DNA of 64,000 bases, from positions 6,696,001 through 6,760,000 of the forward strand of contig NC_026657.2 of NCBI RefSeq assembly GCF_000004075.3, read 5' to 3'. Of this stretch, positions 1-64,000 are shown in pieces. Within the stretch, counting starts at the first letter, position 1. The number at the start of each line of letters is the position of its first letter. Below the pieces are notes generated by a model. The model did not search any database. It saw only the letters and a program-made list of their open reading frames with translations, and had not been told where the DNA came from. The stretch is from Cucumis sativus. Its lineage: Eukaryota > Streptophyta > Magnoliopsida > Cucurbitales > Cucurbitaceae. Made by a program: the position numbers and the translations under genes.

Positions 1-2139
1 GTGGGGCCTTCCACATTTTTCAGCTCAAAACAGTTTGAAGTCTTTGATGTGGAACTGTTAAGCGTCCAAGATTGTCAGAGGAGGACAATAGGCTTTTACT
101 CTGACATTGTTTGCAACTAGGAGTTGAACGTTGCCATTTTGAGGTACACATGGATCTTTGAGATGAAACAACCTAAAGAAGTCCATACTGCACTATGTAT
201 AACAGTTCCACGTGAGATGTTTTACAGAGATTGATCAATCAGATTAAATATCATATTACCAAGTCGCTTGTTTTTCTTCCCCTCTCTCTCACCTTCTGGA
301 TAATATCTCCTAAGCCGATCTTGGAGCACGATCGTAACTTTGCTTATCTATCATTTACAAAGAGTTTGTAGTTAGTGTTAATGAATAAGACATCTATTAG
401 TATAATAAAACTTACTGGTAAAATCTTCAATTACACAACTATGCCACGTTTGAGTTAAAAAATAAAAGTGTTTGAAACTATTTTTAATAACACAATTACT
501 AGTGATCGAAATTTATCATTCATCAATGAATGCTAAGTACAAATTCAAGATTGATTTATCAGCTCCATTTGAGAAATTACTATATTTTGAATGCAAGTTC
601 ATTTGTATCATTGGTAAATTACACCACGGTAGTGATAGATGGGACATGCCTACAACGCAAACAATGGTTTAAAGTACTCATACAATATTGCGGCTTTGAC
701 GAGAACAACCAATGATCATTGTAATTTAAAGTTGAGTTTTATAATGTAATTAAAATCGTTATTCTCATTGCATTGTAGATTTTGGCAAATGCATACATCA
801 CATTATAGATTGGTAAATGCAAAAGGAAAATATGTTAATGAACCAAACTTTTTACCATTTTTCTAACACATCAATGGTTAAAATAGAGCCAATTGAACAG
901 CACAAACTAACCAGGCAATATATTAATTTCAAAAGTTACAATTTTGGTTAATATATTTCAACGAATGAATTCCAATAATCACTACCATTAATATGTTTAT
1001 TAATATTGTTTATTAGCATTATAATTAACATATTAATGTACATGGTATTGAATTATATTAATGACCAGAAATGAACAATAGGGTTTTTAAAAGTTGGAGA
1101 AAAAAAGAATGAAAAACAGAGAGATAAAAGATTGTGTAACCTAAAATTTAATTGTTAGGGGCAGGTTGTGGCCTGCCCAAAGAGAGAAGGAACTCAAAAT
1201 CTGGAACCCATGTGGTAGAAATACAATAGAAATTGACAGCATCAAGCACATGATATTTTTATATATATATATACAAGAGAACGGTAAGTGCTCTTCCTTT
1301 CCGGATTAGTTGTGGAGTTGATATTCTTCTTCTTCTTCTTCTTCTCAACAACACCATTTTTCTCTGACCTTCTTTCTCATCTTAATGCTGTAATTCATCT
1401 CCAACCATTTCCCCTTTCTTCTTCTTCTTATTTTTCTTCTTCTTCCCAAACCACATTAGTTCTCTCTCTTTCATTATCTCTCTATGTATATGCCTGTGGT
1501 TAATTGGTGCACAACAGTAGAAAGTTAAATAGGGGAGAGAGGTGGACACATGCTTTGAGGGTTTGGGCTTCCTCTTTGTCAAAACATTGCCTGAATTCTC
1601 TCCAACCCTTTCTCAGCTTTGTCCTTCCTCTCTCTCCCTTCCTCTCTCTCCCATCTACGCTCCCCTTTTCATCTATTGTGTGCTCAATTGGGATTTTTTT
1701 CAATCAATCATATTGAACGTGTCGTGATTTGTCCTAAAAGGTTGAAAATTTCAGGGTTTACCAGCGCACCCAGATAGCAAGAACTATCAGGTTTAGGGAG
1801 GCGCGACTTTCTTTCATATAACCAATCCACCAGGCAGATTAATTTTGTTCTTTGTTCCTTTTTCCTCAACCCATTGTCGAGAAACTTGGTTTTTTTTGGT
1901 TCACATTAAGAGTTTTCAATCAATTGTCACGCAATCATAACTGCCTTCTTTGGAGGACTAGGGTTTTGAAGTCATAGCATAGTGTTCGCGTCGGTTTGTA
2001 AAGGCTCATTCAGGTCCTTAAGGAATTCGGAATTTGGGTTGAAAAATAATGGTTTTGTGTATGCCTGTGTTTCTTTTGTGTTCGAAATTTTTCTGAAGTT
2101 TGGGGTGGCGGTATCTGGATTTCCGGGATTGGCTGGAAC
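1..2139. other. Intergenic and 5' flank of the ARABIDILLO gene
   Basis: I see no convincing coding sequence here. The first 1.2 kb is AT-rich and unremarkable. A short TA run lies at about 1260-1273. A CT/TTC-rich stretch at about 1320-1480, with more pyrimidine-rich sequence to 1700, is typical of a plant promoter or 5' UTR leading into the gene at 2140. The transcription start and any 5' UTR intron cannot be placed from sequence alone. Confidence 0.5.
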
Positions 2140-5100
2140 ATGAATCGGAGGGTGAGGAGGAAGGTGACAAGAAAAGGGAAGGAGAAGCTGATTTTGCCAA
2201 GCTACCCTGAAATTGACAGTGAGATTGCTGATTTGGACAATAAACAGACTGTAGATTGGACTAGTTTGCCTGATGATACAGTCATCCAGCTTTTCTCTTG
2301 TCTGAATTATCGTGACCGGGCAAACTTTTCATCAACTTGTAGAACATGGAGACTTCTTGGTTTATCTTCATGCTTGTGGACTTCATTTGATCTTCGAGCA
2401 CACAAAATTGATGCTACAATGGCTGGTTCTCTTGCTTTGAGGTGCGAGAATCTTCAGAAGCTCAGGTTTCGTGGGGCAGAGTCTGCTGATGCAATAATTC
2501 TTCTTCTTGCAAAGAATTTGCGTGAAATAAGTGGTGATTACTGCAGAAAAATTACTGATGCTACACTTTCTGCCATTGCAGCTCGACACCAGGCACTTGA
2601 AAGCCTCCAGCTTGGGCCAGATTTCTGTGAAAGGATCAGCAGCGATGCTATAAAAGCAATAGCTATTTGTTGTCATAAGTTGAAAAAACTTAGGCTTTCT
2701 GGAATTAAGGATGTCAGTGCAGAGGCTCTCAATGCTTTATCAAAGCATTGCCCCAATTTGCTTGATATTGGGTTTATTGATTGTTTTAATATAGATGAGA
2801 TGGCCCTTGGAAATGTATCATCGGTTCGTTTTCTCTCAGTTGCAGGGACCTCAAATATGAAGTGGGGTGCTGTTTCACATCAATGGCATAAGCTGCCTAA
2901 CTTGATTGGTTTAGATGTGTCACGAACGGATATTGGTCCTGTTGCTGTATCGAGACTAATGTCATCATCACAAAGCTTAAAAGTCTTGTGTGCCTTCAAT
3001 TGTTCAGTTTTAGAAGACGATGCTGGCTTCACAGTTAGCAAATATAAAGGCAAATTATTGCTTGCCCTTTTCACCGACGTTGTGAAGGAAATAGCTTCTT
3101 TATTTGTCGATACTACAACAAAAGGGGAAAACATGTTGTTAGATTGGAGGAATTTGAAGATTAAAAATAAGAGTTTGGATGAGATAATGATGTGGCTTGA
3201 ATGGATATTATCTCATAATCTTCTGCGTATTGCTGAAAGCAATCAACATGGTCTGGATAATTTTTGGCTCAATCAAGGGGCAGCATTGTTACTTAGTTTG
3301 ATGCAGAGCTCACAAGAGGATGTTCAAGAAAGGGCAGCAACAGGTCTTGCAACTTTTGTTGTCATTGATGATGAAAATGCTAGTATCGACTCTGGAAGGG
3401 CAGAAGAAGTTATGCGGCGTGGTGGAATACGTCTCCTTCTAAACTTGGCAAAGTCTTGGAGAGAAGGACTTCAGTCTGAGGCCGCAAAGGTAAATTTCTT
3501 GTGGATATACTATACTAACCGGTAAATAAGTATACAACAAACTTTTGGTTGGTTTATTTGATTTTGATGATAATTGAAATATCTATTCTATTTGTACCCG
3601 TTACTCATACATATTAGAATGCTAATATTAATTGCAATCTGCAGTGTACGGGTTTGATCCAAATAAACTTTAACTTGCCTTTCCTTTGATTGTGTAGGCC
3701 ATAGCAAACTTGTCGGTGAATGCTAATGTTGCAAAGGCAGTAGCCGAAGAAGGTGGAATTGATATTCTTGCAGGTCTTGCAAGATCCATGAACAGGCTAG
3801 TTGCAGAAGAGGCTGCTGGAGGATTGTGGAATCTCTCTGTTGGCGAGGAACACAAAGTCTGATGTCTACTTATCGTATTTTTTCTTCTCAAAAGTAGCAT
3901 TATTGGAGACTCTTAACCTCTAGTTCTGATGATGGATTTTTAAATTAAAATAGGGTGCAATTGCTGAGGCTGGTGGAGTTAGAGCTTTAGTTGATTTGAT
4001 ATTTAAATGGTCTTCTGGTGGCGATGGAGTTCTTGTAAGTTTCACCATTTCATTAATTTTTTTTTTTCGATTTCCATGAGTGTGTATGGCTTGCCTATTT
4101 CTGTCTTATCTTTATTCCCTTATTCTCCATTTGCATTACCCTTTTGGAAGTGATGAATTAAATTCCTCAGAAATCATGGATTTTAATTTTGTTTTACTTG
4201 TATTTTCAGGAACGTGCAGCTGGTGCACTAGCAAATTTGGCGGCTGATGATAGGTGCAGTACTGAAGTTGCTTTAGCAGGTGGTGTGCATGCTTTGGTGA
4301 TGCTTGCTCGGAATTGCAAATTTGAAGGAGTGCAAGAACAGGTGACCACCATGTTGAATAACAAGGATTTTTATTTGTCTAGAAAGATTTTGCATACTTA
4401 AAGCTGCGTAGTTTGATCATTCAGATGAGATTGAGGGTCACATTTCTTTTGTATTGAAGTAACTTTAATTTTGGTTCCTTTCCTTATGAAATATGCATGT
4501 TCCTAAGTTATTCTTGACATGATATTATACTCCCTACGATGAATGCTATGTAGACCTTTTGAACCATCATGGGTTGGCCTAGTAGGAAAAAGGGAGACAT
4601 AGTTTCAATATCTAACTAAGAGGTAATGAGTTCAATCATTGGTGGTCATCTATCTAGGAATTAATTTCTTACAAGTTTTCTTGACACTCAAATGTTGTAG
4701 GGTCAGACGGGTTGTCTTGTCGAGGTGCACGTAAGTTGGCCCAAACACTCACAAATATAAAAAAAAAACCCTCTAGTTACCATTGTGTTAAACGTTAGTC
4801 TATGACTTTATATTTAAATTTCAAATTCTAGCTCTTGTGCCCCTCTAGAATGCAGCCAAGGATGTGTGAGTGAAGAGATGGAAGATGTTCTCACATTCTA
4901 TCTTGCACATTGTGTGGACTCCATTGATTGATTTGCTTTTAGGGCATTTCATCATTGTCTTCTCTTTTGAAGGCCAGTAGGTTTGACTAGAAGATTTATT
5001 TGATGGATGCTGGTGAGGTGATTTCTAGTGCCTTTTCCTCCGCGATTCAATAATTTTTGGCAGATGGAGGGTTTTCGGCTCTGATATTTATGATTTGTTA

Positions 5101-8100
5101 CCTTACCTTAGAAACATTTTTAAGGGAGAGTCGAAGGATTTGGGTGATGAATTGGTTTTTAGGAGGCAACTTGTGTTTTCAAGATGTGGTGTTTAACAAA
5201 TTGATCATTGGAATGTAATTGAATAAAAACCCTCTTGGAAATTATGTATTAACCTGGTCCATGTGTAACTTAAGGATCAATCTCTTCCTTACTTTATAAA
5301 TTTCTAGTTCTGAGCAACTAGAAGAGGAAGAACCATTATTTTGCACATCGTTTCATGAGGTCCTTACCTCCTTTGTGGGAGATGTTCGCCCTTGGAGTCC
5401 TTGTCCGTGCACAGGTTGTTCCTACAAATCTTTCTTCTTGTGTGTTGTCCATCTCCCTGTCGAGTGGTTCTATTTTCTCCTCTTTGTGGTAGAAAATAGA
5501 GTTTCAATAACCTTTCCCAGAGAGTTTCAATTTTTGTGTGGCAGGTTATGCACAAAAGAGTTACACCTTGGATTAGATTTTGACAGGGAGGCCTATTTTG
5601 GATGGGCCACCTTCTAATAGTCTCTACAAAAGGGTGGTGGAGGACAGTCAATCATATTCTCTGTTGATGTGATTTTGCTGGTGCTGTTTGGCGTTTATTC
5701 TTGGAGGCATTTAACTTTTGCTTTTTCAGCTCGTAGGGAGACAATGGAGGAACTCTTTCTTCATTCACCTTTATGTGAGAAATGATCATTTTTGTGAGAG
5801 GATGAGGCTTGTGCTATCATGTAGTGTCTTTAGAGCAAGAAATAATAGTCTTTAGAGGCAAAAGGGATCTTTTATCGATGTTCGTTCTCTTGTCAGATTT
5901 TATGTTTCTCTTTGACCTTCGGTGATGACATTTTTAATAGTCTTTAGAGGCAGAAGAGATCTCTTATCAATGTTTGATCCCTTGTCAGATTTTATGTTTC
6001 TCTTTGACCTTTGGAGACAAGACATTTTTATACCGACCTTTAAGACCATAGATCCTACATCACACTTAAGGGCGACTGCCATATTTGCTCATAATAGTCC
6101 TATTTCTCAAAGCATTAGGTACAAAAAGAATTCCAGGACCATTTTGCTCGAAAAGCCACATTAGGGAGTATCAAATTCTCGATACCTAACCCTCCCAAGG
6201 GTTATGGTTTTGAAACCACATCTCACCTAATAGATGGAGCCCTTCTCCCCATCGACCCTACCAACAAAAAATACCTTGTCATTTTCTCAATGGCCTTGCT
6301 CGCCAAAACAACATCCTAAACAAAAACAAGAAATAACTAGGGATGCTACCAAAATCGATTGGACAAGAGTTAATCTACTCTCGTTGGAAAAGAAGGATCT
6401 TCCTAAAGAAATGAACACTTTTGCACCTTTTACACCTCATAATTCCAAAAAGACCTATACTTTGAGTTACCACCCAAGGAGAACCTAAAACTGGCATCCT
6501 TAAAAGGAAAAGAGGTAAGGGATGCAAGTTCTCGACTGGATAAGATTTAATCAACCCCTTTGGAAAAGAAGGCTCTTCATCGAGAACCCAAACACTTTTG
6601 CAGCTTTTCCACAACTTGGTTTTAGAAAAAGACAGATACTTTTGAATTACCGGTATCACCCAAGGAGGGCCCCAGATAAGAAGGCAGTCAGTTTACCTTA
6701 TAGTCAACCATGGAGACTCACACACTTTTTCCAAGGCACCAGTTTGACCCTATGGTGGAGCTTTTACACGTTAATCTCGAGGATCAAAATTATTGAAGGT
6801 TTTAAGAACTCCTTTAATGTAAAGAAAAAGTACTTGGGCAACATTTTTTTTTGTGATTATTCCTACACAGTATCTTACTTAGTTGGAAACCCTTTCTCTA
6901 GGGGTTTCTTCTATGGGTTGGTTTTTTTGTATGCTCTTGTAATTTTTTTTTCTCTCTCGATGAAAGAAGTTGTTTCTATTTAAAAATAACTCTTTGAGCC
7001 ACCAAACAAGGAGTAGAGTTAATAACTCCACTCCCCCACCCCCACAAACCTTACCGGCAAGGTTAAGTTACAAGCACTTAACCTAGAGTAAAGATAAGTT
7101 AATGATGTGGTAGGATTAGAGTCAATTAGGGTATCTTGGTTAAATCCTTGATTGATTGGAATTAGGATTAGCTTTCTTGATTGATTGGAATTAGGATTAG
7201 CTTTCTTGATTGATTAGGATTGTAATTAGTTTCCTTAGTTTATTAGGACTAGGATTAGTTTATTTGATTAATTAGGATTAGGATTAGGATTAGGATTAGG
7301 ATTAGGATTAGTTTACCTTACAATTCTCTATAAACAGAGGAATTGTCTTCTGGTATTCATAACTTTTGATTCATAATGAAGACTTTGATTTTATTATTTG
7401 AGAATCACTTTAGTATTAGAGAATCGTTTGAGACAATGTTGACTGCTGCTAGTGGAAGATTGAGAAACTCTTGGTGATGTCGATTGCAAGAGGGAGCTTC
7501 GTGAGTTGGGCTCTCTGTTGAACAACACGCATCTAATTAGGGGGAACCCATTAAATTCAAGAAAAGAAAGAAGAAAGAGGAGACTTTTTCAAGATTTTGC
7601 ATGAATGAACTAATATTAATCAAGGAAGACAACCAAGAAAAAATACAGTAGTTGGTATAGGCAAGAAAGTCAAATTTACTCCAACAAAACAGTGCTGGAA
7701 TTCTGGCTCAAGTAATTCAGAAGAAGAATTCCCCACAATAATTTCTTCCATTTTTCTTTTAACCATGCCTGATTTTCTTAAATAATCTATCATTAACCTG
7801 ATTTATTATTTGATTCTCGTGATTTTAATGATGGAGAAAAGCTTGTTAAAAACACAGAGTAGAATTGATGAACTGAAAACTAAGATAAAATCAGCTTTTG
7901 CCAAGTCAGAGAAAGCATTGGCATTGTTGAAAACATGTTTGGATGTTTGCGATAGTTGTGGGAAGGTTAGTTGAAGAAGCTTCTTCTAAGCACATGCTTG
8001 TAGAAGAGATTCAGCCCTTTGTTGAATATTTGAAGGCAATAAAATTATCCCTCACAAATAAGGAGAAAATGGTGGAAAAAATGAAGCAAAAACTAGAGAC

Positions 8101-11100
8101 TGAACAAGTAGAGGAATGGAAGAAGAAGAGCTTCTTCACCATAGTGACGGTAGCAGCAACAATTTTAGCAGCTCTTTCTGCTGTTTATATTAGCAAAGAG
8201 CGCTGGGGCTGAGACAATAGTTTGTTTGTTAACATTTTTTTGTTAGCTTCAATGACAGCATTGTTTCCTATAGATTTGAGATTACAGTCTTTGAGTAGCT
8301 TTATGACTAGCCATGGTTGAAGTAGAATCATGGCATCACGGAGATGAAGAGTGGGATTGCGTTATGCGGCACTAAGCTTGCTCCTTTTTTCCTTATTCAA
8401 TGGCCACCAATACTTATTGAATAACTATGGACATTCTTGACCTTAACAGCTCGTACAACTCAATCGCCACTCATAAATATGGTAATCAACGACCTAGATA
8501 TCAAATGCTTGTGGAAACTCCTTTTTTTTTCCTTTGAGATAAGACTGAAGGCTTTCTTGTGCTCAAGTATTGGTGTTTAAGTGCATTATTTGTCACTATG
8601 TATTATTACAATATTAAATTGGCTCATATATTTATTGCTACTTTACTTGTCATGGAATCCTTTCAGCTGTCAGGAATGCATTGCTTAAAAAATCTAAATC
8701 TGCACAAGTTTCAAGTTAAAATTTGTACAATTTGTGCAGGCTGCTCGGGCATTGGCTAATCTAGCTGCCCACGGGGATAGCAACACAAACAACTCTGCTG
8801 TTGGACAAGAGGCGGGTGCACTTGAAGCACTTGTCCAACTTACACATTCTCCTCATGAAGGTGTCAGGTAGTTTTACAACGATCCAATATATATATTTTT
8901 TAATTGTTGGTATTACTGTTTATGCTTAAAATATCATCCAATCCTGTTCAAACCTGTCTTCATTTAGTCTTTTTAGGCCATCTGATGCTAAAAATGTTGA
9001 AAAATCGATTATAGCATAACTTTCTAGGGAATGAAATGACATCTAAAATATCATCCAATTCTGTTCAAACTTGAATGTTTCACATGTTGGTGCCAATCTC
9101 AAGTCTCATTCTTTCTGGATTTTTTTTTATAATTTTTTTTTTTTAATTGTTAGGTCCAATTTGTACCATTATTGGGCAATCTTTAGGATCTGTGGATTCA
9201 GTTTTAGTTTTAAGGCTCATTGTATTTGATTCTTGAGAGATCTTTGTTTCTAAATGTTTTTTAGTTGGTTGTTAGATGCAACCTGCCTCGCTGGTAAAAT
9301 CCCTATTTTTAGCTGCCTGTAAACACTTTTGGAGGTTAGTGAATAATATTCTTTGGAGTCTTGTTTGAGTTTATATAACATGCACTAAGGGGATAAATCC
9401 AGGTCATCTGGTAAGTTTATGTATTGATCTCGCTGAGAGTAAAGGATTAGTGAAAGAACTTTAGTTAAACGTATATTCGTGGGGATAATTCTCCAAAGTT
9501 GTTGATATTTAATTTTAACACAATTGGGACAAAAACCTTTTAACATTGCAACTGAATAAAATGCTCATAAGGTGGGTATTCAGTATCTTCCAGTTGTATG
9601 GATGCTCTTTGTGCGAGAAACCATTGAAACTTGGGTAAAGTACATAATGAGATTTTTGTTTCATGGAACAGGCAAGAGGCTGCTGGTGCCCTATGGAATT
9701 TATCATTTGATGACAGAAATAGAGAAGCAATTGCAGCTGCAGGTGGTGTTGAGGCGTTGGTAAGATCTTTATCTCTTTAATTTGAATTATTCATTACTGT
9801 GAAAGCTGGTCGGACCCTTGTGCAACGTCTGAATCAATAAGGAATGAAAAAAATTAATTTGGATTGTTAAATAATAATCCAACCCTACTTGCTGTTGAAT
9901 CACCCAGACTCATTATTGTAGAGTTTGACTGGATGTATCTCACACTGTTGAACTTTTGCCTGTATTAGATCTTAAAAGGGCCATTCTTCATGTGGTGTAG
10001 GCTTTGATGATTAGATGTAAGTACATTTAGTTTATAGAAAACTTCACACGAAGAAAAAGGTCTGGAATTGGTACTTTGTTGAACTCAATTGGAGAAATCT
10101 TTCTTCTGCATTGAAATACATATCTTCTTTTATCATGTATGCGTTAGCTTTTATTTTTCTTTTAGAAGACAATAATTTCACTATCAACAAGGGAAGATAT
10201 GAAAAGAAGTCAAGGGGGTTACGAAAAGCTTTCCAATTGGCATAAATTTGTAGAAAAGGAGAAATTACAAGTGTCACTTGAGACAAACTCCAGCTGGAAG
10301 CAGAAATTCTAACACATCCCAAAATGACTCAACGCTACTCTCTTCTCTGTGGATTGCCCTATTGTTTCTTTCAATCAAATTGTCCACAACAGAGCTGCCT
10401 CTCGTGTGGCAACAAAGTCTTTGCTTTGCCCCTCAGATCCACCCCACAAATCGTCTGAAACTTGGCCTATGGGCAATAAAATGGAAGCACAAACCTTGAA
10501 CTTTGCAAAGATTTTCTGCAAGCTTCAGCAAAGGGGCACAACAATAATATGTGCCATACCTCCTCTATGCTAGGGTTCTGTGAATCAAAATCCACAAGAA
10601 CACTTTTGACCTCTTTTATTTATTTATTTTTTTGGCACTCCAAATGACATTGGTATAAAGTTGAGAGTTGGGTGACCAGAGATTTGGCAGTAAAGAGACC
10701 ACTCCCTTCCTGCTTTCATACTCTTTGGTCCTCTTGGTTTTTGACCGAGAAGTTATCCCAAATATCAGAAAGCTGAGTGTGTTCCTCCACCTCTTGCTCT
10801 TCAAATTCCTTCTAAACCGAAGATCTCACACTATCTTACTTGCACGAGGAATGGATAAGCCCATAGAGTTGGCTGGTACAATCTTGGGAATAGAAGCAGA
10901 ATGAAGAGTTTGAAATGGAATATTGTTATTGTCTATTTCTAGCCGTAATTACGTGCATTCGATATCAAATGATTCTTTTTCTTTTTACAATTGAAAAGGA
11001 GACCACCATTGGGAGGAATGGAAGTCCAAAACTAAAAGCTAGATGAGACAGCGAGATATGCTTTCTGTGTAATGATCAAGTGTTTGTAATCCAGTCAGGT

Positions 11101-14100
11101 AGGATCTTACTAAACTTGTGATGGGAAGTGCTTTCTGTTAAGAAAAAGGTACAAGGAAAAACAGTTAAATGTACAAAACTCTAAATCTTTATCGATAATT
11201 TATTTTCTTTTTGATAAAAGACCAACTTTCATGTAAAAAAAATTAAACAATATACAGTGCATACAGTAAATAAGCCACAAAAGGAGGAAAGAAAGAGACT
11301 CCAATCGAGTAAAATAGAACCTAGGATTACAAATGAACTTTTCATAATGCCCAAAGAGTCGCTAGGTCTCCCAAGGGACCACACATCGACAACTTCTTGC
11401 TTAGTCCCTCTAATATTGTACTATTTCTCCAATATCCCACAACAATGTGCACATCCTGGCTTTCCATAAATCTCTTTCTTTTGGAACCGCTATTGGAGGA
11501 GAACTCCTTGATCATCTTACTATTATAGAAGGAACGAGCGTAATATGCTCCAACTACAGGATCTAAGAAGTGGCAGAAAATCATTTTTGCCATAAAATCT
11601 TTTTTACTGTTGAAGGAGCTTTGTTTTCCGCCTTTAAAGGAAAATGCCTCCTCATCTTTGATGTCAGAGTTCAATAGGTGAGGTAATAGAAACTATTCTA
11701 GATACCATGAGAAGAAAGCAGTGATGGACATACAGAGGTTGGCAACGGTCCTCCAAATTATTTTTTGCTGAGGATGTATTGTTTTGGTGGAGGTGTAAGA
11801 ACACATTCCCAATATTAATGTATTGGGGCTTTGCTCACACTTACTGTTCTCCGAAGAACCTGCCCCCTCTAAAGTCAATTCTGGCATACAGAGTTGGAAG
11901 AGTTAATGCTTATGGTAGCCACTAACATTGTAGTAGCTACTCACCAGCAGCTCAGCAGACACCAAAGATGGGCATGAATTATATAGTCCAAAGTCGAGGG
12001 ACCACCCTATTATCAGATATGTTAATATGGATATTAGGATTGCGATAAACTTGAAAATATCTCATCGTTATGCTCTGTTGAAGTCAATGTAGATTACAGC
12101 GTATTGCTTTTCCAACTGTCTATGCTGGTCAATACTATTTTTCCAATCTGAAATATGGAACATTACAGAACATCCGAAAAGTAGGATTATATACTTGATT
12201 GGAATATGTTATATGATAATAAGCTCACCCATCGTTTGCATGTACATTTTATTTATTTATTTTTAATTTTAGGTTGCTCTAGCACAATCTTGTTCAAATG
12301 CATCCCCGGGTCTTCAGGAAAGGGCTGCTGGTGCTCTGTGGGGATTGTCCGTTTCCGAAGCCAACAGGTATGGAAATTGAGGTTTGGAGATGGTATCAAC
12401 TAGTATATTGCACAGGTAGCAAGACAATAAGATTTGTTAATCTTGCTTCAAAGGAGGTTCTTATATTTTGAAAGAATAACTGTGGGCATGTATGCGTTAG
12501 TCCTATCCTATATGAAGAGTCCCAGTGATGTAGATGATCTCTATAGGATATGGCTTGTATGTTTGTAAAATTCCCATGGACAACAAGAATATATGGGAAA
12601 TTGGCTTGAAGACTTTCTCCATTATAACTGCCTAGCTTGTTTAAAACCAGATGGGAAATTGTTTTTTGTTCTTTACAAGAATCTTTGTTTGTTAGTTTAA
12701 AAGACAATGATAGGAGTTGATTAATTACTTAATGTAGGGGATCATGACCGTTTAAGAAATTGCCTTTTTCCTTTAGAAAAATTTGCGTCCGTAGTTTTGC
12801 TTCTAAGGTTTTAATTTAAAGTAATACTATCCCCACTCAGTTACTTTTTCTTTTTTGACAGTACTTTTATTGATGAGTAACCATTATTTTTCTACATGAA
12901 GGTCAGGTTCAACTAACCTTTTTCCTTTTGGGGATTTTTTTAGCATTGCTATTGGTCAGCAAGGGGGCGTTGCACCGTTAATTGCGTTGGCACGTTCAGA
13001 TGCTGAAGTAAGAATTCCAAATTATTCTTGAGTTTTTTCTTTTATGAGGAGCACACAAGTTTGGTTGTGAAATATGTGTGCATGTTCAACTAAACTGCGT
13101 ATTTAACATTTATACACTGAACTATTTTACATTATTTATTTTCTACAGGATGTTCACGAGACTGCTGCTGGAGCTCTTTGGAATCTTGCATTTAACCCTG
13201 GTAATGCCCTTCGTATAGTGGAGGAAGGGGGTGTTCCAGCCCTAGTTCATCTTTGTTATGCATCGGTATCAAAAATGGCACGCTTCATGGCTGCTTTGGC
13301 ATTGGCTTACATGTTTGATGGGAGGTACATGGAACGACTTTAGACCCACTGTCATGATGCCTTATTTTTCTTAACAAAAAAACAACTTTCGTTGATTCTT
13401 TGAGTCTTCAATCTTTTGCAGAATGGATGAGTGTGCCTTGCCAGGAAGCTCATCAGAAGGCATCTCCAAGAGTGTGAGCTTAGATGGGGCTAGAAGGATG
13501 GCATTAAAGAACATTGAAGCATTCGTCCAGACATTTTCAGATCCACAAGCATTTGCCTCTGCTGCTGCTTCCTCGGCGCCTGCAGCATTGGTGCAAGTAA
13601 CAGAACGAGCTCGTATTCAAGAAGCGGGCCATCTGCGATGCAGGTTCACTCAAACCTCTTGTATTCTCATGCTCATTTAATTTAGCATGCTCGTGCTTTT
13701 AAGCCTATGCATTTCCTTTCTTTCATTTTTTTCAATGGAAGTTGTTTCCATCATACAAAAAAAAATGCATTCCCTGTTATATCCCTTCAGCATATGATGG
13801 ATGTCTATTTTAGTTATGCTTATATATCTTTTGTAAATTGATTAAAAATTTCCTCTAAATTCTTTTACAAAATATTCAATATATTGTGTTTTAAAAGGTT
13901 TTCCTTTTGGTTGGCTGTTTGCATTTTGTATCCAAGAATGCTTTAGTTAGGAAAGAATGTTGGTTGTGGGTAAGGAAAGTTTTTCTTAAAGTTGTATTAA
14001 TCTTACTTTTTTTTTCTTAATGTCTTAATTTTTCATAACTGTTAGTGGAGCTGAAATAGGAAGATTTGTTGCAATGCTTCGAAATCCATCACCCACACTA

Positions 14101-14411
14101 AAAGCATGTGCGGCGTTTGCTCTTCTACAGGCAAGTGAATGGATTCAAGTTCGTAGTATTTTTTCCTGATTTTGTAAGACACCTTTGAGTTCTGGTACAA
14201 AGTTTTTTCAATGCATGTATTCTTCCATATGCAGTTTACTATCCCAGGGGGTCGGCACGCCTTGCACCATGCAAGCCTTATGCAGAATGCTGGAGCATCA
14301 AGAGCCCTTCGTACTGCAGCGGCAGCAGCAACTGCCCCATTACAAGCGAAAATATTCGCTCGAATTGTTCTTAGAAATTTAGAGCACCACAGCGTTGAAT
14401 CTTCCCTTTAA
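2140..14411 (+). CDS. ARABIDILLO: ARABIDILLO-like F-box / LRR / armadillo-repeat protein, 12 exons
   Basis: Coding exons are 2140-3489, 3698-3856, 3954-4034, 4210-4341, 8740-8867, 9672-9759, 12273-12367, 12944-13007, 13149-13324, 13422-13643, 14046-14130 and 14235-14411. Frames close at every junction, giving 918 residues. The N-terminus is basic (MNRRVRRKVTRKGKEK), a likely nuclear signal. An F-box follows at about 40-82 (WTSLPDDTVIQLF, then CRTWR), then leucine-rich repeats at about 90-250. From about 370 to 760 come armadillo repeats with recurrent AAGALWNLS and AAGALANLA helices. The C-terminal block after residue 758 is family specific. ARABIDILLO-1/2 of Arabidopsis are nuclear-type proteins of about 930 residues that promote lateral root branching, and the F-box implies an SCF ubiquitin ligase subunit. 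Length, domain order and sequence all agree. Intron 4 (4342-8739) is swollen by transposons. Intron 11 uses a GC donor at 14131. The family assignment is firm; orthology to one paralogue is not. Confidence 0.95.
4571..4768 (+). mobile_element. tRNA-derived SINE resembling the plant Au SINE, in ARABIDILLO intron 4
   Basis: The element starts GGGTTGGCCTAGTAGG, with an A-box-like sequence, and has a B-box-like GAGTTCAATCA about 55 bases on. Its 3' half carries GTCGAGGTGCACGTAAG and TTGGCCC, then a short A-rich tail ending near 4768. This order matches my memory of the widespread plant Au-type SINE. It is diverged from the functional promoter consensus, so it is probably an old, inactive copy. 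I did not establish target-site duplications. Confidence 0.7.
5844..6012 (+). repeat. Local direct duplication of about 77 bp, period 92 bp, inside the LINE remnant
   Basis: The stretch 5844-5920 is repeated at 5936-6012. Both copies begin AATAGTCTTTAGAGGCA and end TTTATGTTTCTCTTTGACCT, with a few substitutions. The two copies encode the same SLVRFYVSL segment of the LINE tail. This is a segmental duplication that arose after or during insertion. Confidence 0.8.
6355..6674 (+). repeat. Two diverged direct repeats, period about 177 bp
   Basis: Segments 6355-6488 and 6532-6674 share the same order of blocks: a GATTGGACAAGAGTTAATC-like start, TTGGAAAAGAAGG, AACACTTTTGCA, and a TTACCACCCAAGGAG-like end. 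They are clearly diverged. They lie in the segment that interrupts the LINE remnant, so they are probably part of another repetitive element that I cannot name. Confidence 0.65.
7100..7560 (+). mobile_element. Possible solo LTR or LTR-like fragment
   Basis: The segment opens with TGATGTGGTAGGATTAGAG. It has a repetitive GGATTAG-rich first half, then a TATA-like CTCTATAAACAGAGG at about 7325, followed by an AT-rich R/U5-like stretch. This is the layout of a plant LTR. No internal domain or partner LTR was found, and I did not confirm a target-site duplication, so the call is tentative. Confidence 0.3.
7271..7310 (+). repeat. (TTAGGA)n short tandem repeat
   Basis: About six tandem copies of TTAGGA lie at the end of a longer tract of degenerate GGAATTAGGATTAG units (about 7150-7270). 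The unit differs from the usual plant telomere repeat TTTAGGG. Confidence 0.85.
7640..8212 (+). pseudogene. Broken coding fragment for a coiled-coil, tail-anchored-type protein inside ARABIDILLO intron 4
   Basis: Two adjoining reading frames look like genuine coding sequence. The first, from an ATG near 7830, is rich in Lys, Glu and Leu and heptad-like (RIDELKTKIKSAFAKSEKAL), and ends in a stop at about 7968. The second continues one frame over to 8212. It has a charged coiled-coil segment (MVEKMKQKLETEQVEEWKKK) and a hydrophobic segment (FFTIVTVAATILAALSAVYI) seven residues or so from its C-terminus, as in tail-anchored proteins. Joining them needs a one-base shift near 7962, or an unseen intron. 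An upstream open segment at about 7640-7780 may be another piece. I do not recognise the family. It lies on the same strand as the host gene and next to LTR-like sequence, so it is probably a captured or retroposed fragment; a nested functional gene cannot be excluded. Confidence 0.4.
9990..12100 (-). mobile_element. Retroelement-derived filler, partly antisense LINE-like, in ARABIDILLO intron 6
   Basis: Intron 6 (9760-12272) holds about 2 kb of sequence with broken frames on both strands. Near 11200-11230 a TTGATAAAAGACCAACTTTC-type stretch looks like the reverse complement of a LINE 3' end (compare the tail near 6960). The antisense frame upstream of it is open for about 110 residues (11342-11674) without a domain I can name. 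I infer an antisense LINE-related insertion with unclear limits. Confidence 0.35.
14131..14234 (+). other. GC-AG intron 11 of the ARABIDILLO gene
   Basis: The exon ends CTTCTACAG and the intron begins GCAAGTGAATG. Apart from GC for GT this is a perfect donor consensus, which is characteristic of functional GC-AG introns. The acceptor is CCATATGCAG and the next exon opens in frame (FTIPGGRHALHH). No GT donor nearby preserves the reading frame and the family sequence across the junction. Confidence 0.88.
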
Positions 14412-15690
14412 GACAAATTCAACATATTTCTGCAATAGAAGGTGAGTTCTTGTTCAACTCAACTCATGGAGCTTAAATGAGCTGCATGGCATGTCCGAAC
14501 CAGGCGGTCTTGTAAATGCCCCCATTAATCATATACCGAGTCTCTGATGCCTAGTAGTACACAGAACAATATGGTTCGACTTCTCAGCTTCACCGTTACT
14601 TCCCGGTCTATTACCTCCATCCGAAGCTTCAAAAGGTCGTTTTTCGAAGCATTTTCTTCCTGTACACTCGCAGTCTGCATTCTATCAGAAGTCATACTGA
14701 TGGTACTTTATGGAGGGAGTTGATAAGAAGCACATTACCTTGAAACCTTTTCTTTCCTCATCTTTTGGGTTAGCCATTTCTTTTTTTGGTTGTTAATATT
14801 GATCCTGATGATATTTTCCCTGTAATGATAGAAGTTCTAAATATGCTAAAGATTGTACAATGTTTAGCTCTCATTTTTGCAGTTGGACCGGTTGAAGACG
14901 AATTAAGGTTGTTTAGCTGTCAAAACTTCATTTAATTTAATGTTTATCCAGTTAAGGGTGGAGTTGTTTAATAAATGGTGATGATTTGAATGAACTGAGA
15001 TGTTAAATCTGGAATATGTACACATTGTTATAGGTATTAACTGAAAACATTACTTGCAAAAACATATTTTGAAGATTTTGATTATGATCTTTCATTACAT
15101 GAATGTAATTGTGGTCCATTAGTACCTTATTGGATTCTCACTTAGGTTTGTGTAAGTTTTGCGCCACTATAATCCTTCCTGTTGATGGTTTTTTTTTCTT
15201 TCAAAAGTTGTTTTTAATAAAACATTTTTGCGGAAGAGGTTAGAAACCTTATTAACTTATTATATGCTTAACGTTTTGAATGTAGTAGTGGTGCGACGAA
15301 TAAAAGGTAATACCATCAGAATTGGAATAAATTTTGTTGAGGATTCTGGATAGGTTTAATATGGAAATTGGAACCAAACAGATTAAACATGGTTTGAATT
15401 TTTTTTTTTTTTAAAAATGTATTTTTTTTAAAGAATAATTCTTAAAACAAAAAACTATTTAAGCATAAATAATATATATACACACATACACACTGATATA
15501 TAGATTGATCACTCTACTAAATTTGAATAATTTGCAATAAAACGATGACAATCATATGAAAATAGCGGACGGTGGAGCCCATGATTAATACATGATGGGG
15601 TCCATTTTATTCATCATAAAACTATATAATGAAAGCAAAATTGGCGGTGTTTCTGTTTTGTTCTGGCGTAAAACGTTCTCACGTTCTGAC
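14412..15690. other. 3' UTR and intergenic spacer
   Basis: After the ARABIDILLO stop the sequence probably contains its 3' UTR to about 14850-15000, then AT-rich spacer to the leader of the next gene. I see no coding signal. Poly-T runs near 15190 and 15400 and a short TA/CA-rich stretch at about 15470-15495 are the only notable features. Confidence 0.5.
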
Positions 15691-15856
15691 TCATACTGTT
15701 TTCCCTCAATTCCGTTCACTTTCCTCCTCTTTCGCTTCTTTTTCCGTTCACTTTACTGGATCTGACTTCCCTCACTCATCGCCTCACTATCCTCCTTCGA
15801 TTCCCTTGCTGATCCACGACAAGAATCGCGCATAACGAATCGACCCTCTATCCCAG
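15690..15856 (+). other. Probable 5' UTR exon of the 16784-23154 gene
   Basis: A CT-rich leader ends in TATCCCAG followed by GTTGGTTC, a plausible donor at 15857. The matching acceptor ACTTGTTCAG ends at 16730, giving an 874-bp 5' UTR intron. A 68-codon open frame over 15629-15835 overlaps this leader but has no recognisable family, so I treat it as non-coding. The upstream limit of the exon is a guess. Confidence 0.45.
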
Positions 15857-16730
15857 GTTGGTTCTTCTCAATTCTGATGAAACCCAGATGGGGTTTTTCA
15901 TAACTCGTTTACGTTTGTGAACTGGGAGGAAAAGGGGTTTTATTTGGGCCTTGAAAGTGTTCGATTGTCGTAACAAGTTAAGTTTTTGTAGTGCTGTTCT
16001 GCTTTCCCCGAATTTGGTAGTTTTAATGCTCCAGAAATTTGTATTGAGGTTTAGTTTTGGCGATAGATTCTTTTTAAGTTCTCTCTTTGACCTTATTTGC
16101 TATGTTTTTTATTGGAGTGTAATGGAAGTTGTCCTTTCTTACTTCCCTCTTTCTTGTTAGTTAAATGCTTTCCTTTGCCCATTATTTTTCTTTTCGATTT
16201 TTTTCCTGGAGGCTTTTTGAGTCTTGTGCTACAGTTCACTAATGGGGCTCTTTAATTTTTGGCGATAGAATCCGTGCGTTTATTGTGTTTTCAATCTATT
16301 TCCCTTTGCTTTCCGAGAAGGAAGATTGACTGTGAGGTCAAGACTACTTTCCTTCGTCGTCTTTTTTTAATGGAAGTGGTGAGGTTACTCTTTTCTTTCT
16401 GTTGCTCTCATGGATTTCAAACAAGTAATAACGAATTCTTACAGAAGAAGAAAGGAATTCTAACTATTTTGGTCAACAAATGAATTCTTTAGTGAACTTT
16501 TTCTTTCTTATTTTCAACATACATATACACAACGTGTTCGCGTGGAACAGGAAACATATATAGGCTATTGAGAATGAATTCTTGGACCTCCAATTTAAGT
16601 TCTCTTTTATGCTATTCTCATTTGGAAAGCTTGAAATATTCTTGGACCTCAAATATTTTGGTTACTTGTGATAAGCTCTGAATAAATGTTGGGTACGCGT
16701 ATTGGATACTGACGTTGTTCACTTGTTCAG

Positions 16731-16793
16731 ATGCTTTTGCCTTGTTGCATTCAAGAGTGCCTAAATTTGGGCCTAATACTACCATGGAACTAG
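16731..16793 (+). promoter_or_regulatory. Upstream ORF overlapping the main start codon
   Basis: An ATG sits exactly at the first bases of the exon after the acceptor at 16730. It opens a 20-codon frame that ends at TAG 16791-16793, ten bases beyond the main ATG (16784) and in a different frame. If the 5' UTR splice is correct, scanning ribosomes meet this ATG first, so it may reduce translation of the main protein. The main ATG has a strong ACCATGG context, which would favour leaky scanning. Confidence 0.5.
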
Positions 16794-19700
16794 AAAATGG
16801 ATCAAAAGCGAAGGAGGAAGTGTTGATGGAGGTTTCTAGGTGTGTGGAGGACGAAAATGCTACTCAAGATAAGCAGAATGCAAGTAGTGGTCAGGAAAAC
16901 ATTCATGACATAGAAGCTTCATCCTTTGAACGAAGTATGATGTTAAATAGAAGTGAGGATATGGAGGTTGATGTTATTGGGTGTTCAGAAAATTGTGAGG
17001 GAGGTCCTAGTAATGAATGCAATGTTTCAACTGAAAATTCAAGCTCGTTTGGAGATACTGTATCTGGGACAGATTATGGTTTGTTATTGGATGATGAAGA
17101 AGTTGAATCCCAATTATATGGCGATAATAATTTGCAGTCTAATTCTAATGGATATGGCGAAGTATTTCCCAGGTAGTACATGTATTTTTTCTTTTTCTTT
17201 TTCTTTTCTCTTCTGCTGCTTTTGTTTGTTCTATTCTTCCCCACTTTTCTTTATACTTAATTGTGTGCTATTGGTGGGTTAACAATTTGATTTTTTTTTT
17301 CCAAAAAAAGGCATAGAATTGTAAGATGAAAATGGAACTGATTTGGTTACTGTTTTGGAGCCTTCATTAAACAAAGCATAGAGTTTTTTATCTAATACAA
17401 ATATCCCTGCTAACCATCAAAACATTGCCTCATAGTTGTAGGTTCACAAGGAATAATAGGATTTCTAGGGAGATTGAGAGATCGGGCGAGGATGTTTAGG
17501 ATGGAGTCCACTGTAATGCCTTCTTGCTGGTGCTGGTTTATAGACTCTTTTGTAACTATGATCTTGGCGTGGTCTTTTTAAATTGAAGCTCTTTTTGTAG
17601 TTGTTTTGGGCTTCCAATGCTTTTCTTTTTTTGGGATAGTTACAAATTTAGCAATTAGATTCAAAATAATTAAGTATATAACAACATTTTAAAATTTTTG
17701 CAAATATATCAAAATTTGTCAAATGATAGTTTTGCTATATTTGCAATTTTTTTAAAAATGTTGCTATATCCTTAATTATTATTCCTAAAATGGTCCTCAA
17801 TTGCAATTTTTTTTTTTTTGTGGGCTGTCTTTCTTGTATGTTCTTTTTCTTTCATTATTTCTTATTGAAATCTCAGTTGCTTACCAAAAACAAAAAAGTA
17901 ATAAATGAGTAAAGTTTTGCAACCATCATATAATGAACAACCAGGATCTTTAGGGGGTGGGGAGTTTTATTTGAAGATGTTTGATTCTTAGCAAGATTTA
18001 ACCCCTAACTTTGGGGCCTGTGTTTATTTGTAATTTTTTTTATGTTTGTGAGTGTTTTGGTTCAACTTACACGTACCTCGACTAATCTCAAGGATACACA
18101 TGACCTTTTATTGCATATATTTATTTACTTTTGTGATTATTCATTAGGTCTTATTCTCTTTGATTGGATCCTTTCTTGTTCATTGGTTCCTGTTTGGCTG
18201 GTTGCTTTTGTAGGCCATTTTTGTTTTTTGTCCATTGTTGTTTTCTGTCCATTGTTGATCCTCTTGGCTCTTGTATTCTTTCATAACGTCCATTTTTCTA
18301 ATTTAAATAAAATGTAATGCACAAGTCAATAATGTCAAAATGAAACTGTAATTAACACTAAGAAAATTGTAAAAATCATATCTTGAGTTTCCTTGCTCTA
18401 AAAATATATATATTCTATCTTATATACTGGTCGGGTTGTTATTGACTTGGTTGATGATCAAATACTAATCCATGTTAAACTAAATCAAGCTGAGTTGAAT
18501 TTTGCCTTTCTAAATTTTGTAAATTCTTGAAATATGTATCGTTGGACTAGGACAGTTACAACTGAACAAGCCTTTTTTATTTTTAATCTTGGTTAAGTTT
18601 TGAATCATGGGTTGGGGCACACTTGCCCATTTCTAAAAATGTTAAGACTTCATCTGCCTTCACTTTGCAAGTTTACATGGCCGACATTGTGAGAACAAGG
18701 CAAACTTTTTACTGACTTATACAATCAAGTTTGCATATTCTTCAATTTTGATATTCTCTACCTCACTCTCTATGATATTCAAGTGTTTATACATGTATCC
18801 TACTTTCTAGGAAGAAAAAGTTGACAGCTCACTGGAGGAAGTTTATAAGTCCTATTATGTGGCGGTGTAGATGGTTAGAAGTGCAAATTAAGAAACTTCA
18901 GGCTCAATCGTTAAAATATGATAGAGAACTTGCATTATATGATCAAAGAAAGCAGTCTTTCTACAAAGACTTCTCAGCGGATGGTTTTTCTGTGAAGTCA
19001 ACAGGATTCTCAAATCACACTCAAAGACACAGATTTATGAAAAGAAAGGGAAGGAAGATGGTTGAAGAAACTACTGACGCAGCTTCATATATGGCACATC
19101 ACAATGTGTTCTCCTATTATGGTATCAAGTCCTCAACTATTTCTATGCAGTGCTTTTTTTCCTAGTGTCTCTGTCTTCCTCTATGACATTGCAGTTATGT
19201 TTTGTTTTGTTTCTTATTCTAGAGAAGAAGAGGTCTCTTGCTGATGACATGTCTTTGGAAGATACTTTTCTTAAATTAGGTAAGTGGAGTGGATAGTAAT
19301 ATTTATTTTGGTTGATTTCGATAAATTGTACATATGTCATGGGTAAATAGGAATTTGCTGCAGAGTAATAATAGCCACCAAAGTGAAAGCTATTAAAAGC
19401 GGTAAAAGAAAATAGACACCGAGTTATGTGGAAACCCGAGTACTGGGGAAAAAACTATGACTTAACATTTTTATTATTATCTCTTATTCACGAAAGATAC
19501 AAAGGGGGAAATTAAATAGACAACAAGCTAATGATAAAAAAGGGAAGATAATTAGGGTAAATCTTTCCTTTGCCCAAGCCCACTAATTCTAACAAAAGCT
19601 ATTTTAAATCTTTGGCTGTTGAATGAATCAGTTCTATATTTGATATTTTACGATTAAAAGCTAACAATTTTGCTTTTTTTAGTGTTGTGATCATGTTATT

Positions 19701-22700
19701 CCTTTGTTTTTCCTCCATGTGGGTTTGACATTGTTGATCCTCATCATGAATAGATCAACAGCCCTTATGGAGATTCTTCCAGGAGAATATAACAAAAACT
19801 GTGCCTCCCAATTATTTCCACAATATCTCTTGACCCTTAAAAAGTTCATGCATTTCACTGAGATGATAGTTTTAACAGTATTGTGCCATAAAATCATCAT
19901 CTTCTTCTTCCTTTCTTTTCCTTCTGGGATGGCCGCGAAGAATCTTCTCAATACATAAATTTTTTGGAGTTCTAAGAGTGTTAGGAAGGACAAGGTTAAA
20001 TTTGAGGCAGAGTAGTGGTAAGAATATTGGTAGGGAAATATTTAGAATATCAATAGGATACTTCTAAATCACCATAGAAAGATCTATGAAGCAAAAATTC
20101 ACAGTTCCCATGAAAGAGAGATTACTGATCAATTGTTTTTTAATCATTAGGATTTCGACGAAGTTGCTAGTCGTAAGCCTTTGTTACATCAATCGTCATA
20201 TCAACCACAAAGCATTAGGAACTGAAGTAAGACGATAAAGCCTCGGGAATGCAAACCTAATAGGGCCACAACTAAGCCTTGAGTCAATTCAGAAAGAAGT
20301 ATAGGACATATGACCAACTACCAAGAGAATATTGCACTCTAGAAATCAATTTAATGGTTTGGCTAATAAATTGCCAAGGAAACTTAAAAGGTCTAGAATG
20401 ATAGGCATTAGCAAACCTCTGCCAGTTCTATCTGTGTAATTCTAGACGATAACAAGTTTCTGCCATACAGCAGACTCTTCATGAAGAAAATGCCAAATCC
20501 ATTTGGCCAGTAATGCCATATTACAATGTCGCAAATTGTCAATAGCAAGGTCACTCATCAATTTTGGAAGCCAAATTAACATTATAAACATCACTTCACC
20601 ATGAGAACCTTCCCTTAAAAAATCTCAAATCAACTTATCGCAAATCTTTACAACTTTAGTTGGAACAGGAAACGAGGATCAAGTAATATGTTGGTGAGCT
20701 GGCAAGAGAATCCTTGATAAGAGTATAGTAACCACCATTTCAGGTGATAGCATACCAACTTTGCAGCTTGTGTTGAATTCATTCAATCCTAGGTTGCCAG
20801 AAGGAAACGGTCCCAAAACTACCACTGAAAGGAAGACCAAGGTAAGTAGACAACCAGTGACCGTGATTACAACCAAAATTGGGTAACATCCAATCCATAG
20901 TAGAGCCAGCAATATGAATTCCAAGCCGTTCACTTTTTGGAAAGGTCGATCTTCAAACCAAAGGCCTGTTAAAAATGTGAGCGAAAGGGTGTCATCATCA
21001 AATTGAGGATTCAGAATAAAAAGAGGATGCACGAGCAGGGTGAGTTGCAACATTACCAAGAACAGCACTGTGGGCCAGTAGATGATTAAGGCAATTAGCA
21101 ACTACAATAAATAAAAATGTGAAGCCCTTTCTAAACACCTTTAATTGCTTTTTTGGAATCAAATCCACAGAATAGTCAAGGTCATCCTTTGGTCCCTACT
21201 TTTGAGGGTGATAAACATTATGGGCATGGTGCAATTAAAACAGTCTGACGTACAATAACTCCCTAATCCCTGGCAGGTATTATCTCCAACAGCAGAAATT
21301 TTGGAGACTTAAGCCATCTTGTTGCTTCCAACTACTGGTTTTCTGGCATATAGAATGTATGTAGTCTATCCTGATGCTTTACCCAAGAATGTTAATGATT
21401 TTGTTCAAAACTTGGATTAATGAGAATGTCAAACCATCTCAAACTGTGAGCTATGATTCCCGCCCAACACCCCCACCACCACCACCATTCCTTTTGTGAC
21501 TCCTCATGATCTATTCAGAAGTTGCTTGGTCCCTATTAGGAGTAGTTCAGATGCATTTTTCCCAATCATCTGCTGTTGGTGGAAATATAGTTCAGGTGCT
21601 GCACTTGCCTCGTGTCATTTTTTGAGATTTATCTAAACTTCATTCTTCTACTTTGTGTTTTCTCCATGGGGAGTTCATGGAGATATGTAACTATGTTTGA
21701 CTCATATTTCTGCCCATTGAGAGTCTTCATTAAAATCCTCTTGGCTTTTTAGAAGCATCTCATCTTCTTTTTGGACATGCCAACATGGGCAATAATACCG
21801 TTTTGTTTCCTATAAAAAATAAAGAGAAGAAAAAAGAAGAAAATAGATCTAGTGTTTGTAACAACCTTAAGGATCCTATTCAACTTTTTTGTGCTTCACA
21901 CTATACACTTTTGAACTCTTCGGTAATGATGCGTTCTTTATTTATGTTAAATAGGGTTAAGATTCATGAGTCAATGTCTATTACATTTTCTCCAACTCTT
22001 TTTTTGAAGTAGTCACTAGCTAGTGTACTAGGTTATTGATTCTCTTCCCTGATATCTACAGACAAAACAAGGAATATAAAACGTGATGACATCAATGACT
22101 TTGGAACAATCGCAACTGATGGATGGGCATCCTCTATGTTGGGAAATAATGACAATAATTTGGAAGACATTTTTCTTAAAATTGAAGCTGCACAGTCAAA
22201 AGTTCATGAGTTGAAGAACAGAATTGACAAGGTGGTGAATGAAAATCCCATGAAGTTCTCTGTAATCAACCAGCTATACTCTCTTGCATCATCAAGTGAT
22301 GATCCTGCTTCACCTGGAGATGGAAATGATGAGTTAGTAAGGTCTTTGCATGAAGCATCACAACACATGTCTGAGCATGCATTAGATGTACTAATGCCTG
22401 AAACTGCAATCAAAACTCATGGAGAGGTCATGCTACTTCCTGATATGATGCGGAGCACGGATTGTGGAACGGTAAGTTTTGTCTAATGCTATTTGCAACT
22501 TTTTTTTTTTCTTGACAAGAAAAGATAAGATCTTTGAATTAATGAAATGGAAAAACAGCAGCCAACTCCTATGGGAGTGAAAAGGAATAGAAACCATAAA
22601 GCACTATATTTCTGGCAAAGACCTCCCAATTCATTATATTTCTTGCAAAGAAAAGCTTAGAAAAGTTCAGAAAGAGAACCACCATTGAGAATTTTTCCAT

Positions 22701-23154
22701 CTAGCTGCCTCAGACTGATCAAACCATTTAGTTTCCGTGTTCTCAAAAACCCCTTGATTTTGTTCCAACAAAACTTATGTAATAACATCTTGGTTATCGT
22801 GTGGCTGTGGCAACTTGCATCATAGTAAAAGATGGAAGTTCTGAACATTGAAACTCACTTGTATGTTTACAGACTCAGAAGGTTCTGATGCAAGATTCGG
22901 CAGTCAAGGAAGAGTTGCAACTTTCCAAAGAGGTTAAAGGTCAGTTGGTTGAGCTTCAAAATTCAGAGGAGCAGAAAAGTATTTCTCTAGCTGCAATTTC
23001 GCAAGCTGACTTAACCTCAAAGGACAAGGAGCCCGACATGCTGCACAAAACAAAATCCCCTTCTGCTATGAAACCTAATTCATCTAAGAAAACAAGAAAG
23101 CGGGGAAGGCGAAAAATTGGTTCAAGTAAGAAGAATAGGAAAGCAACAAGTTAG
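16784..23154 (+). CDS. Plant-specific protein of unknown function with a basic C-terminus, 5 coding exons
   Basis: Coding exons are 16784-17172, 18811-19121, 19223-19279, 22062-22471 and 22873-23154. All frames close, giving 482 residues. The start is chosen for its ACCATGG context and conserved-looking onset MELENGSK. Residues 1-129 are acidic and low complexity. The best conserved-looking block follows exon 2 (TAHWRKFISPIMWRCRWLEV, then KKLQAQSLKYDRELA), with repeated Trp and a short predicted coiled coil. A second helical block lies in exon 5 (IFLKIEAAQSKVHELKNRID). The tail is highly basic (SKKTRKRGRRKIGSSKKNRK), which suggests nuclear or chromatin localisation. I recognise it as a type of unnamed plant protein but know no function. 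Intron 4 (19280-22061) is filled with transposon remnants. Confidence 0.85.
17640..17800. mobile_element. Palindromic MITE in intron 2 of the unknown-function gene (17173-18810)
   Basis: The arm 17662-17714 (ATAATTAAGTATATAACAAC, then ATTTTAAAA, then TTTGCAAATATATCAAAA) is nearly the reverse complement of 17730-17782 (TTTTGCTATATTTGCAA, then AAAAATGTTGCTATATCC, then TTAATTATT). A loop of only about 15 bases separates them. The flanks (ACAAATTTAGCAATTAGATT and CCTAAAATGGTCCTCAATTG) are weakly complementary at best, so ends and target-site duplication are unclear. This is the shape of a foldback MITE, and its transcript could form a long hairpin. Confidence 0.75.
19375..19600. mobile_element. 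LTR-type fragment in intron 4 of the unknown-function gene
   Basis: The stretch around 19416-19465 (CACCGAGTTATGTGGAAACC, then CGAGTACTGGGGAAAAAAC) resembles the conserved motif found near the ends of many plant copia-type LTRs. It is followed by a TTATCTCTTATTCACGAAAGA-like AT-rich part. No partner LTR or internal domain is adjacent. Tentative. Confidence 0.35.
19990..21130 (-). mobile_element. Antisense LINE remnant (reverse transcriptase 3' part and zf-RVT-like region)
   Basis: On the minus strand, 21002-20988 reads FDDDT, a degenerate form of the reverse transcriptase active-site motif F/YxDD. It is followed by a GLWFED...KVNGLEF-like segment and, near 20760-20690, CKVGMLSPEMVVTILLSRIL, which fits the post-palm region (KGGxxTLIxSxL). 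Further on, 20535-20440 reads NMALLAKWIWHFLHEESAVW, the usual start of the zf-RVT region. Many stops show it is inactive. It lies antisense within intron 4. Confidence 0.65.
21160..22030 (+). mobile_element. Possible copia-type gag fragment and unclassified repeat
   Basis: Near 21180-21260 the plus strand reads HPLVPTFEGDKHYGHGAIK, reminiscent of the opening of copia gag proteins (VPxFxGxxYxxWSIK). The rest of the stretch up to the exon at 22062 has no domain I can name and broken frames. The call rests on one short similarity. Confidence 0.3.
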
Positions 23155-24101
23155 CTGGATAAATGGGACTAAAAGAAGATGGCTATTTATCTTCTCATTA
23201 TGTGATTGATGGAGGTTAGAATTTTGTTAATGGTTCTTTGTTCTACTTCTACTTGTATATTTTACATGCCTTTACTCCCATCTGCATATATCAACTCAGA
23301 TTATTTGTACATGATGCAAATATCCATTAATTATGTTAATATGAAGATAGCATTAAACCACAGTGGTTGGCTACAGTCACAGACATTTCTAGTAGTACAG
23401 GTACAGGAATATATATTCCTTCTATTTATTGCTTATTATTGTGTGAACAAAGGAAGCATGATATTCCAGGTGGATGAGAATTTAGTAACGGCAGGTTTAC
23501 ATACTCAAAATTTCAGTTTTTGTGGTAAACTTAGTTCTAAATCCTAATCAGACGAAGTCAAGATTTTTGGAAGTTCATATTTCTAACCTTTTATCTTATT
23601 TCTTTTCTAAAAAAATTAATAATATTGAGAAGTTTAAGCAACTTCAAATGTGAAAGGAAAAAAATTTACGAAGTGGAGTTGAGTAATTTATGTCTGAACT
23701 ATAAAAATTAGTTCAAAAAATTTGGGTTGAAAGCTTTTAATTTATTCTCCATCGTATATTTTCATAATATTTAATAAAGCCTTTTTCTTTATACTTGCGT
23801 AAAGCAACTAGTCTATTGAAGCAAATTTGACATTTACTTTGTCAAAAAGATTGTTTGTTACAAATTTAAAAGTATGATAGCAACTAAATTGTTTTGACCT
23901 GACAATATTTACACAATTCGACTTACTATTATCACTAAGCATCTGCTGTAAAAATATTACAAGTGAGCTTAATTGTAAAAGTAAAACACTCTTGTACATT
24001 GATTGTATGAATAAATATTCTCGCATCTATTGTTCATTTTGTACAACGAACAACATAGTATCCAGAACTCTTGAAATTCCAGCGACCCGACAACAGGGCT
24101 A
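23155..24101. other. Spacer between convergent genes
   Basis: This holds the 3' UTR of the plus-strand gene and, on the other strand, the 3' UTR of the C2orf69-like gene. It is AT-rich. I see no coding signal or named repeat. Confidence 0.5.
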
Positions 24102-25701
24102 TCAACAAACATCCAACTTTTCAATTATTTCAAAATGCATCTGCATGTCCGCAGGTCTATCAGCAAAATAAAATTTCTCATTAACCTTCAAGTTTCCTCC
24201 ACTTCTCAGAGCTTCAGATTCAAGAAAACTCCTCATTTTTTCCTTCTCATCTCGTATCCAAACTCTTCTGCGATCACACCATTGTCTTGGAGTACCATGA
24301 AGAACAAAACGGATTCCTCTTGACTCCTGAATAAGACTGCTGGAGATTCTTTTGATTACCTCAGGGTCTGTAAGGTATGCACCATGGGAGTTCAACCCAA
24401 CATCCACATAATGAATCTCTGTTATGCTTTTCAAAAAGCTTTGTCCTGTAGTTGGTACGAACTGAATCTCATCAAGTTTAGAACATTCAACACCCGATTC
24501 TTGCTTAGAAAGAGGTAGATTTTCATCAGCAGCCATCAAGTCCTTGGAGCCAAGTTCAGTAACTAGCTGGTTAACCACAGTACCACCCTTGCTAAATCCA
24601 AGAATGATTGTTTCGGGGGTGCAGCAGCTCAGTGTAGATATGGCGGTTTCCTGTGATCTTGGTTTTCCCCTAGAAACTATCTTCTTTACCTGCCAAATCC
24701 ACAACTAAGTGCATGAGTTCACCTCAAAATCGCAAGCAATCAGTCAACATAAGCATAGCTTAATTAGTTTAGACATACAGACTTTCAACCAAAGCTAATA
24801 GATTTGAATCTCTCAACCATAGTACAACAGGTTTTGGCATCCATAGCTTAGCTAATCTAGACATACACACCCTCGATCAAAGGTGGGAGATTCAAATATC
24901 TAAATCATAGCTCAGCAGGTGTAGGCATACATAGCTTAGTTAGTTTAGCCTTACACACACCCTCGACCAAGTGGTTAAATATTTGAATCTTTCAACCATG
25001 TAGCTCAACAGGTTTAGGCATACATCACCGCTAAGAGGTCATGGAGTCGAATCTTTTCTGGTTTAGCCATACGCCATTAATCAAGAAGTGAGGATTCGAA
25101 TCTTCGTTGAGCGTAACGGAACCAGTTTCGGCATACCATTCCACTAATAAACCAAATAGTTATATATTCAAATAAACCACACCCTATGTTGTTGACTCAA
25201 AAGACACATTTAGACAATACCTCATTGTAGCAACTTCCCAAAAGTGAAACGGTTGACAGTGAAGCAGGGAACCCATTTGGAGTATATGATTTTGGTTCAC
25301 CCCACCGATTGAGAGAAGGTATAAAATCCTGATATATAGCAAAAGCTCCATTGAAATCAGAAGCCTCGACAACCCATGCATTGGTGGAATCTCCAAATTT
25401 CGAAACTAAAATTTCAGCTATGTTCTGTAGATTAGACAACCTCTCAATCACTGGATTTCCCGTCCCTTCAACCCGATCCCCATTAAAGAAGATGGCGTTT
25501 CCACGAGGAACCTAACAAAACAGTATACAGTATTTCCCTCAATCTGAAAGGACGGTGTGTAGTTCAGGGGAATTAGAATATTTCAAAACTTACCGTCAAT
25601 GTTTTGGAGGTTGGGGAAAGGCAGAGTGACACCGCAACTCTATAAAACTTGCGGCTGTTTGAATTCAATGGAACCTTCAAAATTCCATTCCAACGATCCA
25701 T
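24102..25701 (-). CDS. C2orf69 / UPF0565-family protein, 3 exons
   Basis: Exons in order of transcription are 25701-25594, 25511-25221 and 24689-24102; frames close to give 328 residues. The start MDRWNGIL is the only ATG before the conserved region. A GFSKGG motif in exon 3 (TIILGFSKGGTVVNQLVTEL) is the nucleophile elbow of an alpha/beta-hydrolase fold. Downstream are conserved-looking YVDVGLNSHGAYLTDPEVI and VLHGTPRQWCDRRRVWIRDE segments, which I associate with the UPF0565/C2orf69 family. The human member is mitochondrial and linked to energy metabolism; the plant role is not known to me. No obvious transmembrane segment is present. The gene is convergent with its left neighbour and divergent from the ribosomal protein gene on the right, about 620 bp away. 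Confidence 0.88.
24745..25130 (+). repeat. Tandem array of degenerate tRNA-like units in the second intron of the C2orf69-like gene
   Basis: About four units of 80-110 bp repeat the pattern CATAGCTTAGTTAGTTTAG, then ACACACCCTCGACCAAG, then a GATTCGAATCTT-like B box. This is the order of a tRNA A-box, anticodon-arm and T-arm sequence. The units are diverged and none folds as a full tRNA by eye. A SINE-like or locally amplified tRNA-derived repeat is the best reading. It runs opposite to the host gene. Confidence 0.6.
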
Positions 25702-26321
25702 CGTTATCGTCAACAAGATGCTTCAATTGAATCGGCTACAGAAACATTACAATTTCTGCTTTCCCCCCTATTTTAGATTAAATTGAAGTCCGTAGAATGT
25801 TCGTATTGTGTCATCCAATTTTGGGAATGATGTACTCCACATTGAATCATAGACTAAAATTTGTATAATATGATATTAGACTTCCAATGAATTTGTATTA
25901 TAGAGAGATTTTTTAGCTTTTACAAAATAAAAAATTAACCCAAATGATAGGTTAATTATATATTCAACATTTTAACTCATCAATTCTATTAGTCATAAAA
26001 TCAAAGTTTGTATACACTCAACTACCAAAATTTCAGATTTTTATCAATAAAATTTTGATATATATAGTAATAGAAATCTAATTGTTTCTATTTTTCTTTT
26101 ACCATTTTTTAAGAATACACTTCTAAAATTTTAGGGGTTATTTGTCAAAAACAATTGAGAGACCAAAATTGTAATTTAAGTAAAGAAAGTGTTTGAGGGC
26201 AAAAATGGTATTTCAAGAAAATATAAGGGATTATGGGGAGATTTAAAAGCCCAAAGCTAAAGCCGGAATTCACCCCTTCATTTGTTTGATATCTGCGGCC
26301 GCCACTGCTACACTCTTGAAC
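25702..26321. promoter_or_regulatory. Shared spacer of divergent C2orf69-like and RPS6 genes
   Basis: The 620-bp spacer separates two divergent start codons, so it holds both promoters and leaders. The RPS6-proximal end has AAAAGCCCAAAGC and a short leader containing GCGGCCGC and CACCCCTTC, in line with ribosomal protein gene leaders. I could not place either transcription start. Confidence 0.5.
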
Positions 26322-28878
<2,557 letters not shown>

Positions 28879-29813
28879 TTTTGTTCCCATTGTTGGTGTC
28901 AGTGTTCTATTATCTTTATATTTGCCATATTGTTTTTCTTTCAAGAGTGTACTTTTCGCGGCCGCTTAATATGAGATCTGGAACGTTTCGGTAGTTTTGA
29001 TGTCTGTTAGTCCACATTTTCTTCTTCCCTTTGTTTATGGATTCATGCAAATTGTAAATTGTTGTTTCTCACCAAAGTAGAGATTAGAATCTCCATTTCA
29101 CTTGTATTCACTTATTGACAGTTATTTATACATATACTTGATTGAGGGATATGAGTCCTTAACAACTAAATGAAAGCCATATTTGAGATAAAAAAAGACC
29201 TTATAACTACCAAAGGTGGCAGTTTCTGCTTGGTGGCAGGAAATGAAGAAAGTGAATTCAAACCTAAACCCCAGTAGGATATTTTTGCTTACAAGAACAC
29301 TGTACCCCGGAAAAAAAATCAAATTAATTTGTTGTTTCTTAGTGCCCTCCACACCAAAGAATAGTATTGCGGCCTAGGACTCTTGTTAAGGCATAACAAC
29401 TCATATTCTAACTACTCATTTAGAATATGTTTGGAATGACTTCAAATGGTTAAAAAGTTATTTTAACCGAACTCTTGATTTGACTTTGAGCTAGCAGAAG
29501 AAATTGATACCAAATAAGATGAGATGCAACAGAAGGTTGCATCATTTACCATTGACAGTCAGTTTTCTTTTCTTAATTCAATAACATGATAACATTTTTT
29601 ACCATCAATAGTCCTCAACAACTCTCTTTTCCAATTTCAATAGCACATGAAGTTGTGGATTAGAATTTCCGACCTCTTAGATCGAGGGTAGTGTGTAAAA
29701 TAGTTTAAAAGATGGAAGAACCAGTGTGAGATGCCAAAACAAAAGTCATCACTCGAAGAACCTAACAAGCCATTTGAACCTCTAGATTGATGGGCTAAGA
29801 TAGACTCAAAATT
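28879..29813. other. Spacer between convergent RPS6 and PPR genes
   Basis: This contains the RPS6 3' UTR to about 29100 and, on the minus strand, the 3' UTR of the PPR gene. A 76-codon minus-strand open frame at 29122-29352 has no family features. No named repeat was recognised. Confidence 0.5.
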
Positions 29814-31619
29814 CTACTGCTTCCAAAATGAGAAACCACGATGTCTTGAAACCTTTCTAATCTCAGGTTGTCGGTGAAAATCATTTTTGTTGGGGAACAA
29901 GCTGGAGTTCTTGCCTTCCCCAGAACAATCTGATGGGTTCTCTTGAAACACTGACTTACCAGCAAGCCAAGTTTGTAGTACCTCATCTATCTTTGGTTCA
30001 GGAAGTAAGTCTTTTTCTTTCATTTCCAAATAGTATTTATGTGCATCTTCTAATTTTCCATTCAAGAAGAGACCATGTATTAAGACAATATAAGAGCTTC
30101 GATCAGGACTAATTCCATTTTCACTCATTTCATGCCATATTCTGGAAACGTTATCAAGCTGTCTCCATCGGCAGAACTTTCTGATCAACATTATGTAGGT
30201 GTCAGTAGTTGGATTGCACCCCATTGTTCTCATCTTCTTCAATAGCTCAAATATTTCTTCCTCTGTTCTCAGGAACCTTAAGAAGGCATGATAAGTTTGA
30301 ATGGTTGGGCAGAGGCCTCGCTGCAAAAGCTCCTCAAAAACCGCTCTAGCTTCATCAAATCTCCTGGCCTTGCATAAAGGTTTGATAACTGAGTTATAAG
30401 TAACAACATTTGCAATAATACCCTTCTCTTCCATTGTTTTTATGAGATCAGCAGCTTCTTTCAGACACCTACCTTTCGCAAGAGAGTGAATGACTGCATT
30501 GTACACTTTCCTATCAGGGTCAATTTTCATTCGCTTCATATCTTCAAAAAGCCTGAGCACCTTATGAAGGTTGCGAACTTTTGAGTAACAAGAAATGCAA
30601 CTTGCATATGAGACAGCATCATGACTGATACCTCTCCGTGTCATCTCCTTCCAAACTCTCTCGGTGTCACGAAGACTCCCAATTACACACCATCCATTGA
30701 GGATAATATTGAAACTCTTTGTGTTAAATGGGAACACGTCTTTGTTGCAAAACAGCAAATATTCGGCATCTTTCACATTTTTGTATCGGCAGAGGGCAGA
30801 GAGAAGGCTTTGAAATTCCTCAAGTCCAATGTTAAATCCGAATCTTTTATGAGCATAGAAGGTATTTATAGCTTTTGCAACATCATGAACAGCACAGTAT
30901 CTCCTAATCATGATTAGAAGGGTTTGAGGTGTCACTAGCGAAGAGCCTGGCGTCCCTCCTCTCATCTCATCAATCAAGGCCCATGCTGTGTCAAACTTTC
31001 TCATTTTCCCAAGAATTGAAATCATTGAATGATATTCACGTACAGAGTGGGCATAACCAGGCTGCTTACCAGCCCAAACAAAAAAAGTGAAAGCTGCTTC
31101 CCAATCATTACGGATCCGAGAAAGTACCGCTACTACCAACTCTCCTGAGACCTTAATAAAGCAATGCTCAAGCTTATTTCTCACTTGTATTCGATTTGCA
31201 TCCCTGAACCCACGAAATATATCCATAATGGCATCAACATCTTTTATCACACCCTTGTCATTGATGTCCATGTCCTCCTCTTCACATTCTTCTAGATTGT
31301 CATGATCATCGTCGCTCTCATGATCACTTTCGGCTGCATGGTGACAAGATTGTTCCGAAGTTGCAGGTAAAATATCGTGGTTTGAGCTTGGAGAAACATA
31401 AGAATGAGAACAAAAGCCAAGTGAGAAGAGATCCCCAACATTGGAGTTCGATACAGTGGCAGTGTCAACAGTATGAATGCGTGTAGGCCACAAACTAAAA
31501 CCAGAGGCCATGGTAGCACTGGTAAGAGCTCTGTGATTGACATGGTGGGCGTATTTAACAGAAGACCAACTGAAATACGTACGACCCAGAAGCGAAAATG
31601 CACACAACTTTGATCTCAT
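29814..31619 (-). CDS. P-class pentatricopeptide repeat protein, probably mitochondrial
   Basis: A single coding exon encodes 601 residues. The first in-frame ATG is 31619-31617 (MRSKLCAFSLLGRTYF). The longer open frame begins at a TTG and is not used. The N-terminus is rich in Arg, Ser and aromatic residues and low in acidic ones, as in a mitochondrial presequence. An acidic stretch (about 95-125) precedes roughly ten 35-residue PPR motifs, for example KVYNAVIHSLAKGRCLKEAA, VVTYNSVIKPLCKARRFDEA and SYIVLIHGLFLNGKLEDAHK. No E or DYW domain follows, so it is P-class. Such proteins bind organelle RNA and act in its processing, stability or translation; it resembles Arabidopsis At5g15010 in overall build. 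A possible 5' UTR intron has its acceptor at 31652 and its donor at 32168, inside the inverted repeat described separately. Confidence 0.92.
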   Translation of the reverse strand: MRSKLCAFSLLGRTYFSWSSVKYAHHVNHRALTSATMASGFSLWPTRIHTVDTATVSNSNVGDLFSLGFCSHSYVSPSSNHDILPATSEQSCHHAAESDHESDDDHDNLEECEEEDMDINDKGVIKDVDAIMDIFRGFRDANRIQVRNKLEHCFIKVSGELVVAVLSRIRNDWEAAFTFFVWAGKQPGYAHSVREYHSMISILGKMRKFDTAWALIDEMRGGTPGSSLVTPQTLLIMIRRYCAVHDVAKAINTFYAHKRFGFNIGLEEFQSLLSALCRYKNVKDAEYLLFCNKDVFPFNTKSFNIILNGWCVIGSLRDTERVWKEMTRRGISHDAVSYASCISCYSKVRNLHKVLRLFEDMKRMKIDPDRKVYNAVIHSLAKGRCLKEAADLIKTMEEKGIIANVVTYNSVIKPLCKARRFDEARAVFEELLQRGLCPTIQTYHAFLRFLRTEEEIFELLKKMRTMGCNPTTDTYIMLIRKFCRWRQLDNVSRIWHEMSENGISPDRSSYIVLIHGLFLNGKLEDAHKYYLEMKEKDLLPEPKIDEVLQTWLAGKSVFQENPSDCSGEGKNSSLFPNKNDFHRQPEIRKVSRHRGFSFWKQ

Positions 31620-31650
31620 TCTTCCATCCAAAGTAGTTAGCTAGAAACAA

Positions 31651-32340
31651 TCTGCAAAAATCAGGTCATACTTTCCACATCTTCTGGAAAAAGTTATGAG
31701 CTCCAAGTGTTTGTTGAATGTTCTGAGAGAAAAAGAGACAGAGCTGAGAGAATTCGAGTTGTACGGGCTGGCAACCACAGTCGGAAGATTAAAACGATCA
31801 GAGGAAAAACACACACCTACATGGGAGTAATACCAAATACAAAAACAAATAATGATCAGAATCAAATAGCAAAAGACAAAGCCAGAAAGGAATGTGGGCA
31901 AAAACCCAAAACACTATTGAAAAACACACACCTAAATAGAGAAATATCAGACAGAAACACAAATAAGTAGGATAAATCTCGCCAATGTGCGCATTGCTAG
32001 GCAGCTAAAGAAACCAAAAACCATTAAAAAAAAAACACACACATCACTATAAGCAATTCGATCAATAGCACATCTAGACACCTTAAGTGCCTGAAAAATG
32101 AAGAACCCAGATAATGAAATAGGGAAAAAAGGCGAAAGAAGTCACAGTGGGAGCCTTGAAAGCCATACCAGTGAAGTGAGGGATTCGGAAGGTACGAGAA
32201 TTGGAATCTTAGTTGTGAGCGAATCCTTTGTGTTTCTGTATCTGGGTTGATTTACTTTGGTTCGCTTGGGAACCTCAGAGAGAAGGGGGAGAATCAGAGG
32301 CGCGTTAGATATCTTAGAATGAGTTTTTTCGATTCGGGCC
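31651..32340 (-). promoter_or_regulatory. Putative spliced leader and promoter of the PPR gene, built from an inverted copy of the LIF2 5' region
   Basis: On the minus strand a leader like that of the LIF2 gene ends CACTTCACTG|GTATGG (exon end 32169). A good acceptor, TGATTTTTGCAG, ends at 31652, 32 bases before the PPR start codon. Splicing them would remove 517 bp. Site II-like GGCCC and TGGGCT motifs, common in plant housekeeping promoters, lie upstream within the same arm. The splice is predicted, not observed. Confidence 0.5.
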
Positions 32341-32562
32341 TTTGTGTGCAGAAGACGGAGAGGGCTTGAAGACGGATGGGCTAAATTGGAAGCCGAATCT
32401 TCTATCTACTTAAACGTCGTCGTCTTCTTCCCCTGCGAATATTTCATCTCTTCTCCGGTGCCGGGTTTGTGCGGCGAAATGTCTAAAAAGCCCTTTTTAT
32501 ACCGAAAATAGCTATTCGATTATTTGTTTCTAAAGCTACCCTCCAATTTCCAAATGCATGGT
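31951..32562 (-). repeat. Left arm of a large inverted repeat (copy of the LIF2 promoter and leader)
   Basis: The reverse complement of 31951-32562 matches 33833-34461 almost base for base. Matching landmarks from the outer to the inner end are ACACAAATAAGTAGGATAAA, the splice donor CCATACCAGTGAAGTGAGGG, TCGATTCGGGCCTTTGTGTG, and AAAGCCCTTTTTATACCGAA. Beyond 31951 and 32562 the match stops abruptly. The right arm has about 20 extra bases near 34040-34062. Confidence 0.93.
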
Positions 32563-33832
32563 CTAGTGTGGGCTGCGTTAAACATTGGTTCCTTTTACCC
32601 TTGCGACCTTCAGAGAACATGGAGAATCAGAGCTGCGTTAAACATCACATAGTGCGTTCTTTCCATTCGGGCCTTTGTTTGCAGAAGAAGACGAGAAAAT
32701 TTGCAAAATTAGCCCCAGCAGTAACTTTGTACAAAAAACCACTTTGAGAAAGTAAAATATGTTCCTTTTACCCTTTGATGTTTGAGGATGGATGACCTAC
32801 AAGTTGGAGGGAAAACGTGGAATGACCCGTTAGTTTTTCTTTTCTTCTAAATGTCAATAACTCTTTGTTGACGTTAAATTCGATTATAATTATCAAAATC
32901 ACTTGTACACATACGAAAAAAGTAGTTTAGTATTCCATGTTTGGTGTCGCTCTCCTTTATCTCGTTGGTGTCATTCTGTCTCACTCATTTTCAGTTGTTA
33001 TTGCACGATATTGAAGATCAAGACAAAGAAAAAAACTGTGTCAGATAAGATGTCAGATAAGAAGAAGATGGGTGAGATATGAGAAAAAAAAATGTGTATG
33101 CCATATGAGGAAGAGAGAGATCGTGGGAGATGAGAAAAAACATGTCAAACAACAAAGAAGAAGTTCATGGGAGATAAAATAAAATTGTACGACTTAGGAG
33201 GAATATGTAAAAAAACACTAAATAAATAAGTAGTTAGATGAATGATATAGTTTCACACAATAATATTACGAAGGAGGCATTTGAAATTTTGGACCTTTCA
33301 AATAGGTCTTTTAGACCATCAAAATTTGCATGTTTGGTATTTTTGTAACAATGTCTTAGCTTTGATCAATTATAAATTTAATATTTTTATAAGGAAAAAA
33401 AAGAAGAATTGAACCATGAAATGTGATTCTCTAATACTTATATCAACTAAGTCAAGTTTTCACGGGTAATTATGTTTTGGCTTAGTAGAATAAAGAAAAA
33501 AATATAATAATAATAATAAAAGATTTGAAAATTGGAATCTTAATAGGAGTGGGATTAAGATAAATTTCAACTGAAAATTCCTATAAATACAATCTTTAGT
33601 ACTTCTATTCTTATTTATTCTAATTCTCCTCTTACAGACTTAGATATCTAAGTTGGGTTAGCATCACTTGAAGGTTAGGTGCATTATCTCCCCTTCACCA
33701 AAATTAATTTTTAATTCAATTTAAAAACCACAAATTAATTATTAATAATTGGGACAAGTTCAAGAGAAATTAAAAGGAGAAGGGAAAGCATAAGTTTTCT
33801 TAAAAAACCCTAGAAAAAATATATATTTATTT
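32563..33832. other. Spacer between the inverted-repeat arms
   Basis: About 1.27 kb of AT-rich DNA. The first part (32605-32697) is a degenerate direct copy of 32262-32352 in the left arm, sharing CAGAGA, GAGAATCAGAG, TGCGTTA and ATTCGGGCCTTTGT. The stretch 33020-33200 has short purine-rich repeats (ATGAGAAAAAA). An LTR-like stretch at about 33540-33730 has CCTATAAATACAATC followed by GCATCACTTGAAGGTTAGG, which resembles cucurbit LTR ends I recall, with low confidence. I see no gene. Confidence 0.55.
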
Positions 33833-34461
33833 TCATGCATTTGGAAATGGGAGGGTAGCTTTAGAAACAAATAATCGAATAGCTATTTTTGGTATAAAAA
33901 GGGCTTTTTAGGCATTTCGCAGAACAAACCCGGCAACGGAGAAGAGATAAAATATTCGCGGGAGAAGAAGACGACGACGTTTAAGTAGATAGAAGATTCG
34001 GCTTCCAATTTAGCCCATCCGCCTTCAAGCCCTCGTCGTTTCAGCCCAGAGCCGCTTCCCCTTCTGCACACAAAGGCCCGAATCGAAAAAACTCACTCTA
34101 AGATATCTAACGCACCTCTGATTCTCCCCCTTCTCTCTGAGGTTCCCAAGCGAACCAAAGGAAATCAACCCAGATACAGAAACGCAAAGGATTCGCTCAC
34201 AACTAAGATTCCAATTCTCGTACCTTCCGAATCCCTCACTTCACTGGTATGTCTTTCAAGGCTCCCACTGTGACTTCTTTCGCCTTTTTTTTCCCTATTT
34301 CATTATCTGGGTTCTTCATTTTTCAGTCCCTTAAGGTGTCTAGATGTGCTATTGATCGAATTGCTTATAGTGATGTGTTTTTTTTTTTAATGGTTTTTGG
34401 TTTCTTTAGCTGCCTCCCAATGCGCATGTTGGCGAGATTTATCCTGCTTATTTGTGTTTAG
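33833..34461 (+). repeat. Right arm of the inverted repeat: LIF2-side promoter, leader exon and intron start
   Basis: This arm contains the probable promoter and 5' UTR exon of the LIF2-like gene, and about 215 bp of intron 1 after the donor TCACTG|GTATGT (exon end 34246). TAGCCCATCC and AAAGGCCCG motifs lie upstream of the leader. It mirrors 31951-32562. Confidence 0.93.
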
Positions 34462-35087
34462 GTCTCGTACCACTCCCATTTAGGTTCGTGTTCTTCAATA
34501 GGATGTTAGATTTTTGCAATATCCATTCGTTTCTCGCGTTGTCTGTTACTATTCGATTCTGGGTCTCGTTTATTGGAAAACCGAGGTGTTTCCTTTTCGT
34601 TGTATTCTTTTTGTTCGATTTGCATATTAGGGGGCTGCGTTTTGTTTATTTTAGTATTTTGGGATTGGATGTCTTTGAAACGAACCACACTAGTTGATGA
34701 AACATGAGTCAGGCTTATGTGCCGATGGATTTTATTTTGTAATTCTGTGGGCAGACATCGTATTTTCTCTCCTCAGGTCCTTCGTTTTAGTTTTTAGAAT
34801 TTCTTCATCTCAGAGAAAGTGTTGTGGAATTTACTTCAAAAATTCTTAATTCCGCTGATTCTTATCCATATAATCTAAATTGAACTCCTAATGATGTTGC
34901 TTCTAGGTGTCTTCAATGAACTGAAGTGGGCATATTTTCATTCTGATATTTATTTTATCCATTTTCTTTTTACTAGTTACTGATACATAACCATATTTAT
35001 AATGTAAATGCATTCACTTTATTACAGGTGATTTTGTGCTTATCAAATTTGTTTGTTGAATGATACTATCTGTGGCGTGAAGCAGTC
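34247..35087 (+). other. Probable 5' UTR intron of the LIF2-like gene
   Basis: The donor GTATGTC at 34247 follows a leader ending CCTCACTTCACTG. Two acceptors are possible: ATTACAG ending at 35027, or AAGCAG ending at 35085, directly before TCATGG. The former has the better pyrimidine tract. The region has no coding features and is AT-rich. Confidence 0.6.
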
Positions 35088-38000
35088 ATGGCAGATGGTT
35101 CAGAAGTCGAGGAGCGGGTGGATCTTGAAGAGGACAATTACATGGAAGAGATGGATGATGATGTAGAGGAACATGTAGATGAGGATGGAGTAGATAGGAG
35201 AGCTGGTGAACTGCCCGAAGAGGATGTTGAAGAAGTAAGCGAAGAGCCTCAAGTTGGGACCGACACGGAAGATAAATTTTCAGATGATAGAAATAACTTA
35301 TCCGTAGAATCTATAGAAAATAGAGAAAAGTCATCTTCTTTATTAGATGAAGATGATCTTGAGAAGCATGCTCAGCTTCTTGCCCTTCCTCCTCATGGAT
35401 CTGAAGTTTTTATTGGTGGACTTTCACGTGATGTCTTAGAAGAAGATTTGAGAGATATGTGTGAATCCCTAGGAGAAATATTTGAGGTCTGCACTTTTTA
35501 TTCTCTCTCGTGCTCTTTCTTTCTTCCTTTCTTTGAACCTTTGATTTTAGAGGTACGTTCTGTAACACAATTGTTTTGCAGATAAGGATAATAAAAGACA
35601 AAGATTCGGGTGAAAGCAAAGGTTATGCTTTTATAGCGTTTAAAACCAAAGAGGCAGCACAAAAGGCTATAGAGGATTTGCATGGTAAAGAAGTCAAGGT
35701 AGTTGTGGGATTCCTCAAGACTTTGATGTCCTTGTTACTTTATTATGTTTCAAAAGCATCAAAGCTGCTCTTTTCACATCTCCATCCATCATCGATAAAT
35801 TTAAAATTGATTTTAGTTCATCCTTCACAATACAGGGTAAAACGATACGGTGTTCTCTGTCGGATTCTAAACACAGACTATTTATTGGTAATGTCCCAAA
35901 AAGTTGGACAGATGATGAGTTTAGGAGACTTATAGAAGGGGTTGGCCCTGGAGTTGAAAACATTGAGCTTATTAAGGTGAAGTTGCAAATTTATACATCT
36001 ACCTTTTCAGAAATCAATGGTTATTGAGGCTTTATGTGCTTTATTCTGTATAACCTACTGCAGGATCCTCAAAACCCAAACCGAAATCGTGGATTTGCAT
36101 TTGTTCTGTATTATAACAATGCCTGTGCTGATTATTCAAGGCAGAAAATGTCGAGTGCAAATTTTAAGCTGGATGGAAATTCCCCAACTGTTAGTTGGGC
36201 TGATCCAAAAAGTATGCCCGATAACTCTGCTGCTGCTCAGGTAATCAAGTTATCATGACTGGAGAAAATTATATGGGATCTGCATGGCAATTTCAAGTAC
36301 CTTGAGATTTTATATCAACTGGAATTTTGTTAAAAACTGTGGTACTAAGGTTAAAAGAGTAAACCAAAACTGTTAATGGGCAGAGAAAAGTCCTTCGTGC
36401 TGTTTTGTTTTTTCAATTTCAATTTCAATTACTAAGCAAGGCAACCAAATTTGAAATATTCGAGCCATAAAAATATATCGATTGACCAATTGAACTTTGA
36501 GTAAGGAAATGTGGTTATAAACTTATAAAGATGGTTATCTTGGTGATTTTGAATCAAATTGCCTAAATTCCTCTTTGACCCAAGCTCAGTACAAAACCTT
36601 GAACAGAATAGTCTGCTGCACCTCACTAATCCTCTAGTTGGCTACTGACAAACTTTAGTGAATTATAACTATCATTTTTAACAAGCCATTAGTCTACTCT
36701 TATGCCGTAGTTAAATGAAGTAAAGAAAGGAAAACCTAAACATATAGCTTTTGGTTCTCCTTTGTTCAACCTTCTCACCTATAGATGCTCCTGCTCTCCC
36801 ACAATAACTTATAAGGAATACTGAAATAAAACTGAAGATGAAATAGTAATAATTATATGTTCTTGAACATTCTTCCATTTCTCTCCATGAAAGCTGAGAT
36901 TTTTTAAAATAATAATAACTAACTACAAGGTAACATGATTAAGTGCATGAATGACAAAAGTTAATTTTTTAGGTTGTCTTCTGGAAAATCTCTCTCTAGG
37001 AAAGAACATTTAGTGCACCACCTTGGTAAACATGTTTCCAATTGTTCCATCTTTGTAACCTTTAAATTTTTTTAAGAAACGGAGACAATCCTTTTTATTA
37101 ATTATAAATGAGACTAATTACCGAAGAACAAGAGTAAGAGCAAAAAAAGAAAACAATTCATCCAACAAACGAAACAAAGATGAACTCTGGCAATAGAAAT
37201 ATGAAAACGACCTACAAACGATCACAAAGAAGAAACAACGAAAGAACCAAAGTAACAAAGAACTGAAACATTAGTAAAGAGTTTAAACACTTAGTCGAAA
37301 AGCGCCCACTTCAGACTGAAATTTTGTACTCCACATGCTTCAGTTTGAAAGAAGGGAACCCCAAGAAGAGGCAATTGGCTGCTTCAAAACTATCCAACCC
37401 AAATAGTTCTTTTAATATTTAATGGGATTTCGCAAGACTGGGAATGAGAGCGAGTAAAGCACTAAGATTGGTCTCTAGAAGCTCAAAATGACCCTACCTC
37501 TCAAACTCAATTGACTTCTTATAATGAGCCATCTTCTCACTACTGACACCAAAAGGAGAGTCAAAAGAAGACTCACCTTTTTTTTTTGAGGAAATGCTTG
37601 GGATGCAGAGTGAACCTCTCAAAAACTTCACCTTAGAGTTGGGCAAAGAAAAAGCAGAATGCTTAAAGTTAAAACGGTGGAGGAAGAAGAGATCGTGAAG
37701 CTGACTCCGGTAGAAGGGGTTGGAACAAGTGCTTGGGTGCAGCTAACATCCAATAAGTCAGGGTTCAAATCAGAAATCAACATGGCTTTGGTAACATTCT
37801 TTTTGGGGAAGCCCTTTGCTCTCTTTTTTCTTACAAAATGATTAAGGAATGGTTTGAAGAGGTGAGGGAAAACTCGATCTTTTTCATTATGACTGTCTAT
37901 TGAGGTGTACTTGAAAGAATTGAATTATAATATGAAATAAAATTTAGTCTCCATTACAGGAAGATATTTAAAAGCACATGATAGTTTGGTACTACATTGT

Positions 38001-39341
38001 AATTGGCGAAGTCTTTTAAACGCTTGTTTTGTATTGGCATTGACTTCCTGGTTTTATTTATTTGTGCTAGCAAGTTATTATTGATCTACAACTTTATGGA
38101 TTGCAGGTGAAGGCTCTTTATGTGAAAAACATTCCCGAGAATACTACTACTGAGCAACTGAAAGAATTGTTTCAGCAGCATGGGGAAGTGACAAAAGTGA
38201 ATATGCCACCTGGCAAAGCTGGGAGTAGTAAACGGGATTTTGCATTCATCCATTATGCTGAGAGGTCAAGTGCATTGAAGGCTGTCAAAGAGACAGAGAA
38301 ATATGAAATTGAAGGTTTAGTTTTTATATTCTTGGAGATTTACATTTTATATCTCAAATGAACAATAACATTCCCTGTTCTTTAGGAAGAAAACGTTAAA
38401 ACATATTTTGGCTTTTATTTCTATTGGTTGATGCACCCGTGAGCCAATCTTTTTCTGACAGCTTGTTGAATTATTTTATCTCTATTTACTGAATTGGACG
38501 ATCTGTTCAACTTATGTGTGGAATTTCATTTACAGCATATCCTCAACATTTAAAAGTAAAGTAGGATGAATCACCAGCAGTCAAGTTGTCTAAACAGATC
38601 TTTTGTATTTGACAATGTTTTATAAAGAGAAATGCTTTGTTTTAACTTTTTTCTTGCAATTGCAACCCAAAGGATAATCTTCAGAGATTTTAATCTGCAG
38701 GCCAACTTTTGGAGGTTGTCCTTGCAAAGCCTCAAAGTGATAAAAAATCAGATGGGGCCTATTCCCATATATCTGGAAGTTATCCCAACCATCTTCTTCA
38801 TGGTGGATACGGTGGTTATGGTGGAAATCCATATGGTTCCCTAGGTGGGTATGGTGTTACTGCTGGCTTCCATCAGGTAAATTTTTTTTCTTTCTTATCT
38901 AAAAAAGTTATATTGCGTCATCTCAGTTAGGTGCATCTCCCAAAGTGAAAAGAAAAGAAATATAAATTTCTTTTTTCCTCGACATTAATCTCATGGATTT
39001 TTTTTTCCATGTAACAGCCAATGATTTATGGTAGGGGACCAATGCCGGCGGGAATGCAGATGGTACCAATGGTTTTACCAGATGGTCGAATTGGTTATGT
39101 TCTGTAAGATATCACCCTTAATGGTTCGAAGTCCATTTTATCTATATAATCTATATATATATAATTGTAAATTGTATATATTGTCACTTATGAATGCAGT
39201 CAGCAACCTGGAGTACCAATGCCCCCCTCTCGATCTCGAAGAAGTGAGAGGAGCAATGGATCAGGTGGAACAATGGGTCGTTCAGGAGGTAGTAGCAGTA
39301 GTGATGATGTCAACCGTGGCAGAAGGTATCGGCCCTATTAA
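35088..39341 (+). CDS. LIF2: Three-RRM hnRNP Q-like protein, LIF2-related, 8 coding exons
   Basis: Coding exons are 35088-35486, 35582-35698, 35836-35976, 36064-36240, 38107-38314, 38701-38876, 39018-39103 and 39200-39341. Frames close to 481 residues. Residues 1-100 are strongly acidic (EEDNYMEEMDDDVEE). RRM1 spans about 107-182 (VFIGGLSRDV; KGYAFIAF), RRM2 about 187-262 (RLFIGNVPKSW; RGFAFVLYYNN) and RRM3 about 281-352 (ALYVKNIPENTTTEQL; KRDFAFIHYAERS). A Gly/Tyr/Ser-rich tail ends GRRYRPY. Order and tail match Arabidopsis LHP1-INTERACTING FACTOR 2, a nuclear RNA-binding partner of the Polycomb-associated protein LHP1 that affects flowering and defence gene expression. Intron 4 of the coding region (36241-38106) contains a repetitive insert. 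It is head-to-head with the PPR gene and shares the inverted repeat. Confidence 0.93.
37060..37850 (-). mobile_element. Unclassified retroelement-like insert in a LIF2 intron
   Basis: The stretch begins GAAACGGAGACAATCCTTTT followed by an A-rich, open-frame-poor region. On the minus strand its end looks like the 3' tail of a LINE-type insert. No protein domain can be named. It explains most of the 1.87-kb intron. Confidence 0.3.
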
Positions 39342-41692
39342 TGATAAAGAACTGAAGACAATGGGTCCTTAGGCTAAATCACAGGAAATAACAAGATCCC
39401 CCACCCAGAAACAGAATGTAAAAGAAACTGAACATAAGAGAGAGCTGAGAGGTTTTGAATGACTGAGAAAAGATTGCATTGAGATCCTTTTTCAGGATAA
39501 ATTGGAGGATGATTTGCTTTTCTGGCAATTCTTATTAACATAGAGTTAAACAAAGAAATTATGTGTACCAAAGCGATGCAGTTGAAAAGTTCTGCTCAAA
39601 TTTTAAATCTTCTGTTCTCTCTCCCATTGTTCTTGGTGTTCTTTCCAAGGTGGAAATGATGTGTAATCACTGGTGAAGGATAACTTCATTTTTGTTCATT
39701 TGTCTTTTGTTAATCTGCGTTGGTTATATTTCTTGCAGCTTAATTATTCCTAAACATATTTTGTTTTTGAAGGATTCAAAATATGTTTAAAGCAAAAATT
39801 TAATAGTTGAGTTAATTTATTAAAATAATATGGTATTTAAAGATAATACTCTTCCTTTATGTCTATGGTATTCGACAATTGTTTTCCTATTTCCAACTCC
39901 TAGAATATTTACGATTTTCGATTGTCTTTTTCACCTTAGGAAGTGCTTTGTGAAATCGAAATAATTAAATCGAACTTCAAACTCTAAGAATGATAATACA
40001 AGTATTTAATTGATTTATGTGTCTTCTAACATGAAGTGTTTTTATTTATTTGTTTGAGCTCACTTTAATAAACCCATTTAATGGATAGCTGTCATTTTTA
40101 AAGGACTATTCTTGATTGTAACTGCTTTTTTGAGTTAGTCCCACAACTAGATATAGATAAAGACATCACACACTATATTTAGGTATTAGGCAGAGGTTTG
40201 TGTTTATTAAAAAACTTTAGGTTTGATATCAATACAAAACTACAAAGATGTCGAATGCATCACATTTGTCTTTACTTGGATTCTAACAAAGTTCTAAAAC
40301 AAAACAAAAAAAAAAGATAGATTATTGGAAACAAACTACGAAAAAAAGTATTTATACTTGTAAATATTAGAGTTGCTAAAGATACGTAACTAACTATTTG
40401 TTTTTATCAAGATAGAAAATGGAACGATTTGAGCTATTAATATAAACCGTTAAATAAGTTTGAAGAGAGTTTATTAAAGAAGAGTGTTACGGAGGTTTAA
40501 ATGTAGCCAACAATTAATTTGACTAAAGTGTTGGGAGAAGATAAATCACATGCCAAAGACCCACCCATCATTAAAATTGCAGGCAAGGCAAGCTATACGG
40601 TTTTTAGATCCAAAACTTTTAATTCTTCCACAATAGTCAGTAAATGGAACTGATTCCTACATAGAAGATTTGCTAAATTGTGCTTAAATTGGTTGTAAAA
40701 CGTTTTATTACTTACCAAAGTTAGAATACAACATTTAATTTACTACAAGAAAAATATTCGATGCCAATCTCACATACGTCGTTTAAGTGTCTAATCATCA
40801 AATTGTTACGTGTATTGAATGAGAAAGATTAAGATTGAATGGGGATATAAAGAGAGAAACGAGAGTTTGAGTTTGTATGTAAAACAATAGTATATACATA
40901 TTCTTATAAATTAATACAAGGTCCAATAATAAGCATGGATAATGGGTTATGCAATTTGTGATGTCATAAATCTAGTCAGTTGAGAGTGAGAGACCATTCC
41001 AATTAATATGAAGTACTTTATTCTTATTTTGTAGTGTTTAATTTGTTCTGTTGATGATTTCCAAAATAAAAATAATATAAAGTTTTTTTTTTTTAATAGA
41101 TAAAGAATCATGTGCAATAACTCAAAACTAGTGGATTGATGTTATATTGAAATCACATAGAAAGCTTATACATTTTGAAAAATGTGGTTTCTACAAATAT
41201 CAATATTGGTGACTTAACAAAAAAGTTTGTATTAAGTATAACTATTCCAAAAAGGACGGTTTTGTTCCATTAACTTCTTAAATTGGTACATTATGAATAG
41301 TTTGAAGTTTAGTACATAATAACTTTATATTTCCTTCTTTTTCTATTTTCAACATTTATTGTAAAACTCTATATTTTTCTCTATCTGGAGTTATTACGTA
41401 ACTTCATCTTCTTTCTCTTATTTAGTTTAACAATAATGAGAATAAACGATTACTCTAATAACCTAAAACATTTGATTTATATATATATATAGAATTATTG
41501 AAACATTTTCTTTACATTTCTTTTTTTTTTTTTTTTTAGGCAAAAGAGAAATAAATAAACGGATTAAATAATGGAAATAAAAATAAATAAAGTTTAATAT
41601 TTTTGTTCAGTTTAAAAGAGAGGACCCACATCGTTTCATAATGTCCAACGTGGATATGTTGGTGGGAAAGTGTGTGCATTGGGACGCTATGA
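39342..41692. other. Spacer between convergent LIF2 and KCS genes
   Basis: The LIF2 3' UTR probably runs to about 39750. The remaining 1.9 kb is very AT-rich with poly-A/T runs (for example 41076-41095 and 41520-41539) and a short TA run at 41478-41492. I see no gene or named element. Confidence 0.5.
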
Positions 41693-43279
41693 TTATTCAA
41701 CAGGAACCTTCACCGGAAAGTTATCGATTGAGTCGATCCATGGGTTAACTCGCTCGCACTCGCTTGCCGGAATTTCTCTCAGCGCCTTCCAAACCGCGCT
41801 GTTACACTTGAATCCCGCTCCGAAAGCCACCTGCCAGATACGGTGGCCTTTTGTGACGCGATTCTTTGCTTCTGTGTATGCCAATTCGTACCACAAGGAA
41901 CTACTCGATGTGTTCCCAAATCGGTACAGCGTCATTCTCGAGGGTTCCATGTGCCATTCACTCAGTTGGAGGTTCTTCTGCAGAGCGTCCAGCACCGCTC
42001 TTCCGCCGGCATGGATACAGAAATGCTCGAATGCGAGCTTAAAATCTGGTACGTACGGTTTTACCTTTGCTTTCAGTACTTTCCTTTTCAACATTGAGAC
42101 GAAGAAGGCGAATTGCTCTGAAAATGGTAGTACCAAAGGGCCTAGAGTCGTGATGTTCGTCTTTAATGTTTCACTTGCAACCGCCATTAATTCGCGCGCG
42201 AGTGAAACTCCAATTTTCCCTTCCTCGTCCTCTTTCTGATAAACGCAATTATAGCTTTCGTCGTCAGCTCCTTTGTGAGTCCGAATCGTGTGAATCAACT
42301 CGTATTTTGAGCGGGATCGATCCGTGTGCTTGTTCGATAACAGCACGGCGGCTCCTCCCATCCGAAACAGACAATTGCTAATCAGCATCGAACGATCGTT
42401 ACCAAAGTACCAATTTAGGGTTATACTTTCGGTGCTCACAACTACGGCGTACGTGTTAGGGTTAGCGTTGAGAAGGTCCTTAGCAAGCGTAATCGAGATA
42501 GGGCTTGCGCTACATCCCATTCCACTGAGATTGTAGGCTTTAACGTCGGTTCGAAGCTTGTAGTGGTTAACGATCATTGCGGACAGCGATGGTATGGGGT
42601 TGAATAAGCTGCAATTGACGATTAGAATTCCTATTTCACTCGGGTCCAAGCCGGTTTTCTCGAAGAGAGCATCGAGGGCGCCGAACATTACAGTCTCCGC
42701 TTCGAAGCGTGCTTCGTCAAGACACAAATTCGGCGGCCGAGAAGTAATTCCTCTCGACAAGTAGGTTTCGTCGCCAAGACCGGCTCGTTTTGCTACTTTC
42801 GACATAAACTTAAGGGCATCTTCTTGAAAGCCACCGTTCGCTGCACTCATTTCCAGGAAACTGTCCACCGTCATCTTCCTCGCGTCCGCTGGTTTGTGAC
42901 AGGCAAACTCCACCAGATAAACCGGCGTGGATCGCTTGGAACAGTAGAAGCCAAGGAGAAATATCGACAGCAAACCGGCTATGGCCGTAGTTGCATCAAT
43001 CTCATATTGTAATCTTGTGGTCGGCAGTAACTCAGATACTCGGAAGAGTTTGAAACCGGAAAGTTGAATAGCGAGGGAAATAAACAGAGGCAAAATGACG
43101 AGGAACATAAGAGTAGTGGCAGAGTTGGATGAGTACCCATATCCCAATTTTACATATTTAAGCTTGACTGACTGTAGAAAGTCCGGCAAGCGTTGCCGGA
43201 TTCTGATAAGGATGGAAGAGGAGTCCTTAAGCTCCATTTCTGCCGTTAATCTCTCTGTATCCATCTCTATGCTCTCCAT
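41693..43279 (-). CDS. KCS1: 3-ketoacyl-CoA synthase, KCS1-like
   Basis: An intronless frame encodes 528 residues from the first ATG (43279). A second ATG at 43264 ([10 protein letters not shown]) aligns with the Arabidopsis KCS1 start and is an equally good choice. Codons upstream lack an ATG. Two hydrophobic segments (about 56-75 and 97-112) anchor it in the ER. The FAE1/CUT1-type condensing domain follows, with Cys256 ([10 protein letters not shown]), His423 (HAGGRAV) and Asn456 (RFGNTSSSS) as the catalytic triad. It would condense malonyl-CoA with long acyl-CoAs, the first and rate-limiting step of very-long-chain fatty acid elongation for waxes, cuticle and sphingolipids. Just after the catalytic Cys it has SASPISIT where close relatives have SAGLISID, an unusual change. 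A TATA box lies about 90 bases upstream. Confidence 0.93.
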
Positions 43280-43367
43280 ATACAACGTCTTGCTAATTTC
43301 TCTGTGGTTGTCTTTGTGGAGCACACTCTCAAATCTCACCCCTGTTGAAGTAAACTATGTACCATCT

Positions 43368-43376
43368 TATATAAAC
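43368..43376 (-). promoter_or_regulatory. TATA box of the KCS1-like gene
   Basis: The minus strand reads TTTATATAA, 89 bases upstream of the first ATG. With a start about 30 bases downstream the 5' UTR would be roughly 60 bases. Upstream on the same strand is a long CT repeat (43504-43548), a common companion of plant core promoters. Confidence 0.6.
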
Positions 43377-43479
43377 ACAAGGAGGCCATTTCAGAGAAGA
43401 AGAGGGACAGTGGAAGAAATTAATGAAGGCAAAGACTTTCACCCTTTCACACTTCCAGATGGTTGGGTAGTGAGAAGCA

Positions 43480-43498
43480 CACACATACACACACACAC

Positions 43499-43549
<51 letters not shown>
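43480..43549. repeat. (CA)n(GA)n microsatellite in the KCS1 promoter
   Basis: An imperfect CA run (43480-43499) passes into about 22 uninterrupted GA units (43504-43548). On the gene strand this is a CT repeat about 220-270 bases upstream of the start codon. Its length is likely to vary between individuals. Confidence 0.95.
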
Positions 43550-43709
43550 AAGAGGTAGAGAGGGTTTGGCACTTGGCGGCACCAAGCAAGAATAGATATA
43601 AACAATAGAAGAAGAGTGAAGGGAAAGAAGGAAGGAGAGGGTATGCAGAAAATAAATGGGAGTAGTTCCAAGAATGGTGAGATAGCTCAACAACCACACA
43701 CCTCTGCAA

Positions 43710-45940
43710 GTAAGTTGGAGAGAAAGACCTTTCTAATAAGGAACTTAATTAATGGAGAAATCCTTTTCAAATTGTAGTGGTTTTGAGATTGGTAGTTAGA
43801 TATTTATTTGCATATCTTCTTTAATGACATCTCTCTCCGTGCTCTTCTGGTTAGCTAAGCAGCCCTTATTTGGATTGGACAAATATCTATCTCCATGCTA
43901 AACAGAATTCCATCTCCGACTTAGTTCTTCCATCTAGCTTTTGCTTCTTTTTTTTTTTTTTTTTTGCAGGTATGAATGAATATAATTTGCCAATGCCTGA
44001 ACCTTTTTTACTCCTAAATGTTACTCTAATCACCATTTTCCCTTTTTGAAGCATTTTCATGTTAACTTCATTGAATTTTGAATCTTGTATTGGAAGGATG
44101 TCATTACTATTGGTGATGTCACTCTTTTCGTAGGACTACTGTGCATATGCCTGAAACAAAGTTGGGACCATGGGCTATAAAACAAGTTGCTTATTTTGGG
44201 TTTTGTTTATCCTTCCACGGAGACTCAAAACAGAGACGACAGAGCCCAACCTTTCCTTTCTCGGTTAGCCTTTCTCTTAATTACACACGATCAAATCAAG
44301 GATTGTTATGTCTCTCCTCTTCTCCCTTTCTTGTTAATCTGAATACTACTTTTTCTCATCGTAGAATATTATTGTTCGAAAACATATACTTTCGTAAAAT
44401 TATATACGAGTCCATAAATATTTTTGTAACAATTTAGTTTATACCTCAAAATTTGCAACAATTTAACCTCCAAATTCTAGCGTTTGTAGTGGAATCAATT
44501 TGAAACTAAGGATTTACTTTTTATGGTAAAAACTATTTGTAAAATATAATGAAATTTCTTACATTAGAGACATAAAGTATAAACAAAGTTATATAATACA
44601 AAATGACACCCAACTACGATGAGATTTTTCACAACACAGATTAAATATTACAAATTTAAATTAAATAGATTGAATTTATACTTGTTAAAATTAATAAACT
44701 AAATTGTTAATTTAGAAGTCCATGGATTGAATTTCATGAAAGTTGGATTTGATAGATAACCATTTTGTTAATAAAAGTAGGGTTGGGTTTTGACAACGAT
44801 TCCAACTCCCTTCCATTGTTCCTTTTATGTTCGTTGACTCTTGGATCCAGTTTACTCTATGCTAAGGAAGGCAGACTCTTATCTCATTTCATTTTAGTTT
44901 CTTAAACTATCCTTGACTGAACTACCTCCAGATTCTCTCTTTAATCATCGTGCTATGCTATGAAAGGTGTTTAGGTCAAGAAGTGAGTTATTATAATCTT
45001 TTAGGTTATTTTAGTTTGAGTTATAGTAATGTGTTTGGTATGTATGGTTTTAGTTTGATAAAAAATAGTAAACTCTGCCTAATAAAAAAAATTTGAAGAA
45101 TGTTAAATAGTAAATACTATAACAAATTGAGAGTTTTGAAATAGTGTTTAATGTAGTTAATTGAAAGCTTTTAAATAGTATTTATTATACTAAGGATGAT
45201 TACCTCAAAGGTTCCTATATTTTTGTATGCTTTCTTTTCCTATTATTCTTAAACTTCTAGACTCCTCCATTCATCCCTGAATTTTGAATCCATATTTTCA
45301 GGTAAAATAGTAGTGAATGTGAACAAATAAATACTTTACAGATGTGCAGTAGAAACCTTAATGGAGTGCTATTAATATTGGTTATTGTTAATTAATTACT
45401 ATTAAAGAGATGTAATTAATTATAGTATTAAGTGACCCAACTTGTCTAATTTGACCTTGACGAAGGAATTAATGCGACATCTTTTGCACATAAAGTTAAT
45501 GGGAGAAAATTCCTTACTTGTAAGTTTGGTAAATACTTGAAGACCTGGGCTTTAAATGAGCAAATTTAGTGCATGTTTTGATTGATTTTTAATGTGTCTA
45601 GAAGTAGAAAAAAAAGTTTATAAACACTTGAAAAGTAAATCAAAAGCACCTCAGAGAGAAATTGAGAAATTGTGATTATTTGTATTTGAATAATTTGAAT
45701 TATGCAACAGCATTAATCTTGAATGAAATCACTTCTCTTATTACAGTTTTTGATTATTTGTACAATTACAATGTATTTAATGAGTTTTGAGAAACAAGAA
45801 AAGGTACAAATTTTCTTAGACTTCTCTAATATGTGTAGTTCTTTGCTTCGGCATCAATGATTGTGACGACAGGATGGAAATACTTGCAATGCATCTCAGG
45901 AATCAACTTCATAACACCGGCGTTATGAAGAGGAGAGATT
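43710..45940. other. Intergenic region between KCS1 and CIPK9-like genes
   Basis: About 2.2 kb covering distal KCS1 promoter sequence on the left and the CIPK 3' UTR on the right (about 45700-45940). AT-rich, with a poly-T run near 43951-43968. I found no coding sequence or named repeat. Confidence 0.5.
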
Positions 45941-48900
45941 TCAGCTTCCTTCTACGGTATTTTCATCAGTTCTCCACACTATGTCTTTTAATCCGGATGA
46001 GAAACTCTTATAGAACTGCCACATGCAAATGAAAAAGCACATTAATATATACAGTATTTGGGCCATTAAGCTTTGGAATGAGGTATTTACTTCCAATTTC
46101 AACTAAAATTACTGATATCATGCCTTGTGAAACTCGAGCGTGTCGCCCCCTGTTTTCCGAAGCTCCACCATATGCAGGGAAGGAGCCACTTCAAAGACCT
46201 GGAATTCAAAGGGCAAAAACGCTTGACATCAGATCAGGTGTTGACAGAATGAGGCCTGATGATGATGAGGCCAACTTACGTTCATTCAGAACTAAGACTC
46301 CCTAGAAATTTGCCCTTTCTTATCATATCGGTACAACATAGTTTTAATATTAGCCAGCAATAATATTACACTTTTATACCTCAGTAGCTATGGAGAGGTG
46401 TCCTTTCCTCCCAGTCTTGTCCCCTTGCAACTTCATCTGCAGTGTGATTATACCTCATTACAACTCTTCTAACAATCACTCATCTCAGGAATCATATTAT
46501 GTATCTTACACACATCTTTCAATAAAAGGTTACCTTGTAGTCCCGCTTTCGTACATTGAAACCCATCGGTTTTGCAGTTTCTTCAATCTTTGACATGATT
46601 TCGTTTGCAGGGCTTTGCGAAGTAAAACGAGTTTCTCTCTTTGCAACAGTCTACAAAGAAAAAGATAATCATCTAACCAACTACGGTGCAAATACCCCTC
46701 AAGAAATGGGTTGTCCTCAGCTCAGTTATTGCAAAATTATCGTATCATCAGGAAATTTTTTGGCTTACAAGTTGTAGTCAGGTAGAATAAGGTGCAATTT
46801 GACATTAGAGTAAATGAAAAATGATTTAACTCAGTTATGTATTGCCATTTGATACATGTGATATCAGGCCATGTTTTTCTTTAGGGTAACATCATGAATC
46901 AATGATAGTAGGAAAAGTGGGTCCATTTAAAATACATATGTAATCCAATCCATTTGTATTTAAAAATTACGTGAGTCAGACTAACCAAAATTTCTGTTAC
47001 TGTTATATTATGAGAATTACGAATTTTTCACACTTACTATAACCATTAACGGTAATGATAAAGGTAATAGTAAATATGACAAATTTATAATTCTAAGTAA
47101 ACGTGAATATAAGCAATTCAATTATGTTTGCGATTAAGGCAATACAATTGTACCTATTTATGTATCTGAATGGGTAAACATGAGTACAGTTCACTAACTA
47201 TAAAGAAGGATTATAGTACTATGTACTGTAAACGTACCTTCTGCCTCTCGAATAGATTTTCAAGACTAAAACCAGGTGACCTAGAGATAAGCTCGAAAGC
47301 ATTCATGGACACTGGCTTCTCTTTTCGTTCGGTAACTAGATGTTCCTAGAATTAAAATTGAAAAGAAACATCAGAAGGAACTTTATATGATTGAATCAAG
47401 TGTATGGAAAAGAAAAAATAAATAAATAAAAGAGAAGAGAGGTAAGAAGTATTAAAATATGAACTAAACTTTTACTCAGGGAACGATTTTGATATGATGG
47501 ACTATGTATGTTTTTAAATATTTGTGTCTGATATATCTTCAAGAGCATGAACATCCACCACATGCATAAAAAGAATGATAATGGCAGTAATGAGAACTTC
47601 TTAACTCTCATTTCCACTACATTAATGTGTTGCTCAAAGACATTGTTTTGTGATGAAATTCTCACCTTCGAGCTGCTAAAAGCAGCATCTACATCATCAA
47701 GAGTTATATCCTCCTCCACTTCAAAATGAGCAGGTGTGTAGTCTTTCTTGAACCATGGATCTTCTTGAATTTCTGCTATTGATATTCGCTAGAGTAATGA
47801 AAGAAAATGAGAGTTGAGAAAATGTAGAAGTTAAATCACTTCTTTTCTGATAAGAAACAAATTGAAAGTGAAATCATTGCAGCAGAAGATCACACAAAAA
47901 ATAGAGAGAAAAAAGAAGTACGGGGTATAAACTTACAGTAGTAGGGTCTGGGTCAAGAATGCGGCGAACTAGATTTTTTGCACCACTTGAGAACCACGAT
48001 GGAAAGGCAAAATCAGCCTTTGAAATCTGAAATTCAAATCAAACGTATCCTAAGAATATTCCCTGTTTGTGTCTGTAGGAAAAAGAGAAGAAAATAAAAC
48101 AAAGACGGACTTTTCTGTACAAACACATTAGATTTGGCTCGTCAAAAGGCAAGAAACCAGCCATAAGAACAAAGAGAATGACCCCGCATGACCAAAGATC
48201 AGAAGATGAACCGTCATAACCTTTATCATTGAGGACCTAATATAGTGTGTCAAAAGCAAAGGCAAAGGCAAAAACTTAGCTCGTATTTTGAAGAATAATT
48301 AACAATCTTTATTAAGATATAGAAATATAAATATCCTCCTAGTGATTAATAGAAGTAGTATATGTGCACACCTCAGGAGCTACGTAGTTTGGAGTCCCAC
48401 AGGCAGTGTGAAGAAGACCATCCCCCTGCAATGAGATAGTTAATGATCCCTTGACATTAGATAATGCCTGAAGGAGCAAAAAATATGATGCCAAAAGAAA
48501 GCACTAATCCCACTCTACATTTGAGACATCTGATGTAAAGTTTAATTATTTTGGTCAGAGAAAAATTCAATGGAGAAAGGTTCACAAGATCAGAAACTAA
48601 AGTTAAATTTGGAAGTTATAAACATCTGGAAAAAAAAAAACCAAGCTGTAGGAAGAAGACACTGAGTGCTGGACAGAAACAATCTAGGAAGAACCTCTTG
48701 AAATATATGAGTAATACTCACTCGTACTTGCTGCGAGAATGCACTCAATCCGAAATCTGACACTTTAAGAACATCATGTGAATCCAGAAGAAGATTTTCA
48801 GGCTGCAAAAGCAGACCGAACATTTAATTAAACACCACCATTTCAATCGCAAACACTAAGTTGAATCTCTTAAAAGATCAGGATATCAGTTAAAACCTTC

Positions 48901-50390
48901 AGATCTCGATGGTACACGCCTCTACTATGGCAGTAATCTACAGCATTAATAAGTTGATGGAAATATTTCCTTGCCTCATCCTCTTTAAGCCTTCCCTTTG
49001 CAGCCTATAAATGGAAATGCCCAAGAAATCTAACAATGTACTAATAGGTGGTAATACAGAATCTCTTTGGTTAGGAGATTAAGATACAAGTAAATTTAGA
49101 TAAGGAACTATAGAGAACAACCAAGTACAGATGTAAAATATGAATATGAAAATGAATCTCATCAACAATGTCTTACTATCTTGTCAAAAAGCTCGCCTCC
49201 ATCCGCATACTCAAGAACAATGTAGATCTTTGATTTGCTTGCCATAACCTATCAACCAGAACAGAAGAATTTGAACACACACATCCAGGAAAAATGAATA
49301 CAAGGGGCATCCTCTACGCAAATGGTAAAGAATGATAAAAGCCACATAAAACCAAAATGAGATATGAATAAAGACTAGAAAAGAAAAAAATAATAAATAG
49401 TAAGTAAGAAGAAAAGTCCACAACCATTTTTTTTTAATGAGAAATAGTGCTTTCATTTAAAAATGAAAGACAGTTCAAAGGCAAGACATAGACAAAGACT
49501 AAGTATAATAACAACAATCCAAGGGAAAGTTAGAGAAGCTAAGCAATGTGCGGACAAAGACTCCATCACAAAGTAACCAAACATTAGAATCAAACACAAA
49601 TACCTTAAATCCACTCAAATTAATTTTATTCTAACTAGATATCATGTCATTGTAATTTTGTAGATGGATGGATGGGGGATCTTTAGTCAAAATAGTTAAA
49701 CTAAAAAAATCCCATACATTGACTTTAAAGTTTAATACTTTATTTTTATTTTTTTCTCTTTCATTTCTGAACACATGAGCCATCTTAGGCATACCTTGCC
49801 TAATCTTATGTTGTCTAACCCTAATACATTTGTTTTCCAAAAGAATGGATGGGGTATTAAATCCTAGGTAGGCTGCTTAACCAATTCCCTCCAACTCAAA
49901 CTTATCCCAGTAGTAACCCAACTGGTCGATTCATTTTAATTTTGAAGCATAATGAAGCACTTTTTAGATGAGTACATGAACCTGCTATTTTGTACCCAAA
50001 AAAATAAAAACCAACAATGTTTGTATTACTGTACAAGGAAATAAAATCAAGGAAAACGGATTGTGGTACCTCATAAATCTTACAAACGTTTGGATGCTTG
50101 ATCACTTTGAGAGTCGAAATCTCTCTTTTGATCTGCCAACATCATCATCAATAAACAACCAAATAAAAAATCTGGGGAATCAACAAAAAACGAATAAGAC
50201 AAGACGACCAAACCTGTTCGACCATCCGGTGGCGAAGAGCTTTTTCCCGGTCGAGAATCTTAATGGCGACATAATCACCATTCTCGACGTTTTTCGCGAA
50301 CTTGACCTTAGCAAAAGTTCCCTCGCCGAGGGTTTTACCGAGCTCGTACTTCCCAACACGAGTCCTCGTCGGCGGGGATTTGACGTTCAT
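45941..50390 (-). CDS. CIPK9: CBL-interacting protein kinase, CIPK9-like, 14 exons
   Basis: Exons in transcript order are 50390-50214, 50132-50070, 49248-49177, 49004-48897, 48802-48722, 48425-48372, 48236-48111, 48026-47937, 47788-47666, 47345-47238, 46650-46534, 46436-46380, 46198-46124 and 46015-45941. Every exon is a whole number of codons; the protein has 441 residues. The SNF1-related (SnRK3) kinase domain has a Gly loop ([12 protein letters not shown]), Lys44, YHRDLKPEN (Asp138), DFG (156-158) and an activation loop ending [10 protein letters not shown]. The NAF/FISL motif that binds CBL calcium sensors is [20 protein letters not shown], with Asn313; the phosphatase-interaction domain follows. 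Overall it is closest to what I know of CIPK9, which acts with CBL2/3 in potassium homeostasis. The intron-rich structure fits that clade. Intron 13 uses a GC donor. No inactivating change is seen. Confidence 0.94.
46016..46123 (-). other. GC-AG intron 13 of the CIPK gene
   Basis: The exon encoding GGDTLEFHK ends CACAAG and the intron begins GCATGATATC on the minus strand. The acceptor is GCATGTGGCAG and the next exon reads [11 protein letters not shown], exactly as in CIPK9 relatives. No GT donor gives this junction. Confidence 0.85.
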
Positions 50391-52735
50391 TCTCCACAAC
50401 CCAGAAAAGCTGACGACCCTTTACAGCAAATGTTAAAAAATGAGTATTATTTGAGAAAAAACGAATGATGGGATTTGGAAATTGGAGTTGGAGGAAGAAG
50501 AAGAAGAAGAAGAAGACAACGATGAGGAAGAAGGAGGGCCGAATTGGATAAGGTGGGTCCTCCTCTTCAGAGCCATTTGCTAAATTGCCATTGCAATTGG
50601 TTAATATGGTAACAGAGGGAATGTTCATTGTTGCGTGGCTCTGCTTCTTTCTTCTTTAATTTCCACTTTTTTTTTCTTTTCTTTTTCTGTTTTCCTAATC
50701 ATTTAAAATTGGACCATTCTTTTAAGAATATTCCAAAATTGCATCTTTCCAAATTTCAACCATTGGTCAACTCAATACTAAAATAAATTAAAAAGATCCA
50801 ATAATAGAACTTCTATCTTTATTCATCAATAATATGAATGCTTTTTACAATAGGATTACTCTCTCTCTCTTACTCTCTTTCTTCTCTATTATTATATTTT
50901 CTTTGCTCAATAATGGCAGAGTGTAAAATCAATATAATTGATGTGTTATTTATGTAAACAAATATTTGTTGACTAGTTTTGGTACACATATCTTCTTCTG
51001 GTTTTTGATCCACCTCTTGTCTTCGACTCCCAAGTGCATATGGGTCAACCTACATCACACCAACATGGTACTCATTTCAACACTATGGCGCTTAAGTTAA
51101 TACTGAGAAACTATTTATAAGAGTCTCTTGTTTGTTTGAGACATATGTAAGATAGCACCGATCTTTGAGGTTAAAGACTTTGATTGAGTTCACCTCCAAT
51201 ATTATCCCTTTGAGCTCGAACGAGAAGATCTAACACTAAGAGATTTTAACTTTCTGTTAGACAATGTCTCAAGGCATGTGAGTGCCTTGGAAGTTGGGCA
51301 TAAACATGTTACCGGCTCAAGTCTTATTGTCTCGAAAATCCCACAGCAAACAAAGGTTTGAACCTTTCACCTCATTGTCAATTTATCACATATGTTCATA
51401 TTTTGAATACGTTATTGGTTTTTATGTTTACCTATGTGGTTTTGTAAAGATTCAATTATCCTTTCTATATGGCTTTTTCAGGAATATTTTGATCGTTTTA
51501 AAATATAGGATTTCAACTATTTGCACATTGTTTTGAAAGGTGAGACCAAAATAAATTTCACGTACTCAAAAGTAGAATTTAAACCTTATATGGGATGATA
51601 TTGTAATGGTGTTTTGTTTTATATTTTTGTTGTTTCAATAAATTTAAAACTAACTTCATTGAAAAAGTAAACACTTGGTCAACTAAAAGAGAGATTTCAA
51701 AAATAACCAAACCATGCTCAGAGTGTTGGAGGAAAAAAAAATGCTTAGTATGATATTTGTGTGTATATATAAAGTGTAGTATATCATTATGATATAAAAT
51801 TTCTCTACAAGAAGTTGAAGTGTTAAATTGCAAATTATTTAATCACAGACTGAACAGTTGTGCCTTTTAGAAATAGGTCAACTTACACTTAAAGATTCAA
51901 TAGTCCCTAAACTCTTAGGTTCTAAAACTGTAATATTTTCAAACTATATATAGATTCTAAATTCATGGGTTTCAGTTAAACAAATTTGAAAAAACTTTAA
52001 AAAAATTAGAGACCAAAGATGCATAAACCTCCCTTTATAACTTAAAGGAACAAAAAAGCTATGGTCTAAGAATTTAAATCAATTTGTTGCAAGTATAAAA
52101 AAGGAAAATGGAAGCTGACTTTTTGTTTTGTTTGTTTATAATATTTAGGAAGAAACGTTCAGTGGAGTAGCTAATTCAGTTGGGTCCTTTCCATAATTTG
52201 GACCCATGAAAGTTTATTCTATTAAATGTAAAACCTGAACCAGACCTCAACTCCCCAAAACTCACATATTCAATTGGATTTGCATCTCAAACTAGAAAAA
52301 CGCTGTTTCCAGATACCAATGCTTCAAATGGAAGCAGTTCACCTATAAGTATAACTTCACAGTGTATATCCTAATTTTTCCATAATTTGAGTCCAAGATG
52401 AACTTAAATTTCAAGGAGAGAGATGTTTATTTGAAACAATTAGAAGGGCTTAAGCTATTGGTGCTTCTGAGTCTATGTCACATATTTTATCATAAAAGGC
52501 AATAAAAATCTAACCCCAGATAGCTACGTCAATTGCTGATGCTAATTTCAAACTTTGATGAAATCCTACGCTTTGTATCTTGTCTACAATCACTTGCCAA
52601 ATAAAATCCTTCTGTCCCTATACAGCCATCTCTCTCTCTCTCCCTCCCTCCCACTTGCTCTGTTTTTTCTTTTCTTTCTTTTTGGTTCAGCCATTTGTAG
52701 TTCTTCTGAAGAGCTTATTAGGTGAGTTTGTAGTA
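50391..52735. other. Intergenic region between the CIPK promoter and a small membrane gene
   Basis: The CIPK leader and promoter lie to the left, with a GAAGAA run at 50490-50515. A CT run at about 50863-50885 and AT-rich sequence follow. Around 52490-52560 the sequence (AAAGGCAATAAA, then CCCCAGATA, then GCTACGTCAATTGCTGATGC) matches the flank of the second small membrane gene near 54262-54322. I see no other gene. Confidence 0.5.
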
Positions 52736-53110
52736 ATGGATCAAACATGGAGATTTGCAAGGGGTGGAGATGAAGAAGCTGGATTTCCAATGGAGTCAGC
52801 AATGAAAGAAGAAGATAGAGATAAGAAGAGGAATGGGAATATGAAGAGTTGTAAGATAGCAACTTGGGTGATTTCAATGGTAGTGGCATGCCTGACGGGA
52901 GGACTTGTATTTGGTTGGTGGGTGTTTCAGTTTCATCCAACAAATAGACAACTATGGATGGTACCTTTTAGTCTTGTTTTGATGATTGCACCCATATTTG
53001 TTATGATGTCTCTTCTTATCTCTGCTTTCTGCAATTCCATGGATCAAACTACTACTTCTGCAGCTCCATCCTCAGACCATGTCATCCAACAATCTGTTCA
53101 AACTCGATGA
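52736..53110 (+). CDS. Small two-helix membrane protein of unknown function, tandem copy 1
   Basis: The 124-residue frame starts at MDQTWRFARGGDEE; a longer frame upstream lies in a CT-rich leader and is unlikely to be used. The N-terminal 45 residues are charged and probably cytosolic. Two hydrophobic segments follow: about 48-67 (IATWVISMVVACLTGGLVFG) and about 80-102 (VPFSLVLMIAPIFVMMSLLI). Conserved WW and FHPTNRQLWMVPF residues lie between and around them, and FCNSMD comes after. The tail is polar and Ser/Thr-rich. It shares the block WMVPFSLVLMIAPIFV and FCNSMD with its neighbour 1.5 kb downstream. I recognise it only as a plant hypothetical protein. Confidence 0.75.
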   Translation: MDQTWRFARGGDEEAGFPMESAMKEEDRDKKRNGNMKSCKIATWVISMVVACLTGGLVFGWWVFQFHPTNRQLWMVPFSLVLMIAPIFVMMSLLISAFCNSMDQTTTSAAPSSDHVIQQSVQTR

Positions 53111-54606
53111 TCATTTATATACAATTTTACTTTGCCATTACAACAATTCTTCCTTTTTATTTCCTTCTCAAGTTTCTTAGGTTACAAGACTGTAAATGTT
53201 TCTCCTGAAAAAGAGTTATATATCAGATACATTTGGCTGAGCCTAATCAGAAATGTATCGTAGTTGACTATGACAACTATGAGATTGAAGGCTTAAAAAA
53301 ACCTTTAACTTTGGTTCAAATTTTGACTCATGTGGTTGGTTGTAATCATGCATGCTTAGTGTTAATAAATTAAAACCTAAGGTTGCATACCAATTGTAAC
53401 TTCCGAGAGACAAAAGTGAGATAAGAAAAACAAATTGATCACAGAAGCATGTTTGCGTGTGGAATAGAATCTTAGGAGAAAGGCCAAAGGTTTTGCTCAA
53501 ATTCTATTCTAATAAAATACGATTGATAATAATCATAGTCAAGCTGCTGACTTATCTTCCTAATATTATAATGATACCTACCTAACCCAGTTGTGTCCTT
53601 CATAAAGCTTATTGTGTTACCATCACTGGTAAATTTATTTTGTCCAATAAAGGAGCTGTCATGAGTTCTTCTCTCCCATGCCTGCATAAATTAAAGAGAC
53701 AGTCTTGTTTTGATGTGTTTTGGGTTTTGCTTGTTCAAGTTTTAATTGGGTGTCTAAAGACTCTCAAAAGAAGGACTTTCGGTAATAGTAGGCCTGTTTC
53801 CTTTTCTAAACATGAGTAAAAAACAAAGTAGGTTTCAACTTATTTAAGAATCCAGGGCTGGATGAGTTGGAATGAATGCGTTTATGATGCAGATGCATTT
53901 CACAGAGTTGACTAACCTAGTTTCGTAAATAATTTAAAACTGCCTGTTGCTACTATTTTCTTCAACAAATAATAATATTTTTTAAACAAAAATTGTTCAA
54001 CTTTTCAAAACCAAATCCCCCTAAAAAAGGTAACCAAAAAGTTAGATTGTAACATTGGTTACTTGTATAGTGATATGTATTTATTTTCATTTATGAGTAG
54101 ACTTTAAAAATTAATGAAACCTTAAATACACATTCAGACATATGAATGAAGAGCAATTAAAGCTATGAGTAGAAGCTGGGGTTGGGTTGCATGAGAGGTG
54201 AGAAGAAACAATAATGAAGAAAGGGGGCAGTAGCCAGGTGGGTGCAGTGGCACATAATGTCATCAAAGGCAATAAATCAATCAAACTCTACCCCAGATAC
54301 AAGCTACGCCAATTACTGATGCCTGCCAACAAATGCCAATCCTTTTTTTTTTTTTTTGTTTATATTTATATTCCTTTAATTGACAAAACCAACTTGGATA
54401 AGCCACGCGTGACGATATACTCAATGCGATTCCCTTATTTTACTACCAAAATCTCCTCCTCCCAGTCTCTTTCTCTCTCTCTGAAAATCTCTCTCCAGTA
54501 TCTTCAATCACAGCATGGGTTTTTTCCCTTAAATCTAGCAGAGCTAATTGGAGTTTCTTCCAATGAATCATTTTTGAGATTCTTCTTCTTCCTGTTCTTT
54601 TGAGAA
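53111..54606. other. Spacer between the tandem membrane-protein genes
   Basis: This contains the 3' UTR of copy 1 and the promoter of copy 2. The block 54262-54322 (AAAGGCAATAAA, CCCCAGATACAAGCTACGCC) is the duplicate of the promoter block of copy 1. A 71-codon minus-strand frame at 53472-53687 has no family features. Confidence 0.5.
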
Positions 54607-54930
54607 ATGCAGGTGGGAATAGAAATTGAAGATGTGATGAAGGGGGAGGGAGAACAGAAGAAACAGAAGAACAGAAAGCTTAAGGCTGTGTGGGGATGTG
54701 TGGTATTAGTTTTGGTGAGTGTGTCAGGGGCGTTTTTAATGGGTTGGTGGGCAGTTCGATTCCATAGATCACAGAAGCAACAGTGGATGGTACCTTTTAG
54801 TCTCGTTTTGATGATTGCTCCCATCTTCGTTTTGATCTCTGTTTCCATCTCCAGTTTCTGCAATTCCATGGACAGAATTTCTTCTTTAGTTTCATCCTTG
54901 GATCACGATCGCCCACCTGAAATTAGATGA
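54607..54930 (+). CDS. Small two-helix membrane protein of unknown function, tandem copy 2
   Basis: The 107-residue frame MQVGIEIEDVMKGEG has a charged N-terminus with a Lys-rich run (EQKKQKNRKLKAVW). Two hydrophobic segments follow: about 33-51 (CVVLVLVSVSGAFLMGWWAV) and about 62-86 (VPFSLVLMIAPIFVLISVSI), then FCNSMD. It is nearly identical to copy 1 over the second helix (WMVPFSLVLMIAPIFV) and differs elsewhere, so it is a functional-looking tandem paralogue. The function is unknown. Confidence 0.75.
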   Translation: MQVGIEIEDVMKGEGEQKKQKNRKLKAVWGCVVLVLVSVSGAFLMGWWAVRFHRSQKQQWMVPFSLVLMIAPIFVLISVSISSFCNSMDRISSLVSSLDHDRPPEIR

Positions 54931-55687
54931 TGATCAAGATTTACATATATATTTTTTTTCTTTTTGGGAAAATGGGGACACTGGGGGCTCCACCTCCACC
55001 AATTTCTAGGGAAGCTTGTCTGCTCTAAGGCCAGTTCTAGTAGATTTCAAAGGGACCCGCCTGCCCTAGTTGTCATCATTTGACCAAGATTTACATGTTA
55101 CTACTATATAATGATAAGTCTTTTCTTCTTCTTCTTTTTCTTCTTCTTCTTCTTTTTCTTCTTCTTCTTCTTCGTCTTCTTCTTTTTTTATTTATGTATA
55201 CGTGTGTGCAAATAAGGTCTTCGAACTCCGGATAGGAATTCCAAAGCAATAATAATTTGCCATCCACTAATAGACAACTTTTTATTCAGTTGCTTGCTAA
55301 CTTTAAATCTAATTTTTTAAAATTTTGCTGACGAATTAATATCGCCCAGAAAGGGGCATGGTATAAACCATAAAATAACTCAAAAACTTTTACTTCCCCA
55401 TGAGAAGAAAAAAAAGAGGATATTTTGAGGACTATTGAAAAAGGCTAATATATGTTTGGAAATATGAACCTTCAACTCAGTGCAAAACGACTAAAAACAA
55501 GAATAGCATAGCTTCTGGGGACTTTAGCTGTTCATTACATCTCTGAAAAAATATGAAATTTACAAATAGAAACGCCAAAAGAGGGTCATATATAAAACAA
55601 GGTTTCATGCGAGTTTGTTTACATAAAAGAACATAAAGAAACTAAGACAATATTTTACACACTGACTGGAGTACCGAGAAAAATGTG
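54931..55687. other. Spacer between convergent small membrane gene and DHHC gene
   Basis: This contains the 3' UTRs of both genes and a TTC-rich microsatellite at 55122-55185. There is no other recognisable feature. Confidence 0.5.
55122..55185. repeat. (TTC)n imperfect microsatellite
   Basis: About 20 TTC units, interrupted by TTTTTC and a single TCG, lie in the shared 3' spacer. Non-coding. Confidence 0.9.
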
Positions 55688-58600
55688 TCAAGACTCCATG
55701 CCAGAACGAATTGGGAATTCCAAGCCTCGAAGTGCAGGAATTTTCTCCAAATCCTCCTTCGAAAACAATGGGAAAAACCACAGTGCTGCCTTCGTCCCGA
55801 ATACCTTAAGGAGGAAAGAACATGAGACACTACATAATTATAAGAACTAAACATGAGATTAGATTCTGTCATTGTGTAACAGACATTGAGAGTTAAATTT
55901 CCATGGGAGTGCAACAAATGTATTCAGAGACATTGAGTTCAAATATAATCCCCGAGTAACATCGCAGTCATTTTTCTTTCCCTCTTTTCGCAGGATAATA
56001 CTAGTAATATTTTACATTAGGAATTCCCAATATCCAAAAATAAGTTTTTTTTCTCTTTCTATCACAAATCGATGCATCCTGATTCAACTAAGAGCATAAA
56101 CTATGTTTCCCCAAATAATATAAAAGAGTATCAAAAACTACAAATAATTTTTTTTTCGCAACACATATAAGATGATTCTGCACAGAAAATGATTCATAAT
56201 TCTACAGATGTGAGAAAACTATCTTACATTAATGAGAGGGAACAATTCAAGATGACAAATACAAAGTTGTATTACCTGCTCAAAATTTTTCTTCTTGCCT
56301 AGGTCATACATCCATTGAACTGCTCTTCTCTTCTCGTGAACCTGAAAGTGTAATAGTGAATGAGCACCTTTGCTAGTAAACAAGGAAAGACTAGCATAAA
56401 TATGGCATGCATGTCTCAATAATTAATGACTGAATTAGGATAATGGTTTACTTAAATTTCACGCTACGGTGGTAAGATCGCACATTTGAAAGAATGTTTT
56501 ACAGGGGTGGTTTTTATCTTATTTGTGAAGTGTGACCAATAATCCAATTCCGTTTCCACCAAGTACCAGATAGCTTGCACTGGTGGGAAAAAACTAACAG
56601 AATAATGAATTATAGAGGAATGAGTGAAGTTCAGGCAACAATCACCAGCCCGAGCCTGGAGGAAAGGAAATTGATAATCCAATCTGAAGCAGCAGAATTT
56701 AAGTGATGATGTAAAGTCAATACCTCAATTGATGTTGTGTTGCTCATCAGAAGAGATGCATGCATAACTACGAAACAAAGGAGACTGAGTGCAAAGGCTA
56801 AATTAAGAACTGCATCAAAGTATAGACACATAAAAATATTGATAAATCAACGGGTTAAGTTCAATTTTATAGAAATGTAAACTATAAACCAGCTCAGCTT
56901 CTTACCAAAAGCTAAAAAAAGGATAACAAGATTGGCAGGAGAACCAGAGTGACTCTTAGCTTCGTCAAAAAATTTGATAAAACTAGGCAGCAAAACAAGT
57001 GTATCCATTGTCGTCTCCAAGAATGTGTACAGCTTGGAAGGAAGAAGGGGCAAAGTAAGTTAAGAAAGAGATTTCACTCAGTTATACATGCATACATACA
57101 CGTACATACATATATTTATAATTTTCTGTACTTCCTAATTGAAGCCAAGTTTTATACTAATCTAATAAAAATGAAATAAATATATTTTACTTAACGATAG
57201 GATAAAACAAACTGCAAGTATTTATAGCTTCTTGAAAAGGAAATCACAAAATAGGAGACAAATTAATTTCACGGTTTCACCAACTCGTTTCCTTTAAAAG
57301 ATTATATCAATCTTCTTCATGCAAGCTTATGAAACAATAAATAACCATCTCTAAGAAGTTAAATACAGCATCAATAAACAATCTATCATAATGCCCAATG
57401 AAACTACTCTATATTTTTTGCCTGTTCGAACAAATCATAATAAGTTGAGTAGAATGGAAGAGAGAACAATAACTCTACTTCCATATTTACATGGATTTTC
57501 TACACTATAGAAAAGGGGAATAAAAAAGGCGACAATATTTCTCATAAAGACCGAAAACTCTCCTGCTAACAGCTAGGTGGTGGGTTGGGAATTTACCAAG
57601 AAAAGAAGAAAGAATTTGTAGTTGCGTGCTCCAACACAATTCACCACCCAAATACAATGATGATCCATCTTAAGAACACATCTTTGACCTACAGAAAATT
57701 ATAGCAACATTTAAGTACCCTTAATAATTCCAGAGTACAAGATGTACAATAACTGTAAAAGTTAAAATTAAACGTAAACTAGCATCCAGAAATAAATTGA
57801 GATTAATAAATAAGAAAAACAAAGAATAATACGACTAATCACTCATTAGGTGCGACATAATTCAACCCTACTGCATAACTGGGGTGGTGTTAACAAGTAA
57901 AGAGATGCAGGAATAGAGTTGAAGTTAAGTAGCTTACAAACAGAGCAATGATGACAACGTGGTGGTTTTCCATTTTGGCATTGACGACAATAGGCTGTAG
58001 ACCTTCTCCCAGCACCATCTAAAGAGGAATAAGTGGCATCCCCCGTTGGCCCATGTTCCGGCAATGACGAACTACCAGCCTCCATATTCTCTGCTTCACT
58101 TGCCAATACCCAATTTGCCGGTACAGAACCAGGATCTTCAAGGACTACCATAAAATAGCTCCATGACAAGAGTAAAAGCTGCAAAACAAGATGCAGTTAT
58201 CACACATTTTATCTCTTGTCAAAGCTGCGCAGGTTTCATAGCATTGCTCCCATCAGTAGAAGCTCATTGTGCATCTAACTAAAAAACGTATGATCCCATT
58301 TGTAGAGCTCTATACCGATGTGAAAGCAAACAAATTCCAGCGTATTGAAAGTGACTCAACATTTTCGCAGAGAAATTACAATCAAATCACCTAGAACTAT
58401 AGAACCACATTTTTAATTGATGCACAACTGAGTTCAACAAATGCGTACAGTTAAATTACTACAAATGAAAGTGAAAATTCAAGTTCAATAACCCAAAAAT
58501 TCAAAAAGAATAGAATCAGCACCAGAACATGAAACAAAATGATGATGGAGAAGGCGAGGAAGGAGCGGAAGCCACCCATGAGTAATTTGGGTCCCCAGGT

Positions 58601-58714
58601 GAGGACAACAACCGCATCGTAGGACACTGCAACGATGGCAAAAACCAAGAGAATCATGAAGTAGCCAAGGAACTTGAGGCCGGAACAGAGCTTGAAAGGA
58701 TTGATAAATTCCAT
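55688..58714 (-). CDS. DHHC-type protein S-acyltransferase (PAT13/PAT14-like), 7 exons
   Basis: Exons in transcript order are 58714-58523, 58178-57938, 57688-57597, 57032-56906, 56809-56724, 56341-56276 and 55804-55688. Frames close to 306 residues, the size of PAT13/14. The first in-frame ATG is at 58714; the open frame extends upstream only from a GTG. Four hydrophobic segments flank the cysteine-rich domain: [19 protein letters not shown] leads to CVLKMDHHC, with the DHHC at 153-156 encoded by the short exon 57688-57597. [17 protein letters not shown] (the TTxE-like motif) and [14 protein letters not shown] complete the family signature. It transfers palmitate or other acyl chains to cysteines of membrane proteins at the Golgi or other endomembranes. 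PAT13 and PAT14 in Arabidopsis limit premature leaf senescence. The last exon's acceptor is TTAAG, which is slightly weak. Confidence 0.92.
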
Positions 58715-59694
58715 TGTTTGATTGAATTGCCGAGCAAGACGAATGATAGGAAGAATTGGAGCAGATCTTCTGCTTCTTGGCGCGAAAAGTCGCTTCCAGA
58801 TATCGGACGCCAGATTTAAGTTTCGTCGCTTGATTAGCAATAGCTTAGAACTTTCTCTGAAGGAAATAGAGAAAAAATGAAGTTCCGGCGAGATTCGCAG
58901 AGTTCCCACCAGCGGGAAGAGATTGAAGCCATCTTTTTAACTGTAGCGTGAAGCTGAAGAAGCTCATGAAATTAAATTTGGGGAAATGGAAATTAGCTAA
59001 AATATTATTTCCCACTCAAAATTCAACTTTCTTAACCCTAAAATTTTGAAAGTTTTCTATTACTATAATTTGTTTTTTTAAAAAAAACAAAAAAAAAAAA
59101 AAACAATGTTGTTCGTTTAATCTCAAACAATCCCTAGTAATTTGAATTCTTAATTTTATTTTGATTATTGTTAATATATATATATATTATGATTCCAAAA
59201 TATAAAGGTAGGAAATGAGAAATTTTCATAAACTCTTTTTCCATATTTCTTTCAGTGATGTGCGTTAGAATTAGGTTCATTTTATACTTAGGTATGAAAT
59301 TTATAGTATTATTAATCAATTAATTTTTAAAAAGTTAAATTTATTGAGTACTTATTAGAATTTGACTTTATAAGTTTTAACTCTCATAGGATAATTTTTT
59401 AATTAATTAATTAAGGGGAATACTTTTCCATTACTTTGGCAATTCAATCAGTAATCATAATGATCTTTACAATCACAAGAGAAGAAAGACTAAAATGTGG
59501 TTTCCAGTCTTCTTTCTCTAAAGCTCTAAAGCTCTAAAGCACTCGCGTGTTACAAACAACATTTGAATTTTGAAATTTATCCGATAATCAAACACTCGCA
59601 TCTGTATTATTACAACTGTTTACACAAACAAGCCTAAGCAATATGTGGTGGACACTTAACACATACTTTTAGTAGTCAGTTCCCTCTTCTTTTC
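58715..59694. other. Promoter of the DHHC gene and 3' end of the ROP-GAP gene
   Basis: The DHHC leader and promoter lie on the left (minus-strand gene), followed by very AT-rich DNA with A/T homopolymers near 59076-59103. The 3' UTR of the ROP-GAP gene occupies the right end. No other gene is seen. Confidence 0.5.
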
Positions 59695-59902
59695 CTAATA
59701 CTTACAACTCACAACTCCAAAACTTCTACTCTTCTTACTTGACTTACTCAGCTGAAATACGGGGTGCCTGCATATCTTCCTCACCCCTTTTCTCAAACTT
59801 AGCCAGTCACTTGTTTCATATCCACTTTGTTGTAATGCCCCGACTCCATATCGAACCGGAGTACTTCTTCCAGATGCAGAATGGTATTGCTCTTCTTCTT
59901 CT

Positions 59903-59937
<35 letters not shown>

Positions 59938-62594
59938 TTTCTCTTCAAAACTTTCGAACTTTCCCCCCGAAGTGTAGTCAGCTCTATCGAAACTGGTACA
60001 TTTCACGTCATCAATTGCAGAGCTAGGTGGTTGGTTGGCGGATTTGCCAATGGTTTTGTTTGAAGATTTCATATTGATCTTGGCGTTGGGAGAATCCAAG
60101 CATGATGGCTGCCTGGCCTCTGATTCTTCCCTTTCTTGGAGGATCTTAAGAATAAGGGTCTTTAACAAGTTCATTACTTGTACAGCATGAATTAGTGCAG
60201 TCAAAGGATCAGCCATCTGCATCAGATTCAGAGAACTGCTTTTTAGTTCATAAGAGCATTCATAGTTCATGATATTGCTATCCCAAAACACACACACACC
60301 TGAGTCATGTTCGGTGCAAAAACCATCGCAATGTTGCGTGCATTCATCTTGTTGTATTTTTCGTGCTGCACAACATCTGCCATTAAATTGATAGCCCAGT
60401 CAAGGATAGCAGCTTCCATGGGAGGGAGTAGTTTAACAAGTTGAGTGCAATCTTCCTCTGTGTTGCAATGCATCACTTGTTCTGGGGTTAGTGTATCAAG
60501 CACTCCTGTGGGAAGTTCTCTAAGCCATGCCTATACATGAGACAAAAACCAACTCTATTAAGATCATACAAAAAATGATAAGATCAAGAAGTAACTTACT
60601 TTGCAAGATCCACCTTTGGTAGTAAGCCTTAAAGAACAATTTTCTAAAATGGGACAATGGAAGGTTGGTTGATGGATACCAGTTAAAAGAATACCTTGAT
60701 CAAGCCTGCTAAACAGTGAACATCAATGCCTCGTGGCACCACGCCACTGTTTAGTTCATTTCGGACAAACTCTTCCTGACTATTCTCAGCATTTATTCGA
60801 AATATTCCTTCTGCCTTCAATAGTGACAAAAAAGTAGTTATAGTTAAAATTTGGAATAGTGAAGTCAGCAAAAAGTAAGAGTCATGTAAATGTCTCAGCA
60901 AACTACATTATAGTAAACGTCGTACATACTTTTAGACCTCCCTCTGAATACAACCGCTTTTGCATCATAAGAAGGATTGTTGGCACACTATTTCCTCTAT
61001 CATCAAAAGAACACTGCATTGACTTTGCAGAAACTCCAAAAACGCTAGCACTGGTTGACAAGAATGACATTAAGGAACATGGATAATTAGTTAGGATAGG
61101 GGAAGTAAAGAGATTTCAATCTGCATTTAGAGATGTTTAAAGTTCTACTAAGTTTGCCAACTCAAAGATAAATGTCAGGCAGTGTTCCAAAACATACGGT
61201 TATGTTTACACAAGTTGTACAACTTGACAGTATCAAAAATGTACATTAAAAAAATATATCAAGAGTTCAAGCCAATTTAACAAGTTCTGTTCATCCTCGA
61301 ATGGAATCGAAAACACTCATCGACAGGTAACTGACAGACACCGACTCCCGCTCAAAACTCCTTCGTTCCTTATCAGGGAGGAAGGAGGAGGAGCTATAAC
61401 AAACCACCAACATTAATAGCCAAATGCCCTTTCCCCAAATCTAACTACCAGTTTTCGATTTCCATTCCTGTTTAAAAATTTGCCTTTAAGTTCCCATAAA
61501 CCAAAAAAGTATAGTATTTCTCCCCGCCTCCGTAAAGCAAAGGATTCTTTGGATGCAGGGTAAAAATTGAGATACAGAAAGAGAGAGAAAGAAACATAAC
61601 ACATGGACATTCCTTGTCCTGGTTATTGTGCTATAACTTATTTAACTAAAAGGTTGTGCAAAGCAGATTCTATGTTTAGCGAAAGGCATTCTAAAGCAAC
61701 CGACCCTCTTTGGAACTTTGGAATGCCTTCCAAATATTTCCAGCCGTGGTCCCTCAAAAGCTGCAACTTCACTTCACATCTAGCTTTGAGATCGCACGTA
61801 TTCCAAGAAACCTCAACAGACAGAGATACGACAGATGGTAAAAGTGAAAGGCTAAACATAAAATTCAAAGCTTCCAAATGGTTTCATTAGCAAGAAAAAG
61901 AACTACCAAACCACCATAACCGATTAGAATGAATAAACTATGAGTTCCCCTCTTGGATTTCAACGTTTTTGCCTTCAATTTATCTAAAATTTTCAGAACT
62001 CATTGAAACTAACCAATTCAAAGTTTAAGCCGCCAAAAAGAATCACCTGTTTCCAATTCAGTAACAACCCCATTTCCAAAAACAGTAACCCAAATTCTAC
62101 GGATAGAAAAGTGCTCACCTGGCGCTTGGAACTCTGGTTGGCACCTCAGGTTCGAATTCTGTAGGCAAACCCAGAAACCCATTGAATCTATCAAAAGTAA
62201 CATGAGAAACATGTCTCACATTCACAGGCGAGCTAATATCCATGGAAGAAACATCATCCGGTTCCACACTGCAAGTAACCAACGATTTCCTCAATGCCGT
62301 TACCAAAATGTCAAGTATGGGAAACTGATTCCCGTTATTACTCTGCCTCGTAGCTCCTTCCTGCTTCTCCTCATCACTATCACACACTGAATTTCTCAAA
62401 ACCAAGCCAAACCCATTTTCATTTACCTTAATCCCAACCCCATCTCCATAATAATCGTCATCTTCTTCCTCTTCCTCTTCTTCTTCTTCCTCCTCATCAT
62501 CACTGTCGTAATAAGAGCTCGGCGGCGGTGGCGGTGGCTTGAATTCCGAAACTCTGACGTGTCCGCACGATTTGGATCGAAATAAGCGAGTCAT
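59695..62594 (-). CDS. ROP GTPase-activating protein with CRIB and RhoGAP domains, 5 exons
   Basis: Exons in transcript order are 62594-62119, 61050-60930, 60814-60695, 60530-60300 and 60216-59695; frames close to 489 residues. The start MTRLFRSKSCGHVRV is the ATG nearest the conserved region. After a Pro/Asp/Glu-rich N-terminus, a CRIB motif (ISSPVNVRHVSHVTFDRFNG) lies at about 120-144 and binds active ROP GTPase. The RhoGAP domain follows at about 160-330: the arginine finger is Arg205 in EGIFRINAEN, with LIKAWLRELPTGVLD and MNARNIAMVFAPNMT downstream. It speeds GTP hydrolysis on plant ROP switches at the plasma membrane, as in pollen tube tip growth and oxygen-deprivation signalling. The C-terminal half has a poly-Glu run of about 20 (59890-59945) between polar segments. 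The basic C-terminal tail could bind membranes. Confidence 0.94.
59890..59945 (-). repeat. Coding (GAA/GAG)n microsatellite: poly-Glu run in the ROP-GAP
   Basis: The plus strand is a nearly pure CTT repeat with a few TCC changes. On the gene strand it encodes about 20 glutamates at roughly residue 420. A shorter acidic run is encoded at 62460-62500 near the N-terminus. Slippage would change protein length without breaking frame. Confidence 0.9.
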
Positions 62595-64000
62595 TGATGA
62601 TTGTTGCAAGAAAACAAGTAAATAGATGGAAAAACAAATTGTGGGTTGTTTTTGTTTGTTGAGAAAAACAACACACACAGAGAGAAGAAAGAAGGGTTTG
62701 GTTTGGTTGGGAGTGAGAGGAAGAGGATGATGATGGATAAATGAATGAATGAATGAATGAACAAAAGATTTAATTGTGGGGGTGTGGGGGGGTGAGAGAG
62801 AGAGAGAAGAGGAGCAAATGAAAGATAAAGACTGATGGTTTGCAAATGAGTAATGAAATTTCTTTTATTGGGTTTTGTTTAAATTTTGTTGGTGCAGTTT
62901 GGTTGTGAATTGTTATACACAAGAGTGTGATTATGTTTTGGAAGCTTTATGAGTATACATTACAGAGTGGAAATGGAGGGGGCAGGGAAAGAAAATTAGC
63001 AGTATTTGGAATTGGGACCCTTTGCTTTGAATCATTGCATTTCATGTTCTTTTTTTTTTCTTTCTTTTTTTACATTTCTGATGCTATGGAATTCCAAGTA
63101 CAAACCTGTTGGCTGTCTCATTAATGGCTTTCTACAATATCTAAGAAGATAACTACATTTGTATACCCACTCCAAAACACTATACTATTCCCTTTTTTCT
63201 TCTTTTGATCTTCAACCTTTTAATCCAAGGACAATGTGAGTATTAAGTACTTCAATTCTAAATTTCTTCTAATCTTAAACATCGATTTTGCAATCTTACA
63301 AAAAAAAAAAAGTAAAGTCTTGTTATCATCTATTAACTCCCACCATCAAATTTACTTGGTGGTTGATAAAAGTGAAAGGTAAATACTAATACACTCTCCA
63401 AAAATTCAATGTCTTAATAGTTTTTTTTCAGTCAAATATCTTTAACCAATTGAGTTGAGCATATTCCACAAACTCATAGCTCAACGTTAAGTAAAGTATT
63501 GATTTTACTACTCATTCAAGTTATTTAAACTAGATTGATTAACTAAGTCAAGTACAAATTGATACCAAACATATTTAGAATTTAACATCAAAGTTTAGAA
63601 AAAAGATATTGTTTAAACAAAAAAGAAAAGGAAAAATAGAGGGGGATCCCACAAATATTGAATTAAGATATTAGAAGGGGGAATTTTTCTCTTAGGGGAT
63701 GAGACAGCAATGCATGAATTGTAAAAGAGGATTTGGATTTATTATGCATTAAGTGAATCTGAGTAAAGGTTTCATTGTTTTTGTAATTATATTTGGTTAG
63801 AGATTGTCACATGGCCACATGGGTTGTGGTCCTTTTGGACCCTTCCATTGTTCCCAGACCTCTAAACCCTAATTTCCAATGCCCTCTTTTCTATCCTAAA
63901 AATCAAATAACACTTTCAAATAAAAATAAAAATAAAAATTAATAAACCCCATAATTTCTCTATCTAAATTTGACCCCCACACACCTATATTTATTCGTCA
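62595..64000. other. Promoter of the ROP-GAP gene and distal intergenic sequence
   Basis: The minus-strand leader contains CA, CATT and CT-rich stretches (62670-62820), typical of a plant 5' UTR. Further right is AT-rich sequence with no gene. A telobox-like AAACCCTAA at 63864-63872, preceded by GGCCACATGGGTTG, might belong to the promoter of a gene beyond the window. Confidence 0.45.

Follow-up and report, generated by a model that had tools for sequence, protein, structure and literature searches.

In bidirectional promoter pairs, two genes have start sites less than ~1 kb apart and share one promoter. Pack-MULEs carry gene fragments. At the F locus of cucumber, CsACS1G is described as having a distal promoter recombined from CsBCAT; the locus is a tandem duplication of 30.2 kb, and lines differ in it (PMC7072070). 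In tomato gene targeting, the published account of ANT1 plant 11.1 describes precise homologous repair on one side, and on the other side 966 bp of additional copied vector together with 29 bp of unknown origin (PMC4635538). A plant review describes repair events that start from one side and mix homologous steps with end joining, as well as patchwork inserts produced by template switching (PMC4617055). Filler DNA has also been reported at rice transposon excisions (PMC5023962).

The window analysed here is a stretch of 64 kb of cucumber DNA (C3:6696001-6760000), in which a PPR gene on the minus strand and a LIF2-like gene on the plus strand form a back-to-back pair (Table 1). As in a bidirectional promoter pair, the two genes have matching regulatory sequence. 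Unlike such a pair, however, they have two separate mirror copies instead of a single short shared promoter, and the corresponding leader positions, 32281 and 34134, are 1.85 kb apart, the start sites themselves being predicted. As with a Pack-MULE, a copied gene start is set before another gene, but the genome search did not find a multicopy element. The locus resembles the published account of tomato ANT1 plant 11.1 in that one joint is homologous and seamless, whereas hundreds of copied bases and short filler mark the other side (~626 bp and a 43-nt joint in cucumber). In contrast to the tomato case, the cucumber template would be the locus next door, in inverted orientation, and what was copied is a promoter together with its leader. 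Like the F locus as described in its report, a structural change supplies foreign upstream DNA to a gene, although the copy here is inverted, measures 0.6 kb and includes a leader and a donor site, whereas the F locus is a tandem duplication. The titles and abstract openings of the papers retrieved on inverted promoter duplications contained nothing on this locus.

Table 1. Features of the PPR-LIF2 locus, with positions counted from the first base of the window.
Feature	Position	Strand	Basis
PPR coding frame, 601 aa + stop	29814..31619	-	Pfam PPR_2, E 4.8e-53
Putative second leader piece of PPR, 32 nt	31620..31651	-	sequence; follows acceptor TTTTTGCAG ending 31652
Upstream flank of PPR itself; 14-nt pyrimidine patch 31738-31725, possible native core promoter	31653..31803	-	motif
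Weak further old piece	31804..31852	-	matches 34448-34496 (75.5%) and 31919-31966 (81.6%); 1/1000 shuffles
Old tail, low-identity continuation of the arm	31857..31954	-	24/98 differ; Fisher p 1.4e-10 vs core
Young copy A, facing PPR: promoter and leader exon with its splice donor, followed by ~213 nt of the LIF2 leader intron	31955..32560	-	alignment, 22/603 differ
Filler-like joint, 43 nt	32561..32603	-	14-mer 32572-32585 = 32632-32645; 15-mer 32588-32602 = 32761-32775
Old copy B, stranded copy of LIF2 34061-34163 (promoter/leader start)	32589..32687	-	18/99 differ; 0/1000 shuffles
Spacer	32688..33833	.	matches elsewhere just short or low-identity
Probable donor arm, with the LIF2 promoter, the leader exon (up to 34246) and the initial 213 nt of the leader intron	33834..34459	+	alignment
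Predicted LIF2 leader intron	34247..35027	+	donor GTATGT, acceptor TTATTACAG
LIF2 intron stretch matched by old tail	34460..34561	+	alignment
LIF2-like hnRNP-Q gene, partial extent: start ATG and the first exons that encode RRMs	35088..38879	+	RRM_1, E 9.9e-52

The product of the LIF2-like gene is an hnRNP-Q-type protein with three RRMs, which matches the hnRNP Q structure 6kor (E 1.5e-32). Arabidopsis LIF2 is described as an hnRNP-Q and a partner of LHP1 (PMC3031606, PMC4051675). The cucumber gene is a candidate ortholog of it, as one paralog exists on C6, 60% alike across a single 67-aa exon. This paralog was considered as an outgroup for the leader and rejected: its coding exons match, but the leader gave matches of merely 14-23 nt (E ≥ 0.12). 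The start codon of the PPR gene occupies 31619-31617, with its A at 31619. A three-codon upstream ORF, ATGGAAGAATGA, lies at 31627-31616 on the minus strand, and its stop codon shares bases with the start codon of PPR (ATGA). Genome-wide, the next best PPR relative was only 36% identical, and hence there is no recent PPR duplicate for comparison. Elsewhere in the window, a long frame on the minus strand (41693-43339) carries a FAE1_CUT1_RppA domain (E 6.7e-133) and probably encodes a 3-ketoacyl-CoA synthase. There are also two tandem arrays, one with three copies of an 88-nt unit at 73% matches (24754-25025) and one with a 29-nt unit that continues into ATTAGG x 6.8 (7147-7311). Scans of the 64-kb window for tRNAs and Rfam families gave no matches.

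A preliminary description of this DNA had reported an inverted duplication of the LIF2 promoter and leader, with near-perfect arms around a spacer of about 1.27 kb and a splice donor in each arm. Alignment bears out this arrangement: the arms end within a few bases of where they had been placed, 1,273 nt separate them, and both retain the donor GT (CTG/GTATGTC in LIF2, CTG/GTATGGC on the PPR side, where 32169 is the last leader exon base). The arms are indeed reverse complements, and 'near-perfect' translates into 96.4% identity without gaps, with six indel events in addition. Substitutions in this near-identical core numbered 10/206 in the upstream part, 4/186 on the leader side and 8/211 in the intron. 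Where the promoter begins and ends within the arms is a presumption of ours. The indels are partly clustered, as the LIF2 arm has ~21 extra nt within 34035-34060. This extra stretch carries a second AGCCCA motif at 34043, which we take to be site II-like and which copy A lacks. The spacer contains a telobox, AAACCCTA, at 33805. Upstream of the LIF2 arm, a TATA-like sequence, CCTATAAATAC, was seen by eye in the spacer (33580-33590, plus strand), possibly an extra promoter.

The block of promoter, leader and donor in copy A does point at the PPR gene, as had been proposed, and its anatomy fits the capture of a promoter and leader. The acceptor that had been singled out for the PPR gene, TGATTTTTGCAG, ends at 31652 and leaves 32 nt before the ATG. 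PPR transcripts would then have their leader spliced from 32169 to 31651, a junction that leaves only one tiny upstream ORF. A single upstream ATG remained with just two of the 14 PPR-side acceptors tested, 31652 and 31641, and the predicted leader of LIF2 likewise retains one. The leader stretch itself has no ATG in copy A or in LIF2, against four in copy B. By a crude score trained on 11 predicted acceptors, 31652 ranked second among 19 AG sites and 31932 first. This score decides little, because the predicted acceptor of LIF2 also ranked only third of 27 by a similar score. The PPR donor was no worse than that of LIF2 on a crude donor score (5.6 versus 4.9). Divergence of the leader was not significantly lower than that of the rest of the core (4/186 versus 18/417, p 0.24), and hence gives no sign of selection on leader use. 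We consider it plausible, with a slight leaning in favour, that the PPR gene uses the captured promoter and leader.

Alternatively, the arm might be a passive scar of repair, with the PPR gene transcribed from its own promoter at the pyrimidine patch and the arm either silent or producing a short upstream transcript. This reading is a serious contender, though we think it is probably not correct. It agrees with the character of the PPR flank (31653-31803), which has no detectable similarity to the LIF2 intron and contains the pyrimidine patch, and with a leader that has no excess conservation. Copy B, with its divergence and four ATGs, was evidently not maintained, although the arrival of the young copy may be what displaced it. 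Yet, a transcript starting at about 31735 would retain three upstream ATGs near the PPR start, and an entire promoter-leader block with a donor GT aims at the PPR gene from a distance of about 0.55 kb. An inverted repeat may give hairpin RNA and cause silencing. Here, neither sense transcript would contain both arms, because the two promoters point outward, and the two leaders would not pair, because they have the same sense. By this reasoning, a hairpin RNA could arise from the inverted repeat by read-through from outside.

The idea of a single duplication is disfavoured. Copying very probably took place in two or more rounds, and an older layer of it reaches past the arms first recognized. 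Homology continues outward from the core along the LIF2 leader intron, and none of 1000 shuffles reached the score of this tail (31857-31954 against 34460-34561). A second old remnant, copy B, lies behind the PPR-side arm, and its last bases overlap the filler-like joint. The divergence of B is like that of the tail (p 0.30) and unlike that of the core (p 9e-7). Because tail and B share a high divergence while that of the core is low, an old inverted copy of parts of LIF2 34061-34561 was probably present on the PPR side before the core was rewritten. Two further comparisons gave no sign of homology: that of the PPR flank (31620-31803) with the LIF2 intron, where 482 of 1000 shuffles scored as well, and that of the DNA upstream of B with the LIF2 promoter (703 of 1000). 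The weak further piece is part of a short direct repeat (31804-31852 with 31919-31966, 81.6%), one unit beside the old tail and the other inside it, which suggests a further small old duplication.

A single inverted duplication might still account for the core if selection on the promoter and leader of both genes kept it alike while the intron tail drifted. Indeed, promoter and leader both sit in the near-identical core, and the tail is intron. We nevertheless regard this explanation as improbable. Divergence steps up abruptly at one point inside the intron, from 8/211 in its first 213 nt to 24/98 in the next stretch; B is itself a diverged copy of promoter and leader DNA; and the joint looks like filler.

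The joint lies between the far end of the core and copy B, on the PPR side, and looks like templated patchwork filler left by end joining, since it contains a 15-mer and a 14-mer that recur nearby (Table 1). At least one match of 14 nt or more occurred in 1 of 2000 dinucleotide shuffles and in 8 of 1260 control windows of the same sequence. The remaining bases of the joint include a 9-mer match to the LIF2 intron (34685-34693), possibly by chance. When 43 nt from the LIF2 edge were compared in the same way with the adjoining 300 nt, they had no such repeat, just a 10-nt A/T-rich run. At its other end (31955/34459), the core passes seamlessly into the older homologous intron tail, without a gap.

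The preliminary description left undecided which arm is the original. The LIF2 arm now emerges as the probable source, because it is the PPR side that carries both the remnant of the older copy and the filler-like joint. Most likely, LIF2 was the donor and the PPR side the recipient. Conversion in the reverse direction, with the LIF2 promoter overwritten from the PPR arm, is quite improbable for the same reason. Admittedly, identity by itself is symmetric, and the ~21-nt difference between copy A and LIF2 is not polarised, because the alignment of B begins just beyond it. Yet, at the differences between A and LIF2 that fall inside B, B agreed by eye with the LIF2 base at all three, a tiny count that includes one site in the possibly filler-derived end.

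A whole-genome search with the leader as probe, in which repeat counts are lower bounds, found it at three places, all at the PPR-LIF2 locus (E 4e-110 to 8e-15, far beyond chance). Hence, a dispersed repeat is excluded at the sensitivity of this search. A query with the PPR flank and tail returned itself alone and missed even the counterpart of the tail in the LIF2 intron; the search is therefore insensitive to old short copies, and some elsewhere may have been missed. The exact leader pattern had no match in viral contigs, and a LIF2 exon had a single, irrelevant 35% match among prokaryote genomes, in a Bacteroidetes bin. Although inverted arms flank a spacer here as in a transposable element, and Pack-MULE-like elements do carry gene fragments, it is very improbable that the arms are terminal repeats of such a carrier, because the leader was found at three places only, all within the locus, the spacer has only four matches outside it (38-214 nt, 68-92% identity), and the arms contain a gene's own start region, continuous into LIF2.

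Our overall interpretation, which we hold with only modest confidence, is that the start region of LIF2 was copied in inverted orientation at least twice before the divergent PPR gene, that break repair rewrote the older copy, and that the PPR gene is transcribed from the resulting arm. Initially, an inverted copy would have taken in the promoter of LIF2, its leader exon with the splice donor, and some of its leader intron; B and the tail would be what is left of that copy. Later, a break within this old PPR-side copy would have been repaired by one-sided copying. By means of the old tail, the broken end on the intron side would have annealed to the LIF2 intron and primed the copying of ~626 bp of LIF2, back across the leader and promoter. 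End joining, with brief stretches of templated filler, would then have linked the new strand to the second broken end, right next to B. The outcome would be an almost fresh LIF2 promoter and leader facing the PPR gene. Break repair as the route of copying is thus our reading of the joints and of the two levels of divergence.

The split from Cucumis hystrix has been placed at 4.5 million years in one account (PMC7917098) and at 4.81 million years in another, which dates the split between Benincaseae and Cucurbiteae to 37.4 million years (PMC9456015). Rough dating of the two copies predicts a wide distribution of the old one across Benincaseae and a restriction of the young one to cucumber and possibly C. 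hystrix. A more speculative possibility, which we consider rather unlikely, is that the PPR gene periodically renews its neighbour-derived promoter and leader by ectopic copying, a form of concerted evolution over tens of millions of years. If true, renewal through residual homology would let two unrelated genes keep matching promoters.

At the PPR-LIF2 locus, a promoter with its leader was copied locally, repeatedly and in inverted orientation, and the case is well preserved, down to a repair joint that can still be read. The probable donor and recipient survive at one site along with this joint and with copies of two ages, and our reading of them yields a clear prediction for other cucurbits. 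If the PPR gene uses the arm, it would have gained a promoter and a spliced leader from the adjacent gene, without a transposon.
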